From Halobacteriovoraceae bacterium (lineage in GTDB: Bacteria > Bdellovibrionota > Bacteriovoracia > Bacteriovoracales > Bacteriovoracaceae): a stretch of DNA of 64,000 bases. This document shows, piece after piece, positions 1 through 64,000 of the stretch (positions within the stretch are counted from its first letter, which is position 1; each line of letters starts with the position of its first letter). Both the position numbers and the translations under genes were made by a program. The stretch covers positions 1 to 64,000 of the forward strand of contig PAMZ01000003.1 in assembly GCA_002707495.1 (NCBI GenBank), given 5' to 3'. The notes below the pieces were generated by a model. The model was not told where the DNA came from. It saw nothing but the letters and a program-made list of their open reading frames with translations, and searched no databases.

Positions 1-129
1 ATTGATATAATTAATATCAAAACTAATTTCATAAAGACTCCTAACCAACGTGCAGATATTCGAAAAGAAATTATTCCTGACAAAATAACACGAGAAATGT
101 TTTATCGTTCGACTTGGAGATTTTATTAA
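1..129 (+). CDS. C-terminal end of an unidentified protein (partial)
   Basis: An open frame enters at base 1 and ends at a TAA at 127-129, giving 42 residues that finish in STWRFY. The composition is protein-like (mixed charged and hydrophobic residues), but no domain can be recognised from so short a tail. The 5' part lies outside the window. It could also be a chance open stretch, because the region is AT-rich. Confidence 0.4.
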   Translation: MDIINIKTNFIKTPNQRADIRKEIIPDKITREMFYRSTWRFY

Positions 130-299
130 ATTTAGAATATCAATAGCTAAAAAAGCCTAAACGGTTTCTAGATCTTTTGATCGGTCTTAATGGGTCTTAT
201 GGTGACTTAATAAGTGTTTGAAACTTAGTTTTAAAATTAAGTAATATTAAGTAAAAAAGTGTCTTTTAGATAACAATTAGAATAAACTTAATTAGGATG

Positions 300-357
300 T
301 TTTTAAGATTTTTGCCATAAATATGAGGCTTGTTTGATTTTTTTAAAATCTTAAAAA
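300..357. other. Perfect 13-bp AT-rich inverted repeat at the 3' end of the RelA/SpoT gene
   Basis: TTTTTAAGATTTT at 300-312 is exactly complementary to AAAATCTTAAAAA at 345-357, and the right arm contains the stop codon of the minus-strand alarmone synthetase gene. It could serve as a weak AT-only terminator. The rest of 130-350 shows only AT-rich sequence with short tandem AATTAAGTAA-like repeats and no gene. Confidence 0.35.
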
Positions 358-1343
358 TCTCCAAGTTTAATCTTAGATAGGATTTCTAAAAGGTTTCTAG
401 TGTCCATAAAATAGTTTGGATATGATTTTCTTATATTTTCAAGGTCTTCAATATTAACAAAAACAATATTGGTATCTTTTGATGTTAACTCTTTATATGT
501 GTATATCTCTATCGCTTTTGCCACATCTTTTTTATTAAAAATTTCAATTCTCGTTTGGTTTCCTAGAAGGTCGAGTTCTAGTAATGCATACTTTCCAGCC
601 TTACCGGATGAGTTATATTTTTCTACGATGACATCCAAATTGTTGGTAGATGCATTCAATCTTTCTATTACGTTTAAGCGATCCATTAATGCTATTAATT
701 TCCTTTTTATTTGTTTTTCAGTTAATCCTAAGTGCTGAATCAAAGGAATCCTTTGCTCTTTATAAGCAAAAACGGAGCTTAGTAACTGAAAAAATTCCCT
801 CCACAACTTATCTCCTCCTCCCGTCTTAAAAGATGTATTTTGAAGCTCACCATATATCTCCACAGCAGTTGCCCAAGTATGTTGAAGCTCTGTTCTCAAT
901 TGAATCTCAATCATTTTTGATTTCTCAGATTGGTAGACTAAATGAATTCCCCGATAACCATCTTCTTTAGGTTTACTTTGATAGTCATCTAGTCTTTTTA
1001 AAATATGCTTAGTTTTAAGACCTCTCAATAATTCATAAGTAGCATCCAGCTCTTCAACATCTTTTAAGACGCACCTCACTCCTGCTATATCCTGAAGAGT
1101 GCTTAACCGCATACTTTTAAACCTCTTAAGCTTTATCTGAATCGATTCTATACGTTTTAATCTTCTTGCAAGGCTAGCTCTGTTTTTTTCGTCGACTCGA
1201 GTTTTCAATTTATTGAAGTAATAATCCAAGGTAGGTTCAAAGCTATTTCTCCACTTCAATAATTCTTGATAATTGGTGCCACTCAACTCACTCGACCCCT
1301 TTAGAGCCTCACCAATCTTATCTATTTTTGAGTTACTGATCAT
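351..1343 (-). CDS. RelA/SpoT-domain (p)ppGpp synthetase, single-domain type
   Basis: Predicted pyrophosphokinase that transfers pyrophosphate from ATP to a guanosine nucleotide (alarmone synthesis) in the cytoplasm. The synthetase core spans roughly residues 50-170. It carries the basic K/R-rich helix, QDIAGVR with the Mg-binding Asp85, the guanine-stacking GYRGIH at Tyr130, and EIQLRT with Glu146. All key catalytic residues are present. There is no HD hydrolase domain and no TGS/ACT region, so it is a stand-alone synthetase. The roughly 150-residue C-terminus is not recognised. Its lone position in an AT-rich edge next to a tRNA gene and repeats suggests an accessory gene. It could be a housekeeping small alarmone synthetase or a toxin-type (toxSAS/CapRel-like) enzyme; the sequence alone does not decide. 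Confidence 0.85.
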   Translation of the reverse strand: MISNSKIDKIGEALKGSSELSGTNYQELLKWRNSFEPTLDYYFNKLKTRVDEKNRASLARRLKRIESIQIKLKRFKSMRLSTLQDIAGVRCVLKDVEELDATYELLRGLKTKHILKRLDDYQSKPKEDGYRGIHLVYQSEKSKMIEIQLRTELQHTWATAVEIYGELQNTSFKTGGGDKLWREFFQLLSSVFAYKEQRIPLIQHLGLTEKQIKRKLIALMDRLNVIERLNASTNNLDVIVEKYNSSGKAGKYALLELDLLGNQTRIEIFNKKDVAKAIEIYTYKELTSKDTNIVFVNIEDLENIRKSYPNYFMDTRNLLEILSKIKLGDF

Positions 1344-1484
1344 AGTCTTTATTCTAGCCTATCGCTTTTTTTTATAAAGAAAAAAAAGTATAAAGTCTCG
1401 TATATATCTGTAATTACGTTAAAAAAGATAAAACTAAATACATCATTACTATTTTTTCTCAAGTATCTTTGCAGGGAATGAAAC

Positions 1485-1598
1485 GGGAGGATTTGTCTTC
1501 GGCCCATCCATGGGCCTTGCCCTTCGGGCTGCTCACAAGCTCGCATACATTTTTTAGCTTCATGCTAAAAAATTGAACCTTCGGTTCTCAATCCTCCC
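1485..1598. repeat. Multi-hairpin structured element, domain 1
   Basis: GGGAGGATT at 1485-1493 pairs with AATCCTCCC at 1590-1598 and encloses four hairpins: GGCCCA/TGGGCC at 1501-1516, GCCC/GGGC with a TTC loop at 1519-1529, TTTTTTAGC/GCTAAAAAA at 1550-1572, and GAACC/GGTTC with a TTC loop at 1575-1587. This is far too ordered for chance. It may be a palindromic intergenic repeat (REP/MITE-like) or a structured RNA. The closing arm GGGAGGATT is identical to the complement of the tRNA-Arg T-arm at 1741-1749. No protein gene is supported in 1344-1730. Confidence 0.6.
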
Positions 1599-1610
1599 TC
1601 GAATAAACCA

Positions 1611-1730
1611 TTTTAACAAAATTAGCCCATGCTTTTATTTGCAGAGAAGTGAGTCGACCAAGGCGTACATCAAGTACTCCGCGGGAGCGAACTTCGATAA
1701 AAATGAAATGATGGGCTGATTTTGTTGAAA
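1611..1730 (+). repeat. Structured element, domain 2: 20-bp helix abutting tRNA-Arg
   Basis: TTTTAACAAAATTAGCCCAT at 1611-1630 pairs along all 20 positions with 1711-1730. The two non-Watson-Crick pairs (1614/1727 and 1623/1718) are T with G on the plus strand, so they would be G-U in plus-strand RNA but A-C mismatches in minus-strand RNA. The enclosed 80 nt contain a GTAC/GTAC mini-hairpin. The element stops exactly at the tRNA CCA end. It looks like a folded RNA or a mobile single-strand-folded repeat; identity unknown. Confidence 0.5.
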
Positions 1731-1807
<77 letters not shown>

Positions 1808-1820
1808 GTGGAGGCTTAAG

Positions 1821-1849
1821 AAAATAATTGATTAGGCCATGGATGTCAA
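1821..1849 (-). promoter_or_regulatory. Sigma-70 promoter of tRNA-Arg
   Basis: On the minus strand TTGACA (1844-1849) is followed after exactly 17 bp by TATTTT (1821-1826). This places transcription start a few bases before the mature tRNA 5' end at 1807. It overlaps the 5' extension of the rsgA reading frame, which supports the later rsgA start. Confidence 0.7.
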
Positions 1850-1892
1850 CAGAATATGTACTACTTTCAGTCATTTATGGTATCTTGAGTCC

Positions 1893-2828
1893 ATGGAAGC
1901 AAAGATTATAAGGTCTTCAAAACGCGAATTTGACTGCCTTATTCTAGACAAAAAACAGGAAGTGAAGGCCGTTTGCCTGCGTGAAATCCTTAAAAAAGAG
2001 CATCCCGTGGTGGGAGATAAGGTCTTATTGCGGGAAATGGAAAGCGATGATCGCTTTGAAATCTATGAAGTCTGTGAGCGTCAAAATGAGATTTTTAGGC
2101 GAATCGTGAGATCTCGTAAAAAAAAGGTTATTGCCAGTAATTTAGATGCCATTTTAATCGTCACTTCCGTCTCCAAACCAGAATACAAACCCTTTTTAAT
2201 AGATCGTTATATCACCCGAACTGTTCAATGGAATATCCCAGCCATTGTCATCTTCAATAAAATGGACGAATTTGATAATCAGTTTGATCTTGAATTTGAA
2301 AAAAAGAAATTTGAATCTTTAGGCGTCAATTATTTTGAAATATCAAATGAAGTTAACTCGAGGTATTTCTCTCAGGTAGAAGATCTAAGATCACTTTTGC
2401 GAGGAAAAACCACCATCTGTTTAGGTCAATCCGGTGTAGGGAAATCAAGACTTATTTCTAGCCTGTCCGGCGGTGAAATTGAACTTCTCAGTGCAAGACT
2501 TGCCAAGGGAGTTGAAAAAGGTGCCCATACCACCACCTGGGCAGAGCTTATTGATTTAGGGGAATTCTTTATGGTGGACTCTCCCGGAGTGAGAACACTT
2601 TCTATTGCTGATATTTCTCCTGATGAGCTAATTGAATGTTTTCCAGATCTCGAACCTCTATTTGGACAATGTAAATTTAAAGACTGTCGCCACGAAAAAA
2701 AGAGTAAGGGATGCTATTTCAATGAGCTTAATGAAGAGAATCTGGAAGATCTCATTACCCTGCATAGGCTTCATGCCTACAAAAAAATGCGTGAAGAGGC
2801 GGAAACAATTCCAGATTGGCAAAGATAA
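1893..2828 (+). CDS. rsgA: Ribosome small subunit-dependent GTPase A (RsgA/YjeQ)
   Basis: Circularly permuted GTPase that acts late in 30S subunit maturation. In order: an N-terminal OB-fold-like region, the G4 motif NKMD, then G1 GQSGVGKS, the G2 region, G3 DSPGV, and a C-terminal zinc knuckle (C..C.H..C pattern in CKFKDCRHEKKSKGC). This G4-before-G1 order is diagnostic. The frame is open from an ATG at 1839, but the ATG at 1893 gives the usual family N-terminus (MEAKIIRSSKREF) and avoids the tRNA promoter; 311 aa. No clear Shine-Dalgarno is seen. Confidence 0.93.
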   Translation: MEAKIIRSSKREFDCLILDKKQEVKAVCLREILKKEHPVVGDKVLLREMESDDRFEIYEVCERQNEIFRRIVRSRKKKVIASNLDAILIVTSVSKPEYKPFLIDRYITRTVQWNIPAIVIFNKMDEFDNQFDLEFEKKKFESLGVNYFEISNEVNSRYFSQVEDLRSLLRGKTTICLGQSGVGKSRLISSLSGGEIELLSARLAKGVEKGAHTTTWAELIDLGEFFMVDSPGVRTLSIADISPDELIECFPDLEPLFGQCKFKDCRHEKKSKGCYFNELNEENLEDLITLHRLHAYKKMREEAETIPDWQR

Positions 2829-2905
2829 AACTGCCTAAAAACTCTACAGTGTATAAAAGTTACAAGAATAATCAATTACTTGGCCGTATTATTAGCTTCT
2901 AGCTT

Positions 2906-2921
2906 TGGCACGACGATTGCT
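2906..2921 (+). promoter_or_regulatory. Sigma-54 (-24/-12) promoter, perfect consensus
   Basis: TGGCACG at 2906-2912, four bases, then TTGCT at 2917-2921 matches the RpoN consensus TGGCACG-N4-TTGCW at every defined position. The predicted start near 2932 lies about 38 bp ahead of the ATG at 2970, which has a strong ribosome binding site (GGGGGA). Confidence 0.8.
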
Positions 2922-2969
2922 CCAATTAAACATATACAATTTAAGCATTTTTTCAATAAGGGGGAATAA

Positions 2970-3887
2970 ATGAAAAAATCAGTATGTGTATTGATGGTAG
3001 CATTTTCAACAGGGGTATTCGCATCAGACTCAAATATAATCGACGATAGTGAATCGCTTAACCCAGACAATGATAGTTTCAAACTTAACCAAGTTATAGA
3101 ATGTGCTTCTCAATTAGTAAGAGCTGAGGTTGTATCCGAAGAACAAAATAATAGTCTTAATCGCGGGGTAGAACTCATAAGAGAATCTGGAGGGATATCG
3201 ACGTTCAAAAGCTCCGTACTCCCCAACTCCTCTAGTGTGTCAAATCAGCTTTCCTCACACGGTATCAATCCAAGCTTTGAAATGATTAATGCTGTTTCAA
3301 TGGAAACAATATATGGACAAATCCTTGAGAGTGACCAAAGTGATGAGCTGATGAATATCGTTCGTGAAAATCAAGGAAATATAAATCAAGAGCTCGATAA
3401 CCTCAATTCAACACTTAATCCGTATGTTGACTTCAATGATTACCAAGGAAGATTTATTCATAAAAGCTTAGATAGTGATGAGTTGACTCCAGGGGTATTG
3501 AGTATAGAGGGAATTTCAAGCCAAGATGAACTGCAACTTAGCTACACTTCTAAATTAAGGCCTTACTTTTCTGTAGAAACGAGCACTAATATAACAGAAA
3601 ACTCATCTTCAAGTGAATCAACGATTTTGACAGGCCATCCCTCAAATATATTAAATCTTGAAATAGATTCTTCAGATTCTAATAAAAAATATAGACTCGC
3701 AAATAGGGATTCAGGAGAAATTCTCATAGAGTCTAATAATCATTTTGAAGTGTGTTCCGCAATACAAAGTTCAAATGAAGCAGCTCTTATTCCAACATTC
3801 AATGGTGGAAGGGAAGTTCAAAAACAAGTTGATGAAAGTGAATCAGCATCTCCTCAAAGACAATCAGCAGAAGTCGATCAACTTTAA
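2970..3887 (+). CDS. Exported protein of unknown function under sigma-54 control
   Basis: The 305-aa protein starts with a typical signal peptide (KK, then a hydrophobic stretch, cleavage after GVFA). The rest is acidic, rich in Ser, Asn and Asp, with no recognisable domain, and contains two cysteines (near residues 38 and 261) that could form a periplasmic disulfide. It is monocistronic: a perfect sigma-54 promoter lies ahead and a strong terminator follows. Function unknown. Sigma-54 dependence suggests expression in a particular growth or surface-associated state. Confidence 0.75.
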   Translation: MKKSVCVLMVAFSTGVFASDSNIIDDSESLNPDNDSFKLNQVIECASQLVRAEVVSEEQNNSLNRGVELIRESGGISTFKSSVLPNSSSVSNQLSSHGINPSFEMINAVSMETIYGQILESDQSDELMNIVRENQGNINQELDNLNSTLNPYVDFNDYQGRFIHKSLDSDELTPGVLSIEGISSQDELQLSYTSKLRPYFSVETSTNITENSSSSESTILTGHPSNILNLEIDSSDSNKKYRLANRDSGEILIESNNHFEVCSAIQSSNEAALIPTFNGGREVQKQVDESESASPQRQSAEVDQL

Positions 3888-3904
3888 AACCTATAAATTA
3901 CCTA

Positions 3905-3946
3905 GTCTCCGGTTAATATTTGAAATTAACCGGGGGCTCATTTTTT
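3905..3946 (+). terminator. Rho-independent terminator
   Basis: CCGGTTAAT (3909-3917), 7-nt loop, ATTAACCGG (3925-3933), with the stem extended outward by C-G and T-G pairs. A run of six T follows at 3941-3946. It closes the 2970 transcription unit. Confidence 0.85.
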
Positions 3947-4042
3947 AAGTTCTCCGACACAATATGACTGTAAATTTTTTTTTCACCCTTCAACTCGATA
4001 ATCAAAGTACAAACGTAAGTCATTAAAAACTAGCAATATTTT

Positions 4043-4058
4043 TGGAATAAGACTTGCA
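4043..4058 (+). promoter_or_regulatory. Probable sigma-54 promoter
   Basis: TGG (4043-4045), eight bases, TTGCA (4054-4058): the spacing of the -24 GG and -12 GC is exactly that of RpoN promoters, although the CACG part of the -24 box is not conserved (AATA). The start would fall near 4070, just ahead of the AGAGG ribosome binding site and the ATG at 4083. Confidence 0.5.
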
Positions 4059-4082
4059 AGTTAATAGCAAAGAGGTTTTTTT

Positions 4083-5693
4083 ATGAAGTTTATTCAACTT
4101 ATGCTTTTAAGTACGTTAGTCGGTGCATGTTTTTCTCCCCCTAAAGATACAGGGGCCAGAGATAAGGCAGACACCAATAAACAAAGCATCCAAGCGATGG
4201 AAGCTCGGATCGCTGAACTTAGTCAAAGACTGAGTGAAGCCGATAGCTCGAACACCCAGTCGGTTAGTTCGCAAGAAATTGAGCAATTAAGAGCGGAGCT
4301 GACAGAATTAATGGAGGCCACCACTCGCCTGCAAGAACAAAGATTCGAAGCGATTGAAAACAGGGTCGATAATTTACAGGTTTCAATAAATGCCAATACA
4401 GCGAATCTGGCAGAGCTTTCTTTATTAAGACAGCAAGTCAATGAAGAAGCAGTGACTGAAAATCCCCAAGTCACAGTAGATATAGATGCCCTTTCTGGGA
4501 TTACCGCCAGACTTGAAGCTCTTGAGAATCAAAGATTACAAATGCAAGCTCAGGTCGACTCAGCCATTCAAGCCGCTGAAAGAAGATGGAGAGACCAACT
4601 TGATTTGGCCTTGGCCGAAAACTCAGGACAGTTAACAGGCGAGATGCAAGATATGATCCTCGCTGAACGGGAAAGACTTCAAATCGAGCAGGCTCAAATG
4701 CAAAGACAAATTGACCAAATTGAGCGAACGCAACAATCCATTTATAGCTCACAAGCGAGATTAGATAATGAACTCAATGAAATTCGAGATGATCTGGATC
4801 AAAGAGATTCTTCTTCTGAAGCTTTAACTCAGATAAGAGCTCAAATGGCGAGAATTGAATCTAGAATGCAAGGTCTTGAAGATATTCCCGTTAATCCAGG
4901 CGATGAAGGTATTCTGAGCGAAATCTCAAGAAGAATGTATGAGCCTTGTTATAATGAGCTCGCCCAAGATAATTATTGCCTCAGTCAAGCAGCAACGATC
5001 AGAAGACTTGGCGGTGAATTTATCAATCCCATGAGATTTGATAGAAACCGAGCCGGACTTCTATCTTATTTGGCCATGTCAGGAGTGAGTCTCAGCTCAC
5101 TAATGGATAATATCGACAATATGATTACTCCTGGAAGTGATAATACCAGAGCCCTTTTTGCAAGATGTATGGAAGAAGATAATTTAACGATCACCCATCT
5201 TATCGCCCCTCAAAGGCAATGGCCTAGACTTGTGATTTTAGGCCTAGTCATGGAAAAAGCTGAAGCAAGCTTAGAGGCATTAAAAGATGCCGGTGAAGTA
5301 TCGAATTCTACTAGCCCTGTAACTCATTTTGTCGCGTGGTGGAGAAGTGAATGTTATCAAAGAGGTCTAAGTCCTAGCTCGAATGGACAAAGTGATCATG
5401 TTCATGGAGCCGCACTTGATTTAAGTTTTGCAGCTCAACCCAATAAAGATACCTTCGAATTTTATAAAGAATTCATCCGAGTGCATTTTTGGGAGAACGA
5501 TACATTTGGAGTTCTCTATCCTCTTCAAGCTGCTGATCTCACTATGAGAATTGGTGTTGGCCTAGGCCATGGAATTCATAATAATGGTCAGATGCATTTA
5601 GGTCTTTTCAGTGAAGAAGACCAAAGTATCGACAACCGCATGCAATGGACCTATGGTTCCAGTGCACACGGTGCCTATGAGGATACTCTTTAA
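4083..5693 (+). CDS. Coiled-coil lipoprotein with C-terminal M15-type peptidase domain
   Basis: A signal peptide with lipobox LVGAC predicts a lipid-anchored envelope protein. Residues about 25-270 are Glu/Gln/Arg-rich coiled coil. The C-terminal part matches the zinc D-Ala-D-Ala peptidase (M15/VanY-like) pattern SxHxxGxAxD at Ser437-Asp446, with His439 and Asp446 as ligands and a late His505 in GQMHLG as the third ligand. A cell-wall peptidase held away from the membrane by a coiled-coil stalk is the simplest reading. The 536 aa are much longer than plain M15 enzymes. It ends convergently with the next gene, sharing a TTAA stop palindrome. Confidence 0.75.
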   Translation: MKFIQLMLLSTLVGACFSPPKDTGARDKADTNKQSIQAMEARIAELSQRLSEADSSNTQSVSSQEIEQLRAELTELMEATTRLQEQRFEAIENRVDNLQVSINANTANLAELSLLRQQVNEEAVTENPQVTVDIDALSGITARLEALENQRLQMQAQVDSAIQAAERRWRDQLDLALAENSGQLTGEMQDMILAERERLQIEQAQMQRQIDQIERTQQSIYSSQARLDNELNEIRDDLDQRDSSSEALTQIRAQMARIESRMQGLEDIPVNPGDEGILSEISRRMYEPCYNELAQDNYCLSQAATIRRLGGEFINPMRFDRNRAGLLSYLAMSGVSLSSLMDNIDNMITPGSDNTRALFARCMEEDNLTITHLIAPQRQWPRLVILGLVMEKAEASLEALKDAGEVSNSTSPVTHFVAWWRSECYQRGLSPSSNGQSDHVHGAALDLSFAAQPNKDTFEFYKEFIRVHFWENDTFGVLYPLQAADLTMRIGVGLGHGIHNNGQMHLGLFSEEDQSIDNRMQWTYGSSAHGAYEDTL

Positions 5694-6244
5694 ATCATAC
5701 CTGGATCTTTATTTAAGGGAGAGGCCTCTTTGACTTTAGCGTTTGGAATCAAAGAAATCTTAACCGCTCCTTCAAAAGCTTCAGGGCCTTTAGCTGTGTA
5801 ACCTTCAGGTATACCAATACTCTTGGTGGATGAACTCATAGAGTAACTAGAAAAACTATTGCCGTTTTCATCACCTTTTGTCTCTTGACGAATTTCTGAT
5901 TTAATAGTGATTCGATTGTCGCGAGTTTGAATATCTAAATTGACATTATCACTTTCAGGTTTAATCAAAATCGTGATGCTTCCATCATCTTCATATTTTT
6001 CTTCTACAGAGACATTTTGTCCCGAACCTTTAAGACCTTGAGGCATTCCAAACGAGTCGTCCATTCGAAAAAAATCATCTTCCTCAAAAGCTTCGTTCAT
6101 CATATCCATCATGGACTTCATCATCTCTCGTCTTTGCTGCATGAATTCTTCTAAAAGCTCTTCATGAGTTCTAACGTTATTATTTTGAGCAAACGCATTC
6201 ATTCCCAGTAGTCCTAGCATTAAAACTAAAAATAATTTATTCAT
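5690..6244 (-). CDS. Exported small-heat-shock-like (alpha-crystallin fold) protein
   Basis: 184 aa with a clear signal peptide (LFLVLMLGLLGMNAFA). A Met/Glu-rich segment (RREMMKSMMDMMNE) precedes a region of about 90 residues that resembles the Hsp20 beta-sandwich: alternating strands, an acidic turn, and a terminal stretch IGIPEGYTAKG followed by AVKISLIP. The ATG at 6244 overlaps the TAA of the upstream gene (ATGAATAA), so translation is coupled; its GAGGTG ribosome site lies within that gene. A periplasmic chaperone role is inferred. Hsp20 proteins are normally cytoplasmic, so the signal peptide is unusual. Confidence 0.6.
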   Translation of the reverse strand: MNKLFLVLMLGLLGMNAFAQNNNVRTHEELLEEFMQQRREMMKSMMDMMNEAFEEDDFFRMDDSFGMPQGLKGSGQNVSVEEKYEDDGSITILIKPESDNVNLDIQTRDNRITIKSEIRQETKGDENGNSFSSYSMSSSTKSIGIPEGYTAKGPEAFEGAVKISLIPNAKVKEASPLNKDPGMI

Positions 6245-7040
6245 AAGACACCTCACTAAAATATTTCATCAAAATATCAATTCCATCTAAGATCGGAGCT
6301 GGACCTGGTTGTAAAAAAATTTCAGGTGCAACCTCATAAACCTTTCCCGTCTTTATGGCCGGGATCTCCTCATAACCTTCTCTTTTTTTTATCGAGTCCA
6401 ATTTCACTTTTTTTCCACACCAACATCCAAAAATGATATCAGGTTTGGCTTCGATAATTTCCTGATGGGAGACAAATCGATCCTTTGCGAGAACTCCTTG
6501 TGATTTCTCAAGGAAAACATTTTCTCCTCCACAAAGTTCGATCAACTCACTGACCCATTTTATAGCAGAGATCAGTGGATCATCCCATTCTTCGAAGTAA
6601 ACTTTTGGCCTTCTAGGTAAAGTTTTTGCAAATTCTCTGGCCTCACTTACCTTCGCCTCAAGCCTTTCTAATAATAAAGATGATGCCTCATCCGCTCCTG
6701 TCAACCGTCCCAACATATGAATATAGTTGAATATTTCCTCAATGGAGCGATGATTGGCGATAAATACGTTCTGTCCCAATTCAATCAAATCCCTCGCAAT
6801 ATCCTTTTGAATATCGGAGTGGCCTAAAATAAGATCAGGTTTATGTGCTAATATTTTAGGATAATTAGACGAAGTGAAAAAAGACACTTTGGGAAGTTGC
6901 TGCGCTTGGCTAGGACGTTTAACAAATGCCGAAACCCCAGCTATTCGATGCTCCTCTCCAAGAAGAAACAGAGTCTCGACGGACTCCTCGGTTAAGCATA
7001 TAATTTTGCTTGGGTAATTATAAGTTTTTAGTGTCTTCAT
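6237..7040 (-). CDS. Cobalamin-binding-like protein of the BtuF fold without signal peptide
   Basis: Resembles the cytosolic branch of BtuF-type binding proteins (COG0614). It starts with a beta strand and SVETLFLLGEE in place of the usual SATEIVYALG, then GVSAFVKRP, a PDLIL strand, a central backbone helix, and a second lobe with PDIIFGCWCGKK and GKVYEV. The ATG at 7040 (267 aa) is preferred over 7076, which would overlap the divergent dsbD start. No transporter genes are nearby. Binding of a corrinoid or other chelate is inferred from the fold only. Confidence 0.65.
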   Translation of the reverse strand: MKTLKTYNYPSKIICLTEESVETLFLLGEEHRIAGVSAFVKRPSQAQQLPKVSFFTSSNYPKILAHKPDLILGHSDIQKDIARDLIELGQNVFIANHRSIEEIFNYIHMLGRLTGADEASSLLLERLEAKVSEAREFAKTLPRRPKVYFEEWDDPLISAIKWVSELIELCGGENVFLEKSQGVLAKDRFVSHQEIIEAKPDIIFGCWCGKKVKLDSIKKREGYEEIPAIKTGKVYEVAPEIFLQPGPAPILDGIDILMKYFSEVSYE

Positions 7041-7070
7041 GCACCAAGTATAACCTTTAAGGAGAAATTT

Positions 7071-9221
7071 GTGCACAAGCTTAATAAAGTTTTTCTCTCT
7101 CTCATCATCATTCTATTTTGTGGTCAAATCTTCGCTCAAGATAAGATAAATCCCGTAAAATTTGGGGCTCGGGCCCTTCAGATTGAGGACAAATCAGTCT
7201 TAGCGCTCACATTTGAAAATCAAGAAAAATGGCATACCTATTGGAAAAATCCAGGAGATGCTGGAACTGAAATAAAAGTCGCCTTTCGTGTTAATAATCA
7301 AGAAGCAGATCTAAAAGCCTACGCCTGGCCAAAGCCTAAAAGATATATTGAGCAGGGTAATCTATGGGCCTATGGTTATAGTCACAATTATGCCTTATTT
7401 TTTGATCTTCCCTTAGGTCTTAAAGGACAGGAACTTGAAATAAAAGGTGAATGGCTCGTATGTAAAGACATTTGTATACCAGGTGGTAAGGTTATTAAGC
7501 TCGATCTTGATGACAATTTGACCGGATCAAATAATCCCACCATGAGTGATGAAAGTCTGAGAGCTGAATTTAACAAACTTCCTATTGATAGCCCAGCCGC
7601 ATTTACCTTTTATCTCAATAAGGCTGAAGGCGAAAATCAACTCGCTCTTAATTACGTAATTGAAAACGCTGATTTTTCTCAAATCTCCGATAAAGAAAGT
7701 ATCGTCTATCCCTATCTTCAATTTCCTTTTGACTATAAACACGAGGAGCTTTATCTCGATCGAAAAAATAATCTCATCTACGGGAGAATGCTTATCGACT
7801 GGGATGGTATTTATGAAGAACCCGTCATGGAGCTACCAAAAGATGGAGTCTTTAAAGAACCTATCAGGGCCAAGTTTTTAGTTAACTACCCTAAAGATCA
7901 AAAGGCTAAAAGAGTCGATGTTGTTTTTAAGCAATTCTCCCTTACTGGGGATTCGTCTTTAACAAAAATCATGAAAAATCTTGAGACTCCAAACCAGAAA
8001 GCTAAGGTCGTAAATAAAGAGAAAAAGGATTCTCTTTTATTAATCCTTCTTTTTGGATTTTTAGGAGGGCTGATATTAAACTTAATGCCTTGTGTGCTTC
8101 CCGTCATCTCCTTAAAACTCTTTGGTCTCATTGCTCATAGGGATGAGGGAAAAACCAGTATTTTAAGACATAATCTTGCCTATACTGCTGGGGTTATCAG
8201 TTCTTTTTTAATTCTAGGCGCTGTCGTTGTGTTTTTAAAAAGCTCTGGGGCAAAAATTGGCTGGGGCTTTCAATTGCAATCCCCTTTATTTGTTTTCGCG
8301 ATGCTGATTTTTATCTTCGTATTAGCGCTCAATATGTTTGGACTCTTTGAGTTTGTAACGCCCGGAGGAAGAACTCTTGGTAATAAAGAACTGAAAAAAG
8401 GATTTGCAGGAGATTTTGTTAACGGAATTATTGCTGTTATCTTATCCACTCCTTGCTCGGCTCCTTTTTTAGGCACAGCACTGACTTATGCTTTTACGAC
8501 AAGTTCACTAAATGTCTTTTTAGTCTTTAGTTTTATAGGGCTGGGGCTCGCTTTTCCTTTTATCCTTACCGGATTTTTTCCAAGCCTCATTAAGTTTTTA
8601 CCTAAGCCAGGTGCTTGGATGGAAAAGCTTAAAAATATCTTAGGGCTCACACTTCTTTTAACAGTGGTTTGGCTCTACGATGTGATGGATGGATTGATCG
8701 ATATGGAGTTTTCCGGTCTCTATCTCAATTCGATTCTGGTTCTCACATTTTTTGCTTTTTTTCTTAGACAAAAAATTTCACGAAATAAATTTATGAATCT
8801 CATAGCTTTTGCCCTTCCGATTATTTTACTGGGTCAGACCATTCAAATGGGAGGGTTTCAGGTGAGCTCATCCGAGGCCAGATCTAGAAGCGCTGGAGTG
8901 AAATGGGATCGATGGAGTAAGCAGTCTATGGTCAACACACCAGGGCCTGTATTCATCAATTTTACGGCAAAATGGTGTATCACTTGTAAAGTGAATAAGA
9001 AAATTGTTCTCGATAGCGACGGCTTCAGTGATTTGATCGCTCAAAACAAGATAAAGCTCCTTGAAGGGGATTGGACCAAAAGGGATGAAGAGATTACTGA
9101 ATTCCTACAAAGCTATGGGATTGTCGGAGTTCCTGCCTATTTTGTTAAAACGAAATCAGGTAAGATTAAAAACTTAGGAGAGACCATTTCTCTATCTAAA
9201 ATAAAAGAAGCCCTAAAATGA
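7071..9221 (+). CDS. dsbD: Thiol:disulfide interchange protein DsbD
   Basis: Carries electrons from cytoplasmic thioredoxin across the inner membrane to periplasmic thiols. Order: signal peptide; periplasmic N-domain with the redox pair in EWLVCKDIC (Cys131, Cys135); a polytopic membrane domain with the two buried cysteines in LMPCVLP and STPCSAPF; and a C-terminal thioredoxin domain with WCITC (Cys636, Cys639) and the cis-Pro loop GVPAYF. All three cysteine pairs are present. It starts with GTG at 7071 behind AAGGAG, and its stop overlaps the start of lysA (ATGA), so the two are co-translated. Confidence 0.93.
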   Translation: MHKLNKVFLSLIIILFCGQIFAQDKINPVKFGARALQIEDKSVLALTFENQEKWHTYWKNPGDAGTEIKVAFRVNNQEADLKAYAWPKPKRYIEQGNLWAYGYSHNYALFFDLPLGLKGQELEIKGEWLVCKDICIPGGKVIKLDLDDNLTGSNNPTMSDESLRAEFNKLPIDSPAAFTFYLNKAEGENQLALNYVIENADFSQISDKESIVYPYLQFPFDYKHEELYLDRKNNLIYGRMLIDWDGIYEEPVMELPKDGVFKEPIRAKFLVNYPKDQKAKRVDVVFKQFSLTGDSSLTKIMKNLETPNQKAKVVNKEKKDSLLLILLFGFLGGLILNLMPCVLPVISLKLFGLIAHRDEGKTSILRHNLAYTAGVISSFLILGAVVVFLKSSGAKIGWGFQLQSPLFVFAMLIFIFVLALNMFGLFEFVTPGGRTLGNKELKKGFAGDFVNGIIAVILSTPCSAPFLGTALTYAFTTSSLNVFLVFSFIGLGLAFPFILTGFFPSLIKFLPKPGAWMEKLKNILGLTLLLTVVWLYDVMDGLIDMEFSGLYLNSILVLTFFAFFLRQKISRNKFMNLIAFALPIILLGQTIQMGGFQVSSSEARSRSAGVKWDRWSKQSMVNTPGPVFINFTAKWCITCKVNKKIVLDSDGFSDLIAQNKIKLLEGDWTKRDEEITEFLQSYGIVGVPAYFVKTKSGKIKNLGETISLSKIKEALK

Positions 9222-10450
9222 GTTATCTAAATTATCAGAAAAAAGAATTATTTTTTGACTCTGTCTCTATTTCAGAAATTGCAAAAAAATATCCTACTCC
9301 CTTTTATCTTTATTCAGAATCGGCCCTTCTTAGCCAATATAAGGCATTCCAAAAAACAGTGAATCAATTTGAATTGGGTGAAGACCACCTTATTTGTTTT
9401 GCTCTAAAGGCTAACCCTAATCCTTTTTTACTTGAAAGCTTATTTAAATTAGGAGCTGGAGCGGATACTGTCTCTGGAGGTGAACTTCAAAGAGCGCTTC
9501 AATGTGGCTGTGATCCTCAAAAGATTGTCTTTTCTGGTGTGGGAAAAACCAGACAAGAAATTGAGTTCGCACTGGGATGCCACGAACTTGGAATTTATTC
9601 CTTTAATGTTGAGTCCATAGAAGAGCTGGATCTCATCAACACTGTCGCCAAAGAAATGAATAAGATGGCACGCGTGGCGATTAGACTTAATCCCAAGGTC
9701 AATGCCAAAACTCATAAATTTATTTCTACCGGTTATAAAACTCATAAATTTGGTATTTTAAAAGAGGATATCTTAGAGCTCTTTACCAAGATAAATTCCT
9801 ATGACTCTATTAAGCTTGTGGGATTAAGTATTCATATTGGAAGTCAACTCACAGACTTTAAGGCCACAAAGAAAGCTGTGTTAGAAGTCTGCAAACTTGC
9901 CCTACACGCACCCGAGCCTCTAGAATTTATTGATTTTGGAGGAGGACTAGGTGTTGATTATAAAGGGCGAGATCCTGAGTATAAATTAAATGAGTATATG
10001 CACTCTCTAGCAGAGGGTATTTATGAAGCTGAACTCCCCTATCATCCCCGAGTTCTCTTTGAACCTGGTCGATTCCTCTCGGCGAGTGCAGGAGTTTTTG
10101 TGACTAAAGTCATTAGAACCAAACAATCAGATAAAGTTTTTTTTGCCATTGTTGATGGAGGGATGAATGATTTTGTGAGGACTTCTTTATATGAAGCTTA
10201 TCATAAAATCATTCCAGTGGTTGAATCTGGAGAAAAGAAAGTCGCAACCGAGATTGTAGGCCCTATTTGTGAGACCTCTGACTCTTTTGCATCAGGAAGA
10301 AAAATCCAAAAGCTTAAAGCAGATGAATTGATTGTTGTTTGTGACACCGGTGCTTACGGGCATTCGATGTCTTCGACCTATAATTTACGCCGAAGACCAA
10401 TTGAACTCACTTTAACCACTCACTCAGATATTGTGGTTCACGAGCATTAA
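9218..10450 (+). CDS. lysA: Diaminopimelate decarboxylase
   Basis: PLP enzyme converting meso-diaminopimelate to L-lysine. It shows the PLP lysine in FALKANPNP (Lys64), GGGLGVDY of the phosphate-binding barrel loop, the FEPGR motif, the CETSDSF segment contributing the active-site cysteine from the partner subunit, and GAYGHSMSSTYN near the end. 410 aa is normal length. It is translationally coupled to dsbD, an unusual partner, and ends 3 bp from the convergent gpsA. Confidence 0.96.
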   Translation: MSYLNYQKKELFFDSVSISEIAKKYPTPFYLYSESALLSQYKAFQKTVNQFELGEDHLICFALKANPNPFLLESLFKLGAGADTVSGGELQRALQCGCDPQKIVFSGVGKTRQEIEFALGCHELGIYSFNVESIEELDLINTVAKEMNKMARVAIRLNPKVNAKTHKFISTGYKTHKFGILKEDILELFTKINSYDSIKLVGLSIHIGSQLTDFKATKKAVLEVCKLALHAPEPLEFIDFGGGLGVDYKGRDPEYKLNEYMHSLAEGIYEAELPYHPRVLFEPGRFLSASAGVFVTKVIRTKQSDKVFFAIVDGGMNDFVRTSLYEAYHKIIPVVESGEKKVATEIVGPICETSDSFASGRKIQKLKADELIVVCDTGAYGHSMSSTYNLRRRPIELTLTTHSDIVVHEH

Positions 10451-10453
10451 AAT

Positions 10454-11488
10454 CTATTCAACAGATCTAATGGGAAGACTCATCAGTTTATTTAAAACTT
10501 CTTTTGGGTCTACGTCATTATAAAGAATTTGATAGATCCCTTCGAACATAGGCGCTCTGATTTTATATTTTTTAGCAAGTCTATAGGCAGCTTTAGTGGT
10601 TTTATATCCCTCAACCACTGATCTTTGAGAGTTGATAATCTCAGAGGGGGTCTTTCCCGACTTTGCAATATCAACCCCAAAAGTTTTATTTCTGGATAAA
10701 GATGAAGTTGTCGTGAGAATGAGATCTCCCATTCCGGAAAAAGAATAGAAAGTCTCTGGCCTTCCGTTGAAAACTTTACCAAAACGAAGCATCTCAGTAA
10801 TTCCTCGGGTAATCATGGCCGCTCTCGTGTTATGGTTATAACCGAGACCTTCTAACATCCCTCCAGCAATAGCGAGTATATTTTTTAAAGCTCCTCCTAG
10901 CAAAACGCCTTTAATATCGTAAGTGGGCATCGCCTTAAAATAGTCCGTATTCATTTTCGTGGCCACGTCTAGAAGTAAGTCAGGAGTTTTTCCTGCCAAG
11001 GCCACAATTGTGACTTGTTTATCCACGATCTCTTTAGCAAACGAGGGACCTGATAAATAACAAATCTGATCTTCATATTGCCAAAAATAATTATTAAAAA
11101 GATCATCAGATAAATCTAAGGTATCCGGATCGATTCCTTTTGAAATCGACATAAAAGGAATGCCCGCTTTGAGATAAGTCTCAATTTTCTCTCCATTTTC
11201 CGCATAAAATGGAAGTATGGCACTAGTGGGAAGCCCATTCACAAGCAATTGAACAGACTTAGTCCCTACAAGTTCATCAATCTCTTCCCAGGATTTTGCC
11301 GCCCTAATATTGCTGGCAAGATTTTGACCAGGTAGATAAACACAATTTTCACGATCCGAATTTATAGATTGATAGATCTCGTCATCTCTAACTTTTAAAA
11401 TAACAAGTTCAAAATTCTCGGCGAGTACCGAGGCCATAGAAGTACCGAAAGCACCCGCCCCCATAATGAGGGCCACATCAAATGACAT
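10454..11488 (-). CDS. gpsA: Glycerol-3-phosphate dehydrogenase [NAD(P)+]
   Basis: Makes sn-glycerol 3-phosphate from dihydroxyacetone phosphate for phospholipid synthesis. N-terminal Rossmann loop GAGAFGTS (residues 10-17), SKGID in the middle, then the catalytic lysine region GGALKNILAIAGG and the substrate-binding RAAMITRGITE segment. 344 aa, slightly longer than usual because of an insertion in the N-terminal domain. It lies 10 bp downstream of the DUF493 gene on the same strand. Confidence 0.96.
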   Translation of the reverse strand: MSFDVALIMGAGAFGTSMASVLAENFELVILKVRDDEIYQSINSDRENCVYLPGQNLASNIRAAKSWEEIDELVGTKSVQLLVNGLPTSAILPFYAENGEKIETYLKAGIPFMSISKGIDPDTLDLSDDLFNNYFWQYEDQICYLSGPSFAKEIVDKQVTIVALAGKTPDLLLDVATKMNTDYFKAMPTYDIKGVLLGGALKNILAIAGGMLEGLGYNHNTRAAMITRGITEMLRFGKVFNGRPETFYSFSGMGDLILTTTSSLSRNKTFGVDIAKSGKTPSEIINSQRSVVEGYKTTKAAYRLAKKYKIRAPMFEGIYQILYNDVDPKEVLNKLMSLPIRSVE

Positions 11489-11498
11489 AATAAGCTCC

Positions 11499-11762
11499 TT
11501 ATAGACTTATTATACCCTCGACTGTCTTCATTTTCTTGTAGACGTTAATCACTTCCTGTGAGGAATGAAAACGAGCTTTAGATGTGATGCTTGTATATTT
11601 ACCTGAGCGAGACGGTCTCTTAGCTATGTCATGACCGTCGAGATATTCAAGAACTTGATCAATATTGTTTTCGTTAGCTATAAATTTAAACGTATAATAG
11701 CTAGGCCAGCTAACTTGTTCGTCCAATAATTCCTGAAGCTTAGAGAAGTCTAGATTTTCCAT
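11499..11762 (-). CDS. DUF493 (YbeD-like) family protein
   Basis: 87 aa matching the YbeD/DUF493 fold: a WPSYYTFKFI strand, a helix, then the characteristic RPSRSGKYTSIT segment, a helix, and a closing hydrophobic VEGIISL. These are small ferredoxin-like-fold proteins of unclear, possibly regulatory, function. It is the first gene of an operon with gpsA. Its start abuts the divergent gene region at 11763. Confidence 0.85.
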   Translation of the reverse strand: MENLDFSKLQELLDEQVSWPSYYTFKFIANENNIDQVLEYLDGHDIAKRPSRSGKYTSITSKARFHSSQEVINVYKKMKTVEGIISL

Positions 11763-11855
11763 ATGAGTAATATGGTCTTTTATTTCAAAATGACAAGCCT
11801 GCCCGGCAATTTTTACCTAAAGGCAGATCTTGCCTCCACCGAAACGCTTAATATC

Positions 11856-13874
11856 ATGTATAACATTGGACGTTATCTCACTATTTTTCTGATTACTTTT
11901 CAGGCCTACGCCTATGAGTTTCAAAACTTCACTCTGAATCAACAGATCAGACCAGTGCAAAAAACGAGAGGTCTGCATGGCCTAAGAAAATCCAGTGGAA
12001 TCCCTGGAACGTCCATCATTAAAGACCTCACTGAATATATGCAGGCCAATTACCAAGACATTGGAAATGAGCAATTTCAAAAACTGCTTGAAAATCACGA
12101 TCTAGGCGGAGGTGTGCTAAATTTCTCTGGTTTTACTTGGTATAAGCCAATGGTCAATTATGATATCAAGGCCAATCGAGAGCTTGCGCCTCATTTAGAA
12201 TCAGATCAATGGATCGTTCAAGACACGCTCACAATCTTTGTGGAAGCTGCGACTCTTTTAAAAAACCTCGCGGATTTAGAAATCATTAATATCACACCAA
12301 CCCAACTCGAAGCTTTTGCGGGTTTAACTTTTAAAAGAAAATATCATTATTTTCACTTTGCCCCCACCTATTTAGACGGGTTGAGTTCAGACTATAGTAA
12401 ATTATTTTTAAGCTTCTTAAAATACAACCCAGATGGGATTTTTAATCTCGCTGAAAATGAAGTGATGAAAAGGTCTGATCAATTTACCTTCAATGCAGGG
12501 GGAAAAGTAGAGGCGCCACTTGGAAATGGACTTGAATTGAGGGCCGGAGTCCTGGTGTCTTATGCTTTTAATAATACCATTATGGTCCAAAAATTGCCTT
12601 TGAAAAAAAGGCAAAGTGAGGAAAGGCAAAATGATGAAGTCCTAAGTTTAAGTCTGGAAAAAGATTTTAATACCAAAGCCTCAGCTGAACTAAGTTTGCA
12701 ATATGATTTCTTTAATATTCTAAAACTCACTCTTCTATCCAGCGAATTAGAATACTCTTATGGGAAAAGTAAAAAAACTTATCTCACACTTTTAGATCAA
12801 GATAGAAAAGATATCGAATACAATCCTAAACCAAGGGCTCAATTAAGCTCACATATCGGTGGTAATCACGAATTAAATTATTGGAAAAAACGAGTCACCA
12901 CTTTGGAAGACAAGGTCAAAAGAGATATTACCTCTAAATTCTCTTTTCTTCTTTATGGAAATATTAAGAAGAAAGCTACAGAGCAAATAATCGTTGTAAA
13001 AAATGGATTAAAGAAAACCTTTTTCAAGCACTTCTCTGAGAAAAAACGATATGTGCAAGGACTCCTTAGCCGCTTATTTTCAGATGCCATCAGGCGAGTC
13101 TTTGATTTTGGAAACAAGATTAAAGAAAAAAGTTTTGAGCAAACTCAACTCTATCTCGAATTTGAAGCAGAGGAAAAATATAATTCTCAAATGAAAGTCA
13201 CCGATGAGTCTCAGTTTAGTTTAAAACTTTCTCAATCATTCTACGTGGATAAAACGCATAGATGGTATCATGGATTTCGACGTAGACGTATTATTAACGA
13301 TCTCAAAGCTTGGAGTTCACAAACTGAATCAATTCAGCGAAAAATAAAATCAAGAGATCTCATAGGTCCCATAAGCTTTACGAGTAATTTCACTCTATAT
13401 GAAGATGGTTTTAGAAAGCTTAAAAATCTAGATTCTAGAGAAGCTATTTCGGTTCATCTTAGAATTTGTGGACTTGATCTCTCATGGTATGAGGACTACT
13501 CAAAAAAGAGATCTCGTAGAAGAGTGTATCGAGATTATAGACGAGAAAGTGAGCACCGTTGTGCTTATCGCTTGATTAATTCTTTTGAATATTATCAATC
13601 TCATCAAGAAAAACTCTTGGATTTGGCAGCCTTAAAAGATTATCTAGAGGATCTTTTGAAATACGCTGATAGTTATGAAGCGCTAAAAACTCTCATGGGA
13701 GATGACAATATCTTCTTAAATGGGAATTTAACCGCAAGAAATCGGCGCACAGGAGAAAGCTTCACTCATTTTTATCATTCTGGTCAATTCGATGGCGTTG
13801 GTGTAATAGATCGGTTTAAACAATCAGAAATTATGGTACCTCTTAATTCAGAGGTTCAATTATTTGATGAATAA
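11856..13874 (+). CDS. Large exported protein of unknown function
   Basis: The frame is open from 11763, but the ATG at 11856 gives an N-terminal signal peptide (NIGRYLTIFLITFQAYA) and is preferred; 672 aa. After cleavage comes a region rich in aromatic, amphipathic beta-like stretches (residues about 100-330), then a very basic part with clusters such as RRSRRRVYRDYRR (near residue 550). No family is recognised. The beta-rich middle suggests an outer-membrane or surface protein. No Shine-Dalgarno is visible. It is followed 9 bp later by the Sua5 gene. Confidence 0.7.
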   Translation: MYNIGRYLTIFLITFQAYAYEFQNFTLNQQIRPVQKTRGLHGLRKSSGIPGTSIIKDLTEYMQANYQDIGNEQFQKLLENHDLGGGVLNFSGFTWYKPMVNYDIKANRELAPHLESDQWIVQDTLTIFVEAATLLKNLADLEIINITPTQLEAFAGLTFKRKYHYFHFAPTYLDGLSSDYSKLFLSFLKYNPDGIFNLAENEVMKRSDQFTFNAGGKVEAPLGNGLELRAGVLVSYAFNNTIMVQKLPLKKRQSEERQNDEVLSLSLEKDFNTKASAELSLQYDFFNILKLTLLSSELEYSYGKSKKTYLTLLDQDRKDIEYNPKPRAQLSSHIGGNHELNYWKKRVTTLEDKVKRDITSKFSFLLYGNIKKKATEQIIVVKNGLKKTFFKHFSEKKRYVQGLLSRLFSDAIRRVFDFGNKIKEKSFEQTQLYLEFEAEEKYNSQMKVTDESQFSLKLSQSFYVDKTHRWYHGFRRRRIINDLKAWSSQTESIQRKIKSRDLIGPISFTSNFTLYEDGFRKLKNLDSREAISVHLRICGLDLSWYEDYSKKRSRRRVYRDYRRESEHRCAYRLINSFEYYQSHQEKLLDLAALKDYLEDLLKYADSYEALKTLMGDDNIFLNGNLTARNRRTGESFTHFYHSGQFDGVGVIDRFKQSEIMVPLNSEVQLFDE

Positions 13875-13883
13875 TTTCTAAAA

Positions 13884-14813
13884 GTGAAGAAAACCGTGAG
13901 TGAGATAGAAAAAGCATGTGATATTTTAAGATCAGGCGGTGTGATAGGAATGCCCACTGAGACAGTCTATGGTCTGGCAGCTTCTATTCAGTCAATTTCT
14001 GGATTAGAAAATATTTTTAAAACTAAAGAAAGACCTTTTTTTGACCCTTTGATTGTGCACGTTAACTCTATCTCTCAAGCCAAATCTCTCACCTCAGATT
14101 GGAATGAGACCTGTCAAAAACTTGCCGACAATTTCTGGCCTGGCCCGCTTACTCTTATTCTTGATAAGTCACCCGAAGTTAATGACCTTATCACCTCAGG
14201 ACTCACCACTGTAGGAATTAGATTCCCCTCACATCCCAAGGCCCTTGAACTTATTGGTGAGCTTGGACATCCCGTGGCAGCTCCCAGTGCAAATAAATTT
14301 AAAAAAATATCTCCCACCACAGCTGAGCATGTAAGTAATGAATTTCCAGATATTCTTGTTCTAGAGGGAGGACAAAGTGAGGTAGGAATTGAATCTACCA
14401 TTATCCGCGTTCAAAATAGTGAACTCATCATTTATAGGCCTGGGATGATAACGGAAAAAGAGTTAAAGGAAAAATTAGGAAGCGACTTTAAAGTTTCATT
14501 AAAAGAAAGCCCTATAGCTCCTGGTCATCTAGCTGAGCATTATAGACCAATTAAGCCATTAATTTTGAAACTAGAATCAGAGAATATTGATTCCCCCTAT
14601 CAGAGTCCTTTGACTTGGACTGTTCCCTCACAAGCGACACTTGCTGCCAGACAACTCTACTCAAAACTTAGAGAGCTTGACCAAAAAGATGGTGATTGTA
14701 TAGAGGTTCTTATCACTGAAGAAATGACTCAAGACGATCAATTTAGAGGTATATTAAATCGACTTTATAAAGCCGCGTCTTTAAAGAGCAATCGAATAAA
14801 ATCAGAATACTGA
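13884..14813 (+). CDS. tsaC: L-threonylcarbamoyladenylate synthase (Sua5/YwlC type)
   Basis: Makes threonylcarbamoyl-AMP from threonine, bicarbonate and ATP, the first step of t6A formation on ANN-decoding tRNAs. The YrdC domain has the PTETVYGLA motif, KTKERP, DPLIVHV, WPGPLT and PSANKF in order. A C-terminal Sua5-type extension after the linker APGHLAEHYRP makes it 309 aa. It starts with GTG at 13884. The 3' end overlaps the convergent membrane protein gene by 49 bp. Confidence 0.93.
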   Translation: MKKTVSEIEKACDILRSGGVIGMPTETVYGLAASIQSISGLENIFKTKERPFFDPLIVHVNSISQAKSLTSDWNETCQKLADNFWPGPLTLILDKSPEVNDLITSGLTTVGIRFPSHPKALELIGELGHPVAAPSANKFKKISPTTAEHVSNEFPDILVLEGGQSEVGIESTIIRVQNSELIIYRPGMITEKELKEKLGSDFKVSLKESPIAPGHLAEHYRPIKPLILKLESENIDSPYQSPLTWTVPSQATLAARQLYSKLRELDQKDGDCIEVLITEEMTQDDQFRGILNRLYKAASLKSNRIKSEY

Positions 14814-15376
14814 ATCAGCGCCATTAATATCCCGGTGACAATAAAAAAAAGCAGAAGCTTCAGATGAGCATGAGAGTCTTTTTTGGCCTTAACCCCTAAG
14901 TCACCTTTAATTCCATTTTGATCCAAAATGGCGAGAGCGCGATCCACGTTATTAACTGAGAACAAAAGATCATCTCCGGTATCTTTTTGAGTAATCGAGA
15001 GAAAATATCGTGAATGGATCAATTCAAATTTTTCAATTTGGTTATAATGAATCGTTGTATTAAAAAAAGGCAGACCCTTATTAATCCTTATTCCATTTTC
15101 AAAAAATGTTACCCCTCTCACAAACCCGTAATAAACGATGGGTATAAAAACTGCGATGAAAAAGAAAATATATTCTTGGGGAAAAGTCGTGTGATAGGAA
15201 AATAATTGATAAATGATAGAGGTCTCAGAAAGTTCATTTTTTTCTACAAAATCTAAAAATCTTGAGCGAGCTGCTGATTGCATATTTAAATTTGCAAATA
15301 AAATTCCAAATATAAAAAGACTGAGAAGCTTTAAAGAGGCAATACTAGTGGAGTGGTAAAGCGCTCTACCTAACAC
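14765..15376 (-). CDS. Membrane protein with PH-like domain between transmembrane segments
   Basis: About 203 aa. Two membrane segments lie in the N-terminal 90 residues (LLSLFIFGILFANLN and YIFFFIAVFIPIVYYGFV), a soluble part of about 70 residues resembles bacterial PH/GRAM-like beta barrels (GIRINKGLPFFNTTIHYNQI), and a final membrane helix ends the protein. The GTG at 15376 sits about 6 nt after AGGA at the kdsC stop and is preferred to the TTG at 15382. As the last gene of the Kdo operon it could have an envelope-assembly role; that is inference. Confidence 0.65.
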   Translation of the reverse strand: MLGRALYHSTSIASLKLLSLFIFGILFANLNMQSAARSRFLDFVEKNELSETSIIYQLFSYHTTFPQEYIFFFIAVFIPIVYYGFVRGVTFFENGIRINKGLPFFNTTIHYNQIEKFELIHSRYFLSITQKDTGDDLLFSVNNVDRALAILDQNGIKGDLGVKAKKDSHAHLKLLLFFIVTGILMALIQYSDFIRLLFKDAAL

Positions 15377-15384
15377 TTTCAATC

Positions 15385-15930
15385 CTAATACTCTATAGGA
15401 GGTGTCATTCCTCTAGCATGTCTCAGAATATCGATAACCTCGCGAGCACAACCATAGCCAGCTTCAGTAACAGTCGTATAGTCAACGATTTCTCTAACCT
15501 CTTCACTAGCATTAGGCACCGTCGCAGCGAAGCCTACTTTCGCTAAAATGGGCATATCAAAAAACTCATCTCCCATATAGAGGACTTCTTCATCTTTTAA
15601 TCCGGTTTTTTCTAAAACATCTTGATAGGCTTGTCTTTTATCTTCTTTTCCCATGTAGACATATTTCACACCTAATTGTTCAAAACGCTTTTCTACTCCT
15701 AATGACTCGCCACCAGTAATGATTCCCACTTCAATTCCTGCGCCAGCTAAAAGCTTAAAACCATAACCATCGCGAATATGAAATTGACGATTAAACCCGA
15801 TTTCCTCTCCCATCCAGAGAACACGACCATCAGTCAGTATTCCATCAACATCAAAAAGGCATAGTTTTATCTTGGATAATTTTTCTTTAAAGTGTTCACC
15901 GATTTCTTTCAGCTGCAAACCTTTAGCCAC
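15385..15930 (-). CDS. kdsC: 3-deoxy-D-manno-octulosonate 8-phosphate phosphatase
   Basis: C0-type HAD phosphatase that releases Kdo from Kdo-8-phosphate. Nucleophile motif FDVDGILTDG (Asp27, Asp29), GIITGG as motif 2, the conserved lysine in GKEDK, and MGDEFFDMPIL as motif 3. 181 aa is typical of the tetrameric enzyme. It starts with GTG overlapping the kdsA stop by 8 bp. Confidence 0.95.
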   Translation of the reverse strand: MAKGLQLKEIGEHFKEKLSKIKLCLFDVDGILTDGRVLWMGEEIGFNRQFHIRDGYGFKLLAGAGIEVGIITGGESLGVEKRFEQLGVKYVYMGKEDKRQAYQDVLEKTGLKDEEVLYMGDEFFDMPILAKVGFAATVPNASEEVREIVDYTTVTEAGYGCAREVIDILRHARGMTPPIEY

Positions 15931-16723
15931 GAGTCGCCTCCTTAATTTTAAGAATCACTTCAACCAGCGGTTTAATTTTCTCAATAGGAAGCTGGCTAGT
16001 CGCATCTGAAAGGGCATTTTCTGGATCAGGATGAGCCTCCATAAAAAAGCCATCTGCTCCCGCCGCTGCGGCTGCTTTGGCCAGAGTATAAATCTGATCT
16101 CTTTTTCCCCCCGTAGACTTACCCAATCCCCCTGGTTTTTGAACCGAGTGAGTCGCATCATGGATGGTAAGACAACCAAACTCTTTCATAATCTGAAAGC
16201 TTGCCATATCAACGACTAAATTATTGTATCCAAAGCTGGTTCCGCGCTCGGTAAGAAGAATTCTTTCTGGAGGAAGAAAATTCGATGCTTTTTCAACGAT
16301 ATTTTTAGCATCCCAAGGGGCGAGAAATTGTCCTTTTTTAATTTTGAGTCGTCCTCCGTATTTCTTACAAGCCTCGGCTCCGGCCAAAACCATATCTGTC
16401 TGACGACATAAAAAAGCTGGCACTTGTAGAGTATCCACCACCGAAGCCACTTGATCCGCTTGATCAGGAAGATGATAATCTGTAATAACTGGCAGTTTGA
16501 ATTCATTTTTTATTTTTTCAAGAATTCTCAGTCCTTCATCAATTCCAGGCCCTCGATAAGAATCAATCGCACTTCGATTGGCCTTATCAAAGCTTCCTTT
16601 AAAAGTGAGTTGCATTTGTGAGGAGAATTCTTCCAGGTCTTTGACCAATCTCTCGGCCACATTCATGGCCAATTTCTCGCTTTCCAACACACAAGGTCCA
16701 ATAAAGAAATCCATTTTTTTCAT
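15923..16723 (-). CDS. kdsA: 3-deoxy-8-phosphooctulonate synthase
   Basis: Condenses phosphoenolpyruvate with arabinose 5-phosphate to Kdo-8-phosphate. It has GPCVLES near the N-terminus, the FKGSFDKANRS loop binding PEP, VITDYH, PAFLCRQTD, KKGQFLAPWD, and DATHSVQKPGG with SGGKRD-like TGGKRD. 266 aa is normal. It lies 25 bp after pyrG and is overlapped by kdsC. Confidence 0.97.
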   Translation of the reverse strand: MKKMDFFIGPCVLESEKLAMNVAERLVKDLEEFSSQMQLTFKGSFDKANRSAIDSYRGPGIDEGLRILEKIKNEFKLPVITDYHLPDQADQVASVVDTLQVPAFLCRQTDMVLAGAEACKKYGGRLKIKKGQFLAPWDAKNIVEKASNFLPPERILLTERGTSFGYNNLVVDMASFQIMKEFGCLTIHDATHSVQKPGGLGKSTGGKRDQIYTLAKAAAAAGADGFFMEAHPDPENALSDATSQLPIEKIKPLVEVILKIKEATRG

Positions 16724-16748
16724 ATTCTATTCCTTAACAATTACTTTG

Positions 16749-18347
16749 TTATTTATGTCTTCTCGCTGCCGCAATAAAAGAGCTAAACAGCGGATGAGGA
16801 TGAAATGGTCTTGATTTAAACTCAGGATGATACTGACAAGCTATAAAAAAGGGATGTTCAGATAACTCAATGACTTCCACTAAATTCAACTTCTCATTTC
16901 GACCTGAGACTTTCATCCCTGCTGCTTCAAGCTTAGGGACAAATTCATTATTCACTTCAAGTCTATGACGATGCCTTTCTGAGATATGTTCCGACTCATA
17001 AACTTTATAGGCCAGTGTGCCCTTCTCAATAGTGCAATCATAGGCTCCAAGCCGCATGCTTCCACCTTTATTCATCTCTTCTGATTGCCCTTCCATATAA
17101 TGAACGACAAAATCACCTTTTTGATTAAACTCCATGGATGTCGCAGCTTTTATTCCTGCTTTATTTCGCGCAAATTCAATCATCGCCAGTTGAAGCCCCA
17201 GACAAATCCCAAAAAAGGGCAAATTGTTTTCGCGAGCATATTGAATGGCCACAATCTTCCCTTCTGTCCCTCGTTCACCAAATCCACCAGGAACCAGAAC
17301 TCCATTCACTCCCTCAAGACTTGAGGTATCACCTCGCTCGAGATCCTGAGCATCAATATAGACCATATCTAATTCAACTTGATTAAAAATGGCTCCGTGA
17401 GTGAGTGCTTCATCAAGTGATTTATAAGATTCAACTAACTCAGTATACTTCCCAACAATACCAATTTTAACTTTACCGATCGGATGAGTCACATTGTGAA
17501 CGACCATCTCTAGATCTTTTGTATTGGGAGTTGTGGCCCATATTCCGAGTAGCTCACATATTTTTGAATCTAAACCTTGTGTGTGTAGATTCAAGGGTAC
17601 TTTGTATATTGAATCAAGATCAATGCACTTAAAAACATTGTCTTTGGGAACATTACAAAAAAGTGAAATCTTATCCATGATAGATTGATCAACATCGCGA
17701 TCCGCTCGACATAAAATAATATTAGGAAATAAACCAATGGAGCGAAGCTCTTTAACTGAGTGTTGAGCTGGTTTTGACTTAAGCTCTCCTGCAGCGGAAA
17801 GATAAGGCACCAAGACTAAGTGGATAAAAATGACATTTTCTGGACCTACATCGTGAGCGAACTGTCTGATACTCTCCATATAAGGAAGAGATTCAATATC
17901 CCCTACTGTTCCTCCAATTTCACCGAGAAGTAAATCACAGTCCTCTGCCGCTAGATGAATCCTGCGTTTAATTTCATCGGTTATATGAGGAACAACTTGC
18001 ACGGTTTTTCCGAGGTAGTTTCCTTTGCGCTCATTTTCTATAACTTCTAGATAAACTTGTCCGGTCGTAAAATTATTTTTCTTAGAAAGAGTCAGGCCTG
18101 TAAATCTCTCATAATGACCAAGATCGAGATCTGTTTCTGCACCGTCATCGGTGACGAAAACCTCTCCATGCTGAGTAGGACTCATTGTTCCAGGATCGAC
18201 ATTGATATAGGGGTCCATCTTTAGCATATTAATTTTAAGGCCTCGTCTTTCAATCAAAGCCGCTATACTAGCAGCAGTGAGGCCCTTTCCAAGGGAGCTT
18301 GCAACTCCTCCAGTTATAAAAATATATTTTTTAGATTTTTTACTCAC
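16749..18347 (-). CDS. pyrG: CTP synthase
   Basis: Converts UTP to CTP using glutamine. The N-terminal synthetase domain has TGGVASSLGKGL and DPYINVDPGTMSP. The C-terminal class I glutamine amidotransferase domain has the PGGFGERG loop, the nucleophile Cys in GICLGLQLA, and the His/Glu pair in HPEFKSRP. 532 aa. It starts with GTG overlapping the kdsB stop (GTGAGTAA). Its place between kdsB and kdsA is meaningful because CTP is the co-substrate of KdsB. Confidence 0.97.
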   Translation of the reverse strand: MSKKSKKYIFITGGVASSLGKGLTAASIAALIERRGLKINMLKMDPYINVDPGTMSPTQHGEVFVTDDGAETDLDLGHYERFTGLTLSKKNNFTTGQVYLEVIENERKGNYLGKTVQVVPHITDEIKRRIHLAAEDCDLLLGEIGGTVGDIESLPYMESIRQFAHDVGPENVIFIHLVLVPYLSAAGELKSKPAQHSVKELRSIGLFPNIILCRADRDVDQSIMDKISLFCNVPKDNVFKCIDLDSIYKVPLNLHTQGLDSKICELLGIWATTPNTKDLEMVVHNVTHPIGKVKIGIVGKYTELVESYKSLDEALTHGAIFNQVELDMVYIDAQDLERGDTSSLEGVNGVLVPGGFGERGTEGKIVAIQYARENNLPFFGICLGLQLAMIEFARNKAGIKAATSMEFNQKGDFVVHYMEGQSEEMNKGGSMRLGAYDCTIEKGTLAYKVYESEHISERHRHRLEVNNEFVPKLEAAGMKVSGRNEKLNLVEVIELSEHPFFIACQYHPEFKSRPFHPHPLFSSFIAAARRHK

Positions 18348-19074
18348 CCATCACTCCTTCGACCTTTTTAATGTCTTCAGGGGTATCTACTCCCAATAGT
18401 TCTACTTCTAGTTTTGTGGCCCCAATCGTTAAACCATTTTCCAAGGCTCTTAATTGTTCAAGCCTTTCACAAATTTCAAGTTGTGAAGGTTTAAGTTTTG
18501 AAAACTTCAAAAGAGCTTCTGGCCTATAGCTATAAATCCCAATATGTTGACTCCAATCTTTTACTTCGCCCGTTTGATAATAAGGAACACCGGCTCTAGA
18601 AAAATAAAGACAAGCTTTTGTTTCCTGACTTAAAACAGCCTTCACGATATTTGGATTTAGATAAGAAGACTCCTCTCCAGATCTTGGTTTAACCGCTGTA
18701 AATATATCAAAATCAGACTGGGCATGAGACTCAACAACTTTTTTAATATATTGAGCTCTCATCAACGGCTCATCCCCTTGCATATTCACAATATAATCAA
18801 AGTTTTGATCCTTATAATATTTATCTAGAGCAAGGGCGATCCTCTCCGACCCCGTAGAAACATCTTCATCCACTCGTACGGATTTTCCACCGGCAATTTT
18901 GACTGCTTCTTCTATTCGTTCATCATCAGTGACAATCGCAAATTCGAAGCCAGTTTCCTGACAATTTTGAACAATATGGGCTATCATGGGTTTGCCATTG
19001 ATCATGGCAAGAGGCTTTCCAGGAAAGCGGGTTGATCCGTACCTGGAGGGAACTAGAATCAGTGCGTTGGTCAT
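18340..19074 (-). CDS. kdsB: 3-deoxy-manno-octulosonate cytidylyltransferase
   Basis: Activates Kdo with CTP to CMP-Kdo for lipid A core assembly. N-terminal LVPSRYGSTRFPGKPL nucleotide loop, MQGDEPL metal/nucleotide motif and QHIGIYSYRPEAL near the end. The frame is open upstream to 19170, but the ATG at 19074 gives the family N-terminus (MTNALILVPSR) and is preceded by TAGGGA; 244 aa. First gene of the kdsB-pyrG-kdsA-kdsC unit. Confidence 0.95.
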   Translation of the reverse strand: MTNALILVPSRYGSTRFPGKPLAMINGKPMIAHIVQNCQETGFEFAIVTDDERIEEAVKIAGGKSVRVDEDVSTGSERIALALDKYYKDQNFDYIVNMQGDEPLMRAQYIKKVVESHAQSDFDIFTAVKPRSGEESSYLNPNIVKAVLSQETKACLYFSRAGVPYYQTGEVKDWSQHIGIYSYRPEALLKFSKLKPSQLEICERLEQLRALENGLTIGATKLEVELLGVDTPEDIKKVEGVMGE

Positions 19075-19169
19075 ATTTAATAAGTCCCTAAATTCGCTAA
19101 AATAATACCTATTCATAGACTTACTGGCCATAGCTAGGATTTTATTTGAATTCTGATAAAATAAGATCA

Positions 19170-19526
19170 ATGGAAATCTTTAAAACTTTGAGACTCTATT
19201 TCTTATGCAGTACCCTACTGCCGCCATCAGTCTTTGCGCAAGGCACACCATTAAAAGATCTCATCCGAGATCCTATTGTATCTAGGAGATGCAAAGCATT
19301 ATTGGGTGAACGCGACCAAAAAGTTAAAATCAAACAAAGACTCAACGCACTTCTTTTACGTAATAAAAAGCTTCAAAAATCACTTAAACCAACCCAAGAG
19401 ATCACCATGAAGCGCTTGCAGCTAAACGAGATACAACTTCGCAATAATTATCGTTTAACTGAGATCAAAGTTAAGGCCATGGATGAGGATATCATTCGCA
19501 AAGGTTGTCCTGGAGTCACACTCTAG
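19170..19526 (+). CDS. Small exported protein of unknown function
   Basis: 118 aa from the ATG at 19170 (the earlier TTG at 19146 only adds a polar tail ahead of the signal peptide). Signal peptide LRLYFLCSTLLPPSVFAQ, then a helical, basic region with regularly spaced Leu and Lys (likely coiled coil), and two cysteines at either end (SRRCKAL and RKGCPG). It is divergent from kdsB. No family recognised. Confidence 0.6.
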   Translation: MEIFKTLRLYFLCSTLLPPSVFAQGTPLKDLIRDPIVSRRCKALLGERDQKVKIKQRLNALLLRNKKLQKSLKPTQEITMKRLQLNEIQLRNNYRLTEIKVKAMDEDIIRKGCPGVTL

Positions 19527-19615
19527 AATTTTTTCTTTGCGGCTGCTTTTTTCATTGTTAGAATTCTTGAGCACACACGTAAACAATGGATTGTAGAATT
19601 TTAAGAACTTTCACT

Positions 19616-21055
19616 ATGAGAGAGAGACTCATTTTAATTTTATTCCTTTTTTTATCCGGACAGGTCTGGTCTCAGGATATTGATCTCAACCAACTTGAGA
19701 AAGAAGTCTCCAACACCAAAACGAATAATGATTTAAGAGACCAAGCTAAAAAAATCACCCTGCAAGATGCTATCGAAGAAGGTCTTCGCAATAATTTTAA
19801 CGAAAAAGTAAGAAGCTACACCTTTCAATTGAATGAATTAGATTTCAAAGATACTTATGAAGAGTTTTGGTATCCTCAACTCAATTTAACCATGCAAACT
19901 GATGGCGATCATTTTGTTGATAATATTTATCGTGATGCCAATCAAAATGCCCAAGACTCAACTGTCTCTCCCGTGGGATATGTAGGACTTGAAATTGAGG
20001 ATTACTCACTTTTTAATTGGGGCCGAGATTATCTCGACTACCTCAGCGCCAAGAACACTTACGCTAGAAATAAACAACGCCTAAAAGAACAGCGTAGGGC
20101 ACTTAGATTTAATATCATCGCTGAATACTTCAATCTGGCGAGACAAAATAATGTTGTTAAAATTTTAAAACGACAGCTAAGTCACACTTCTTTTATCTAT
20201 CGTCTGGCCAAAGAAAAAATGAGGATTCGAAAGATAGACTCACAAGAGTTTCTCCAAACTAAGCAGCTCTTTTTAAAGGCTCATAAAAACTACCAAGATG
20301 CCTTGTTTGAATACTATCAAATTCAAGAATCACTTGCCCGCTACCTAGGTGACGACTTAGAAACGATTTACTACCCCATTAACGAACTTAAATTTGAGCC
20401 CATGACCATAAAACTTTCCGAGTCACTGGCTTTATCTATGCGAAATAGTCCTGAGCTTTTAGACGCTAGAGTTGAGATGGAAAATGCATCAAGAAGTTAT
20501 CAAAGATCACTCAAAGATAATTTACCATTGCCGGAAATCACGATGAAGCTAGGTTCTTATCAAAGACAATTCTCTGGTACTGGGTTTGAAGATAACTACG
20601 AGACATTTTCAGGCTCCAAAAATGTAGAAGTAGCCGCCAGTCTAAATATGACTTGGACGATCTATGGAGGCGGTGGATTTTTAAATAAAAGGGTTCAAGA
20701 GTCCTCATTTTATCAGAAAAAAATTCGAGAAATCCAATTAAGAGAGACTCATAGAGATATCAAGGTTACCAATAAGCTGACTCACTCAAGAGTTATCTAT
20801 CTTCAAAAGAAATTTGCGGCAGTGGAAAAACAACGAGAAACTTCACGAAGAGTCTTTGATAAAGCGGTAGACAATTATATTGCTTCAAAAACTCGTTTTG
20901 CAGATATTTATCAAGTTCTTGAAGAACTGCAAAGCTCACAAGTTTATTATGAGAATACAAAATATGAACATCTTCTTGAAAAGCTCAAACTAGCTCAATT
21001 AATGGGGGTAGATGATTTTCCAGGAGAGAAATTTGATACGTTGGTGCTGAAATGA
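19616..21055 (+). CDS. TolC-family outer-membrane efflux protein
   Basis: 479 aa from the ATG at 19616 with signal peptide ILILFLFLSGQVWSQ. It shows the TolC two-fold repeat: ITLQDAIEEGLRNN in the first half and the matching LSESLALSMRNSPEL in the second, each followed by long amphipathic helices, with strand-like NFNEKVRSYTF and DLNMTWTIYGGG segments (alpha-barrel plus beta-barrel trimer). No inner-membrane pump or adaptor gene is adjacent; its partner is the outer-membrane-like protein coupled downstream (ATGA overlap). Confidence 0.85.
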   Translation: MRERLILILFLFLSGQVWSQDIDLNQLEKEVSNTKTNNDLRDQAKKITLQDAIEEGLRNNFNEKVRSYTFQLNELDFKDTYEEFWYPQLNLTMQTDGDHFVDNIYRDANQNAQDSTVSPVGYVGLEIEDYSLFNWGRDYLDYLSAKNTYARNKQRLKEQRRALRFNIIAEYFNLARQNNVVKILKRQLSHTSFIYRLAKEKMRIRKIDSQEFLQTKQLFLKAHKNYQDALFEYYQIQESLARYLGDDLETIYYPINELKFEPMTIKLSESLALSMRNSPELLDARVEMENASRSYQRSLKDNLPLPEITMKLGSYQRQFSGTGFEDNYETFSGSKNVEVAASLNMTWTIYGGGGFLNKRVQESSFYQKKIREIQLRETHRDIKVTNKLTHSRVIYLQKKFAAVEKQRETSRRVFDKAVDNYIASKTRFADIYQVLEELQSSQVYYENTKYEHLLEKLKLAQLMGVDDFPGEKFDTLVLK

Positions 21056-21828
21056 GATTTTCTAAATCAAGTAAACTCTTAATTCTAATCACTCTCTTCT
21101 TAACTTCTCATAGTTTTGCTCAAAATATTAAAGAGGTAGAGCGAAGAAGGCTTATTAGAGATTATAAGGTACAAGACGTTACTGCAGAGGAAATTAATAA
21201 CTTCCCTGAAATTCACCTGGATGAACAATCGGTCCTAGAGCGTATTGATAAAAGAACAGGAGTTTATGAAGACCCCTACTACACGCTCCAAGACGAAGCC
21301 CGTTTTTCTCTTGGCTATGCACTTTCTCAAGATTATCAAAATCCAACCAAGGTGCAGTCGATCTATGGTTCTTACATGAATAAAATGGATGATTCCTACC
21401 AAGATATGTGGTGGGCCATCCAATTCAAACGCACAGTTGCTCAATTTAATGCCATTCATGATGCTCCCGAAACAGGGGGAAGAGGTACCAATCAACAAGG
21501 TATCACGATGATGGGACTTGGTGTCGCTCATAATTTTTGGACGCTTAATGATCTTTTTAAAAGTAGCAGAGTTTTTGAGACGGTAGCTGTCTATCTTAAT
21601 TATAACTTCCATGTGGACAGTACAGATGAACAGAGTTATCAAGGGTTTGGTTATACGGCTGACTACTCGCTGGTTTATCGCTCCACCAAAAGATGGTTTT
21701 ATGGTGGTAAATTTTCATATAACTGGGCGCAAGTAGAAAGGGCAGCAGAGGAAGGTGAAAGCGATTCCGATACCTCTCTTGTGTTTGGCTGGACCACATT
21801 AGCATTTGAGCTTGGATTTTATTTTTAA
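21052..21828 (+). CDS. Exported, probable outer-membrane protein coupled to TolC homologue
   Basis: 258 aa, signal peptide LLILITLFLTSHSFAQ. From about residue 80 it consists of alternating aromatic/polar strands (ARFSLGYALSQ, MWWAIQFKRTVAQF, VFETVAVYLNYNFHV, LVYRSTKRWFYGGKFSYNW) and ends LAFELGFYF, with the terminal Phe typical of outer-membrane beta barrels. It overlaps tolC by ATGA. Function unknown; a small porin-like partner is inferred. Confidence 0.65.
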   Translation: MRFSKSSKLLILITLFLTSHSFAQNIKEVERRRLIRDYKVQDVTAEEINNFPEIHLDEQSVLERIDKRTGVYEDPYYTLQDEARFSLGYALSQDYQNPTKVQSIYGSYMNKMDDSYQDMWWAIQFKRTVAQFNAIHDAPETGGRGTNQQGITMMGLGVAHNFWTLNDLFKSSRVFETVAVYLNYNFHVDSTDEQSYQGFGYTADYSLVYRSTKRWFYGGKFSYNWAQVERAAEEGESDSDTSLVFGWTTLAFELGFYF

Positions 21829-21845
21829 CTCATAAAGGATACCAA

Positions 21846-23165
21846 ATGATAGAACGCTACAATTGCCCCGAAATCTCAGATATCTGGGACGATTACCATA
21901 AATTTAAAACATACCTGGAAGTTGAAATTGCTCTTATCGAAGCTTTAGAGGGAGTAAAGATCCCAGAAGGCATTTCAAAAGTCGTTAAAGAAAAAGCGAA
22001 AATCGATCCAAAAAGAATCTTTGAAATTGAAAAAACAACGAAACATGATGTGATTGCCTTTTGCACTTCCATCACTGAGAATCTTCCCAAAGACATCTCT
22101 AAGTATTTTCATTTTGGATGTACCTCAAGCGATATCATCGATACGGCCACGACACTTCAAATCAAACAAAGTGTTGAGCTCATTATCCATCAAACTGAGA
22201 AACTCATCAAAGCACTTAATATCCAAGCTGAAAAAACTAAGCATATTATTTGCATGGGTCGCTCACATGGAATGAACGCTGAGCCCATGAGCTTTGGATG
22301 TAAATTTTTAAGCTCCTATGCAGAGTTTTCCAGACGCCTTGAGGACTTAAAACAATTTCATCAAAAACAAATGACCGGACAGCTCTCAGGAGCAGTTGGT
22401 AACTATACAGTACTCACCCCAGAGATTGAAAAAGCGGCCATTGAAAAACTTGGTTTAAAAGTAGAGCCTATCAGCACCCAAGTTATTCCCAGAGATAGAA
22501 TTATCTCTCTGGTTAATATTACGGCTTCAATTGCTAGTGCTATTGAAAGGCTGGCCACAGAGATACGCCATCTTCATCACTCCGACATCAATGAGGTTTA
22601 CGAAGGCTTTGCCGAAGGACAAAAAGGCTCCTCGACCATGCCTCATAAAAAGAATCCTGTTTCTGGTGAAAACTTAACAGGACTATCCCGCATGATTCGC
22701 TCTCACCTCATCATTGCTCATGAGAATAATACCCTTTGGCATGAAAGAGATATCTCTCACTCTAGTGCTGAGAGAATGATGCTACCTGATAATTTAGGCT
22801 TGACCTTTTATTGCCTAAGAAGGCTGACCTCCACGGTTGAGAATTTAGTGATTAATGATGAGACGATTCAGAAAAAAGTTCTCAATAATTATCATTATCT
22901 TTCAAGCTATGTACTACATCGTCTGATCGCTGAAAATCGCGCGACCAGAGAAGAGCTTTATAAATTGGTTCAATCGGCTTCATTTGAATCCAACTCTCCT
23001 TTGCAATTTAAAGAGATGCTGGAGAAATCTGATTTAACTGAAGAGTCTGATTTAAGCTTCATTGCCTCCCTGGATGAGAAAACCATCAGAGGTATATATC
23101 TCAAACATGTAGAGTCGATTTTTGAAAGAGTAAAAGCTCAATATAAAAGTCAGCTGAATTCATAA
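21846..23165 (+). CDS. purB: Adenylosuccinate lyase
   Basis: Acts twice in purine synthesis, releasing fumarate from SAICAR and from adenylosuccinate. It has the family signature GSSTMPHKKNPVSGENL, an earlier TSSDIIDTA segment and GRSHGM with the catalytic His. 439 aa is typical. AAAGGA lies ahead of the ATG, and a strong terminator follows directly. Confidence 0.97.
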   Translation: MIERYNCPEISDIWDDYHKFKTYLEVEIALIEALEGVKIPEGISKVVKEKAKIDPKRIFEIEKTTKHDVIAFCTSITENLPKDISKYFHFGCTSSDIIDTATTLQIKQSVELIIHQTEKLIKALNIQAEKTKHIICMGRSHGMNAEPMSFGCKFLSSYAEFSRRLEDLKQFHQKQMTGQLSGAVGNYTVLTPEIEKAAIEKLGLKVEPISTQVIPRDRIISLVNITASIASAIERLATEIRHLHHSDINEVYEGFAEGQKGSSTMPHKKNPVSGENLTGLSRMIRSHLIIAHENNTLWHERDISHSSAERMMLPDNLGLTFYCLRRLTSTVENLVINDETIQKKVLNNYHYLSSYVLHRLIAENRATREELYKLVQSASFESNSPLQFKEMLEKSDLTEESDLSFIASLDEKTIRGIYLKHVESIFERVKAQYKSQLNS

Positions 23166-23195
23166 AAAAAGGCCCTATTTCTAGGGCCATTTTTC
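23164..23195. terminator. Bidirectional terminator between purB and the SPOR gene
   Basis: GGCCCT-ATTTCT-AGGGCC hairpin at 23171-23188 flanked by seven A on the left and ATTTTT on the right, so it can end transcription from both convergent genes. Confidence 0.88.
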
Positions 23196-23228
23196 GAAGG
23201 ATGATTGCGAGAGCCTAGGCCCTCAACA

Positions 23229-23870
23229 CTATAATTGATTAATGGTGTATTCTCTGTCCTGAAAAAGATCATTCTGATCTGAGATATAAGTTAGAGCTTC
23301 TTGTCTTGTATCAAAAAGTCCTATACTCACGCGATACCACTTCCCTTTACCAGGAATATTCGCTTCATTTATAATCATATCGTAGCCTTTAATAATAAAG
23401 GCATCTGCAAACTCTTGTGCACTTTCTTGGCTTTTATGAGCTGACAATTGGACTGTATATTTACCGGCGTAAGGATTTTTAGCTTCAGGTGTGGACTCTT
23501 CGCTCGCTCCCACATCTTCTTTAACAGGCTCAGCTTCCTTTGCGTCATTTCTAGGTGAAACGGTGACTCTCTCTTCTGCCAATTTTTGCATCTCTTCTTT
23601 AATTCGTTGATCTATATCGTTTTGTTGAAGAGGAGACTCTTCTTTCGGCGTATCTTCTGTAGGAATGATCTCATCTACTTTTTCCTCAGTGACTGACTTT
23701 AAATCAATCATCTCCTGATCTTTTTTGGTGTACCCATCAGCTTTTAAAGAGAGACTTTTTCCCGTTCTCACTCCAAGAGTAAATGCGATTACAGCAATCA
23801 AGACAATAAACACGAAAATAAGTACAACTTCTTTTCTTTCAAATACGAACAATTTGTTCTGATCTTCCAT
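23229..23870 (-). CDS. SPOR-domain cell-envelope protein
   Basis: 213 aa. One N-terminal membrane anchor (VVLIFVFIVLIAVIAFTLGV), an acidic Pro/Glu-rich linker (residues about 50-130), and a C-terminal SPOR domain from YTVQLSAHKSQESAQEF to YRVSIGLFDTRQEAL. SPOR domains bind denuded glycan strands at division septa, so a role at the division or septation site is likely (FtsN/DedD-like topology). Confidence 0.88.
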   Translation of the reverse strand: MEDQNKLFVFERKEVVLIFVFIVLIAVIAFTLGVRTGKSLSLKADGYTKKDQEMIDLKSVTEEKVDEIIPTEDTPKEESPLQQNDIDQRIKEEMQKLAEERVTVSPRNDAKEAEPVKEDVGASEESTPEAKNPYAGKYTVQLSAHKSQESAQEFADAFIIKGYDMIINEANIPGKGKWYRVSIGLFDTRQEALTYISDQNDLFQDREYTINQL

Positions 23871-24078
23871 ACCACCATTTTATAACTGCCTTGAATTTGG
23901 TGCAAACAGAAAGTTTTTCGCCTTTGTCATTTTGTGCCTCTCTCACAAAGAGGATTTGAAGAAATTCAGATTTGAAATAAGTTTCTCATAGGGGCAAGCG
24001 CTTATTTTCAAGTGTAAGCAATCGCCTTAGAACTAAGCTCAATCGACTTATCCATAACTACTAAAAGGGAGAAAACTT

Positions 24079-24276
24079 ATGAGCAAAGTGAAAAAATCAA
24101 AGAAATTGAAAACCTTTATAAAAGAGGAAAAAGGCCAGGGCGTGATGGAATATATTATCTTGACTGGTTTAGTGGGTATATTTTGCCTAGCCGCTGTGAA
24201 AAAATTTGGAAAATCTCTCGATACGCGTCTTAATCAAATCGATAAAAAAATCAAAAGAGAATTGGTGATCGACTAA
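24079..24276 (+). CDS. flp: Flp/Fap-type type IVb prepilin
   Basis: 65 aa with the Flp leader: a basic N-terminus, then G19 followed by QGVMEY, matching the G|XXXXEY processing motif (Glu at +5, Tyr at +6) and a single hydrophobic helix (IILTGLVGIFCLAAV). It is the major-pilin candidate of the Tad-type locus that follows. AAAAGGGAG precedes the ATG, and the next gene starts inside its stop codon (TAATG). Confidence 0.85.
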   Translation: MSKVKKSKKLKTFIKEEKGQGVMEYIILTGLVGIFCLAAVKKFGKSLDTRLNQIDKKIKRELVID

Positions 24277-24509
24277 TGGAAACTTTAAGGTTCACCATCT
24301 CATCAGGTTTAATACTTTCGGCCCTCTGTCTGTCACTTAGAAAGACAGAGGAGCTTCAATGTCAAAAATATAAAGCTCATACAAAAATTCAAAATGAGCT
24401 TAAAAATCGCTTTAAAATCAAAACTCTTCCGAGTTTATCTTTTTTAAATTTCTGCCCAACTCCAAAAACAAATTCTTACCGACTTAATGGAGGAGTCGAT
24501 TTTGAATAA
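24276..24509 (+). CDS. Small protein of the Tad-type locus, unknown function
   Basis: 77 aa, start overlapping the pilin stop (TAATG). One N-terminal hydrophobic segment (ISSGLILSALCLSL) followed by a basic soluble tail with two cysteines. Not recognised; by position it could be a minor pilin or assembly protein. Confidence 0.6.
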   Translation: METLRFTISSGLILSALCLSLRKTEELQCQKYKAHTKIQNELKNRFKIKTLPSLSFLNFCPTPKTNSYRLNGGVDFE

Positions 24510-25065
24510 TCAAAAAGGCTCAGCTTCATTTCTTGTCATCGTATCACTTCTCATCGTCTGCTTGAGCTTTACAATGATAGTCAAAAAAGATATTTCCCAA
24601 ATAAAAGAGCAAAACGATACCTATTACGGTCTTTTATGTGCCAAAGAGGTCAATAGTGAAACAGGACGTCTCGTAACCGAAATCAATTTTACTAATAAGA
24701 TTTTAAAATTACTTAAAGCCGGAAAACTACTTACTAGTCTCATCCCTCAACTAAGACTTCTAACTGGTTTTTTAGGTAAAGCCAGTCAAAAATCTCTTAA
24801 AGCCTACCAAAATGCCCGTGTTCAAAAATATCGAATCACTCTCTCTTCCTTGAATAGGCAAAGATGTCATGTACTTCCAAAGTCATATAAAACTCCCTTT
24901 CAATTCGGACTTGTGAGCGCAAGAAGGGACAAATGGGATCGAATAAAAATGCGAAATCGCTCAAATTGGGAGCATCGCTACTTTGGAGGAAATCTAAGTA
25001 TTAAGTCAAAAGTTAATATGAGATCGGGAAAGACGCAGACAAAACTCATAAGGAGAATTTTTTAA
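24502..25065 (+). CDS. TadE/TadG-like pseudopilin candidate
   Basis: 187 aa from a TTG at 24502, six bases after GGAGGAG, overlapping the previous stop (TTGAATAA); an ATG at 24487 is possible. The N-terminus NNQKGSASFLVIVSLLIV resembles a processed pseudopilin with Gly before a hydrophobic helix, as in TadE/TadG proteins. The remainder is basic with no clear domain. The link to the Tad family is by topology and position only. Confidence 0.6.
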   Translation: MNNQKGSASFLVIVSLLIVCLSFTMIVKKDISQIKEQNDTYYGLLCAKEVNSETGRLVTEINFTNKILKLLKAGKLLTSLIPQLRLLTGFLGKASQKSLKAYQNARVQKYRITLSSLNRQRCHVLPKSYKTPFQFGLVSARRDKWDRIKMRNRSNWEHRYFGGNLSIKSKVNMRSGKTQTKLIRRIF

Positions 25066-25209
25066 ATGATACTACAACTCTTTGTTTTTTTTCTCGTGAG
25101 CCTTTGGATTCAATTCGCTCTCATTAATAAAAAATTAGAAACAGTGAAAGACAAAAATAAATCAAGCTTTGAAAGGAGATGGAATGAAATCGATCGGCGA
25201 TACCAATAA
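25066..25209 (+). CDS. 47-residue single-pass membrane protein in the Tad-type operon
   Basis: ATG directly after the upstream TAA, preceded by AAGGAG at about 11 bases. It encodes a hydrophobic helix (LFVFFLVSLWIQFALI) and a charged tail, and its 3' end holds the ribosome binding site and start of the next gene (overlap 26 bp). Tight coupling on both sides supports a real gene. Possibly a minor pilin or a small anchor subunit. Confidence 0.55.
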   Translation: MILQLFVFFLVSLWIQFALINKKLETVKDKNKSSFERRWNEIDRRYQ

Positions 25210-25591
25210 GAAAAATCTCCTCACATTAATTCTCCTGTTTATGAGCAATTTCGTAACCTATCAACTAGCCTCCCTGCCACAGGAAATGAACACTCCTCAA
25301 GAGAGTTATATGCGTCCAGACTATGACACGATAAAACTTATCGCCAGAAGTTATATACCTTTTGAAAGACTCAGACCTATTCATGTGAAAGATGACGGTA
25401 GATTAATAGCTTATTGTCTTTTAATTGATAAAAATCCTGAAACTGAAGAGTTTACTCTCTATTGTCCAAAAAAATTTTTGGGAAGACTCGTTAACTCTCA
25501 AAACCCTCATTTGATTCCCTATCAGGAGGACTTGAAAATCACAACAAACAATATCACCAAAGGAAGATCCTATGAAATCTCTATTCCCTAA
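25184..25591 (+). CDS. Tad-locus membrane-anchored protein, CpaB-like by position
   Basis: 135 aa from the ATG at 25184, behind AAAGGAG. One N-terminal membrane helix (LLTLILLFMSNFVTYQL) and a soluble domain with two cysteines (IAYCLL and LYCPKK). In Tad operons a CpaB/RcpC protein usually precedes the secretin. The size and single anchor would fit a shortened version, but no SAF domain motif is evident, so the identity is a guess. Confidence 0.5.
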   Translation: MKSIGDTNKKNLLTLILLFMSNFVTYQLASLPQEMNTPQESYMRPDYDTIKLIARSYIPFERLRPIHVKDDGRLIAYCLLIDKNPETEEFTLYCPKKFLGRLVNSQNPHLIPYQEDLKITTNNITKGRSYEISIP

Positions 25592-25910
25592 TCCATTCTT
25601 AGTGAAATCTCTCATTTTTAGCATTCTTATTTTTAAAGTAAGTGGAGCCCATGCCATGGAGATAATTATTCAAACAGAAATAGGTGCACCAAAAATGGCC
25701 AGCTCCATTAAAGAGAGGTTGATTCAAAAGTATTACCTACCTAGTAATCGAATCAAAATTTATAGAGTTAAAAATTGTGAAAGCAAAGAAAGATTTAGAT
25801 TAGAGTGGTGCTTAAAAAAAACAGGGGATCTCTTAGAGCTCCCCAACAAAAACAATTCACTTATAAAAACTTCACTTTTAGTTTTTAGAAGGATTAAAAA
25901 TGATCAATAG
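25572..25910 (+). CDS. Small exported protein of the Tad-type locus
   Basis: 112 aa, signal peptide SLIFSILIFKVSGAHAM, then a short mixed alpha/beta domain (EIIIQTEIGAPKM) with two cysteines (KNCESK, LEWCLKK). It overlaps the previous gene by 20 bp. No family recognised. It is co-translated with its neighbours, and the secretin frame starts within its last codons. Confidence 0.6.
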   Translation: MKSLFPNPFLVKSLIFSILIFKVSGAHAMEIIIQTEIGAPKMASSIKERLIQKYYLPSNRIKIYRVKNCESKERFRLEWCLKKTGDLLELPNKNNSLIKTSLLVFRRIKNDQ

Positions 25911-27348
25911 AGAATTAAATTATTTCTCTTTGTGGACCGCAAACTTAGGTGTTGTACCATGCTTTTCGTTGTGGTTCTTACGCTTTCTACCAGCTTTTTT
26001 AAGCTTTAAACGTCTTCTACATCTTGTTTGCATTGTTCGTGAAGCCATAATATTTTCCTTATTCAATTCGTCAATTTTATCAAAAAACAGAAGGTTATTA
26101 TTAACGTTTGGTGCTTGTATTGTCAAAGCTTTCTTGCTCTCAGCCAGTTTGTGCGAAGCAAAACCAGTCATTAACGAAGAAATCTTTCTCTCCAAAGGTG
26201 AGCAAACAGAAATCTCTATAAAAAACCTCGAAAATTACTCAATTGGAAATAAAGAGGTGCTTAAGCATAAGTATTTAAAATCTAAGGATCTTCTTATCCT
26301 AAAAGCTGCGAGTCTAGGCTTTTCAGACCTTATTATAAACACCAAAGATAATAAATATGCCTATAAAATATATGTCACATCAAAACGCTCTCAATTAAAG
26401 AAAATGGAAGCGGCAGGAGCTATTGAAAAAAGTGGTCTAGAGGTAAATACATTTTCCGATGTCATCTATGTCTCGGGAGAGATAAAAGACTTAAGAACTT
26501 ATCTGCTCTACCAAAAAATCCTCAAAGATGACTCACTGCAAGTTGTTTCAGAGGTAGGTCTAAAATCAAAATTTGCCTCAGACTTTATAGACAAACTCTA
26601 CAATGATTTTCGTAAAGCTGGCTTTGAATTCATCAGTTGTCAGCTCGTAGGAATAGATTTTTTCTGTCAATACTTGGGAGACTCTGGTCAACAAAGCCTA
26701 ATCAAAAAATACCAGCAGCAATTCTTCGTAAAGATCTCGCCCTTAGAATCAACAATGTCTTTAAAGCTAAAGCTTTATATCGTTTATATTAAGCAAAATG
26801 ACTCTATTCAAAGAGACTCTGGTCTTAATCAAATCTCTGCCTCCTTGAAAGACGCAATTGAATTAAATAAGAGATCACTAAGAACAGGAGATATTCTATT
26901 ACAAGACGAAGGGCTTGAGTCCTATCTTATAGCTAGTCCTGCTCTTTCAATATTAGGAGGAGAAAACTTTGAAGTCAGCATAGGAGAGGAACAACCTATT
27001 ATAAACCAAACTGCGACTTCACAAACAACCACTTTCAAATTCTCAGGAATAAAATTCAAAGGAAAATTAGAAAGCTTAGGAAATCATTATAAACTTAAAT
27101 ATCAAACTGAGATTACAGAGAGTGGACAGTCCAATTTCTCAGGTCCGAGGGGGAAATCTGCTTTTCTTATAGATCTAGACCAAACAAAAGAAATTTTGGA
27201 ATTCGAATTAGATCAAAAAAGTTTTACGAAGCAATCAGTGCCCTGGTTAAGCGCTCTCCCCTATTTAGGTGAGTTACTCCAAAAAAATGAAACGCAGTTT
27301 GGTCAATCCATACTCAAGTTTTTTATTACCGTAGAGGAAGATAAATGA
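25900..27348 (+). CDS. CpaC/RcpA-type secretin of the Tad locus (N-terminus uncertain)
   Basis: Outer-membrane channel subunit. The first domain after the signal peptide (LSKGEQTEISIKNL to YKIYVTSK) matches the secretin N-terminal pilus-formation domain. The C-terminal half has the secretin closing motif (VPWLSALPYLGELLQ followed by LKFFITVE). The ATG at 25900 has AGAAGGA ahead and overlaps the previous stop, but the first 58 residues are Phe/Leu-rich and lie antisense to a small basic gene at 25920-26048. A perfect signal peptide (SKNRRLLLTFGACIVKAFLL, then cleavage after CEA) begins near residue 61 with no ATG or GTG nearby; an ATT at 26074 is the only well-placed codon. Confidence 0.75.
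   Translation: MINRELNYFSLWTANLGVVPCFSLWFLRFLPAFLSFKRLLHLVCIVREAIIFSLFNSSILSKNRRLLLTFGACIVKAFLLSASLCEAKPVINEEIFLSKGEQTEISIKNLENYSIGNKEVLKHKYLKSKDLLILKAASLGFSDLIINTKDNKYAYKIYVTSKRSQLKKMEAAGAIEKSGLEVNTFSDVIYVSGEIKDLRTYLLYQKILKDDSLQVVSEVGLKSKFASDFIDKLYNDFRKAGFEFISCQLVGIDFFCQYLGDSGQQSLIKKYQQQFFVKISPLESTMSLKLKLYIVYIKQNDSIQRDSGLNQISASLKDAIELNKRSLRTGDILLQDEGLESYLIASPALSILGGENFEVSIGEEQPIINQTATSQTTTFKFSGIKFKGKLESLGNHYKLKYQTEITESGQSNFSGPRGKSAFLIDLDQTKEILEFELDQKSFTKQSVPWLSALPYLGELLQKNETQFGQSILKFFITVEEDK
25920..26048 (-). CDS. Hidden 42-residue, very basic protein antisense to the secretin 5' end
   Basis: Starts MASRTMQTRCRRRLK and ends HGTTPKFAVHKEK; about 40% of residues are Lys, Arg or His. It has its own ATG with AAGGA at a proper distance and a near-consensus sigma-70 promoter (26098-26126) on the same strand. 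The overlapping plus-strand frame is unusually Phe/Leu-rich, as expected for the antisense of a lysine-rich gene, which suggests this is the selected strand. The composition recalls small ribosome- or nucleic-acid-associated proteins, but no named family can be claimed. It interrupts the plus-strand pilus operon. Confidence 0.7.
   Translation of the reverse strand: MASRTMQTRCRRRLKLKKAGRKRKNHNEKHGTTPKFAVHKEK
26098..26126 (-). promoter_or_regulatory. Strong sigma-70 promoter for the antisense basic gene
   Basis: TTGACA (26121-26126) and TAATAA (26098-26103) with exactly 17 bp between, on the minus strand. The start would fall near 26091, giving a leader of about 40 nt to the ATG at 26048. It lies inside the secretin signal-peptide coding region. 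Confidence 0.7.
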
Positions 27349-28382
27349 TTGCTGAAATTCAAAAACCAAAAGAGAAGTTTCAAATCGCCCTAAACAAGGG
27401 AAAGGTTCTGGCCTCTCACGAACTGATAAGTGAGAACTTTGAAGACTCGCAGATAAAAAGTCTCATTTTATCTTGGTATAGAAATATTACAAAAATGGAT
27501 TTTCTCCCCAATCTTCCTGAAGATATTGAAGAGATTATTTTTCACTCCCCGACGAATATCATTTTTAAACAAAGACAAAAGCAAACCGAAATCGATTGTG
27601 ACTTAACAAAAGAAGACTTCACAATTCTTTTAGATCATTTAGCCTTAAAAAATAATGTTAATTGGAATCTGAAGTCTCCTTTCGTTTCATTTTTTAGTAC
27701 CTTTAGAGAGCGTAAAGTGCGAATGACGATGATCCATGGAGCCACTAACCAAGAGTTAAAGGCAAAAATCTTTATCAGATTTCTTAATGAGAATTTGATC
27801 CCCATTAGTAGCTATGGTGAAACTGGTATCAGCGTCGCTGAGAAAGTCAAAGAGAAGAAGAATATCTTAGTTTGCGGAGCTACCGGAAGCGGTAAAACAA
27901 CTTTTATGAACTCTCTGATGCAAAGTATACCCAACTCTGATCACACCATCATCTTAGAGGATACCAAGGAGTTAATATCTCCTCATGACAATATAACCAA
28001 TTTTTTAAGTGACCCAGACCAAGGGGAAGAATATAGTCTCCTATCCTATTTGAAATTTGCTATGCGGATGACTCCAGACAGAATTATTATTGGAGAATTA
28101 AGAGCAAAAGAAGTTGAACCACTTCTCTCTGCACTAAACAGTGGGCACAACGGCGTTATTAGCTCTATTCACGCAAATAATGCTCCCGCTGCACTCGAAA
28201 AATTTGCGCTACTTTGTCAGCTCTATGGGAAAGCCGATTTAAATTATAATCTGGTTTTAAAGCTTATCTGCCAAAATATCGATTATGTTGTTCACCTGGA
28301 AAATAAAAATATATCCCAGGTGATCCAAGTTTTTGGCTCAGATGAAGGACAAATATTCTTTGAAGAATTAGTCTCTTTTTAG
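27345..28382 (+). CDS. cpaF: CpaF/TadA-type secretion ATPase
   Basis: 345-aa hexameric traffic ATPase of the VirB11/CpaF family that powers pilus assembly at the inner membrane. Walker A GATGSGKTT at 178-186, Asp box LEDTKEL, Walker B RIIIGELR, and the His box region GHNGVISSIHANN. It overlaps the secretin stop (ATGA) and ends inside ettA (convergent, 15 bp overlap). It is somewhat shorter at the N-terminus than typical CpaF. Confidence 0.92.
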   Translation: MIAEIQKPKEKFQIALNKGKVLASHELISENFEDSQIKSLILSWYRNITKMDFLPNLPEDIEEIIFHSPTNIIFKQRQKQTEIDCDLTKEDFTILLDHLALKNNVNWNLKSPFVSFFSTFRERKVRMTMIHGATNQELKAKIFIRFLNENLIPISSYGETGISVAEKVKEKKNILVCGATGSGKTTFMNSLMQSIPNSDHTIILEDTKELISPHDNITNFLSDPDQGEEYSLLSYLKFAMRMTPDRIIIGELRAKEVEPLLSALNSGHNGVISSIHANNAPAALEKFALLCQLYGKADLNYNLVLKLICQNIDYVVHLENKNISQVIQVFGSDEGQIFFEELVSF

Positions 28383-30041
28383 TTTTTTATAACTAATTCT
28401 GTGAGGAACTTCAGCCTCATCTCCAAGTCGACGTTTTTTATCTTCCATATAATCCGAGAAGTTTCCTTCAAACCAAACCACTTGAGAGTTTCCTTCAAAA
28501 GCAAGAATATGGGTCGCTAGTCTATCGATAAAGTATCTATCGTGGGAGATAACTACCGCACAACCCGCATAGTCTTCCAGTGCTTCTTCTAGAGCACGAA
28601 GTGTGTTTACATCAAGATCGTTTGTCGGCTCATCCAAAAGAAGAACGTTTCCACCTTCACGAAGCATTTTTGCCAAGTGAACTCTATTTCTCTCCCCACC
28701 AGAAAGTTCAGACACTTTTTTCTTTTGATCCTCACCAGAAAAATTAAATTTTGAAATATAGGCACGAGCATTAACTTCTTTTCCAGCAACTTCAATGACA
28801 TCAAGTCCATCAGCTACGACTTCAATAATATTTTTATTAGGATCCATCTCACGGCTTTGATCAACATAGGCCAGATCAACTGTGTCCCCTACGACGAAGT
28901 CACCACTATCTGGTTTTTCTTCTCCCGTAATCATTTTAAAGAGTGTGGTCTTACCAGCCCCGTTAGGCCCGATAATCCCAACGATCCCCCCGGGAGGAAG
29001 TTTAAAGGAGAGGTCTTCATAAAGAAGTTTATCTCCAAAAGCTTTAGAGACATGGTCGGCATTGATAACAACATCGCCAAGTCTTGGACCGCTTGGAATG
29101 AAAAGAGCATTCGTTTCGTTTCTCTTTTCGTTCTTACTGTCTTCAAGCATTTTATTATAGTTATTAATCCTCGCCTTACCTTTGGCCTGTCTCGCTTTTT
29201 GAGATGAATTGATGAATTCAAGTTCTCTTTTAAGCGCTTTTTGTCTTTTTGATTCAGATTTTTCTTCTTGTTCAAGTCTTTTCGCTTTTTGCTCAAGCCA
29301 AGTTGTATAGTTTCCTTCCCAAGGAATTCCATGACCACGGTCAAGTTCAAGAATCCAACCTGCAACATTATCTAAAAAGTACCTATCGTGGGTGATCGCA
29401 ATAACTGTCCCTTTATAAGCTTGAAGATGTCTTTCAAGCCAAAAGACCGTTTCCGCATCAAGATGGTTAGTAGGTTCATCCAAGAGAAGTACATCCGGCT
29501 CTTGTAAAAGAAGTCTACATAAAGCAACTCTTCTTTTTTCCCCTCCAGATAGGTTTTCACATTTTTGATCTGCATCTGGACACCGAAGAGCATCCATCGC
29601 TAGATCTAATTTGGAATCAAGATCCCATATATTATGAGCATCCATTTTATCTTGTAATTTTCCTTGCTCCTCTAATAACGCATCCATATCAGCATCAGGA
29701 TCAGCAAATTTTTCATTGATAGCCTCATAGGCATCACGAATGGCCACTAACTCGGCACAACCTTCTTCTACAACATCGCGAACAGTTTTTTCGGGATCAA
29801 GTTTTGGTTCCTGTTCAAGATAGCCTACAGAGATGCCTTTTGAGAGATTTACATCGCCACTATAATCAGTATCAATTCCAGCTATAATTCTTAAAAGAGT
29901 CGATTTACCCGCACCGTTAAGACCAAGAACACCTATTTTGGCGCCATAGAAAAATGATAACGATACGTCCTTTATAACAGTTTTTTTACCTGGGTAGGTT
30001 TTAGAAACTCTAGACATTGAGAAAATGATCTTCTGACTCAT
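28368..30041 (-). CDS. ettA: Energy-dependent translational throttle protein EttA (ABC-F)
   Basis: Soluble twin-ATPase that binds the ribosomal E site and gates translation according to ATP/ADP. ABC1: GLNGAGKST (residue 40 on), LSGGEKRRVALC, LLLDEPTNHLD. A linker with the ABC-F arm and a basic helix follows. ABC2: GPNGAGKTT, LSGGERNRVHLA, LLLDEPTNDLD. 557 aa matches EttA. It separates the TadC-like gene from the rest of the Tad locus. Confidence 0.94.
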   Translation of the reverse strand: MSQKIIFSMSRVSKTYPGKKTVIKDVSLSFFYGAKIGVLGLNGAGKSTLLRIIAGIDTDYSGDVNLSKGISVGYLEQEPKLDPEKTVRDVVEEGCAELVAIRDAYEAINEKFADPDADMDALLEEQGKLQDKMDAHNIWDLDSKLDLAMDALRCPDADQKCENLSGGEKRRVALCRLLLQEPDVLLLDEPTNHLDAETVFWLERHLQAYKGTVIAITHDRYFLDNVAGWILELDRGHGIPWEGNYTTWLEQKAKRLEQEEKSESKRQKALKRELEFINSSQKARQAKGKARINNYNKMLEDSKNEKRNETNALFIPSGPRLGDVVINADHVSKAFGDKLLYEDLSFKLPPGGIVGIIGPNGAGKTTLFKMITGEEKPDSGDFVVGDTVDLAYVDQSREMDPNKNIIEVVADGLDVIEVAGKEVNARAYISKFNFSGEDQKKKVSELSGGERNRVHLAKMLREGGNVLLLDEPTNDLDVNTLRALEEALEDYAGCAVVISHDRYFIDRLATHILAFEGNSQVVWFEGNFSDYMEDKKRRLGDEAEVPHRISYKKLKRD

Positions 30042-30117
30042 ATTGAAATACCTTTTGTTATTGTCCCGGTATCATAGAACAGGCCTTACACTCAGTAAAT
30101 ATCAAATCAATTGCGAG

Positions 30118-30963
30118 CTAAATCCCCACCTGTCCAATAACCAGGCCTATTGAGTAGAAGTAACCTGGAATAACAAAGAGAAGAAAGCTCAATAGCTTAA
30201 CTCCAAGCAGTAATTTCTCCATTTTCTCAAGACTCACTTCATAATGATCCCAAATCTCTTCAACCAACAGATTAAGCTCTTCTTTTGGCAAAGTCCCTTT
30301 TGTTTTAATTGTCCTAAGGTAGAACTCTAGTCTCTGGATGATACTAAAATGCTTTTTTGAAGATTTCTTCTGATCTAAGTACTCCTCCATTTCAGTTTTT
30401 ATCTCATGCAAAGGACGCGAAGTTTTAACCAAGCATCTAACCTTGTAAATCATTTTAAACAGGGGAAGAAAGGGTGCACAAATTCTCATTTTGATAGATT
30501 TAACCACTTGGGAAAAAAGATAGGATCCAATTATCTGCCAGAGAAGAATTAAACTAATATCAACAATCTCGAGCGAAAAGCCCAAGGTAGCTGTCATATG
30601 TAAAAGCATAAACCAGGTAAAAGCGCACATTGAGATATACTGTAAAAAACTGGTTTGAATGATTCCTTTAATCTTTCGATCAGACTTAATATCTAGATTG
30701 AGAGCTTTGCGAAGCTCCTGGAAAGCTGAATTGGGGTTAATCCCGTATTTTTTTTCTAGAGCTTTCATATCCCAAATCATTAAGTGATAAAATTTATACT
30801 CAGGAAGCTCTAAATGTGGGTCAAAATTTACTAATTGCTGAGCGATGACTTCGGGTTGAGTCAGGCCTCTAGATGTAGACTTAAATAAACTTTCAATTGA
30901 AATAGGATACAAATGAAGCGCAGCAATAAGAATACAGCCTAAAATAAGAATTCCATAGAACAT
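30118..30963 (-). CDS. TadC/GspF-like inner-membrane protein
   Basis: 281 aa from the ATG at 30963, which has GGGGAGGG seven bases ahead (the frame is open to 31014). One membrane segment at the N-terminus, two in the middle (MCAFTWFMLLHMTATLGF and IVDISLILLWQIIGSYLF) and one or two at the end (LLSFLLFVIPGYFYSIGLVI) around soluble helical stretches, a layout like the F-domain platform proteins TadB/TadC. The assignment rests on topology and on the Tad locus nearby; sequence similarity is weak. Confidence 0.6.
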   Translation of the reverse strand: MFYGILILGCILIAALHLYPISIESLFKSTSRGLTQPEVIAQQLVNFDPHLELPEYKFYHLMIWDMKALEKKYGINPNSAFQELRKALNLDIKSDRKIKGIIQTSFLQYISMCAFTWFMLLHMTATLGFSLEIVDISLILLWQIIGSYLFSQVVKSIKMRICAPFLPLFKMIYKVRCLVKTSRPLHEIKTEMEEYLDQKKSSKKHFSIIQRLEFYLRTIKTKGTLPKEELNLLVEEIWDHYEVSLEKMEKLLLGVKLLSFLLFVIPGYFYSIGLVIGQVGI

Positions 30964-30977
30964 GATTGTCCCTCCCC

Positions 30978-31008
30978 TTGACATACAGCAGCGTTGAGGG
31001 CATATACG
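30978..31008 (+). promoter_or_regulatory. Sigma-70 promoter with start at the ATG of the 31013 gene
   Basis: TTGACA (30978-30983), 17-19 bp, then CATATA/TATACG (31001-31008). The predicted transcription start coincides with the ATG at 31013, and no ribosome binding site is present, so the mRNA may be leaderless. Confidence 0.55.
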
Positions 31009-31012
31009 TCTC

Positions 31013-31324
31013 ATGCAAAATACCCTAACAGAAATTTCTCCAGGCCAGGAATCTCATCAAACTGATGAGCACCAAAAATTCGTTATTGAAATGATCGAAA
31101 AATTTGGTGACTTAACTAAGGAAGAACTCTCTACTATCAAGGACGAGCTTCAGCAGATTTGCTTAGAATTTGACCCTTATCAGCCTCAGCAAATTTCTCA
31201 GGAACTAAAAACATCTCTTAAAAAATACAGATTAGATGAGATGTTGGAAAATCCATTTACTTTTACTAATAATCTACTTCGAATACTTACCAGCGTTGAA
31301 ACTGAGTATAAGCTAAGAAGTTAA
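31013..31324 (+). CDS. Small acidic cytoplasmic protein of unknown function
   Basis: 103 aa, acidic and helical, without signal peptide or membrane segment. ATG at 31013 with no Shine-Dalgarno (see promoter entry). It sits 24 bp ahead of the methyltransferase gene, so the two may be co-transcribed. No family recognised. Confidence 0.6.
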   Translation: MQNTLTEISPGQESHQTDEHQKFVIEMIEKFGDLTKEELSTIKDELQQICLEFDPYQPQQISQELKTSLKKYRLDEMLENPFTFTNNLLRILTSVETEYKLRS

Positions 31325-31348
31325 AACGAAACGAACAAATGAGGGCGC

Positions 31349-32533
31349 TTGAAAACTTATTCATTGCATCCCATATCTAATAAATATATCCGCCAAGGTC
31401 ACCCTTGGATAACCTTAGATGAATATTCTAAAAAATTCGCGCGCCATGAGCAGTTCATCGTCTCTAAGGGGCATACGGCTCTCCTTATCCACGATCCTGA
31501 CCATCATCAAATTAGAGCTCGTGTTTGGAGTTTAACAGGAAATTTTGAAGAACAAATTAGACGTTTTCCAAACGAGTTAGAAAAAAGAATTAATGAGGCG
31601 ATAGAGAAGCGAACGAAAAATAATTTTGAAAGAGAGAACTTCTATCTTTGTTTTGGTGAGTCAGATCGACTTCCGGGTTTATTTATTCAAAAACTTGGAG
31701 ATCATCTTCTCGTTCAATACTTTGCATTCTATTGGCAAAAATTCAGTAAAGATATTGTACGAATATTACAAAGCTCCATGCAAGAGTACTATAAAGAGAA
31801 ATTTATCCCTGAAAATATTTGGATTCAAATGAGGGCCGGAAAACAAGAGGCTCCCATATGTTTTAATAAAGGACAGAGTACGAGTGAATTTACACTTAAA
31901 GAGTTTGGCCTAAGCTACAAATTAAAGCTTGGCAATACTTATGATCACGGTCTCTACACCGATATGGCTGCCATTCGCCAACAAACCACTAGTTTTATCG
32001 GTGGTGCTAGAAACTTTCTTAATCTCTATTCATACACCGGTGCTTACTCTCTATTTGCTCTTAGTCTAGGAGTTCCAGAGGTTCATAGTGTCGATCTCTC
32101 AAAGAAATATTTGAATTGGCTCGAAGAGAATTTAGAGTTAAATAGTTTCGAAGGGGCCCATACTTCACATCTAGGATCAGTCAAAGAAAAACTGAATGCT
32201 TTCATAAAAGAGGGTTTAAAGTTTGATGCCATCTTGAGTGATCCACCAAGTAGCTCATCAGACGGTAAAAAGAAAACGAATGCCATGAATAGTTACAAAA
32301 CTGAGCTCCCTTTAATGTGCGAACTATTAAACAAGGGTGGTCACCTCATCGTTTTTCTGAATACTCACCAGGTTTCTCCGAGAAAATTCCAGCAAAAGAT
32401 TCTCGATATTTTAAAAGAAAAAAAACTAAAACTTAAGGTCATAAAAACCCTGCGTCTTTCTCAGGACTGCCCCACTCACAAGGGATTTCCCGAGGGAGAT
32501 TACCTCAAAGGAATTGTCCTTCAAAAGCTATGA
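31349..32533 (+). CDS. Class I SAM-dependent 23S rRNA methyltransferase, RlmI-like
   Basis: 394 aa with the COG1092 plan: N-terminal PUA-like domain (HPWITLDEY onward), a central GESDRLPGLFIQKLGDHLLV segment, then a Rossmann methyltransferase with LNLYSYTGAYSLFAL (motif I), VDLSKKYLNWLEEN (motif II) and SDPPSSS (motif IV). Probably a 5-methylcytosine methyltransferase; the exact rRNA base cannot be read from the sequence. The TTG at 31349 with a closely spaced GAGGG is the likely start. It overlaps the ABC gene by ATGA. Confidence 0.85.
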   Translation: MKTYSLHPISNKYIRQGHPWITLDEYSKKFARHEQFIVSKGHTALLIHDPDHHQIRARVWSLTGNFEEQIRRFPNELEKRINEAIEKRTKNNFERENFYLCFGESDRLPGLFIQKLGDHLLVQYFAFYWQKFSKDIVRILQSSMQEYYKEKFIPENIWIQMRAGKQEAPICFNKGQSTSEFTLKEFGLSYKLKLGNTYDHGLYTDMAAIRQQTTSFIGGARNFLNLYSYTGAYSLFALSLGVPEVHSVDLSKKYLNWLEENLELNSFEGAHTSHLGSVKEKLNAFIKEGLKFDAILSDPPSSSSDGKKKTNAMNSYKTELPLMCELLNKGGHLIVFLNTHQVSPRKFQQKILDILKEKKLKLKVIKTLRLSQDCPTHKGFPEGDYLKGIVLQKL

Positions 32534-33513
32534 TAAAAGTCGAACACCTTTGTAAAAACTTTTCCGTTCATAAAAAAGAGCCGGGGTTTAAAGGATCAGT
32601 TGCCTCACTTTTTAATCGTCAATACACCACCAAAAAAGCTCTTATTGATTTCAACCTTACAATCAATGAAGGAGAAATTATTGGCCTGATTGGATCCAAT
32701 GGTGCGGGTAAAACAACACTGACAAAAATTTTGTCGGGAATCATTCATCCCACCTCGGGAAAGGTTTCGGTTCTAGGCTTTAATCCATGGGATAAGCCAA
32801 ACGAATATAGGCAAAAAATGGCTCTCATTATGGGCCAAAAAGCCCAATTATGGTGGGATTTACCGGCACTAGATGGTTTTTTACTGCTAAAAGAAATCTA
32901 TCAGATTCCAACGCGAGATTTTTATGATCGAATTGAATTTCTTTCAGAGTACTTGCAAATAAAAGAGCAGTTAAATATTCAAGTCCGAAGACTCAGTCTT
33001 GGGGAGAGAATGAAAGTTGAATTGATGGCAGCACTTCTCCATCAACCTAAAGTCATTTTCCTTGATGAACCCACAATAGGTCTTGATCTAACGGCCCAAA
33101 AGGCTGTCAGAAGATTTATCAAAGAATACAGAAAACAATATAACCCCATGATGATTCTCACCAGCCACTATATGGATGATATCGAAGAGCTATGCGAGAG
33201 GATCGTTATCATGAAGGAAGGGCAAAAAGTTTTTGATGGGAATATCGAAAATCTTCATCAAAAATATGCCTCAAAAAAAGTTATCAAATTACACGTTTTT
33301 GAAGATGATCAAAGAGCTGAGCTTATAAATAGATTTCCAAAAAGCCTTGGTCAAATCGAGGAGATTGGTAAGACGGTTCAAATCATTACCCCTCGAGAAA
33401 ATGTATCTGAGAGTTCTAAATTCGCTCTTAATTGTTCAGAGATTAACGATTTTTCAATTTCAGAGCAAGATATTGGAAATATTATTGAGTCGATCCAAAG
33501 GTCGGGTCATTAA
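32530..33513 (+). CDS. ABC-2 type exporter, ATP-binding protein
   Basis: 327 aa of the COG4586 type. Walker A GSNGAGKTT, Q-loop MGQKAQLWWDLP, signature LSLGERMKVELM, Walker B VIFLDEPTIGLD, H-loop SHYMDD. The long insertion before Walker A (residues 15-35) and the LWWDLP Q-loop are usual in this branch. First of three coupled genes forming one exporter; substrate unknown. Confidence 0.93.
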   Translation: MIKVEHLCKNFSVHKKEPGFKGSVASLFNRQYTTKKALIDFNLTINEGEIIGLIGSNGAGKTTLTKILSGIIHPTSGKVSVLGFNPWDKPNEYRQKMALIMGQKAQLWWDLPALDGFLLLKEIYQIPTRDFYDRIEFLSEYLQIKEQLNIQVRRLSLGERMKVELMAALLHQPKVIFLDEPTIGLDLTAQKAVRRFIKEYRKQYNPMMILTSHYMDDIEELCERIVIMKEGQKVFDGNIENLHQKYASKKVIKLHVFEDDQRAELINRFPKSLGQIEEIGKTVQIITPRENVSESSKFALNCSEINDFSISEQDIGNIIESIQRSGH

Positions 33514-33514
33514 G

Positions 33515-34321
33515 ATGACTAAAGTTTACCGACAAGTTTTTTTTATGGAACTTCGTAATCTCCTCACCTACCGGGCTGATTTTTGGATTAATTTTTTTGG
33601 TCAAACTTTTTTTTCCTTAGTCGTAGCCTATTACCTTTGGCTTTCTGTCTTTGAATATACTGGTAGCCAATCCATGCAAGGGTACACTCTTCAAGGAATC
33701 ATTTTTTACTATCTTATGGCCCCACTTATATCACGCATACAACAAGGACAAGGGATTGGATTTGCCGCTAGAGAAATTTATGATGGACAGCTAAATAAGT
33801 ATCTTCTCTATCCTCTCAATTATTTTGGTTATAAATTTGCAGCTTATTTTGCCTACTCGAGCTTTTACATCGGACAGCTTTTTCTCATTCTATTCTTATA
33901 CAATTTATTTTTTTATGACCCAAGCGTTTATCAATTCTCACTGGCCGGTATTTTTCTTTTCTTAATAGCGATGACGTTGGCCTGTGTTTTATTTTTCTTC
34001 CTCTTTAGCCTGACAGAGTTTTTGGCTTTCTGGTTTGATAATACATGGAGCTTGGGGGTTATATTGCGCTTTGGAACATCATTCTTTGGAGGTGGTTTAA
34101 TACCTCTAAAATTTTTTCCAGATTGGGCGTTAGAAATTTTAGAGTTTACACCTTTTCCCTACCTCATAGATTTTCCTCTAAAGGCTTTAAACCTAGATTT
34201 AACCGTTATGGAGTTTTCAAAGTCTTTTAGTATTTCTTTGGTGTGGACCCTATTTTTTGTTTTTGCCTCTTTAAAACTATGGAATAAGGGCCAATATAAA
34301 TACACCGGAGTGGGAATATGA
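33515..34321 (+). CDS. ABC-2 type exporter, permease subunit 1
   Basis: 268 aa from the ATG at 33515, one base after the upstream stop. Six predicted membrane helices with a short N-terminal amphipathic helix (VYRQVFFMELRNLLTYRADF), typical of the ABC-2 permeases that accompany COG4586 ATPases. Overlaps the next permease by ATGA. Forms a heterodimeric pore with it. Confidence 0.88.
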   Translation: MTKVYRQVFFMELRNLLTYRADFWINFFGQTFFSLVVAYYLWLSVFEYTGSQSMQGYTLQGIIFYYLMAPLISRIQQGQGIGFAAREIYDGQLNKYLLYPLNYFGYKFAAYFAYSSFYIGQLFLILFLYNLFFYDPSVYQFSLAGIFLFLIAMTLACVLFFFLFSLTEFLAFWFDNTWSLGVILRFGTSFFGGGLIPLKFFPDWALEILEFTPFPYLIDFPLKALNLDLTVMEFSKSFSISLVWTLFFVFASLKLWNKGQYKYTGVGI

Positions 34322-35106
34322 CTCGGTATTTAAGGCTCTATGCACACTTTCTTAGGTTTTCTTTTTCTAAAGCAATGGAATTTAGAGTAGACTTTTTCTT
34401 TCGAGTTTTCATGGATCTCTTTTTCTATTTTGTTCAATTCGTGTTCTTTAATGTTATCTACCTGCATACTAATATGCTAGGTGGTTGGAATATAGATCAG
34501 ATGCAATTATTTGTAGCTACTTATATTTTTATTGATGCCTTTCATATGACATTTTTTGCTAATAATACCTGGTGGTTTCCCATCTCTATTAACCGAGGCG
34601 ATCTTGATTATTATTTAACCAGGCCAGCATCTTCGTTTTTCTTTTTAGCCTTCAAAGAATTTGCTGCTAATTCACTGATAAACCTCCTTCTTACTGGATT
34701 CTTCTTAGGGTACATCCTCTTTAATTACCCAGAGCCGCTTTCTCCGCTAAAGATTTTGGTTTTTCTTCCTCTACTTATTAATGGAGCTTTTTTATACTTT
34801 ATGACATTTCTTATTTTTTTAATGAGTGTTTTCTGGACAAGCTCTCCAAGAGGCTTTGCTGATGTATTCTACGCAGGCGAAAAAGTCATGCATAGACCGG
34901 ATGGAATTTTTAATGGATATATGCGGAAGTTCTTTCTAACGATTCTACCTTTTTCTGTCATGGCCTCTCTTCCTGTGAGGTTTTTAACAGAGAATAATGA
35001 AACTTCCATTCTCGTACAAATTATAGGGGCTTCACTTCTAATTTATTCTATAGTATTCATTCTTTGGCGCTTAGGACTTAAAAATTATTCCTCAGCTTCT
35101 TCTTAA
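34318..35106 (+). CDS. ABC-2 type exporter, permease subunit 2
   Basis: 262 aa, six membrane segments, N-terminal helix (LRLYAHFLRFSFSKAMEFR) like subunit 1 but clearly diverged. The motif NRGDLDYYLTRPASS is the conserved cytoplasmic loop of COG3694 permeases. Last gene of the exporter; the SSB gene starts 15 bp later. Confidence 0.88.
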   Translation: MTRYLRLYAHFLRFSFSKAMEFRVDFFFRVFMDLFFYFVQFVFFNVIYLHTNMLGGWNIDQMQLFVATYIFIDAFHMTFFANNTWWFPISINRGDLDYYLTRPASSFFFLAFKEFAANSLINLLLTGFFLGYILFNYPEPLSPLKILVFLPLLINGAFLYFMTFLIFLMSVFWTSSPRGFADVFYAGEKVMHRPDGIFNGYMRKFFLTILPFSVMASLPVRFLTENNETSILVQIIGASLLIYSIVFILWRLGLKNYSSASS

Positions 35107-35121
35107 AAAAGGAAAAAGAAA

Positions 35122-35484
35122 TTGAGTTTTTCTCAGATTGTTTTTATTGGGCATTTAGGACATGATCCAGAACTAAGGTACACCAAAAACCAAACGGCAG
35201 TTGTGAATTTTTCGGTAGGTGTACCTGAAAGACTTTCTTTGCAAGCGGCTAAGGACAGAGAACCCAAAACCTATTGGCATAAATGTAGACGCTGGGGCAA
35301 GACTGCGGAACAACACAAGAATAGCTTAAAAAAAGGCGATAAGGTTTTTATCAAAGGGACCCTTGTTTATGATTCTTGGCAAGATAAAGCTGATAGGTGG
35401 CATAAAGACGCCATTATTGAAATTGAGCATTTAGAAAAGATGTATTACGAGAATATTTCAATAGATCTCGACTCATTTAAGTAA
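35122..35484 (+). CDS. Single-stranded DNA-binding protein, short form
   Basis: 120 aa OB-fold of the SSB family: N-terminal IVFIGHLGHDPELRYT, central HKCRRWGKTAEQ and KKGDKVFIKGTL. It ends right after the OB fold in DLDSFK and lacks the Gly/Gln-rich tail and acidic DDDIPF-type tip that recruits partner proteins. Probable TTG start at 35122 behind GGAAA. Probably a second, specialised SSB (for example competence, plasmid or PriB-like roles) and not the main replication SSB. Confidence 0.85.
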   Translation: MSFSQIVFIGHLGHDPELRYTKNQTAVVNFSVGVPERLSLQAAKDREPKTYWHKCRRWGKTAEQHKNSLKKGDKVFIKGTLVYDSWQDKADRWHKDAIIEIEHLEKMYYENISIDLDSFK

Positions 35485-35524
35485 TTTCAAGCACTTAAGA
35501 CCACGCCTTCTCAACAAAAACACT

Positions 35525-35544
35525 CAGGTTTTTCCGATAACCTG
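35525..35544. other. Short inverted repeat ahead of the amidase gene
   Basis: CAGGTT-N8-AACCTG lies 15 bp ahead of the ATG at 35559, in the position of a promoter or operator. It has no T-tract, so it is not a terminator. The gene has no Shine-Dalgarno and an AT-rich GATATTTA box just ahead, which would give a very short leader. Confidence 0.3.
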
Positions 35545-35558
35545 CCGATATTTACTTT

Positions 35559-37172
35559 ATGAGAAGAATCTTTTCTCACATTCTAGTCTTATTGCTTTGC
35601 TGTCAGTTTGCGATGGCCAGGGTCGATAATTGTCGAAATATACTAAATTGGATTTATAGCGACTTAACTATAGAAAACCTAGATCGATCCTACGACAGAC
35701 TTATGAATAAGTTTCTTCTTGGTTTAATGCATGTTCATCAAAGAACACAAAACGATTATAGATTCCAACCTGAAATGACTCGAATTTTTAATACTCTGGC
35801 ACAAATTGATGGAGATTTTAATCCCCTTTTGGCAGGAAATTTTAGTCGCCTTATCACCAGCTTTTTTTATCAAACACCAAATCTTACTCCTTCTAATATG
35901 AACACAGTGTTTGAATCATGGAGAAATTTACAACGAACTAGCCCAGATTTATTTGAGGGACTGGACCCAAGATATCTTTTAGATGATTGGGATCAGGTGA
36001 CAATCAATACGCTTGGAGAACTTTCCCAATATGAATTTGATAACCAAGCCTATCGCCAAAGATTAAATCTTTTAGCTTCTAGTTTGGAGAATGCTCAGAC
36101 AAACGTACTTAACGGTGATGGAATAGACGTTGATAGGTTGAGAACAATGATCGATCTCACCGAAGGTGAACTAAACAATATTCTAAGTGACAAATTTGAA
36201 AATACCATGAATGAGTTTGGTGAAATCTGTACTTCAGAAGATCTTAGTCTTCTTATTCAACAAGAAAGCTTCTCATGTCCAGTTCGTCTGCCAGCAGGGA
36301 GTAGTGATTTATCAAATCAGTTAAATTTAATTGGAAACGTTTTAAATCAGTCAGAGTCTTTATTACTTGATAGGCCTTCATTACAACTAGGCGATAACAC
36401 AGAGGTGGAACTCACAGACTATCCAAGAAATGATAGGGCCGAATCTACTTATTGTCTGAGAAACCCAGATCTAATCAGTATGATTGTCATTCATCATACA
36501 GAAACTCCCAGCTCATCGACTCCTCAATATATCAACGAGATTCATTTAGATAAAGTATCTGGTGGAGAGCCTTGGTATATGGTGGGATATAATTATCTTA
36601 TCAGTGAATCTTTTAATCCAGGTGAAGTCTCCGTGGTTCAAGGGAGACCGCCAAATATAAAAGGAGCTCATGCTGGAGGATATACTCCTCCTCTAAGCGC
36701 TGAAGAAAGAGCTTTCTATGCAGACAAAACAATTATGTGTGGAAATAGGCATATTGGTTTTACTGAAGTTCCCGTCCTCAGTACAGACTTGCCACAACAC
36801 AATCAAATGAATTCAGAAGGAGGACTTTCCGGAAATCTTATTTCATATGGGATTGCAGTGGTAGGAAACTATGCTCCAAGATCATATAGAGAGATTAGTG
36901 GGATTATCACTCCTGTAAATCTTTATGCAAGCCCGGTAACCCCTCCAGTAAGTCTCGATGTTTTAAGAAGAACTGCGACTGTTGCATGTGACCTTCAAAA
37001 AGAAAATCCGAATATCAGAACGATTGTCCCTCATAGGTACTTTAAATACACCAAATGCCCTGGTTCAATCATGAATAATCTTCAAACCATAGCCAATCTT
37101 GCACAGGCACAAGGTTGCCAGTTTGATATTCAACTTAATAATAGCAGCTTACACTTCAGGAGGGCACAATGA
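35559..37172 (+). CDS. Exported N-acetylmuramoyl-L-alanine amidase (Amidase_2/PGRP fold)
   Basis: 537 aa with signal peptide HILVLLLCCQFAMA. Residues about 25-240 form an unrecognised helical domain. The amidase domain begins at MIVIHHTETPS, with zinc ligands His312, His492 (PHRY) and Cys500 (TKCPG) and Tyr343 in VGYNYLI, the full type-2 amidase set. It cuts the amide between MurNAc and the stem peptide. Coupled by ATGA to the next gene. In a predator it might serve prey-wall or self-wall remodelling; that is inference. Confidence 0.88.
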   Translation: MRRIFSHILVLLLCCQFAMARVDNCRNILNWIYSDLTIENLDRSYDRLMNKFLLGLMHVHQRTQNDYRFQPEMTRIFNTLAQIDGDFNPLLAGNFSRLITSFFYQTPNLTPSNMNTVFESWRNLQRTSPDLFEGLDPRYLLDDWDQVTINTLGELSQYEFDNQAYRQRLNLLASSLENAQTNVLNGDGIDVDRLRTMIDLTEGELNNILSDKFENTMNEFGEICTSEDLSLLIQQESFSCPVRLPAGSSDLSNQLNLIGNVLNQSESLLLDRPSLQLGDNTEVELTDYPRNDRAESTYCLRNPDLISMIVIHHTETPSSSTPQYINEIHLDKVSGGEPWYMVGYNYLISESFNPGEVSVVQGRPPNIKGAHAGGYTPPLSAEERAFYADKTIMCGNRHIGFTEVPVLSTDLPQHNQMNSEGGLSGNLISYGIAVVGNYAPRSYREISGIITPVNLYASPVTPPVSLDVLRRTATVACDLQKENPNIRTIVPHRYFKYTKCPGSIMNNLQTIANLAQAQGCQFDIQLNNSSLHFRRAQ

Positions 37173-37576
37173 TTAAACTGTTAATTGATATGCTACCTAA
37201 AGCTTTACTACTGCTCATTTTAGCATTGCCTTTTAGTGCGAAAGCGGATTCAAATCCCAAAATTAAATCCTTAATGAAAGACTATCTCATTGCCTTGGGT
37301 ACGAAAGACAAAAAGAAACTGACAAATATCTGTTCAAGTAAATATATTAAGTTATTACAAAAAAATGGGACTCTAGATAAAACTTTTGAACAGCAAAAAC
37401 CATTCGATCAAAATAAGATAGAGTTCGATATCAAAATTCAAAAAGCAGGAAGAACTCCTAATAAATACTTTGTGAATATTAAAGACAAGAAAGACTCTCA
37501 CTACGGAGAGCATTGGTACGTTGTTAATTTAGAAAAAGACAAATTTTTAATCGATGATATGGTCTTCTTCGATTAA
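37169..37576 (+). CDS. Small exported NTF2-like protein coupled to the amidase
   Basis: 135 aa, signal peptide LLLLILALPFSAKA, then a compact domain with the helix-then-sheet pattern of NTF2-like folds (MKDYLIALGTKDKKKL ... HWYVVNLEKDKFLIDD). Overlaps the amidase stop (ATGA), suggesting a joint function such as an accessory or inhibitor. It ends convergently on a TTAA stop palindrome. Confidence 0.6.
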   Translation: MIKLLIDMLPKALLLLILALPFSAKADSNPKIKSLMKDYLIALGTKDKKKLTNICSSKYIKLLQKNGTLDKTFEQQKPFDQNKIEFDIKIQKAGRTPNKYFVNIKDKKDSHYGEHWYVVNLEKDKFLIDDMVFFD

Positions 37577-38478
37577 TCGACAAATCCCTTGCACCTTTGC
37601 TGATATCCTACTTGAAACTTACTTGCGGATGCGGGACTACGTTGTTGCATATAACCTAAGCGTTTGCGATCATTCTCACAGACTTTATTGATCACTGTTA
37701 AATACTCTTCGAAAGCAGCGACTGGATAAGGAATTCCATATGCAGAAGAGACAAAACTGGCATTTTCCTCTGTCACCAGGGGAAAGCTCTCCTGAATTCC
37801 ATGACGGTCTAACATTTTTTTAAAGCTCTCAAAATAGGCTCCCACCTGATAAAATCGTCTTACGGTTTTATGCTTCGACAAATGCCCCGTTTCACCATCA
37901 ACCACATTCTGACAATTTCCTCTTGGAGTTTTACTTGGGAAGAGCTCAAAGTGGACTTTACACTCCATCATAAAAGCTTGAACTTCCCCTCCTGTTCCTT
38001 CAATCGTACTATGAATAAACTCTGCCAAAGTAAAGTTCTTTGTATAGGGATTAAACTCTTCACGAAAAACAAAATGCGTCAGCTCATGGGCCAAATCCAT
38101 GAGAGCGTCATACTGATTATGGTTTTCATTGATAAAAACAACAGATTTCATTTCGTATTCAATATCTTCTGGGTTACCCGTTGTGAATCTTCTGACAAGA
38201 GTCGTATCAGTTAATGAACCCCGTCCAGCTTTTATGATGTCTAAGATACTTTGGCCTTGCTCTTCGGCTTTTCTTTTTGCCAGCTCAATAAGTTTAGCTC
38301 CCGTGCTGGAGCGTTTTAAATAGACGAGCAAGTTTCGAACATTTAATCTTTCATCACCAGAGAATTCCTGCCAGTTCCGATTGGATTCAAATTTATTTTC
38401 TGCAAATAAATAAGTTGCCTCTGCCTTGAAGGCAAATAGGATTAAAACAAATAAACCAAAATACTGAACTCTCATCAC
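37573..38478 (-). CDS. Exported zinc metalloprotease-like protein
   Basis: 301 aa, signal peptide FGLFVLILFAFKAEA. The HExxH zinc motif HELTH (131-135) is followed by candidate third-ligand glutamates in IEGTGGEV (Glu160, Glu165), a gluzincin-like spacing. The rest is unrecognised. It lies 35 bp downstream of the COG3014 lipoprotein gene on the same strand, so it may be part of that transcription unit. Confidence 0.65.
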   Translation of the reverse strand: MMRVQYFGLFVLILFAFKAEATYLFAENKFESNRNWQEFSGDERLNVRNLLVYLKRSSTGAKLIELAKRKAEEQGQSILDIIKAGRGSLTDTTLVRRFTTGNPEDIEYEMKSVVFINENHNQYDALMDLAHELTHFVFREEFNPYTKNFTLAEFIHSTIEGTGGEVQAFMMECKVHFELFPSKTPRGNCQNVVDGETGHLSKHKTVRRFYQVGAYFESFKKMLDRHGIQESFPLVTEENASFVSSAYGIPYPVAAFEEYLTVINKVCENDRKRLGYMQQRSPASASKFQVGYQQRCKGFVD

Positions 38479-38513
38479 AGTATTTTTCGGTATTTAAGAA
38501 TGAAACTATGATT

Positions 38514-40178
38514 CTAGAAAATGCGGTGGGTAAAGATTTCCTTATCACGACCTTCAACAATAAGCTCTTTTAGAAGTTTTTCAGTTTTTTCCGTCTTCAA
38601 ATACACTTTATAATTGCCTGGATCAAGCTTGAGCCTGGCACTCAGAAATAAATTGGGTAATGTGGTCCAATGTCTCACATCAGCCTTTTCAGACTCCTTT
38701 ATAGCCTTTTGAGATAATAGGTATTGGCCGGCAGCAATAGGTCCCGCTAAAAGACCGTTTTTCTCCTCCATCTGCTTATAAGTAGTATAAGCTGCCAAAA
38801 TGGCGAGGGCATACTTTACACCTACTCTTGCAGCTCTCTTATTAAAGGAGTTTGCGACTCTCTCTTGGGCATTTACGAAGGCTACATCGCTAAGAGAATT
38901 TATAGGGGTAAGCTCAACTTGCGCTACAATAGCTTCTCCCTTTTTAATAATAAGTTCCCGATAAATTTTATCTGAATTAGGTTCCGCATCCGGCAATTCA
39001 AATTCAATTCCAATCTCTTTAACAAGAGCTTCCCCTGCGCCATGACGATGATAAACGGAGACATTTCCATGATGAGAGACATAACCAAGCCCTAAAGTTC
39101 CAAAAGCAAATGCACTTAAAATCGGAACACCTATTCCATTGATCAAAGCCTTCTTATTTGGGTCTTCAATCGCATCAATCGCAGTTCTCAAGTTTAAGAC
39201 ATAATCTTTTCCCTTGGTTGGATTGATCGTCTTGGCTTCAATATGAAAATAAACATTTGCCTCTTGGTACTTATAACCTTTAGGCTGAAGTTTTCTTCCT
39301 ATACGCTTATACTGAGATGGTCTAGCCTGCTTGGCTAGATCCAGGACTTTGAATTTTAAATAATTTTCAGTTTCGTTATAGAGTTCTGTGAGAACTAAAC
39401 TTTTGACATCTTTCTTTTTGATTTTTTTATCAAAATAATCTCTAAGTTCTCCATTATACTCTTTAAATTTATCATTAAAAATCTTGTAGGTTGGAGCATA
39501 GAGTTTAAAGTTATCATAAACTTCTTTATAAAGATTGAAGGCGATCTCTAAGTCTTGTTTCGTTCCCAGAGCTTCATGTAGACTAGCGGCGTAGAACCTT
39601 GAGGCGTAATCATCCTTTAGAAATGTTTTAGCCGAGCGCAATTGTTTCATTTCATCGTAGAAACCATTCCATGCAATGAGGCTACTTCTCACCCTATCCA
39701 AGTTTCTTTTAATTTCTTGAGAAGACAGCTTTTTGGTCTGAGTTATTGTCGCGCCATCTTTTTTAACTTCAACCTCATAGCTACCTTTTTGCGCCAATTG
39801 ATAAAAACTCAAGGCTTGATAATAAAAAAGCATAGAGCGCTCAAAAATCGCTCCATAAAAAGTCTTGGTATTATCGTTAATAATTGAGCTCGCAATAAGC
39901 TCTCTGACACTTTTTGTATAAAGCTTATCGACAAGATCATTCGCCTCATCGAAAATTTTGGCCGCTTTATAATAGTCCTCTTGGTAATAAGCAAGAGTTC
40001 CTTTATCCATAAGATAAAGAAGCTTATTCTCTTCTTTTTTTAGGCTTGAACTTTCAAGAAATTGCTCCGCCTTATTGAAGTCTTTTTGAATAAAGTAGCG
40101 GCGAAGAGAGTCTTGGTCCTTTCTTGATTGGGAGGCACAGCCTCCCAAAATAAAAAGACAAAGTAGAAATCTTACCAA
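38514..40178 (-). CDS. COG3014-type lipoprotein
   Basis: 554 aa with lipobox LGGCAS. TPR-like helical repeats fill residues about 25-260 (ALSFYQLAQKGSYEV and similar), then a domain with small hydrophobic helices (ILSAFAFGTLGLGYVS; YALAILAAYT) and a C-terminal beta region ending LKLDPGNYKVYLKT. It is the known companion of LpoB-like and LPP20-like lipoproteins. The start is TTG overlapping the lpoB stop by 7 bp. Probably an outer-membrane-anchored assembly factor; function unproven. Confidence 0.75.
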   Translation of the reverse strand: MVRFLLCLFILGGCASQSRKDQDSLRRYFIQKDFNKAEQFLESSSLKKEENKLLYLMDKGTLAYYQEDYYKAAKIFDEANDLVDKLYTKSVRELIASSIINDNTKTFYGAIFERSMLFYYQALSFYQLAQKGSYEVEVKKDGATITQTKKLSSQEIKRNLDRVRSSLIAWNGFYDEMKQLRSAKTFLKDDYASRFYAASLHEALGTKQDLEIAFNLYKEVYDNFKLYAPTYKIFNDKFKEYNGELRDYFDKKIKKKDVKSLVLTELYNETENYLKFKVLDLAKQARPSQYKRIGRKLQPKGYKYQEANVYFHIEAKTINPTKGKDYVLNLRTAIDAIEDPNKKALINGIGVPILSAFAFGTLGLGYVSHHGNVSVYHRHGAGEALVKEIGIEFELPDAEPNSDKIYRELIIKKGEAIVAQVELTPINSLSDVAFVNAQERVANSFNKRAARVGVKYALAILAAYTTYKQMEEKNGLLAGPIAAGQYLLSQKAIKESEKADVRHWTTLPNLFLSARLKLDPGNYKVYLKTEKTEKLLKELIVEGRDKEIFTHRIF

Positions 40179-40774
40179 CCGTAACTCTTTTGATTAGAAA
40201 ACTTGTTAATTCTTGTTCTCATTCTTGCAACCTCTCCGGCAGTTTCGAGATTGGTAAGTCGCATGTTAACGGTGTACTCTTTTAGAGTTTTTCCGTCTCG
40301 TTTTTTTCTATCCATATTTACACTTCCAAAAATCAAGAAATCAGCCCCAAGTTGCTTACCAATTTGTTTAGCTTGGTTAGGATCAACCATTCCATCATTT
40401 TGATAGGTAATTTCTTTTAGAATCTCTTCTCTCGCCTGATTATCTACCAGTTGGAAATCCCCCTCTGCAGAGACTTCATAGAGAAATTCCTCGTTGAGGT
40501 CTCCGATGGGAAAATACGCTTCTGAAGTATTATTTTGAACTTCAGCAATAAAGACTTTTGGCTGACCTCTAAAACCCTTCATAACACGCTTAAAATTTTT
40601 ATGATTTTTCATTTGATTGAGAATTTCTTTCACCGCTCTTCTTGAGTCTTCTACAACCCATTTGTCAGTGATTTCCATCGCTTTTTCATCTGAGTCCTTG
40701 TTACTTACTCTCTCTGCCTTAAACGAGGCACACGAGAAAGTGAACATGAGTAAACTCGTAAGTAATAATTTCAT
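40172..40774 (-). CDS. lpoB: LpoB-like penicillin-binding protein activator
   Basis: 200 aa lipoprotein (lipobox FSCAS). The core resembles LpoB/COG3417: KVFIAEVQNNTSE, the FQLVDNQAREEILKEI helix, GKQLGADFLIFGSVN and LTNLETAGEVAR. LpoB reaches from the outer membrane to stimulate PBP1B-type synthases. Middle gene of the LPP20-LpoB-COG3014 unit. Confidence 0.85.
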   Translation of the reverse strand: MKLLLTSLLMFTFSCASFKAERVSNKDSDEKAMEITDKWVVEDSRRAVKEILNQMKNHKNFKRVMKGFRGQPKVFIAEVQNNTSEAYFPIGDLNEEFLYEVSAEGDFQLVDNQAREEILKEITYQNDGMVDPNQAKQIGKQLGADFLIFGSVNMDRKKRDGKTLKEYTVNMRLTNLETAGEVARMRTRINKFSNQKSYGW

Positions 40775-40783
40775 TCTTATCTC

Positions 40784-41761
40784 CTATTGTAAGTTTAATT
40801 TATCAATATTTCCTTCTACTCTACTTATGAATTTTTTTCGTATTTTAAGAAAAGCATCTTTCTTATTGCGTCCATTGGACACAATAGAAACCTGGTAAGT
40901 ACCTACTTCTTTGCCCGCTTTATTCGAGGCTTTCATCGTCATTTCAAATCTAAATTTTTTAAATCCCTCGACATTTAAGAACTCTTCTTTCTCTTTAAAA
41001 GAGACCGTGATGGCAAAGTCCTCATCTTCTTTAGTCAGCTTATATCCAACTTCGGTTAAAACTTCAGAAAGTTTTTCCAATAAACTCTCTGGCACGTCGG
41101 AACCTACAACGAACTTAAGTTTAGATCCTCCACCACTTGTAAATTTCAAATCATTTATCTCTTTAAAGCTTATCGGAGCAGGAATACCAGATTTATCCAC
41201 AACAATGAGCTTCTCGTTAAGAAGCATTCTTTCGTTATATAAAAGGTTAAGCTTTTTAATATAGAGTTTATTTTTTAATCCATAGAAATGTTTAAGCTTG
41301 CTATCAATATCTCTAACTTCAGTCATAAGAAGTTTTCGAGTTTTCTCTTTATCTAGAGCAGCTAATGAAAAATTCAGTCCATTTTTGGTGAAGCGCTCTT
41401 TGATCTCAGCACCTTTTAAAACCAAATCTATTTTTTTAGAGATATTATCCTCTACATACTCCTCCATTTGAGTTTGCTCCTCTCCAGAGAAACTATGTTT
41501 GGAGAATTTAAACTCTCCTTTCACTTGCATTTCGAAAATTCCCGCTAGTGACTTTAAGGCCCTGGCATCACTTTCAGATTTGGAATCACCTTCAGCAGAA
41601 GCGCAAATAAATCGCCCCTCGCAAAATTCTTGAGCAGAATAAAGCCAGAGGGGTTCACCTTTTGGAACTTTAACCGAGCGCTCTGCTTTTTGGGACGTGG
41701 AACAAGATGCAACGACACATAACACTAATAGAAACTTCAAAACAAACCTTATGCACCTCAT
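40784..41761 (-). CDS. LPP20-family lipoprotein
   Basis: 325 aa, lipobox VASCST, then the LPP20-type domain (EPLWLYSAQ..., with ARALKSLAGIFEMQVKG as the conserved helix-strand) and a second half (residues 190-320) with a LpoB/CsgG-like feel (SLLEKLSEVLTEVGYKL). First gene of the lipoprotein trio, behind a good sigma-70 promoter. Confidence 0.75.
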   Translation of the reverse strand: MRCIRFVLKFLLVLCVVASCSTSQKAERSVKVPKGEPLWLYSAQEFCEGRFICASAEGDSKSESDARALKSLAGIFEMQVKGEFKFSKHSFSGEEQTQMEEYVEDNISKKIDLVLKGAEIKERFTKNGLNFSLAALDKEKTRKLLMTEVRDIDSKLKHFYGLKNKLYIKKLNLLYNERMLLNEKLIVVDKSGIPAPISFKEINDLKFTSGGGSKLKFVVGSDVPESLLEKLSEVLTEVGYKLTKEDEDFAITVSFKEKEEFLNVEGFKKFRFEMTMKASNKAGKEVGTYQVSIVSNGRNKKDAFLKIRKKFISRVEGNIDKLNLQ

Positions 41762-41787
41762 GCAAACCTCGCTTTTTTCTCTTTAAC

Positions 41788-41815
41788 AGCATAAATTATT
41801 CCTCATTAAAGTCAA
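41788..41815 (-). promoter_or_regulatory. Sigma-70 promoter of the lipoprotein trio
   Basis: Minus strand TTGACT (41810-41815), 16 bp, TATGCT (41788-41793). The start would fall near 41781, about 20 nt ahead of the ATG at 41761, which is preceded by GAGG. Confidence 0.55.
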
Positions 41816-41830
41816 TGGAGTTCGGCCGCT

Positions 41831-41862
41831 CCTTACGCTACAGGTCATGTTTGTGCGTAAGG
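41831..41862. promoter_or_regulatory. Perfect 8-bp inverted repeat upstream of sodB
   Basis: CCTTACGC (41831-41838) and GCGTAAGG (41855-41862) with a 16-nt spacer lie between the divergent LPP20 and sodB genes and overlap the likely sodB -35 region (TTGTGC at 41851). A dimeric repressor or activator site is likely; no T-tract follows, so it is not a terminator. Confidence 0.45.
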
Positions 41863-41922
41863 TAAAGGGCTTATAAAAAAGATATGTTAGAACATTGATA
41901 ACCTAAATTATGGAGGAAAATT

Positions 41923-42495
41923 ATGGAGCACAAATTACCAGAATTACCATGGGCTCAAGACGCTTTAGAGCCACACATTTCTAAGGAAACAATCGAGTAT
42001 CACTATGGAAAACATCATAATGCTTATGTCACCAAGCTCAATGCAGCTCTTGAAGGATCTGGCTTTGAGAATGCTAGCTTAGAAGATATTGTTATGAAAT
42101 CTGAAGGTGGGATGTTTAATAACGCTGCTCAAGTTTGGAACCACACTTTTTACTGGAATTGCTTAGCACCTGGAAAAGGTGGAGCTGCTACAGGTGCGAT
42201 CGCCGATAAAATTAACGCGAAATGGGGATCGTTTGATAAGTTCAAAGAAGAATTTACAAATACAGCCGCTACTAATTTTGGGTCAGGTTGGACTTGGCTT
42301 GTAGATAATGGTGGAGAGCTAGAAATTTTTAATACTTCTAATGCGGATACTCCCATGAAGCATGGTCGTAAAGCACTTATGACAATTGATGTATGGGAAC
42401 ACGCTTATTATGTAGATTACAGAAACGCACGTCCTAAGTATATCGATGCTTTTTGGGCACTCGTAAATTGGGACTTCGTAAACTCTAATTTATAA
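41923..42495 (+). CDS. sodB: Iron superoxide dismutase
   Basis: Converts superoxide to hydrogen peroxide and oxygen in the cytoplasm. Ligands lie in EYHYGKHHNAY (His), NHTFYWN (His) and the DVWEHAYYVDYRN signature (Asp, His). FGSGWTWLV and AATNFGSG fit the Fe-type. 190 aa. Strong AGGAGG-like ribosome site (GGAGGAAAATT). A terminator follows. Confidence 0.96.
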   Translation: MEHKLPELPWAQDALEPHISKETIEYHYGKHHNAYVTKLNAALEGSGFENASLEDIVMKSEGGMFNNAAQVWNHTFYWNCLAPGKGGAATGAIADKINAKWGSFDKFKEEFTNTAATNFGSGWTWLVDNGGELEIFNTSNADTPMKHGRKALMTIDVWEHAYYVDYRNARPKYIDAFWALVNWDFVNSNL

Positions 42496-42501
42496 TTCTT
42501 C

Positions 42502-42529
42502 ATGCCGCTACGTTCCTGCGTAGCGGTAT
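42502..42529 (+). terminator. Terminator after sodB
   Basis: CCGCTACG-TTCCTG-CGTAGCGG (42505-42526), extended by three outer pairs, followed by a weak T-rich stretch (CCTTTTCC). Confidence 0.7.
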
Positions 42530-42590
42530 ACCTTTTCCTTCACTAAATCCTAACATTTTCATCCTCGTTTTTATGTTATATAACTCTTCC

Positions 42591-43274
42591 ATGAGTTACC
42601 GGATTTTAATCATTGAAGACGATGCAGATATCAGTGAAGTTTTGCGTTTGCAGCTTGAACTGAAACAATATCAACCTATTGTGGCCTCAAGTTATCTCAA
42701 CGCCCAAAAGGCCATGGAAGGTGATAAGTTTGATCTTTTTTTGATCGATCGGATGCTTCCTGATGCCTCAGGCTTAGATATTTGCCGTTATCTTAGAAAT
42801 CATGAAACCTATGAATCCACACCTATAATACTGATTACCGCCATGGCAGAGCCTGAGAATATCGTTGAAGGATTAGACGCAGGAGCCGATGACTATATAA
42901 CGAAGCCTTTTGATATCAATATTCTCCACGCAAGAGTAAGGGCCCATCTCAGAAGACTCGAATCAAATAAAAAGACAGGTGATCTTCAAATAGGACCTTT
43001 GAGTCTTAATATGGAGAAGTGTGAAGTTAAAAATGAAGGGGATCTCCTCCAATTAACCAACACTGAGTTTCAAATACTCTGTCAGCTCTTTGAAAATCCT
43101 GGTGTAGTTTATTCTCGAGAGAAATTAATCGCAAAAATCTTAGGGGATGAAGTCCATGTCACCAATAGAACAATTGACACCCATATAGCAGGACTTCGTA
43201 AAAAACTAGGTAGTGCCTCCAATCAAATAGAAACTATTCGAGGAGTAGGATACCGACTCAGAGAAGAGGCTTAA
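42591..43274 (+). CDS. PhoB/OmpR-family response regulator
   Basis: 227 aa from the ATG at 42591. Receiver domain with acidic pair Asp10/Asp11, phospho-acceptor Asp53 (LIDRMLPD), Thr in LITAMAE and Lys in YITKPF. The C-terminal winged helix (LTNTEFQILCQLFENPG, VTNRTIDTHIAGLRKKLG, IRGVGYRL) is of OmpR type. It is followed 7 bp later by its kinase. The pair resembles PhoB/PhoR, but a phosphate role is not proven by the sequence. Confidence 0.93.
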   Translation: MSYRILIIEDDADISEVLRLQLELKQYQPIVASSYLNAQKAMEGDKFDLFLIDRMLPDASGLDICRYLRNHETYESTPIILITAMAEPENIVEGLDAGADDYITKPFDINILHARVRAHLRRLESNKKTGDLQIGPLSLNMEKCEVKNEGDLLQLTNTEFQILCQLFENPGVVYSREKLIAKILGDEVHVTNRTIDTHIAGLRKKLGSASNQIETIRGVGYRLREEA

Positions 43275-43281
43275 CTTTTCT

Positions 43282-44652
43282 ATGGCATCAGCGCCTTCAC
43301 CGTTTCCTTGGCATTATTTTGTACGATCTATTCGCGCAAGAATTGTGTTAATCTTGCTATCTTCTCTACTTACGTTCACTGTCTGCATAGCTTTTGAAGA
43401 AAACAAATTCACAAAAGTCCTCATCATCATGGTGAGCCTCAGTGTAATCGCGATCCTCCAAGGTTTCTTTAGAATCATCCCATTTAGAAAAACATTGGCA
43501 AAAATTGATGAGATTCAAGTCCAACTTCCTCACAATAAAAAACTCAATATCATCTATCAAAAAAATGAGTGGATCCTCATTCAAGAGATGTTGAAACTAA
43601 CTGAAAAATATATACGAGAACAAAATGAATATATAACGGCTCAAGAACTCCAGAGCCATCTCATTTTAGAGTCAATTGCGGATCCGGTTCTCATCGTAGA
43701 CAGTTATCTAAATTGCAAGCAGTACAATTCACTGTTTAGGAATAAATTTGTTGGTGATAAAGAAATTAAAATCTTTAACGATGAAAAACTTTGGAAAATT
43801 TTTGATGATAAAATTCTATTGGATGTCTTTGAACAGGCCAAAACTCAAAAAGATGTCATACGTCTCAATGGTCATGCCATTGGTCATAAGTATTATGATA
43901 TCACCGTCACCCCCATCATAGATGAAAAAGAAGGAATAAAATTTAAACTCCTTGGGATATTTCACGATGTGACAGATTCAAAGCTCACTGAGAAAATGAG
44001 AGTGGACTTTGTTGCCAACGTCTCTCACGAAATCAGAACTCCTTTAACTTCGATAAAAGGATTTGCTCAACTTCTACTGGCGCAAAAAGACAATTGCCCA
44101 CCGGCACTCATTCCAGCTCTAGAGAGAATCAATTATAATACGGAAAGACTAAAGGATCTTTTTGATAATCTCCTTAAGCTTTCTGTTATTGAGTCAAGGT
44201 ATTCACTGGATGTTGTTGAACTTGATTTTAAATCTATGGTGCAGTCGATAAAGGCTAGTCTTCAGGCAAAATATCACGGACGAAAAATTGAAGTTGATAT
44301 TCAAAATGCCTCTGCGATTTATGGAGATAAAAAGCTTCTTGAGCAAGTCTTTACAAATTTAATGGATAATTCCATCAAGTATAATAAAAACCAGTCCACT
44401 TACCTTAGGTTAAATTCAGAGAACAATACCATTACCTTGCAAGATAATGGTCCTGGAATTTCCGAGAATGATCTCAAGCGGATTTTTGAGCGCTTCTACC
44501 GGGTTCAAAACATCTCATCTCAACAAGTGGAAGGTACTGGTCTTGGATTAAGTATTGTCAAACACATCATAAACAAGCACAATGGAATGATTGAGGTTGA
44601 AAGTAAAATTGGTGAAGGGACCACCTTTAAAATTCATTTACCTCAATCATAA
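43282..44652 (+). CDS. PhoR-like sensor histidine kinase
   Basis: 456 aa: two close membrane helices (residues 20-65) with almost no periplasmic loop, a PAS-like domain (about 125-230), the dimerisation helix with the phosphorylated His249 in VANVSHEIRTPL, and an HATPase domain with FTNLMDNSIKYN, DNGPGI and GTGLGLSIV. The minimal periplasmic part means it senses within the membrane or through the PAS domain or a partner. Cognate to the adjacent regulator. Confidence 0.93.
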   Translation: MASAPSPFPWHYFVRSIRARIVLILLSSLLTFTVCIAFEENKFTKVLIIMVSLSVIAILQGFFRIIPFRKTLAKIDEIQVQLPHNKKLNIIYQKNEWILIQEMLKLTEKYIREQNEYITAQELQSHLILESIADPVLIVDSYLNCKQYNSLFRNKFVGDKEIKIFNDEKLWKIFDDKILLDVFEQAKTQKDVIRLNGHAIGHKYYDITVTPIIDEKEGIKFKLLGIFHDVTDSKLTEKMRVDFVANVSHEIRTPLTSIKGFAQLLLAQKDNCPPALIPALERINYNTERLKDLFDNLLKLSVIESRYSLDVVELDFKSMVQSIKASLQAKYHGRKIEVDIQNASAIYGDKKLLEQVFTNLMDNSIKYNKNQSTYLRLNSENNTITLQDNGPGISENDLKRIFERFYRVQNISSQQVEGTGLGLSIVKHIINKHNGMIEVESKIGEGTTFKIHLPQS

Positions 44653-44656
44653 AATC

Positions 44657-45376
44657 ATGCTGTATAAAATTAGATATCTTCTTTATTGTATTAGCGTCGC
44701 ACTTACAATGTTTAGCGTAGTGCCGTTCTTTATTTTGAGACCGTTTAATCCCAAAAACACGCGACTCTTCTTTATTGTTTATCAAAAAGTTGCCAAATAC
44801 CTTCTAAATATTCACCTTCATATTGAAAACAAAGAAATTCTCCAAAATAATGATCCTGCTGTTCTCGTTGGCAACCATCAACATAATCTTGATGTCATTA
44901 CTGTCTGCCCCCTCTATCAAAGTCTAATTGTGGTTTTAGGTAAGTTTGAGTTAGGTTTGATCCCTATATTTGGACAATTTTTTACCCTTGGAGGAAATAT
45001 CCTCGTAAAAAGAGGTAATCGTAAAAAAGCAATGGCTTCAATGGAAAAGCTAGAAAAGAAGATCAATTCACAAGGTTTAAAAGTATTGGTCTTCCCAGAA
45101 GGTCATCGAAACAGAGAAAAGGAACTTAGGCCCTTTAAAAAAGGTGCCTATTATACAGCGATAAAGACTAATGCCCCCTTAATACCTTTTTCAGTATCAC
45201 AATTTGTAGTTCACCGATGGCCGCTTAAAGGTTTTGAAAGACTCGATATTTATCTTAAAGTTCATGAGCCTATAAGCGTTGAGGGTAAAACAACTAAGGA
45301 CATTCCTGAACTGATCCAAGTGACTCGTCAAAAAATTGAAGAAGGAATACGAGATTTAAATCGCCATTATCAGTAA
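44657..45376 (+). CDS. plsC: 1-acyl-sn-glycerol-3-phosphate acyltransferase
   Basis: Adds the second acyl chain to make phosphatidic acid at the inner membrane. 239 aa from the ATG at 44657, 4 bp after the kinase stop. N-terminal membrane helix, HX4D box NHQHNLD (His74, Asp79), FPEGHRNR motif and APLIPFSV. Overlaps the convergent TPR gene by 7 bp. Confidence 0.92.
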   Translation: MLYKIRYLLYCISVALTMFSVVPFFILRPFNPKNTRLFFIVYQKVAKYLLNIHLHIENKEILQNNDPAVLVGNHQHNLDVITVCPLYQSLIVVLGKFELGLIPIFGQFFTLGGNILVKRGNRKKAMASMEKLEKKINSQGLKVLVFPEGHRNREKELRPFKKGAYYTAIKTNAPLIPFSVSQFVVHRWPLKGFERLDIYLKVHEPISVEGKTTKDIPELIQVTRQKIEEGIRDLNRHYQ

Positions 45377-46974
45377 ATATAATCTAAGTTAAGGGTTGTT
45401 ACTGACTGGGTGTAAACATCAGAATCATCTCCTGTTTGACTCCCCATAGAGTAGTCTAAAGTGAGATAGTATTTCCTTGATAATTTTCTCGCAATATTCA
45501 CCCCAAAAGTTGATAGATTCGTCGCTGCTCGAGTCGAGTCATCAAAGTAGTCCGTATTAACATTACTAAAATATAATGTCGGACTTACGATTTGAATCTG
45601 TGAAAAAATAAAGTCAAATCTTGTGGTGAGTGCATTATTATTTGATGTTTGGCTAGCCTCATCCGCATATATATTATTTGCGTATTGACCAAAAAAGAAA
45701 ATCGTAAAACTTTTAGTAAGAAAGATTTGTTCATAACCAAGGGAAGTCGTCGTTAAATCCGAAGAATCTAATACTGCTTCAGTGGTGGCATATCTTAGTC
45801 TTAAAGTTGAAGGGTTGTTTTTCGAAAACTCTAATTGGGTTGAAAGTGTCACCCCAGTAATGGTACTGCTCTCTTCCAAAGTATCGTCAGCATCTGCGTC
45901 ATCAGCATTATAAGTATAATCAAAGTCCGTAAAAACAGTTGCCGGCGAGCCGTTATACATGAATTCATAATTTGTTCTCAGTGCTGCTGTATAGAAGTAA
46001 CTATTAAATGGTTTTATGCTTGCTGAGTCGGTTAAATAATTAGTGTAAGAAGCGGTAAATTCTGGAGTGTATGAGAAAAAAGAGTTTGGATAGATTGAAT
46101 ATCTTCCAAAAGCTCCCATCGTATAATAAGGAGCAGAATAGTCCTCAGCATTTGACGAGGATTTATCGTCATCTGTCAGCGTAGTCACATTATCGTTAAG
46201 ACCATAAAGACCATTAACCCTAAGAAAATAAGGAGGTCGCGCCGTTAGTCTTCCGTTTCTCATTCTGAATAATATTAATTCATATTTTCTCTGAAGCTTT
46301 TCAATTTTATCTTTGATAGTGGAAGCAAGAGCGCTCTCTTTGTCCCAAGCTAATGCTTTTTCATATTGTGGGATAACATAGTCCTTAACCCCGTTATAGA
46401 CATCTGGTTGACGTTCAACTTGTTTGAGATAAACATCTCCCACCTGCATTCTGGCCGCCTGGACGACTTGGCCCTTTTCTTCTTCCGGCAATTTCTCAAT
46501 GAGGTTATAAAAGCTTACAGCTTTTTTATACTGACGTAGTTCCTGAGAGATAAAACCAATATAATAAAGAGAAACTCCAACCTTATATTTGTTTTTGACT
46601 GATTTTTTGAAAGCGATTCTTGCTCTTTTATATTTCTCCGAGACATAGAGGACTTGCCCATATTCATAAAAAATATCTTTGGCATCATATTTTAGTCGAA
46701 TAGCTTCTTGAAAAAATTTCTCAGCTTGCTCAAATTCGTTCAACCTTGCGTAGCTCATCCCTTTCCAATAGAAAATTAATCCTTGTATTTCTTTACCTTT
46801 ATCGGAATTCTTATTTTGAAGTCTTCCTTGCAATTTATTGAGAACAACAATCACTTGTTCATATTGCCCTGATTGGTATTTTTCAAATACTTCTTTTACA
46901 ACGTCAGAGCTAGTTTCTGCCATTGATGTTAACGAGAATAAAACTAATGTCCACAGAATGATAAATTTCATCAA
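45370..46974 (-). CDS. TPR protein with C-terminal beta-barrel-like domain
   Basis: 534 aa: signal peptide (IILWTLVLFSLTSMA), five or so TPR-like helix pairs (residues 25-230: GLIFYWKGMSYARLNEFEQA, VSLYYIGFISQELRQYKKA), then from about residue 245 short alternating aromatic strands ending in TLNLDYIY with an aromatic terminus, as in outer-membrane barrels. TPR plus barrel is the plan of Slam-type surface-lipoprotein exporters and some polysaccharide exporters, but no DUF560 motif can be confirmed. It lies downstream of the FecR-domain gene, beyond a terminator. Confidence 0.65.
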   Translation of the reverse strand: MMKFIILWTLVLFSLTSMAETSSDVVKEVFEKYQSGQYEQVIVVLNKLQGRLQNKNSDKGKEIQGLIFYWKGMSYARLNEFEQAEKFFQEAIRLKYDAKDIFYEYGQVLYVSEKYKRARIAFKKSVKNKYKVGVSLYYIGFISQELRQYKKAVSFYNLIEKLPEEEKGQVVQAARMQVGDVYLKQVERQPDVYNGVKDYVIPQYEKALAWDKESALASTIKDKIEKLQRKYELILFRMRNGRLTARPPYFLRVNGLYGLNDNVTTLTDDDKSSSNAEDYSAPYYTMGAFGRYSIYPNSFFSYTPEFTASYTNYLTDSASIKPFNSYFYTAALRTNYEFMYNGSPATVFTDFDYTYNADDADADDTLEESSTITGVTLSTQLEFSKNNPSTLRLRYATTEAVLDSSDLTTTSLGYEQIFLTKSFTIFFFGQYANNIYADEASQTSNNNALTTRFDFIFSQIQIVSPTLYFSNVNTDYFDDSTRAATNLSTFGVNIARKLSRKYYLTLDYSMGSQTGDDSDVYTQSVTTLNLDYIY

Positions 46975-47036
46975 GTACCTTATAATCTAGAATCTATTGA
47001 AATTATAAGAGAAAATGAACAGATTTGTGAGTGCGG

Positions 47037-47067
47037 AAAAAAAAGGCCCCTCATTATAAGAGGAGCC
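47037..47067 (-). terminator. Terminator of the FecR-domain gene
   Basis: On the minus strand GGCTCCTC-TTATAAT-GAGGGGCC (one G-T pair; 47045-47067) is followed by eight T (47037-47044). Confidence 0.85.
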
Positions 47068-47080
47068 TTCTAGTACTTGA

Positions 47081-48628
47081 TTAATTTATATTTATTCTTA
47101 ACTTCGTTCGCCCGTTCCCTGCTGGTAATTTGGCTGGGTTATTGAAGTTCCCACCAGGTCCAGTAGAAGTTGGAGGTCCCTCTGTTGGCGGTCTATCCGG
47201 AAGTACTGGCACGCAGTTGGTACATAGCTGACCGTCCGCACTATCTTTTGAGCCATCAGCACTTGGAAATCTACCGCCATCATCAGGCTTAATGAGAGTT
47301 CCTGTTTCAATAACATCATCAGGTATCAAAGGAGCGGGTTCTTTAAAGCTTGTTTGATCATTAGATTCTCCAGCTTCCGAAGATTCCTGTTGCTTGAATT
47401 CTTCTTGAGAAGGTTGCTCAATTGACTCGCTGCTTGAACTACTATCATTTTGCTGTTGCTCTAAGTCTCCAGCAACGGCCCTTTGAACTTCAGGTGGTAA
47501 TTCAACTTTAGGGGCATCATCAAATGTTTGCATTTGATCTACTGGTTGAATATCTGTTCCCATACCAGGTATAACTGCAAGCTTCCCATCACTCGTTTCT
47601 GTTACGAATGATCCATCAGAAGTAATATTAATTTGCTCAGGTGGAATATACTCCCCCGCCGCATTAACATCACCCATGGAAGAGGAAACCCACTCACCAG
47701 TGTTTGAATCAAAAACGGCATCATTAGCTGGCTGAATCACGGCTCCTGTTTCAACGTGAACCATAACTCCATCAGCAGGCTTCTCATCTAATCCGTCTTT
47801 GAAACCTTTTGAGGCCTTAACATCTATTTCTTCTTTTGGTACTTCAGTCACATTAATTTTAGTAACTTTCTTAATCTCTTCTTTTAAAGCTTTCGGATCA
47901 CTGGCGACAACATCACCTGATAAACCAGGAGGAACCGGAGAACGCTTTGCTTTAGCTTTTTTCACATTAGATTCTGCTAGATTCACGTTTGCCATGAGCT
48001 TAGAGAATTGCTTACTATTCATTTTTGCAGGTAGAGTTGGTTTCGGTTTATTTCTCATGGCCACCGAAACTTGTCCTGGAACGATTTTTCGACCTGCATT
48101 AACGACTCTTTCCAAGTCTCTTACTGCTCCTTTAGGAAGTTTATTAAAAACAATCGAGCCTTCAAAGAGAACTGTTGTTGTATTTCCTGTTTTCCTATTG
48201 GTGGAAAACATAAAATCTGTTCCTCGAACACCCATGACTGCATTTTTAGATTTTACGAAGAGCTTGGATTTTTCTTTATCCATTTGGAGGTAATCTTTTG
48301 TAACCTTAGATCTGATTTTACCGGTTAAAACATTGATGACTCCTGCGTCTTTTTTACTAAATTTTTCAATTTTTAGTTCTGACTTAGGCCCAACGTTCAT
48401 TGAAGATTTGTCGATAAAACTTAGCTTTACGAAACTCTTTGGTGCTGTCTTTATAATAGCACCCTCTTCAACCCACATACCTTTCTTTATGTTTTCAGTT
48501 TTTCCATCAGGACCAGTCACAGAAGCTGTTCCCCTTGAAAGTTTAACAATAGCAACGTTTTTCCCTCCTTGATTAGAGAAGGCACCGTAGCTAAACGCAA
48601 ACATCATAATTATCAGTAAATTCTTCAT
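47081..48628 (-). CDS. FecR-domain exported protein with Pro/Ser-rich tail
   Basis: 515 aa from the ATG at 48628 (GGGAG ahead), signal peptide NLLIIMMFAFSYGAFS. The FecR domain spans residues about 25-180: VAIVKLSRGTASVTGPDG, WVEEGAIIKTAPKSFVKLSF, VNVLTGKIRSKV-like INVLTGKIRSKV, and the typical VMGVRGTDFMFS. The second half is low-complexity and acidic, with Pro, Ser, Gln and Gly, and has a CTNC pair near the end. FecR domains bind carbohydrate or peptide at the envelope. It probably works with the TPR/barrel protein that follows. Confidence 0.8.
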   Translation of the reverse strand: MKNLLIIMMFAFSYGAFSNQGGKNVAIVKLSRGTASVTGPDGKTENIKKGMWVEEGAIIKTAPKSFVKLSFIDKSSMNVGPKSELKIEKFSKKDAGVINVLTGKIRSKVTKDYLQMDKEKSKLFVKSKNAVMGVRGTDFMFSTNRKTGNTTTVLFEGSIVFNKLPKGAVRDLERVVNAGRKIVPGQVSVAMRNKPKPTLPAKMNSKQFSKLMANVNLAESNVKKAKAKRSPVPPGLSGDVVASDPKALKEEIKKVTKINVTEVPKEEIDVKASKGFKDGLDEKPADGVMVHVETGAVIQPANDAVFDSNTGEWVSSSMGDVNAAGEYIPPEQINITSDGSFVTETSDGKLAVIPGMGTDIQPVDQMQTFDDAPKVELPPEVQRAVAGDLEQQQNDSSSSSESIEQPSQEEFKQQESSEAGESNDQTSFKEPAPLIPDDVIETGTLIKPDDGGRFPSADGSKDSADGQLCTNCVPVLPDRPPTEGPPTSTGPGGNFNNPAKLPAGNGRTKLRININ

Positions 48629-48751
48629 CCTATTACTCCCGATTATTGATCGGAAAAATGGCTTTAAATCTTCAGCTTTCATTCCCTTATTATGATAGTG
48701 AACACGAGCTTCCTGTCATTTCGCTGTATTTTCAAGCACTTAGAGGTATGA

Positions 48752-48773
48752 GAAAAAAGAGGAAAATACCTCT
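48752..48773 (-). terminator. Short terminator after the 48798 gene
   Basis: Minus strand AAGAGG-TATTTT-CCTCTT (48756-48773) running into a T-rich stretch. Short stem, moderate confidence. Confidence 0.5.
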
Positions 48774-48797
48774 TAGGCATTTATTTTTGGCATTAGC

Positions 48798-50705
48798 TTA
48801 AAAACTTAAGCAAATCTCAGGTGTTGCGGCAGCGGGATTAATTCCAAGTAACTGAATCCACCTTTTAGACTCTGAAGTCTTAGTGCTCTTAGGATAAACC
48901 TTTTGAAACACGCACAATGAGTAAAGCTCAGCAAACCACTCAGAGGGATTAAGAGTTGAATACAAACTGAGAAGTTTCTCTTTTTCTATAAATAAGGGGT
49001 CATTAGATTTAGTCGCAAGTTCTCGCCACTGTTTATATGTCTTTCCCCTAAAGCTTGCAGACTCAATAAAAGTGGTTCGCCTTAACTCCTCCTCTCTAGC
49101 TGCTTTTAAGTAAAGACTCTTAATGGAACCTGACTCTGTTTTCCAGTCCATCTGTTCAGCTAAAGCAGAGTAATCATAAGGGAGTGAATGAGCCACTTCA
49201 TGTGAAAGCGAATGAATCAAAAGGGGAACTAAGTAGGAATTAATAAAGTTCTTATATTGCGCTCCTTTAAAATTTCTTTGTCTTTGACTATTAACAAAGC
49301 TTAAAAGTTTTTTAGGATCGTAATTTAGAGTTTTAACGCCTTTAACATAATTGAAAAAATTATTGTCTCCTTTGGAGATATTTAAGCTAGCTGCTCTTAA
49401 AAAAATTATATTTTTTAAAGGTAAACTCAGCTTTTGAATTAACTGTTTTAGGACTTCGAGCACCAAGACCTCGTGATAATATCCATCTTCTTGCACAAAT
49501 TTCAAGTTGGCCTTTAGCTGCTTCACGAGTTCACCGGGAGAAACTTGAGAAATATAATTATTTGCGAGAGGTACAGAGCCCCTAAACTCTGCAATTTTAA
49601 TTTTCCCAAGGGTTGAGTCCTCTAAATTTAGGACTCCATCATTGTCCCAATCTGCATCTTCTGGAGCCAGAATAATTTTGTTCGCCCCCTCTGATAAAGT
49701 AAAATCGCGAATACCATCCTGGTCAAAGTCGGAATATAAAATCGATTCATCAAGCTCAGCTTTAATAGCCAAAGATTGCAATTGTTCTCTTTCAGACTTA
49801 GTCATCATAACCTGGGGAACAATTTGATGAGAAAAATCAAATTTAGATAAACGAAAATTTTCAGGGAGCATAAATCCTGTCCATTTTGACGTCTCCTCCT
49901 TAAAGAAGTCCTTAAACTTCTGTAAAAGACTGAGTTCATCATCGCGATAACCAGCAGGGACTATCACCTCAACTTCGATGGATTTATTTTCAAGTCTTTG
50001 TTTGAGATCTTCAACATGAAGGCCCCCGATAATGACGACAGGATCTCTTTCAATATTTTCTAATATTATTTTTTCAAAATTCTTATTTCGCTCTTTTAAG
50101 AGCCTTTCAAATTCACCTAAAGAATTTATCACCCCGGACTTGGAGAACTTGATTGGATCGTGATCTGGACCTAAGTCGGGATAGACCTCTTTTAACTTTC
50201 TTTGATAAAGACTAAATCTCTCTTCATCTCCAACTTGCTTGAGCTCTGTTAATTTTTGATAAAACCCAAAAAAGCCTCGCATATCCGAGGCTGATTTAAG
50301 ATGTTTTTTAACGAGGTTTAAATTATCTCCACATAATACTTTAAGCTTTGAAAATCTTGCTTTTAACTTCATCGGGATAGGGGCCAGAATATTTTCATAT
50401 TGGGAGGACTTAAGATTTGCCTTTAAGCTTTTTAAATTCCAACCATTATAAATTTCGTCGAAATTCTCTGAAAGCTCCCCCTCGCACCCCTCTGCAATGA
50501 CTAAGTCCAATTTGTTTTCCTGTTTAAGCTTAACTAATTTGAGATAGATATCTTTTTGATTCTCAAACTGAGGGATTTGCATCGCCTTTTCAATATTCAA
50601 AGTTTTTGTTTGTGGAGTGAGATGCCATTGTTTAATCAATACGACACGATTTTTTTCAGACGAACATGAACTTATTAAAATAAAAATGCAACACATCCAC
50701 TTCAT
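48798..50705 (-). CDS. Lipoprotein fusing a ChaN/TraB-like domain, Ca-binding repeats and a metalloprotease domain
   Basis: 635 aa with lipobox ISSCSS (Cys14). Residues 20-250 resemble the EreA/ChaN/TraB superfamily: an early His in QWHLTP, LDLVIAEGCEGE, and VVIIGGLHVEDL (His230). Two Ca-binding loops follow, DFDQDG (326-331) and DWDNDG (352-357), as in thrombospondin type 3 or dockerin repeats. The C-terminal domain has HEVAH (502-506) and a downstream SEWFAEL with Glu593 as likely third zinc ligand. This combination is not one I recognise as a named family. It is coupled by ATGA to endonuclease I. Confidence 0.7.
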   Translation of the reverse strand: MKWMCCIFILISSCSSEKNRVVLIKQWHLTPQTKTLNIEKAMQIPQFENQKDIYLKLVKLKQENKLDLVIAEGCEGELSENFDEIYNGWNLKSLKANLKSSQYENILAPIPMKLKARFSKLKVLCGDNLNLVKKHLKSASDMRGFFGFYQKLTELKQVGDEERFSLYQRKLKEVYPDLGPDHDPIKFSKSGVINSLGEFERLLKERNKNFEKIILENIERDPVVIIGGLHVEDLKQRLENKSIEVEVIVPAGYRDDELSLLQKFKDFFKEETSKWTGFMLPENFRLSKFDFSHQIVPQVMMTKSEREQLQSLAIKAELDESILYSDFDQDGIRDFTLSEGANKIILAPEDADWDNDGVLNLEDSTLGKIKIAEFRGSVPLANNYISQVSPGELVKQLKANLKFVQEDGYYHEVLVLEVLKQLIQKLSLPLKNIIFLRAASLNISKGDNNFFNYVKGVKTLNYDPKKLLSFVNSQRQRNFKGAQYKNFINSYLVPLLIHSLSHEVAHSLPYDYSALAEQMDWKTESGSIKSLYLKAAREEELRRTTFIESASFRGKTYKQWRELATKSNDPLFIEKEKLLSLYSTLNPSEWFAELYSLCVFQKVYPKSTKTSESKRWIQLLGINPAAATPEICLSF

Positions 50706-51379
50706 TTTTTACACCTCTCTAGGAGAATATCATTTTCCAAACCTGAATTAAGCTTTATAGAGGCATACCGATCACATTCTTCTTTATCCACTGGATCTAG
50801 CTTATCCCACGCTTCAAACAATTTCTGATTTTTTCTAGAGATAATCCCACGTCCTGGATAGGTTTTATTCATATAAAAATATATTCGAGAAATATCCCCT
50901 CTTATTTGCTTTGCAGGCATAACCTTTCTTTCCTTGAGAAAAAAGCCATTACATAATTCTTCTCCACCAATAAATTGTGCAAAAGAGTAATTCGAACGAA
51001 GAGCATTAATGCTTCCCACAGAGGGAACTAGGTTATAAGGGTTTCCCTCCATTTCGCTAAATTCTTGATCCTTTTTTCGAGCACATTTACGAGGACTCTT
51101 GCTTTTTTTCCCGCAGATCTTCTTGTGTTCTCTCCAACTAATAAATGACTGACCAAAGGCATGCGCAGGAACGATATGCTCCCACTCCAATCTCCCTCTT
51201 CTCTTCTTATACTTTTTAGAGAAGACATCACAGGATTTATGATCAATGCTTTTTGCCTGAAACTGACATTGACAATAAAAGGTCTTTTCTTTCTTTTGAT
51301 AAATTTTCCCTTTAAGCATGGTCTTTGCCTGGGAAAAAGTCATTGAATAACCTTGAAGGGAAAAACTGAGAAAAAACAA
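50702..51379 (-). CDS. endA: Endonuclease I (EndA/Dns family), exported
   Basis: Periplasmic or secreted non-specific DNase. The His-Me finger core EWEHIVPA, then MEGNPYNLVPSVGSINALRS and RGDISRIYFYM are diagnostic. About 225 aa. The only conventional start is a TTG at 51379 that leaves a clipped signal peptide with no ribosome site. Seven codons earlier an ATT at 51400 would give IKLPVLTLLFFLSFSLQG, a full signal peptide, behind AGGATA. An in-frame TAA lies just above. DNA degradation in the periplasm or in prey is the likely role. Confidence 0.9.
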   Translation of the reverse strand: MFFLSFSLQGYSMTFSQAKTMLKGKIYQKKEKTFYCQCQFQAKSIDHKSCDVFSKKYKKRRGRLEWEHIVPAHAFGQSFISWREHKKICGKKSKSPRKCARKKDQEFSEMEGNPYNLVPSVGSINALRSNYSFAQFIGGEELCNGFFLKERKVMPAKQIRGDISRIYFYMNKTYPGRGIISRKNQKLFEAWDKLDPVDKEECDRYASIKLNSGLENDILLERCKK

Positions 51380-51486
51380 CGTAAGTACTGGTAATTTAAT
51401 GCTTCTATCCTGTCTAATTTATTGACGCTTGCAGAATATTTTACACCGAAACAGACTCTGAATTCAATCTGAAGCATACTAGGAAT

Positions 51487-52128
51487 ATGAGATTGTTACC
51501 CTTCATTTTACTATTTATCTCTGTTTCAGCTGCTGCCGAAGTTTTAAATTATAAGAATTTAAACGCAGTGGCCTCTCTGATTTGCCAGGAAGTCCAGAAT
51601 GCCATGAGCGCCCCTGGTGCCGAAAGTTCAGATCAGCTTAAAATAGTCTCTAAATTTAAACAAGATAAATCTATCACTGGTGAGTCTCAATTTGAAATTG
51701 AACTTAGTGGGACTTGCAATGCCGCCCTTTACTTGAATCAAGACAAGATTGAATTAAGTTCTCTTGGTCAGGAAATTAATTTGTCTTTTCACAGTAACAA
51801 AAATAAGTCTAAAGGTAGCGTAGGCTTTTATAAAGTAGAAGTGACCTATAACAAGAAAAATATAGAAAGAATTGAACTCACAAACACACTATTGGGTTCA
51901 ACTCGAATTATCGAAATAGAGTCAGCTCAGTGGAGTCCAAATAATATGATCTTTACAACTAAACCCATTAAACTCAAATTAAAAAATGGATTGGAAATCA
52001 GTGAACAAAACTCTATTCTTCAAGTGGGATCAAACTTAAAGGTTCATAATTTGTGGAACTTCGAATCATTTTCATGTGGTTCTAAGCTTAAACGAGAAGT
52101 ATGTTCCAAACTGATAAATCTAATCTAG
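51487..52128 (+). CDS. Exported protein of unknown function
   Basis: 213 aa, signal peptide LLPFILLFISVSAAA. Four cysteines (LICQEV, GTCNAA, FSCGSK, EVCSKL) suggest disulfides. The body is beta-rich with no recognised family. Divergent from endonuclease I. Shares a CTAG stop palindrome with the convergent symporter gene. Confidence 0.6.
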   Translation: MRLLPFILLFISVSAAAEVLNYKNLNAVASLICQEVQNAMSAPGAESSDQLKIVSKFKQDKSITGESQFEIELSGTCNAALYLNQDKIELSSLGQEINLSFHSNKNKSKGSVGFYKVEVTYNKKNIERIELTNTLLGSTRIIEIESAQWSPNNMIFTTKPIKLKLKNGLEISEQNSILQVGSNLKVHNLWNFESFSCGSKLKREVCSKLINLI

Positions 52129-53462
52129 GCGAGCTCGTTATTTTTCATTCGCATATGTGGTTCATCATCTAAATCAGGCTTACCTAATTGTCCCTCTTGA
52201 TGAGCCACGAGAACACAAACTGCAGCATCTCCCGTAACATTGACCACTGTTCTGAGCATATCAAGAATTCTATCCACACCTAAGATAAGAGCGATTCCAG
52301 CACTTGGAACTCCAACAGCTTCTAAGACGATGAGAAGCATAATGATTCCTGCTCCTGGAACACCGACAGTTCCGACTGAAGCAAGCACTGCGGTAAAGAT
52401 GATGGTCAATTGATCTGCAAAACTTAAATCAATTCCAGTAGCCTGGGCAATAAAAACAGCCGCTACTGCTTGATAGAGGGACGTTCCATCCATATTGACA
52501 GTCGAGCCCAAGGGAAGCACAAAAGAAGTCACTTCGTCCTCGACTCCAAGATTCTGCTCACACCTTTCCATAGTAACTGGAAGAGTCGCTCCAGAAGAAC
52601 TCGTAGAAAACGCTAATAACTGAGCTGGCGCAATTCCTTTAAAAAAAGTTTTTAACTTCATAGGAGTCAAAAATTTTATAATAAAAGGGAATACTATTAA
52701 GGAATGTACCAAGAGTCCAAGAATCACGGTGATGCAATAATATCCCAAACCTCCGACAAGTTCAGAGATTTCAGAAATATCATCACCGGCCACTGAAACA
52801 ATTGTATTTGCAAGAAGACTGAATACACCAAAAGGCGCTAAAATCATCGCCATATCAACGACCTTTAATACGACTTCGTTCGCGACATCTAAAAGCTCGA
52901 CCATCTGTTTTGATCGTCCCGCCTCAATTTGAATCAAAGCAATTCCAAATAAGATGGCCACAACAACAACTTGAAGCATATTCTTATTATTAGAGGAAGA
53001 TTCGATAATATTTGCGGGCACCATCTCGACTAAAGGTTGAAGAGGTCTTCTCTCACTGGTCTGCCTAGCCTTATTTGATTTACTTGCTACGGTTGTTTCA
53101 TAACTTTTTTTCAATTTTTGAGTCAGCTCACTAGGTATGGCTTTTCCCGGATTTAGAATATTTACCACTCCCAGGCCAATACTTACGGCGAAAGTCGTTG
53201 TAAGGAGATAAATCCCTATGGTCCTTCCCCCCATTCTGGATAGTTTTTTAATATCTGATAAAGAAGCGACTCCCACAATAAGCGAAGTTAATACCAAAGG
53301 CACGGCTATCAGCTTGAGCAAATTAATAAAGATCTGTCCCCAAGGAGAAATCCAATTAAAAGTGAACTCTTGCCATCCAAATACAGCAGCGAGAACTCCC
53401 CAAAACAAACCCGCAACCATTCCAATAATAATTTTCCAATGTAATCTTTGATACCATCTCAT
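52125..53462 (-). CDS. Dicarboxylate/amino acid:cation symporter (DAACS family)
   Basis: 445 aa with the glutamate-transporter fold: eight membrane helices plus re-entrant loops, the serine-rich LLAFSTSSSGATLPVT hairpin (HP1), the TVNMDGT signature in TM7, and GVPGAGIIML of HP2. TVNMDGT plus a downstream Asp in TM8 (NVTGDAAV) indicates glutamate/aspartate or C4-dicarboxylate uptake driven by Na+ or H+. Last gene of a run with two lipoprotein genes (gaps of 14-15 bp). Confidence 0.92.
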   Translation of the reverse strand: MRWYQRLHWKIIIGMVAGLFWGVLAAVFGWQEFTFNWISPWGQIFINLLKLIAVPLVLTSLIVGVASLSDIKKLSRMGGRTIGIYLLTTTFAVSIGLGVVNILNPGKAIPSELTQKLKKSYETTVASKSNKARQTSERRPLQPLVEMVPANIIESSSNNKNMLQVVVVAILFGIALIQIEAGRSKQMVELLDVANEVVLKVVDMAMILAPFGVFSLLANTIVSVAGDDISEISELVGGLGYYCITVILGLLVHSLIVFPFIIKFLTPMKLKTFFKGIAPAQLLAFSTSSSGATLPVTMERCEQNLGVEDEVTSFVLPLGSTVNMDGTSLYQAVAAVFIAQATGIDLSFADQLTIIFTAVLASVGTVGVPGAGIIMLLIVLEAVGVPSAGIALILGVDRILDMLRTVVNVTGDAAVCVLVAHQEGQLGKPDLDDEPHMRMKNNELA

Positions 53463-53477
53463 ATATTAGAGTCCTTT

Positions 53478-54080
53478 TTAATCAATTGCTTCTCGGAAAT
53501 AATCATCTCTAAAGGCTTCCATGATGACAGCGCGGTTTAAATCCACCAATGTGTCTTTGAGAGCAACATAAGGATACTTAAAAGGCATCGCAAAAATTAA
53601 GAATAATTGTTGCCATTTTTCGACTGTATCAATTTTTGTTATTTCACCAATAACCTCTCCGTTTGCTCGTTTAAAAACAGCCTTAACGCTAAATTTCGTT
53701 TCTGAGGAACTAGGAATAAGAAAAAATGTCGCGTAAGTTAAAATCACCCTATTTAGGCTTCCAGAACCTTCACTTTTAATTTCCAAATCAATGAAAAGAT
53801 CGGGGTTTTTCTTATCAAAAATAAACAGATCTGAGTCTCGATAAACTTGCAGGATAGAATCTATCTGTTCTTGTTTTTTGGTCTCTGTAAGAGAGCTTTG
53901 TTTGAGTTCTCCATTATAAAAATGATCATAACTGAGAACATTTAAAGCGACCTTCAATTTTTGAGTCGTACCTGAATTCAAAAGAGAAGGGAAAGTCCCT
54001 ACTTTTTCCGTTTGCTCTAATCTCCAACCGGCACATGAGGTTAGTATAAATATAGTAAGAATCGGCAATAAAATTTTCAA
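53478..54080 (-). CDS. Lipoprotein of unknown function
   Basis: 200 aa, lipobox LTSCAG. The body has strand-like LKVALNVLSYDHF and DLFIDLEIKSEGSG segments and a hydrophobic stretch (VILTYATFFLIPSSS), recalling DUF4136/GNA1162-like accessory lipoproteins, but this is not certain. It lies between another lipoprotein gene and the symporter gene, same strand. Confidence 0.65.
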   Translation of the reverse strand: MKILLPILTIFILTSCAGWRLEQTEKVGTFPSLLNSGTTQKLKVALNVLSYDHFYNGELKQSSLTETKKQEQIDSILQVYRDSDLFIFDKKNPDLFIDLEIKSEGSGSLNRVILTYATFFLIPSSSETKFSVKAVFKRANGEVIGEITKIDTVEKWQQLFLIFAMPFKYPYVALKDTLVDLNRAVIMEAFRDDYFREAID

Positions 54081-54094
54081 TTTTTAATCCTTTT

Positions 54095-55471
54095 TTAGCT
54101 GGTTAAACCCATCAGCTTTTCAAAATCATCAACGTCGTCCTTATGGGATAGACCAAAAAAAGTTTCTACCCATAATAAGTATTTTTGATTTTTTGATTTT
54201 GGAAGCATTCTACACTTCATCATTTTCTCGGTAGCATAAGTAAAGCCTCCCGGTAAATCTCCTAAACAATAAGTTCTATCCCACAGAGCTTCTAGCTGAA
54301 TCTTCGCTTTATCTGCGAATTTTGCCATGATTCTTTCCATCGCTTGAGACTTAGAGTCGAATTCTTCACTCACGGGAAAAATGCCAGCAGGTCTAAATGT
54401 ATTCATATGATTTTCGATTGTTTGCACATCTCTATCTGTGAGTGTCACAATCTGAGTCCGCCCACCTAGATTGAATTTGGCTTTAATATTAGAAGTATAT
54501 GTTCGAGTCGATTCATTCACATAATAAGTGTAAGTTTTAGTAACTTCTCTTTTCTTCTTTACTGCTTTCTTTTGTTTTTTGCCATCAACATAGACATCTT
54601 CATAATCTTTATAGGTTTCTGTCTTGGTATAGTCTTTTTGTCTTAGAGCAGTTCTAGCCTTAGTCTTTCTAGATATCCCTCCACTAATTTCAAACTTTAT
54701 ATTCTTGGCTCCCACAGCATTAAAATAGGGCGTTGACTCTGCCTTACTCATCATATGCGAGATAAGATTATCTCGTAATTCAGCAGGTAATCCACCAATA
54801 TTAATTTGATAAGTTGCCCTACTTGCCAGAGATTTTAAAAAAGGGTTTTGTCGATCTTCAGTTTTTTGAACTTCGGATGCATGATCAAAAACATGACAAA
54901 CTCTAGAAACCATATCTGCGTGAAATGGTCTTCTTGAAGACACTCCTTTTCTAAGCGTGGAGCAAAATTTCTTCCCCCTTCCCTCTATTCCAGCTTTAAT
55001 TTCTCTAATTTGAGTAAGATTTCGCTTCACGAAGATCGGCTCAAATCTTGAAACAAGAATATACTGCTTAAGAGGATGCTTTACATAATTTTCTGTTTTG
55101 ATAAGTCTCACGAATAAAGGATAGAGCGCGTTGATTTGCTTGTCATGAAAGGCCGAAATATTATGACCAGAACTATATCCCCACTTCATATGCAGTTTGT
55201 TCAAATCCCAAGTGAGATCAACCGCCTGTTGTGACTTTCCGACCTTAATTAAATTCCTCAGCTGAACAAGTTTTTTGTTAGTAATCTCAAACTCAGCTTC
55301 TCTTTTTCCCTCTATGACTTCTTCATCATTTGGATTGTCTTTCAGAGCTTTTACCCAATACTCATGAGCCTTTTCCCAATTTTCTTTTTCCATATGTTCT
55401 TTGGCCCTATCGGCATTGGAAGCACATGCGAAAAGAAATACCAACGCCAGAAGATATCCGACAAGATTCAT
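54095..55471 (-). CDS. TPR-containing lipoprotein of unknown function
   Basis: 458 aa, lipobox LFACAS. A TPR-like pair near the N-terminus (AHEYWVKALKDNPNDEEVIEG) precedes a long helical region, then a basic strand-rich part (KTETYKDYEDVYVDGKKQ; VTKTYTYYVNESTRTYT) with many Thr and Tyr. No family recognised. First gene of a three-gene unit ending in the symporter. Confidence 0.65.
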   Translation of the reverse strand: MNLVGYLLALVFLFACASNADRAKEHMEKENWEKAHEYWVKALKDNPNDEEVIEGKREAEFEITNKKLVQLRNLIKVGKSQQAVDLTWDLNKLHMKWGYSSGHNISAFHDKQINALYPLFVRLIKTENYVKHPLKQYILVSRFEPIFVKRNLTQIREIKAGIEGRGKKFCSTLRKGVSSRRPFHADMVSRVCHVFDHASEVQKTEDRQNPFLKSLASRATYQINIGGLPAELRDNLISHMMSKAESTPYFNAVGAKNIKFEISGGISRKTKARTALRQKDYTKTETYKDYEDVYVDGKKQKKAVKKKREVTKTYTYYVNESTRTYTSNIKAKFNLGGRTQIVTLTDRDVQTIENHMNTFRPAGIFPVSEEFDSKSQAMERIMAKFADKAKIQLEALWDRTYCLGDLPGGFTYATEKMMKCRMLPKSKNQKYLLWVETFFGLSHKDDVDDFEKLMGLTS

Positions 55472-55576
55472 ACTTACTCCTAAAATTATTTACAGATTAG
55501 GATGACATATTTACAGATAGCTCGTAATTATGCACTTCGCCATTACCCTTGCCTGATTCTCTTTTATACTTTTGAA

Positions 55577-56041
55577 ATGCGCCTTCTTTTCCTATTTCTC
55601 TTAATTGCTTGCTCCTCTGGACAGTACTTTCAGGTCATTCACCCCGATATCAAATATCGTGACGCGAGAAGCATTCGTGGGGACGCGCTATTACGCTTCT
55701 CAGATTATGATCTTTATATATATCCCTCTCCTCTAAGAGAGAATTTTGCCGTCCAACTAGAGATTCGAAATACCTCATATGAAACTATTTCCTATGAACT
55801 AAATGAAGTCTCTTTAAAAGGGCCACACTCACATAAATACAGATTGGCAGAAACCATTGTTTATGAATGCCCATCAGGAACAAGGCGCTATCAGATTGAT
55901 AGAAATATAAAAATCGATTCAGGAACTTGCCTAACAGTTCTTTATAGATTTCGAACCTTTGATGAATACACAACAAAGCTTCAATTCAAAGATTGGGGAC
56001 ACAATAAACCCGTCACCTTAGATTTTAAACTTTTAAAATAG
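55577..56041 (+). CDS. Small lipoprotein of unknown function
   Basis: 154 aa from the ATG at 55577; the frame is open from 55502, but only the later start gives a signal peptide with lipobox LIACSS. The body looks like an immunoglobulin-like beta sandwich (FAVQLEIRNTSYETISYELNEVSL) with two Cys (YECPSG, GTCLTV). Divergent from the TPR lipoprotein gene. Confidence 0.6.
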   Translation: MRLLFLFLLIACSSGQYFQVIHPDIKYRDARSIRGDALLRFSDYDLYIYPSPLRENFAVQLEIRNTSYETISYELNEVSLKGPHSHKYRLAETIVYECPSGTRRYQIDRNIKIDSGTCLTVLYRFRTFDEYTTKLQFKDWGHNKPVTLDFKLLK

Positions 56042-56044
56042 TTC

Positions 56045-56887
56045 TTACCGCTTTCTCTTCTTGTCTGTAAGAAAAAAATTGATCACTTCGTTTGAATAAT
56101 GAAAATAGGCTTTTATGATTCCTGATTTGTGAGTTTTTCCATTGAGTTTTGAAATCAAGCTTGGCTCAAGTTTGCGAACGAGATCCGGCTTCCACAAGTC
56201 ATTTAATTTTATTTGATTTCTCTCAGGAACAATTTGATCGCCCGCGATTATATATTGCCCCAATTTCTTTGACTTAAAATCAATGGGGTTATTAGTAGGC
56301 TCGAGCGGAATCTCTTTTCTTAAAGCCTTAATATATTCTCTCTCTGAACTAAACTTATAGGTTTTCAAGCGAAACGTTTTTAGATCTTTCATATCATTAT
56401 GCCTACTAGTGACAATCATCTCAGGCAAATCTATCCCTGATGCAATGATAAACGCCTTATTAATTTGGGGAATTTGATGGAGGCTAATCGCCGTAAAAAT
56501 TCCTCCTAAACTTGTCCCTAAAACTCCAAATTCTTTGCCAGCGAGTTCTTCTTTATGTACCAACTTTAAAGCATTAACAGCATTGCGATAATATCTATTA
56601 TGCACACCTAAATCTGTTTTTTTCGTTCCGTATCCTGTCCACTCTTCCATAATAACGACTTTTCGGCCTTTACTGCACAACCCCTTTGCATAAAGTTGAT
56701 CTAGCTTATTTTTTCCTCCGGTAGGAGGGAAAATAACTATGGGATCACCTGAGACAAAAGACTGATAGCTTTCTATCTTTACCTCTATTCCCTTTTTTCT
56801 CAGTGTTTTTTGCTGTGGTTCGCAGGCTAACTTTTTAGGACTGGAGAACAGTAAGGGAAGGGTTAAAATTGATAAGATGATACTCAT
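56045..56887 (-). CDS. Alpha/beta-hydrolase fold protein, probably exported
   Basis: 280 aa. Hydrophobic N-terminus (IILSILTLPLLFSS) that may be a signal peptide, oxyanion region VIFPPTGG, and nucleophile elbow GTSLGG with Ser126. Asp/His partners are likely in IIAGDQIVP and near KTHKSG. The overall plan is that of an esterase/peptidase-like hydrolase; substrate unknown. Confidence 0.7.
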   Translation of the reverse strand: MSIILSILTLPLLFSSPKKLACEPQQKTLRKKGIEVKIESYQSFVSGDPIVIFPPTGGKNKLDQLYAKGLCSKGRKVVIMEEWTGYGTKKTDLGVHNRYYRNAVNALKLVHKEELAGKEFGVLGTSLGGIFTAISLHQIPQINKAFIIASGIDLPEMIVTSRHNDMKDLKTFRLKTYKFSSEREYIKALRKEIPLEPTNNPIDFKSKKLGQYIIAGDQIVPERNQIKLNDLWKPDLVRKLEPSLISKLNGKTHKSGIIKAYFHYSNEVINFFLTDKKRKR

Positions 56888-56943
56888 AGCTTGATCTCAG
56901 ATTTTTAAGTGATAAATATAATTCATTAAGGTATATTACATAA

Positions 56944-57663
56944 ATGAAAACGAACAACCTTCTCTATTTTGGATTTATTCTTATTGTTTGGCACGCCAGT
57001 GTGCTTCATGCTTGTGAAATAGATCTACTCAAAGATTCTCGCCAACAAGTTATTAGTATTGTTTCTGATAAGAATACTTATAAATCCTCAGTTTATCTGG
57101 TCGAAAATGGAAAAGTACTTAAAAAATTTAGAGGCGTCATTGGTAGAAATGGGATCTCAAAAAATAAAAGAGAGGGGGATGGAAAATCTCCTAGTGGTAT
57201 TTTCCCTTTATCATTTGGATTTGGCAGCTCTTCCAAAGTAGCATCTAAGAATTTTCCCTTTACGACTGTCACCGAAAACTCTCACTGTATTGATGATATA
57301 AATCATCCCAAGTACAACAAGATTCTCTTCGATTACAAAAAGCCTTCGCATATTAGTAGTGAGAACTTAAAAAAAGTTGGTGCTCCGTATGAGTTTGCAG
57401 TGGCAGTTGACTATAATCACCTAGACCCAAATTCAAAAACCAATCCGGTTAAAAGCTATGGCTCTTGTATATTTCTCCATGTTTGGAAACAAAAATCCAA
57501 AAAAGAGATTGGTCCAACAGCCGGTTGCACAGCTTATAGTCGAGAGAATATGATAGAGACACTTAATTGGCTCGATAAAAGTAAAAACCCAGTTTTAATT
57601 CAATTGACCCGAGCTGAATACCAAAAACAAAATCGGTCTCATTGTTTTCCAAAAAATCTTTAA
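56944..57663 (+). CDS. L,D-transpeptidase (YkuD/YafK-like), exported
   Basis: 239 aa with signal peptide ILIVWHASVLHA. YkuD-type catalytic core: IFLHVW with His179 and PTAGCTA with the nucleophile Cys195, preceded by SPSGIFPL. Such enzymes form 3-3 peptidoglycan cross-links or tether proteins to the wall; YafK-like members also cut. It ends on a TTAA stop palindrome shared with the convergent DUF808 gene. Confidence 0.88.
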   Translation: MKTNNLLYFGFILIVWHASVLHACEIDLLKDSRQQVISIVSDKNTYKSSVYLVENGKVLKKFRGVIGRNGISKNKREGDGKSPSGIFPLSFGFGSSSKVASKNFPFTTVTENSHCIDDINHPKYNKILFDYKKPSHISSENLKKVGAPYEFAVAVDYNHLDPNSKTNPVKSYGSCIFLHVWKQKSKKEIGPTAGCTAYSRENMIETLNWLDKSKNPVLIQLTRAEYQKQNRSHCFPKNL

Positions 57664-58466
57664 GTCATTTTTTTGAGGACAAAATCAACGGGATACAAAA
57701 CTAAGAAGCCAACTAAAAATCCCATGACAAGGTTTTGAATGGCTTCTGCTGTTAAGTAAGGAATATGAAAGACGTGAGAAATAATTCCCCCTCCAACCAT
57801 AAACATAGCAATGGTGCCAACAATCCCAAGTCCTTTCATCGTGTAAGGCATGGTCTTAACCATGCCCAGTCCAATTTTTTTATAATCTTTTTTAATTAAA
57901 AAAAGTCCAAAATCATCGACTTTAACTAAAACGGCCACGAGTCCATAGATCAGAATAGAGGCAGCGAGCCCCACTAAACTCAGAGCAAGTAATTGATTTA
58001 GAAAGCTCCCCGAAATTGACTGTTTAGCAATTAATATTATCTCCACCGATAGGACGAGATCTGTTTTCACTGCCCCCTTAATTCTCTGCTTTTCAGTTAT
58101 CGTGACTTCGTTATTCGTTTTTTGTACCTCTTTTCTTTGAACAAACTTTTCAAATACCTTATGGGCACCTTCATAAACGAGATAAAGACCTCCTATCAAT
58201 AAAACTCCCGTTAAGAGAGGTTCATAGATGGCCAGAAGAATCAGAACACCCGCGATACTAATAACCTTATTAAGCAGAGAACCTATAAAGATAGCCTTGA
58301 CGATAGGAAGTTCTCTTTGAGCTGCTGTCCCAGTTACAACCCCTGCATTGACGGCTAGATCGTCAGTCATGAGAACGCTCGTCTTTTGAATGGCTGTTTG
58401 GGTCATCACGGAGATATCATCGAGAGTTGAAGCAATATCATCAAAAAGACTTAATAAGCTGATCAT
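57660..58466 (-). CDS. DUF808 (YedI-like) inner-membrane protein
   Basis: 268 aa with the family opening (LLSLFDDIASTLDDISVMT; DDLAVNAGVV; RELPIVKAIFIGSLLNK) and about six membrane helices. Function of the family is unknown; a transporter-like role is often suspected. A plus-strand sigma-54 site lies immediately upstream, pointing away from this gene. Confidence 0.88.
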   Translation of the reverse strand: MISLLSLFDDIASTLDDISVMTQTAIQKTSVLMTDDLAVNAGVVTGTAAQRELPIVKAIFIGSLLNKVISIAGVLILLAIYEPLLTGVLLIGGLYLVYEGAHKVFEKFVQRKEVQKTNNEVTITEKQRIKGAVKTDLVLSVEIILIAKQSISGSFLNQLLALSLVGLAASILIYGLVAVLVKVDDFGLFLIKKDYKKIGLGMVKTMPYTMKGLGIVGTIAMFMVGGGIISHVFHIPYLTAEAIQNLVMGFLVGFLVLYPVDFVLKKMT

Positions 58467-58494
58467 TTACACTTCCTTGTTTTTATCGAGTTTT

Positions 58495-58510
58495 TGGCAG
58501 GTATATTGCA
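58495..58510 (+). promoter_or_regulatory. Sigma-54 (-24/-12) promoter in the DUF808 upstream gap
   Basis: TGGCAGG (58495-58501), four bases, TTGCA (58506-58510): only one base differs from the RpoN consensus TGGCACG-N4-TTGCW, and spacing is exact. It points into a 150-bp gap without a conventional gene; the start would be near 58522. Confidence 0.7.
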
Positions 58511-58589
58511 ACTATATCCTTACAAACTTAAATAAAAAATGCGTTTTCGGCAAGTTAGGAAGCGCTAAACTGTTTAAAAAAAGGTCAAT

Positions 58590-58646
58590 ATGAAGTTGTT
58601 GTACAGTATCGGACTTGTTTTATTCGCCATTAATATTCTGGCCTAG
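58590..58646 (+). CDS. 18-residue hydrophobic ORF downstream of the sigma-54 site
   Basis: ATG with AAGG five bases ahead, encoding MKLLYSIGLVLFAINILA then TAG. It looks like a complete small membrane peptide or a bare signal peptide. Its second half lies inside a 9-bp inverted repeat. It may be the remnant of an exported-protein gene, a small-protein gene, or part of a regulatory RNA. Confidence 0.4.
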   Translation: MKLLYSIGLVLFAINILA

Positions 58647-58655
58647 ACAAGTCCG
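58610..58655 (+). other. 9-bp inverted repeat ending the short sigma-54 transcript
   Basis: CGGACTTGT (58610-58618) and ACAAGTCCG (58647-58655) pair perfectly with a 28-nt loop and are followed by a T-rich stretch (TATGGTTTATTTCT). It could act as a weak terminator or as an mRNA structure spanning the small ORF. Confidence 0.4.
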
Positions 58656-58677
58656 TATGGTTTATTTCTAAGCGTTC

Positions 58678-59658
58678 TTAAAGGGCTACAGTTGCGCCAG
58701 CAATACTAGCAAGTCCTAGCATGCCAGTAGCCTTAATCTGAAGAAACATACTACTTGGTGCCTCGCCATTTGAGTCCTGAATGATATGAGGAATCACGAC
58801 ACCTTGAGAAACCTTACCTCCAAGCCCTAAATATTCAGACTTAACCCGGATCCCTTCCGCTCTAAAATAGACAGGTTGATTGTCCCTGCGGTATTCCTGA
58901 TTTTCAATAATTGCTAAGGTTCTATTTACTTGATTTTCATTTATAAGACGAGTGCCACCAAAATCTCTCGTAGTTGCATTCTCAACTAAATCAACGATTC
59001 GATTGTCTCTGGATCTTCGTCCCCTATAGTCTAATTCACTATCATTAAAAATGATTTCTGCATTATCTTCAATTATCAACTCTTCTAAAGGCATATCCAT
59101 ACCCGTTAAACGACCAATTTCTTCGAAGTTAATCTTAAGATCCTTATTGTTTCTATTGTGAATTTTAAGTCTGGCTTCTCCTCTGTAGCGACCTCTGGTA
59201 CGATGAGAAATTTCAATCGTCTCTACTGAATCTATAATTTTTTGAACTTGTACTCTAGCCGCAGGTTCAAGCGTATCAACAAAATTTGGTGCACCTAAAA
59301 ATATACGGCTGAACTCATTGATAAGGGACATCTGTTCATCCATTGAGACCATAAGTCTATTATCATCTGCGGAATCAGCTAAAGAAGCCACCAAATTTAA
59401 AAATAAGATGGGAGCCATTTGCATATCGCTGTAAGGCATATCAGAAATTTGTCGCATAAACTCAATGATCCTTTCTGAATGTCTCTCTGTGGCCATTAAA
59501 ATAGGCTCATTGATTGCGGTAGCACTCCTAATTAGATCTATGACCTCTTGCTCCTGTGAATTAAGTCCTGATGGGTTCTCACAGGCTTTTTGAGCAAACG
59601 CCATATTAAAATTAATAGAGAGGACACCAGCAACTAGGAATGTGTTTAAATATTTCAT
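58678..59658 (-). CDS. Exported protein of unknown function
   Basis: 326 aa, signal peptide FLVAGVLSINFNMAFAQ. A helical N-terminal half (QEVIDLIRSATAIN ... VQKIIDSVETIEISH) and a strand-rich, basic C-terminal half with a closing hydrophobic stretch (GMLGLASIAGATVAL). No family recognised. A monocistronic unit. Confidence 0.6.
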   Translation of the reverse strand: MKYLNTFLVAGVLSINFNMAFAQKACENPSGLNSQEQEVIDLIRSATAINEPILMATERHSERIIEFMRQISDMPYSDMQMAPILFLNLVASLADSADDNRLMVSMDEQMSLINEFSRIFLGAPNFVDTLEPAARVQVQKIIDSVETIEISHRTRGRYRGEARLKIHNRNNKDLKINFEEIGRLTGMDMPLEELIIEDNAEIIFNDSELDYRGRRSRDNRIVDLVENATTRDFGGTRLINENQVNRTLAIIENQEYRRDNQPVYFRAEGIRVKSEYLGLGGKVSQGVVIPHIIQDSNGEAPSSMFLQIKATGMLGLASIAGATVAL

Positions 59659-59762
59659 TGAATTGACTCCTTATAAATCTTAATCAGTATAAGACTTTAA
59701 AGAATCTCAAGACAGTAACAAGAGGTAACAAGTTTAAAATCGATTAAGCTAAGCGATTGGAT

Positions 59763-60872
59763 TTATTTCTCATAAGCCTCTTTCCACTCATTAGGACTAT
59801 GGTGAAAAGACAGGCTTCGATCACAAGTATCAGAGATGATAAAGGGAAAATCAATCTCTAAGCGACCAATTATTCGCTTTCTTGAAACAGAGAATCTGGT
59901 TGAGTCTATAACCTCAACATCAAAGTATCCCTGCTCGTACGATAAAAGCTCGTAGCGAAAATCCGAAAAATCTTTACTCAAATCTGGAAACTTCGGAACC
60001 AACCTCACTTCTCTAGGTACTTTAGCATTAGCCACGCGATTTCCATCTGTATCATAATTAGCACTCACATAAACAGGTCTAGAGAAGTTTGGATCATCGA
60101 ACATATCTAGTGCCTTACTGAGAAGCTTGCCCATAAATGCCAGGAAACCGTTCTCAGAACCAATAATATTCTCAACGGGGGAATTTGTAGTGAAATAGAG
60201 CTTACCCTCGCTTGCAAATTTTTGCAGCATTTTTGGTCTTTTTGATCTCGAAAAGCCTTTATGATCTAGGGTTAGAATATTTGAAGTAATAGCTTTTGCA
60301 CTACTGTCCTCAGCGTGAAAAAGTTTTACCGCCATCCCATAAATTCGCCCTTTAGGTTTTCCTTTTTCATCTAATCTTTGCGAGTCATTTGTTCCCGTTG
60401 ATAGTCGAACGACGGCTGGAACACTCGTGTCTTTTGAAAAGAGCCCCGTAAAATTTGAGCTACTCGTTTCAGGGATTATCCATCTCCCCCTCGCACAGAC
60501 TCCTTTAGGATGTAGCCACTTCATCTTCTTAGGCAGCGAGAAATTTTCGGAATTCGTTAGCAACCTTCTTGAACGAACAGCGAAAGGCCATGATTCCGAC
60601 ATATCCGTATCTTTTTTAAAATAGTGATTGACCACAAGTTCCAAAAGATCGCTTGTCTGCACACCAGCATGCTCAGGCAGAGGAGTTAAAAAAACAGGAT
60701 TTCTCGTTCTTTCCTGATCACTTATGATTTGATTCCATGTTTCGTCTGCAGAATCTAGGGAAGTTGTATTCAAAGCACTTCTTTGAACCCTATCAAGAGC
60801 ATAGGTATTCACACCAAAAAACATAGTTAAAATGATAAAGGTATTTAATACTTTCGGCTTATCTGCTCTCAT
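59763..60872 (-). CDS. Catalase-like haem protein, exported
   Basis: 369 aa from the ATG at 60872 (AAGGAAT ahead; the frame is open to 60932). Signal peptide LNTFIILTMFFGVNTYA. The core follows the catalase-like superfamily: HPKGVCARGRW aligns with the catalytic-His HAKG segment, VPAVVRLSTGTND with the haem-pocket VVRFS loop, and GRIYGMAVKLFHAED with the RGFALKFYTEEG segment. It is shorter than true catalases, and the proximal Tyr motif is not evident, so it may be a peroxidase or peroxygenase-like relative. It follows the cupin/haem-oxygenase-like gene by 70 bp. Confidence 0.75.
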   Translation of the reverse strand: MRADKPKVLNTFIILTMFFGVNTYALDRVQRSALNTTSLDSADETWNQIISDQERTRNPVFLTPLPEHAGVQTSDLLELVVNHYFKKDTDMSESWPFAVRSRRLLTNSENFSLPKKMKWLHPKGVCARGRWIIPETSSSNFTGLFSKDTSVPAVVRLSTGTNDSQRLDEKGKPKGRIYGMAVKLFHAEDSSAKAITSNILTLDHKGFSRSKRPKMLQKFASEGKLYFTTNSPVENIIGSENGFLAFMGKLLSKALDMFDDPNFSRPVYVSANYDTDGNRVANAKVPREVRLVPKFPDLSKDFSDFRYELLSYEQGYFDVEVIDSTRFSVSRKRIIGRLEIDFPFIISDTCDRSLSFHHSPNEWKEAYEK

Positions 60873-60942
60873 TTTATTCCTTGTCTTCAGTGTCCAACCA
60901 ATATGGAACTTAACCAAAGAAATGGAAAACATTTTGTATTTT

Positions 60943-62421
60943 TTACACTATCTGACGCCTCTCAAGTACGATTTCAGCGGTCCTTGCCAGATATAGGTCT
61001 AACATACTCCAACTCTCTTTGAGTAGAATCTCAAGGCTCTCAAGTTTCATATCTGATTCTTTTTCTAAGAGCTCAACACCGAGGGAGTCATGTCCTTCAT
61101 CCATATCACAGTGTTTTTCTATATGATCGCTTTTAAAAGCATCCTTTAATATTTTAGAAAAATGTCCGTAAAAAAGAGAAGCTCCTTTTTCCAGGACCAT
61201 TTGGATCATAACAATTCTTTCAGGATCATCAATTAAAAAGTTTTTTCCAAAAAACCAGAACGTACTGGCCTCTAATACAGGATCCCAAAGCTTAGTCTCA
61301 GTTTGACGCTCATCTCTAAGATCAGAGTCATGTCCTAGTTCGTCTAAGAAGTGCTCAAGAAATACCTTTCTATAAGAATCATTTTTACTAAGTGCCATTC
61401 TAGAAAACATAAGTCTTTGAAACGAATCACTCATAACCTGCAGACAGGATTTCAAAAGCTGAACTCTTTCCTTTTCAGTCATAAGCTCCGCGATGTCCTG
61501 GGAAAAAATTTTATTTTTTTTAAAAGCTTCAATGCATACAAAATTTGTTTGATGTAGTCTTTGAATCGCTGAGGATTCTTTGACAAACTCGACTTTAGGT
61601 TTAGTTAAATCTTCATAAAGACTTGTCTGTTCGAATTGAATAGATAAAGCCCAGAAACCTTTATTTCCACCTCCAATAAAGCCATGGGTTTGCCCAGCAG
61701 GGATATAAGTTATATCGCCTGATTTCAAATTCTTCTGTTTATCTCCCGTCGCGTATCCCTCACCTTCTGTAAGAATAATCATACTATCTGTTTTATGTTT
61801 GTGATTTGAGAGGCTCTCACCTGGTTTTAAGTGAACCCATGCAGCTGAAAAATAGTCTGGAAGTTTTGATTTTAAAATATCAATAGACCCAAAATTTTTA
61901 AGAATCCCTAAATTTTCTAAAACTCCGTCCACCTCAACCTCGTGAATTGACTCTATAGAATCTCGAGATATTTTAATCAATTGTCTTTTCTCTAAAGGAA
62001 TTTGCTCCCTATCGATATATGAAGTTTCGGGCTTTGCCTCGCTTGAAAAAATAGCATCACTTTGAAATTGAATAGATAAAGCTCTAAAGCCATTCGCTCC
62101 CATCCCCTTAAACCCATGCAAATTCCACGCTGGAATATAGATAATATCACCCGCACTTACATCTAGTTTCGTGTCTCCGGTTGAAACTCCCCTACCACTT
62201 GTCACGATCAAGAGACTTGGACAAGGGTGATAATGCTTTGGAAGCTCTCGTCCCTCTGGCATTTGTGTCCAAGCAATGGAAAGCTCCCGGGGAAGCATAC
62301 GACTAAAAAAGTCATGGCTTTTAAAATGTCTAACCTCTCCCAAAAAAGTTTCCTTACCATCCACATTCATAGATCTCAGACAATCTAGCTGGTTTCTCGT
62401 TATAATTTGAGTTTGATTCAT
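60943..62421 (-). CDS. Double cupin fused to a haem-oxygenase-like diiron domain
   Basis: 492 aa, no signal peptide, strong GGGGGT ribosome site. Cupin 1 (about 45-125) keeps three metal histidines (His63, His65, His102), and cupin 2 (about 190-265) keeps His207, His209 and His246; in both the usual Glu is replaced by a hydrophobic residue. The C-terminal 200 residues are all-helical with EHFLDELGH (Glu356, His357, His364) and HCDMDEGH (His437, Asp441, His444), the pattern of haem-oxygenase-like iron oxidases (HDO, PF14518-like). Probably a multi-step oxidase acting on a small organic molecule; partner of the catalase-like protein downstream. Confidence 0.72.
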   Translation of the reverse strand: MNQTQIITRNQLDCLRSMNVDGKETFLGEVRHFKSHDFFSRMLPRELSIAWTQMPEGRELPKHYHPCPSLLIVTSGRGVSTGDTKLDVSAGDIIYIPAWNLHGFKGMGANGFRALSIQFQSDAIFSSEAKPETSYIDREQIPLEKRQLIKISRDSIESIHEVEVDGVLENLGILKNFGSIDILKSKLPDYFSAAWVHLKPGESLSNHKHKTDSMIILTEGEGYATGDKQKNLKSGDITYIPAGQTHGFIGGGNKGFWALSIQFEQTSLYEDLTKPKVEFVKESSAIQRLHQTNFVCIEAFKKNKIFSQDIAELMTEKERVQLLKSCLQVMSDSFQRLMFSRMALSKNDSYRKVFLEHFLDELGHDSDLRDERQTETKLWDPVLEASTFWFFGKNFLIDDPERIVMIQMVLEKGASLFYGHFSKILKDAFKSDHIEKHCDMDEGHDSLGVELLEKESDMKLESLEILLKESWSMLDLYLARTAEIVLERRQIV

Positions 62422-62520
62422 TATGTACCCCCATATTCAATGTCATATAGACGATACATTTTTACTTGATATAAAAAAATTGACTTTTAACTATCTCATA
62501 TATTCACTGGGGTTATATCA

Positions 62521-62551
62521 AAAATAAAAAGGGCACATCTAGTGTGCCCTT
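62521..62551 (-). terminator. Terminator of the 62575 gene
   Basis: GGGCACA-TCTAG-TGTGCCC (62531-62549) plus outer A-T pairs; on the minus strand it runs into TTTTTATTTT (62521-62530). It separates this gene from the cupin gene downstream. Confidence 0.85.
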
Positions 62552-62574
62552 ATTTCAAATATATTTAAATCTTA

Positions 62575-63039
62575 TTAGTCGATATCTGAGATCAAACAAT
62601 TCTCATACTTTGGAAGCATGACAACTGAGTATCTTTCTAAATACTCTGTATAAACCTTATCCTCTCCATCCAACTCAATGGGATCACAGGCAAAGGATAT
62701 ATCTCTGGAATTACTTCTTCTGGTAGACTCTTCTACACCATTGATATAGCTAAATGATACCTTGTGAACCGGTATATCCTCATACCCATCAAAATAGCTA
62801 TTAGTGAAGCGAAGACTTCTTTGGGTGGCCAAAACGAAGCTTTCTCCGTTGCTCTGTGATTCTTTAAAATAATCCCAGTAATGTTGAATATTTCTAGCTT
62901 CCACCGGGTGAAAAAGAGAATTAAAGACTGTTCGGTTGTCCTCTGCGACGGACTTATTCAATTTTGCGATAACTTCGTAAGGGGAAGTTGCGAAAGCTTG
63001 AGAAGTTAAAATAAGCCCGATAAGAATGATCGTTTTCAT
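62575..63039 (-). CDS. Small exported protein of unknown function
   Basis: 154 aa, signal peptide IILIGLILTSQAFA, then an NTF2-like-looking helical start (YEVIAKLNKSVAEDNRTVF) and beta-rich remainder with two Cys (FACDPI, ENCLIS). AAAGGAAA ribosome site. It is monocistronic with its own terminator; a palindrome-rich gap separates it from the divergent exporter gene. Confidence 0.65.
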   Translation of the reverse strand: MKTIILIGLILTSQAFATSPYEVIAKLNKSVAEDNRTVFNSLFHPVEARNIQHYWDYFKESQSNGESFVLATQRSLRFTNSYFDGYEDIPVHKVSFSYINGVEESTRRSNSRDISFACDPIELDGEDKVYTEYLERYSVVMLPKYENCLISDID

Positions 63040-63111
63040 AGGGTTTCCTTTGGTTCATTTTAAAATATAAGACTATAATACTATTCTTTAGACTTGATTT
63101 GTTCTCACTTG

Positions 63112-63139
63112 AAAGTTTTATCTCTAGTGTTAAAACTTT
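63112..63139. promoter_or_regulatory. Operator-like palindrome in a divergent promoter region
   Basis: AAAGTTTTA (63112-63120) and TAAAACTTT (63131-63139), perfect 9-bp arms with a 10-nt spacer, centred between the divergent 62575 and RND-type genes. A TetR/MarR-like dimer site is plausible. Confidence 0.4.
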
Positions 63140-63150
63140 AGACAATCCAA

Positions 63151-63168
63151 ACTTCCGAGTCGGGAAGT
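63151..63168. promoter_or_regulatory. Second palindrome in the same divergent region
   Basis: ACTTCC-GAGTCG-GGAAGT at 63151-63168, 12 bp after the first palindrome. No T-tract; operator more likely than terminator. Confidence 0.3.
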
Positions 63169-63243
63169 CGGTTATGTTCTGTGAAAATCTAACAATTCCC
63201 TACTTAGGTATTCAGAACAGCTTTGGAATGTTAGAACATTTGA

Positions 63244-64000
63244 ATGCAAAAATTTGTTTTGTCATTGATCAAGGATAGATCAACCTTACTTATCAGCTCG
63301 ATTTTCGTGTTAGCAGCATTTCTTTCTCTCGGTATCACTAAGCTTGAATTAGAATACTCAATCAAATCTTGGTTTAGATCAGGTGATCAATATCTTCTGC
63401 GTTACGAAGACTTCAGAGAGCATTATGGACCTGATTCGAATTTGATTATGATGGTTAAATTCAAAGATAAGGTTTCCAACCCAAAAAATATTAAAACTCT
63501 TCAGAATATCGAAAAAGACCTTTGGAAGATCAAAAATATTGTTCGAATAGAGAGTCTTGTAAACTTTAATCGGACATCGGCTCAGGAAGATGAAATTCTT
63601 ATCAATCCACTCGTACCAGAATCTTATCAGACAAATGATGTTTCCCCATTAGAGTATGAACTTAAAAATAATCCTGAGTTAAAAAATTACCTCATTTCAA
63701 AAGACTTAAAGTCTACCGTTTTCTATGCTTATCCACGAAGTAAAGTAGGAATAGAGGGGAAAGTTGCCAAGGGAATTGTGCGAAGTATACAGAAAACAAT
63801 AATCCCTAACTATCCTGAGGTCGAAATTTATATGACGGGTGGCGTACGAATGGGTGAGGCATTTGAAACCGCAACTCTTGGCGATTTTGCTTTTTTAATT
63901 CCCCTAGCGTTTCTTCTTATGGCATTTACACTTTGGATATTTTTAAGAAACACAGTCCTTGTCATATTATCTCTGGGCCTAGTTGCTATAACAGTGTTAT
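63244..64000 (+). CDS. RND/MMPL-family exporter (5' part only)
   Basis: Open frame from the ATG at 63244 (an in-frame TGA directly precedes it) to the window end; 252 residues visible. One membrane helix after a short basic N-terminus (LLISSIFVLAAFLSLGI), a large periplasmic porter-like loop (FREHYGPDSNLIMMVKF), then further membrane helices (FLIPLAFLLMAFTLWIF; VILSLGLVAITVL). This is the start of an MMPL/RND "predicted exporter" protein, usually about 750-900 aa. No Shine-Dalgarno. Confidence 0.8.
   Translation, partial: MQKFVLSLIKDRSTLLISSIFVLAAFLSLGITKLELEYSIKSWFRSGDQYLLRYEDFREHYGPDSNLIMMVKFKDKVSNPKNIKTLQNIEKDLWKIKNIVRIESLVNFNRTSAQEDEILINPLVPESYQTNDVSPLEYELKNNPELKNYLISKDLKSTVFYAYPRSKVGIEGKVAKGIVRSIQKTIIPNYPEVEIYMTGGVRMGEAFETATLGDFAFLIPLAFLLMAFTLWIFLRNTVLVILSLGLVAITVL

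Follow-up and report, generated by a model that had tools for sequence, protein, structure and literature searches.

Can one short stretch of bacterial DNA serve two proteins at once, read from opposite strands, and if so, which of the two was there first? This question is raised by a locus in a window of 64,000 nucleotides (contig PAMZ01000003.1 of a Halobacteriovoraceae bacterium, the window being the whole stretch of DNA that was analysed), in which a reading frame for a small basic protein lies antisense within the 5' end of a secretin-like frame. Gene finders usually allow only one frame at such antisense overlaps. The comparison of related loci described here makes it highly probable that the locus holds two overlapping genes on opposite strands, both translated, and that the small gene is the old one, over which the start of the secretin has moved upstream.

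The functionality of bacterial antisense overlapping genes is disputed, according to PMC7457138; the overlapping genes analysed there are typically young in comparison with their host genes, and many embedded open reading frames (ORFs) are conserved beyond the genus. Among described cases, ano, laoB, pop and asa of Escherichia coli O157:H7 resemble the present one in that a short gene is embedded antisense in a longer one (PMC5960689, PMC5810103, PMC7103648, PMC6294744). For those genes the case is reportedly made by expression data, whereas here it is made by a comparison of 89 loci, and the short gene appears to be the older partner. A literature search, with subscription papers mostly outside its reach, returned no recognised description of the gene pair or of the small protein.

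Every part of the minus-strand unit that a sequence-only reading of the window had proposed, from a TTGACA-N17-TAATAA promoter and an AAGGA ribosome site through an ATG and 42 codons to a TAA, lies where that reading had placed it (Table 1). The product, there described as about 40% basic, comes close to this figure with Lys and Arg alone (16 of 42 residues, 38%) and reaches 19 of 42 with His included. The list of ORFs begins the gene at an upstream TTG (91 aa), whereas homologues place the start at the ATG: the first 27 all begin with an ATG at the equivalent position and all terminate at the stop. A promoter scanner picks the overlapping AATAAT at 26102-26097 as the -10 box (spacer 18, score 11/12), and since the 1 kb scanned contains four promoter-like sites, against 3.2 in shuffles, the motif taken by itself says little. 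The same simple scanner called no terminator at the hairpin at 25844-25816. A second promoter-like match, TTGACG-16-TATTAT, stands at 26074-26047 on the minus strand, between the main promoter and the small gene.

Table 1. Features of the overlapping gene pair in the window
Feature	Position	Strand	Remarks
Small gene, 42 codons and stop (basic helical protein, C-terminus GTTPKFAVHKEK)	25920..26048	-	Relatives in 250 of 290 genomes of the phylum; dN/dS 0.088 (25 pairs)
Start and stop of the small gene	ATG at 26048; TAA ending at 25920	-	Read from the sequence
-35 box of the small gene, TTGACA	26121..26126	-	Perfect in 85 of 89 family loci
-10 box of the small gene, TAATAA, spacing 17	26098..26103	-	Family consensus TAAA[AT][AT] at spacing 17 in 85 anchored loci
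Ribosome site of the small gene, AAGGA	26056..26060	-	86 of 89 loci pair at -5 kcal/mol or stronger
Terminator-like hairpin (25844-25824, -10.2 kcal/mol) and T-rich tail (25823-25816)	25816..25844	-	Inside the gene preceding the secretin
Secretin-like frame, 482 aa, running over the small gene	25900..27348	+	PF00263, 27.2 bits; no stop opposite the small gene in 81 of 89 loci
Ribosome site of the secretin, AAGGA before ATG	25889..25893	+	Scored -5.5 kcal/mol
Putative dual-coding stretch, secretin residues 7-50	25918..26049	+	7 of 18 invariant columns; stop-free beyond expectation

The long frame on the plus strand belongs to a cluster that resembles a Tad or type IVb pilus locus, with a Flp-like pilin, a secretin-like protein and, as the gene after the secretin, a clear type II/IV secretion ATPase (T2SSE). 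Unlike in a typical Tad pilus locus, the secretin and the pilin of the window score below their Pfam cut-offs: the secretin falls just short (PF00263, 27.2 bits against a curated cut-off of 27.5, E 3.3e-6) and is filed as secretin-like, and the pilin reaches 18.5 bits for Flp_Fap against a cut-off of 32.2. The secretin frame overlaps the end of the preceding ORF (25572-25910). Four small ORFs lie between pilin and secretin (24276-25910); the ORFs at 24276, 24487 and 25572 and the frame at 25169 gave no Pfam match. Some genomes of the family carry a separate, fuller Tad operon.

The small gene is found across the phylum Bdellovibrionota, which the genome searches covered. The single window sequence matched 27 of 39 genomes, its own included, each with a single copy that aligned from residue 1 as far as residues 36-42. 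A profile search hit 250 of the 290 genomes of the phylum (198 of 221 among those of good quality) and left 40 without a match; one genome held two matches and the other listed genomes one. A broader profile centred on another family found matches in 111 of 118 genomes. Among 15 genomes without an earlier match that were searched again, four gave short matches only, at E above 0.2, and 11 gave none. This occurrence is far beyond chance. A plasmid collection yielded 0 matches to the small protein. In one of the 89 family loci (L132, 4001, plus strand), an ATT preceded by an AGGAG ribosome site stands where the ATG of the small gene would be expected.

Conservation of the 42-residue product with synonymous-biased change had been named as a check on the gene, and this is what the data show: over 25 non-overlapping pairs, dN/dS is 0.088, with 40, 42 and 232 differences at codon positions 1, 2 and 3. 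The same bases translated as secretin give a dN/dS of 0.168. Residue conservation alone cannot tell which of the frames is selected, because third codon positions face each other and this phase transfers conservation from one frame to the other; the case for the small gene therefore also rests on its relatives outside the overlap. An AlphaFold2 model built with 40 sequences shows a single helix at residues 6-29, followed by a tail of lower certainty (mean pLDDT 82). The window protein matched nothing in Pfam, NCBIfam or the PDB at E up to 1, and profile and member-wise searches with loose limits gave scattered weak matches only (best E 0.014 in Pfam and 0.38 in the PDB, none in NCBIfam), so that no solved ribosomal chain and no curated family in these three collections is convincingly related to it.

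The comparison itself draws on 125 items, namely the window, 22 loci from the single-sequence search, 22 from the profile search and 80 from a contig scan that kept 80 of 132 relatives, which together make up 92 distinct loci. From the profile search, 22 of the 27 loci fetched entered the set; L060 duplicates L010, and L065, L075, L078 and L079 lie at contig ends. In 89 of the 92 loci a secretin occupies the frame opposite the small gene, and these constitute the family set (Bacteriovoracaceae). Left out were L111 and L114, at contig ends, and L022, in which, as in L048, the secretin frame stops 92 codons past the small gene though similarity goes on, so that either the gene is broken or the sequence contains an error. 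The 89 loci are related to one another; the 36 representatives, whose small proteins are less than 80% identical, are still relatives and only partly independent. The secretin alignment comprises 35 of 61 candidate loci and the window.

Across the family, the expression signals of the small gene recur. Specifically, 85 of 89 loci carry TTGACA on the strand of the small gene and no more than 160 bases ahead of it (TTGAC in all 89), compared with 4.3 expected from base shuffles and 1 on the other strand, and this comparison supports a promoter of the sigma-70 type. For the ribosome site, pairing is at least as strong as -5 kcal/mol in 86 of 89 loci; among random positions, one in ten reaches -5.2. 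Downstream, 63 of 89 loci have a hairpin at -8 kcal/mol or below, followed by a T-rich tail, in the first 250 bases, compared with 11 of 89 shuffled sequences; for a distance of up to 300 bases, the counts are 21 of 36 among the representatives and 2 of 108 among shuffles. With its relatives, promoter and ribosome site, the unit inside the secretin frame is thus borne out as a genuine antisense gene. The high expression that was also attributed to it is suggested by the promoter and the ribosome site, the two features that bear on it.

If the hairpin marks the end of the transcript, the predicted antisense RNA would cover the start and ribosome site of the secretin in 45 of the 63 loci that have a hairpin. 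In excludon-type arrangements, an antisense transcript reaches over the start of a neighbouring gene. The present locus is alike in that the transcript of one gene is predicted to cover the start of its opposite-strand neighbour, and unlike in that the coding sequences themselves overlap. The excludon arrangement is named in PMC3627812, which reports for Bdellovibrio 140 attack-phase promoters, of which 92 show a FliA-like consensus, and no reliable map of transcription starts in the growth phase; in the proteome of PMC12546842, small proteins are underrepresented.

Evidence that the opposite frame is also under selection comes from its stops. For the openness test, 2000 versions of the small gene were drawn for each locus, its codons being exchanged for synonymous ones according to local usage, and stops arising in the secretin frame were scored. 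The secretin frame is open in 81 of 89 loci, compared with 33.2 expected (31 of 36 representatives, compared with 11.1), an openness never reached in 200,000 simulated draws, and the other two frames are unenriched (0 of 36 against 0.5 expected; 9 of 36 against 16.4 expected). The effect can be traced to individual codons. When the Ile or Val codon that precedes the conserved His has T as its third base, a TGA arises in the secretin frame. This is so in 8 of 88 loci (the motif is absent from one locus), where 45.9 would be expected, and it is in these 8 loci that the secretin frame is closed inside the small gene. In turn, a last codon of the small gene that ends in a pyrimidine forms, with the following TAA or TAG, a stop in the secretin frame, and such a codon occurs in 3 of 89 family loci versus 10 of 13 loci of other families; a Fisher value for this contrast was set aside, as it takes in the 81 loci whose openness is given by definition. 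Codon choice at these conflict positions indicates stop avoidance in the secretin frame, and as the positions are few and named, the dual constraint is directly testable. Because the secretin frame is open far more often than the residues of the small protein and local codon usage predict, both strands are probably translated. The pair combines two open frames with signs of selection on the small protein and of selection that keeps the secretin frame open.

The overlap is also reflected in the secretin N-terminus. Of 18 invariant columns among 36 secretins, residues 7-50 hold seven, residues 51-89 one and the remaining 393 residues nine, the other being Met1. The secretin motif NLGVVP is the antisense of GTTPKF in the small protein, and Val75-Lys76 (GTC AAA) is the antisense of TTTGAC in the -35 region. 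Conservation of the secretin N-terminus had been put forward as a possibility that would take the place of the small gene; this conservation is indeed seen, but the positions that never vary there reflect the small gene together with its promoter. This carries a warning, as conserved secretin residues such as NLGVVP and VK may mirror the opposite strand and not secretin function. The Phe/Leu-rich tract noticed on the plus strand is present and is largely the antisense reading of Lys/Arg codons, third base on third base. The extension sits ahead of what reads as an ordinary signal peptide. In a structure model of the secretin, residues 1-20 are unreliable, residues 19-59 and 65-83 form helices of low to middling confidence, and the well-predicted part begins at about residue 90.

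The order of events can be approached through 13 loci, drawn from eight families of the phylum other than this one, that have the small gene upstream of a long frame running opposite to it. In 12 of the 13 this frame is a secretin (family profile, E 9e-19 or better; the exception is L162), and in 11 of these 12 a stop separates secretin and small gene, followed by an ATG with a signal-peptide-like stretch. In the remaining one (L172), the frame is open across the small gene, for which chance alone gives an expectation of 76%, yet the first ATG comes after the small gene. At another ten loci from outside the family, no ORF of at least 90 codons overlaps the small gene (10 of 10). In a tree of the neighbouring ATPase, 22 family loci, the closed ones included, fall on one side of a branch with 100/100 support, in an unrooted tree whose bootstrap was not settled; the other-family loci f17 and f24 group with ATPases of a separate Tad operon. 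By these data, the in-phase overlap is confined to one clade. As the small gene elsewhere stands alone or behind a stop, it looks old, and the N-terminal extension of the secretin was probably overprinted onto it, probably once.

In the seven family genomes without the small gene that were looked at, this secretin profile found partial matches only, none longer than 190 of its 497 positions, and a convincing small protein was not found; five of these seven are less than 90% complete. Secretins from three genomes without the small gene (G006, G253, G134) were considered as cases of a lost extension and rejected, as the surroundings show these loci to be a second Tad operon that is distinct from this one. 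In L250, L251 and L252, which come from three family genomes that lack the small gene, a second, fuller Tad operon is present; the secretin there begins with an ordinary signal peptide or is short at its start.

Other explanations divide the evidence differently. Perhaps the small gene alone is real and the secretin starts downstream at an unusual codon, with the open plus frame as a by-product. That the extension is the low-confidence part of the structure model, that 8 of 89 loci are closed and that the secretins of other families begin past the small gene would all suit this account. In the closed loci, either the full extension is dispensable or an internal TTG is used; a TTG inside the small gene is the best-scoring secretin start in 7 of the 8, which counts for little, because the pairing there derives from the antisense of the conserved Gly-Thr-Thr. 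The account is at odds with an openness far above what small-protein residues and codon usage lead one to expect. It also conflicts with the starts: in the window, no in-frame ATG, GTG or TTG occurs from the small-gene start to secretin codon 72, and a start preceded by a ribosome site is present to the left of that gene; across the family, the best-scoring start is left of it in 70 of 89 loci, inside it in 18 and right of it in 1, by a score that takes the best of several candidates without a matching control. A secretin that begins downstream is improbable.

The converse, a real secretin N-terminus with the antisense frame as an accident of phase, could appeal to the conservation of this N-terminus in the family and to the way in which the conservation of one frame can show in the other. 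It is refuted by relatives of the small protein outside the overlap, which have promoter and ribosome site also where no secretin opposes them or where the secretin lies in another frame or behind a stop, and its probability is close to nil. A third account, in which the minus-strand product is an antisense RNA that regulates the secretin and the peptide is incidental, would agree with an RNA that is predicted to cover the secretin start in most hairpin loci; a constraint at the protein level (dN/dS 0.088), the presence of the small gene across the phylum without a secretin opposite and an Rfam search at the locus without a match led to the rejection of a pure antisense RNA, which is very improbable, while a regulatory side effect of the minus-strand RNA on the secretin is possible. 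The sequence-only reading had favoured a small gene inserted into, or arisen within, the pilus operon, for which its position inside the operon on the opposite strand speaks. Here the order has to be reversed: relatives occur phylum-wide, alone or separated by a stop, and the overlap is limited to one clade, so that a recent insertion was rejected and insertion or origin within the operon is highly improbable.

The comparison supports a model in which an old small gene was overprinted by the secretin. Ancestrally, a gene for a basic protein of about 42 residues, phylum-wide and usually single-copy, would have had its own promoter, ribosome site and, mostly, a terminator-like hairpin. In the Bacteriovoracaceae, the secretin start would then have shifted upstream, and its frame would have come to read the small gene and its promoter in antisense; with third codon position opposite third codon position, both proteins could persist. 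The small transcript, predicted to run from about 26090 to about 25816, would cover the secretin ribosome site, so that mutual interference is likely whenever transcription of both genes takes place. The Phe/Leu-rich extension may act with the following signal peptide as a membrane-targeting leader, or it may simply be tolerated. The locus would thus offer a family-wide case with codon-level evidence for both frames and a likely order of events.

What the small protein does is a more tentative matter. Small basic ribosomal or nucleoid proteins are as a class small, charged and widely conserved, with promoters of their own. The present protein is like them in size, charge, wide conservation and promoter, and unlike them in that it has no convincing match to a solved chain, Pfam or NCBIfam. 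A housekeeping role as a constitutively made ribosome- or nucleic-acid-binding protein is favoured, because the gene is widespread, nearly single-copy and short, its product basic and helical, and its promoter and ribosome site conserved; such a role would have somewhat less than an even chance of being right. Either way, this protein family has been retained in most of a phylum to which predatory bacteria belong, and it has no curated model. A further-reaching proposal holds that a secretin export leader was born from the antisense reading of an old, well-expressed ribosome- or nucleic-acid-binding gene, with Lys/Arg codons turned into Phe/Leu, and was fixed family-wide, the fates of the two genes being tied and their transcripts controlling each other. 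This is rather unlikely as a whole; if true, the gene of a basic protein would yield a hydrophobic membrane leader on its other strand.

Some members of the family depart from the 42-residue form. In L020 (1501 onward, plus strand), the small protein has a long Ala/Lys-rich, histone-H1-like tail and 99 residues, and tails of this kind would fit nucleic-acid binding. Longer coding stretches for the small protein also occur in L099, L103, L125, L135 and L159, from Bacteriovorax-type genomes, and the opposite secretin frame is open there too. In more distant families (L175-L191), the helix is the same and the C-terminus differs, ending mostly in an LFGD-like motif and not in KFAIH, perhaps for another partner.

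Follow-up and report, generated by a model that had tools for sequence, protein, structure and literature searches.

A cupin-cupin-HDO fusion protein of Bdellovibrionota, probably an enzyme of specialised-metabolite oxidation

The window (the whole stretch of 64,000 nucleotides that was analysed), from a marine member of the Bdellovibrio group, carries a gene for a protein of 492 aa, in which two cupin barrels are followed by a helical domain of the haem-oxygenase-like dimetal oxidase (HDO) type. The open reading frame is complete in the ORF list and begins with ATG. The features of the locus are as follows:

59763..60932, minus strand: downstream gene, 389 aa, 10 bp from the fusion gene (ORF list)
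60943..62421, minus strand: cupin-cupin-HDO fusion protein, 492 aa (ORF and homologues)
60946..61599, minus strand: HDO domain, residues 275-492 (AlphaFold2, Foldseek PDB, hhalign, conservation)
61090..61113, minus strand: core helix 3 motif H437-x3-D441-x2-H444, the HDO signature (conservation, alignment with PF14518 proteins, hhalign)
61189..61191, minus strand: core helix 2 ligand E411 (conservation, alignment with PF14518 proteins, hhalign)
61330..61341, minus strand: core helix 1 ligands E361-x2-H364 (invariant, Embleya included; matching (E)ExGH in the alignment to PF14518 proteins)
61633..61947, minus strand: cupin 2, residues 159-263, metal His H207, H209 and H246, Ser213 at the Glu position, corresponding to the only cupin of Embleya (Pfam, AlphaFold2, conservation)
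61795..61803, minus strand: cupin 2 HxH, H207 and H209 (conservation)
62065..62382, minus strand: cupin 1, residues 14-119, metal His H63, H65 and H102, Ser69 at the Glu position, invariant Cys67 (Pfam, AlphaFold2 strands, conservation)
62227..62235, minus strand: cupin 1 HxH, H63 and H65 (conservation)
62529..62551, minus strand: terminator-like hairpin at the end of the upstream gene 62575..63039 (pattern match; 2 found, 2.9 expected by chance)

As the upstream gene is closed by the terminator-like hairpin, the fusion gene is probably transcribed from a promoter of its own; the downstream gene is likely to be co-transcribed with it. The 389-aa product of the latter had no match in Pfam or NCBIfam. 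The name catalase, given to it by eye only, was rejected, with no match to PF00199. Shorter distant relatives of this protein (310-360 aa) were found in 17 of the 123 other genomes searched, and the three relatives that were examined have a C-terminal CDHRLHFxHP motif in common.

The N-terminal half of the fusion protein was matched by Cupin_2 of Pfam in two stretches (E 4.7e-22), with 38% identity between the two barrels. Both have the pattern HxHxxxS...H (H63, H65, S69 and H102 in cupin 1; H207, H209, S213 and H246 in cupin 2), which was found to be invariant in both barrels across the alignment of 11 double-cupin homologues, including one with an in-frame stop; the Embleya homologue described below has it in its only cupin as well. 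Canonical cupins have Glu at the position where both barrels here have Ser, and a Cupin_2 fold in which HxH...H is present and the Glu ligand absent is that of a three-His metal cupin. The solved structures closest by sequence to the cupin half were small Cupin_2 proteins, DddK and gentisate dioxygenase; gentisate 1,2-dioxygenase (a three-His bicupin) and DddK (a small Cupin_2 protein) are alike in being its nearest solved sequence relatives, but they lack an HDO domain and match one barrel only, with weak E-values. When the full model was compared by Foldseek, the barrels fell among bicupins such as oxalate decarboxylase and the quercetin dioxygenase YxaG, and seed storage bicupins were matched as well. 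A Cys directly after HxHP in cupin 1 (Cys67, window about 62221..62223) was invariant in the 11 double-cupin homologues and is missing from cupin 2 and from the Embleya protein; it is possibly a second-sphere or cross-link residue.

The C-terminal helical domain is an HDO, as established by its match in fold, by hhalign to PF14518 proteins and by six invariant ligands, and it goes unrecognised by the current HMM libraries (Pfam and NCBIfam). Searches against both at E 10 gave nothing relevant for the domain and left the last 210 residues unmatched, hmmscan gave no direct match of the window protein or domain to PF14518, and a PDB sequence search with C-terminal-domain profiles gave nothing relevant and no SznF chain. 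The whole chain, modelled by AlphaFold2 from six sequences (pLDDT 84.6, pTM 0.60), consists of two beta barrels and then an all-helical domain, in an arrangement that the pTM leaves uncertain. Residues 275-492 modelled alone from eleven sequences (pLDDT 85.2, pTM 0.84) were predicted to adopt the seven-helix haem-oxygenase-like fold, and the best Foldseek PDB matches of this model included UndA (4wx0/4wwj, E 8e-5, TMq 0.71; also 6p5q), CtCADD (8va9, TM 0.73/0.74) and AetD (8ji6, TMq 0.73). TenA homologues and PqqC were likewise among the matches. The 50 matches listed include no ferritin, and a ferritin-like fold was rejected on this ground.

Homology to PF14518, an accepted HDO-fold family, was detected by hhalign. 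A profile that included the Embleya sequence gave weak matches to stand-alone proteins, six of which (in G138, G132, G135, G351, G155 and G153) are proteins independently found by PF14518, and the motifs of the two groups were aligned as EExGH/EELGH, LE/LE and HxxxDxxH/HxxxDxxH. Against these PF14518-type proteins the profile scored 96.9% (E 1.4e-10), a result that became clear once the Embleya sequence was added and the weak-hit PF14518 set was used, and one that is favoured by the choice of this set from matches of the same profile. This selection bias is lessened by a larger PF14518 set with members picked otherwise, which gave 97.4%, and by the independent PF14518 assignments. The controls (eight column-shuffled and one reversed) scored 0.06-0.44%, and the profile without Embleya, against the best-scoring PF14518 proteins, reached 2.7%, which is not significant. 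The stand-alone PF14518 (Haem_oxygenas_2) proteins of Bdellovibrionota thus share detectable homology with the domain, with all six ligands aligned, but differ in being about 220-240 aa long and in having no cupin.

The six predicted ligands (E361, H364, E411, H437, D441 and H444) were invariant in the alignment of all 12 known members, including that of Embleya, which is only 27% identical over the HDO domain. They compose, to judge from the sequences, the three-His, three-carboxylate (3H/3C) motif (D/E)xxH, E, HxxxDxxH on three core helices. In published HDOs the 3H/3C set is made up of (D/E)xxH from core helix 1, a Glu from core helix 2 and, from core helix 3, HxxxDxxH (HxxxExxH in AetD), with HX3(D/E)X2H as the HDO signature (PMC11611611). 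In the AlphaFold2 model the ligand-bearing helix is broken between E361 and H364, and confidence drops just after D441 in core helix 3; both features were counted in favour of HDO identity, since HDO structures have been described in which helix 1 is kinked or interrupted and helix 3 is flexible (PMC11611611). By conservation alone, no acidic residue is invariant in the helix that precedes core helix 1 (residues 317-344), D332 being D or N, and the additional carboxylate of an SznF-type site (3H/4C) appears to have no conserved counterpart. The initial annotation, which had described two cupins with three metal His each and without the usual Glu, followed by an HDO-type helical domain with Glu/His/Asp ligand helices, agrees with these results in both respects, on Pfam and alignment for the cupins and on fold, hhalign and invariant ligands for the helical domain. 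The folds that it had named as fatal to this assignment, ferritin-like or TenA-type without ligands, did not appear in the predicted structure, and its three potential metal sites on one chain can be specified as two predicted three-His cupin sites and one predicted 3H/3C HDO site.

The systematic survey of homologues covered Bdellovibrionota, and beyond this phylum one contig scan was made with exact peptide patterns from the window protein. Full-length homologues with 48-72% identity occur in other genomes of the same family, and the cupin-cupin-HDO order, whose recurrence had been proposed as a check on the initial annotation, was found in 11 of 369 Bdellovibrionota genomes, distributed over three families. 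In one of these homologues (G053, L013:6971-8428), TGA stands in frame where cupin 2 has a conserved Trp codon (the W257 position); this copy is either broken or affected by an assembly error. Viral contigs yielded no relative. The actinomycete Embleya sp. NBC_00888 has a homologue of 349 aa with a single cupin and an HDO domain (31% identity, E 5e-43), located on a 5.7-Mb linear plasmid (NZ_CP108785.1). The Embleya cupin resembles cupin 2 (38.9%) more than cupin 1 (32.9%), and its link to the HDO domain is direct, as that of cupin 2 is. On this evidence the core module would appear to be cupin 2-HDO, to which a duplicate, cupin 1, was added.

The closest precedent, which the initial annotation did not name, is SznF, unlike other characterised HDOs in having a cupin (2026 review, PMC13108848); its HDO carries out two hydroxylations of the substrate, and the product is rearranged by its three-His cupin. 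SznF/StzF and the homologues GrbD and ChmM likewise combine an HDO and a three-His mononuclear cupin in one chain, and each domain performs one step of natural-product modification (PMC13108848, PMC11705231, PMC10849742). The order of SznF, however, is N-terminal dimerisation domain, HDO and a single C-terminal cupin, whereas one or two N-terminal cupins precede the HDO here, and its HDO has a 3H/4C site, to which auxiliary helix 2 contributes an additional Glu (E189), compared with the 3H/3C site here, in which no fourth carboxylate is conserved. Comparison of the C-terminal-domain profiles with the PDB revealed no sequence similarity to SznF. The 3H/3C enzymes UndA, AetD and CADD have the same fold (TM about 0.7) and the same ligand set, (D/E)xxH, E, HxxxDxxH, but stand alone without a cupin and are about 12-14% identical to the domain here. 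No paper on an N-terminal cupin with a diiron domain was found in the open-licence PMC literature, which is weak evidence. As the SznF cupin is treated in the review literature as the exception among characterised HDOs and no such paper was found, the architecture is regarded as a variant of the known cupin-HDO fusion. A cupin on an HDO is already known from SznF; what is new is the reversed order, the duplicated cupin and the 3H/3C site, and the cupin-cupin-HDO arrangement has not been seen among characterised HDOs.

The protein is probably an enzyme of specialised-metabolite oxidation. The reading preferred here, with a probability of about 0.55, is by analogy that of an SznF-like tailoring enzyme of specialised metabolism, bifunctional and dependent on non-haem iron. 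From the domain identity, ligand conservation, distribution and contexts, which were observed, we infer metal occupancy, catalysis at each site, the order of steps and the kind of substrate. Three His and three carboxylates of the HDO domain would coordinate a dinuclear iron (or Fe/Mn) centre, which would activate O2 as a peroxo-dimetal species and oxidise a small-molecule intermediate, and by analogy with SznF a cupin would carry out the second step. This would fall to cupin 2 with a three-His mononuclear metal, acting on the product or a precursor in a rearrangement, a lyase reaction or a dioxygenation. Three-His cupin sites occur in non-oxidative enzymes too. Cupin 1 would be a lineage-specific duplicate that keeps its three His and may add a further metal site. 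Characterised HDOs number only about a dozen, and another cupin-HDO family, arranged independently of SznF and represented in two phyla by proteins with one cupin or two, makes it possible to test the pairing of HDO and cupin as a general two-step strategy.

Among the other readings, a single-site enzyme, with catalysis by the HDO alone and with the cupins as structural, oligomerising, substrate-binding or metal-delivery modules, is possible if doubtful. Bicupins are often structural or binding modules, the seed storage bicupins among the Foldseek matches of the full model are in line with this, and the family tolerates one or two cupins; against it, the three metal His are kept in both cupins of 11 homologues, which is unexpected for scaffold domains, and cupin 1 is more conserved than cupin 2 (63% versus 55% mean identity across homologues). 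It is unlikely, at the other extreme, that two mononuclear three-His cupin irons and one diiron HDO site oxidise one metabolite in successive steps, by types of reaction beyond those of SznF, although such a protein would be a new class of single-chain multi-site oxygenase. The three conserved metal sites of the chain also gave rise to the channelled oxidative pathway of the initial annotation, with one step per metal site and direct transfer between sites, which is improbable and was not borne out: the packing of the domains is uncertain, and since the Embleya relative has one cupin, cupin 1 is dispensable to the family and three sites are not needed.

A sensor or regulatory protein, in which ligand or metal binding by the HDO or a cupin serves to control gene expression or another enzyme rather than catalysis, would be in keeping with the divergent LysR-type gene that adjoins the homologue in three genomes and with the overlap between Cupin_2 and the AraC_binding model. 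The chain, however, has no DNA-binding or signalling domain, its complete catalytic ligand set is invariant and the LysR gene would itself suffice as regulator, so that this reading is quite improbable. Still more remote is a C-terminal domain of TenA or PqqC type, a haem-oxygenase fold without a metal site; TenA and PqqC are among the Foldseek matches, but the scores of UndA, CADD and AetD are at least as good, and none of the six HDO ligands varies.

The preferred reading of an SznF-like tailoring enzyme was also compared with the genomic neighbourhoods, which differ in nearly every genome and reveal no common pathway; at most Bdellovibrionota loci, the window included, they are not an obvious biosynthetic cluster. 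In G125 a 2OG-Fe(II) oxygenase gene and a CHMI-family gene lie closely downstream of the homologue, in G237 the homologue overlaps a P450 gene that is followed by MFS and UDP-glycosyltransferase genes, and the divergent LysR-type regulators are those of G042, G045 and G078. The Embleya locus (L061:1-16032) contains genes for a beta-ketoacyl synthase (KAS), a FabG-type reductase, an acyltransferase and a thioester reductase, together with a PaaZ-like ALDH-MaoC protein, an ADH, a flavoenzyme and an AMP-ligase, in an unannotated cluster that is type-II-PKS/FAS-like. These recurring oxygenase and biosynthetic neighbours fit a tailoring role, and they name no substrate. The Embleya KAS resembles AmcF of cispentacin biosynthesis (E 3.7e-65, below the cut-off); as the cispentacin pathway paper mentions neither a cupin nor an oxygenase, this link is only a lead, and the cluster itself offers a route to the product of a cupin-HDO enzyme.

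In G125 (L017:6151-9079), genes resembling a NIS synthetase (siderophore-type) and a lysine N6-hydroxylase were named by eye; they lie upstream of the fusion gene at a distance of a few kb, on the same strand and with other genes in between. Double-cupin proteins without an HDO were also found in relatives (L003, L012). In two such related proteins (L003:4917-5729 and L020:6273-7004) the second barrel is degenerate, and the gene of the former lies near AMP-ligase, MBOAT and SGNH-like genes, again named by eye.
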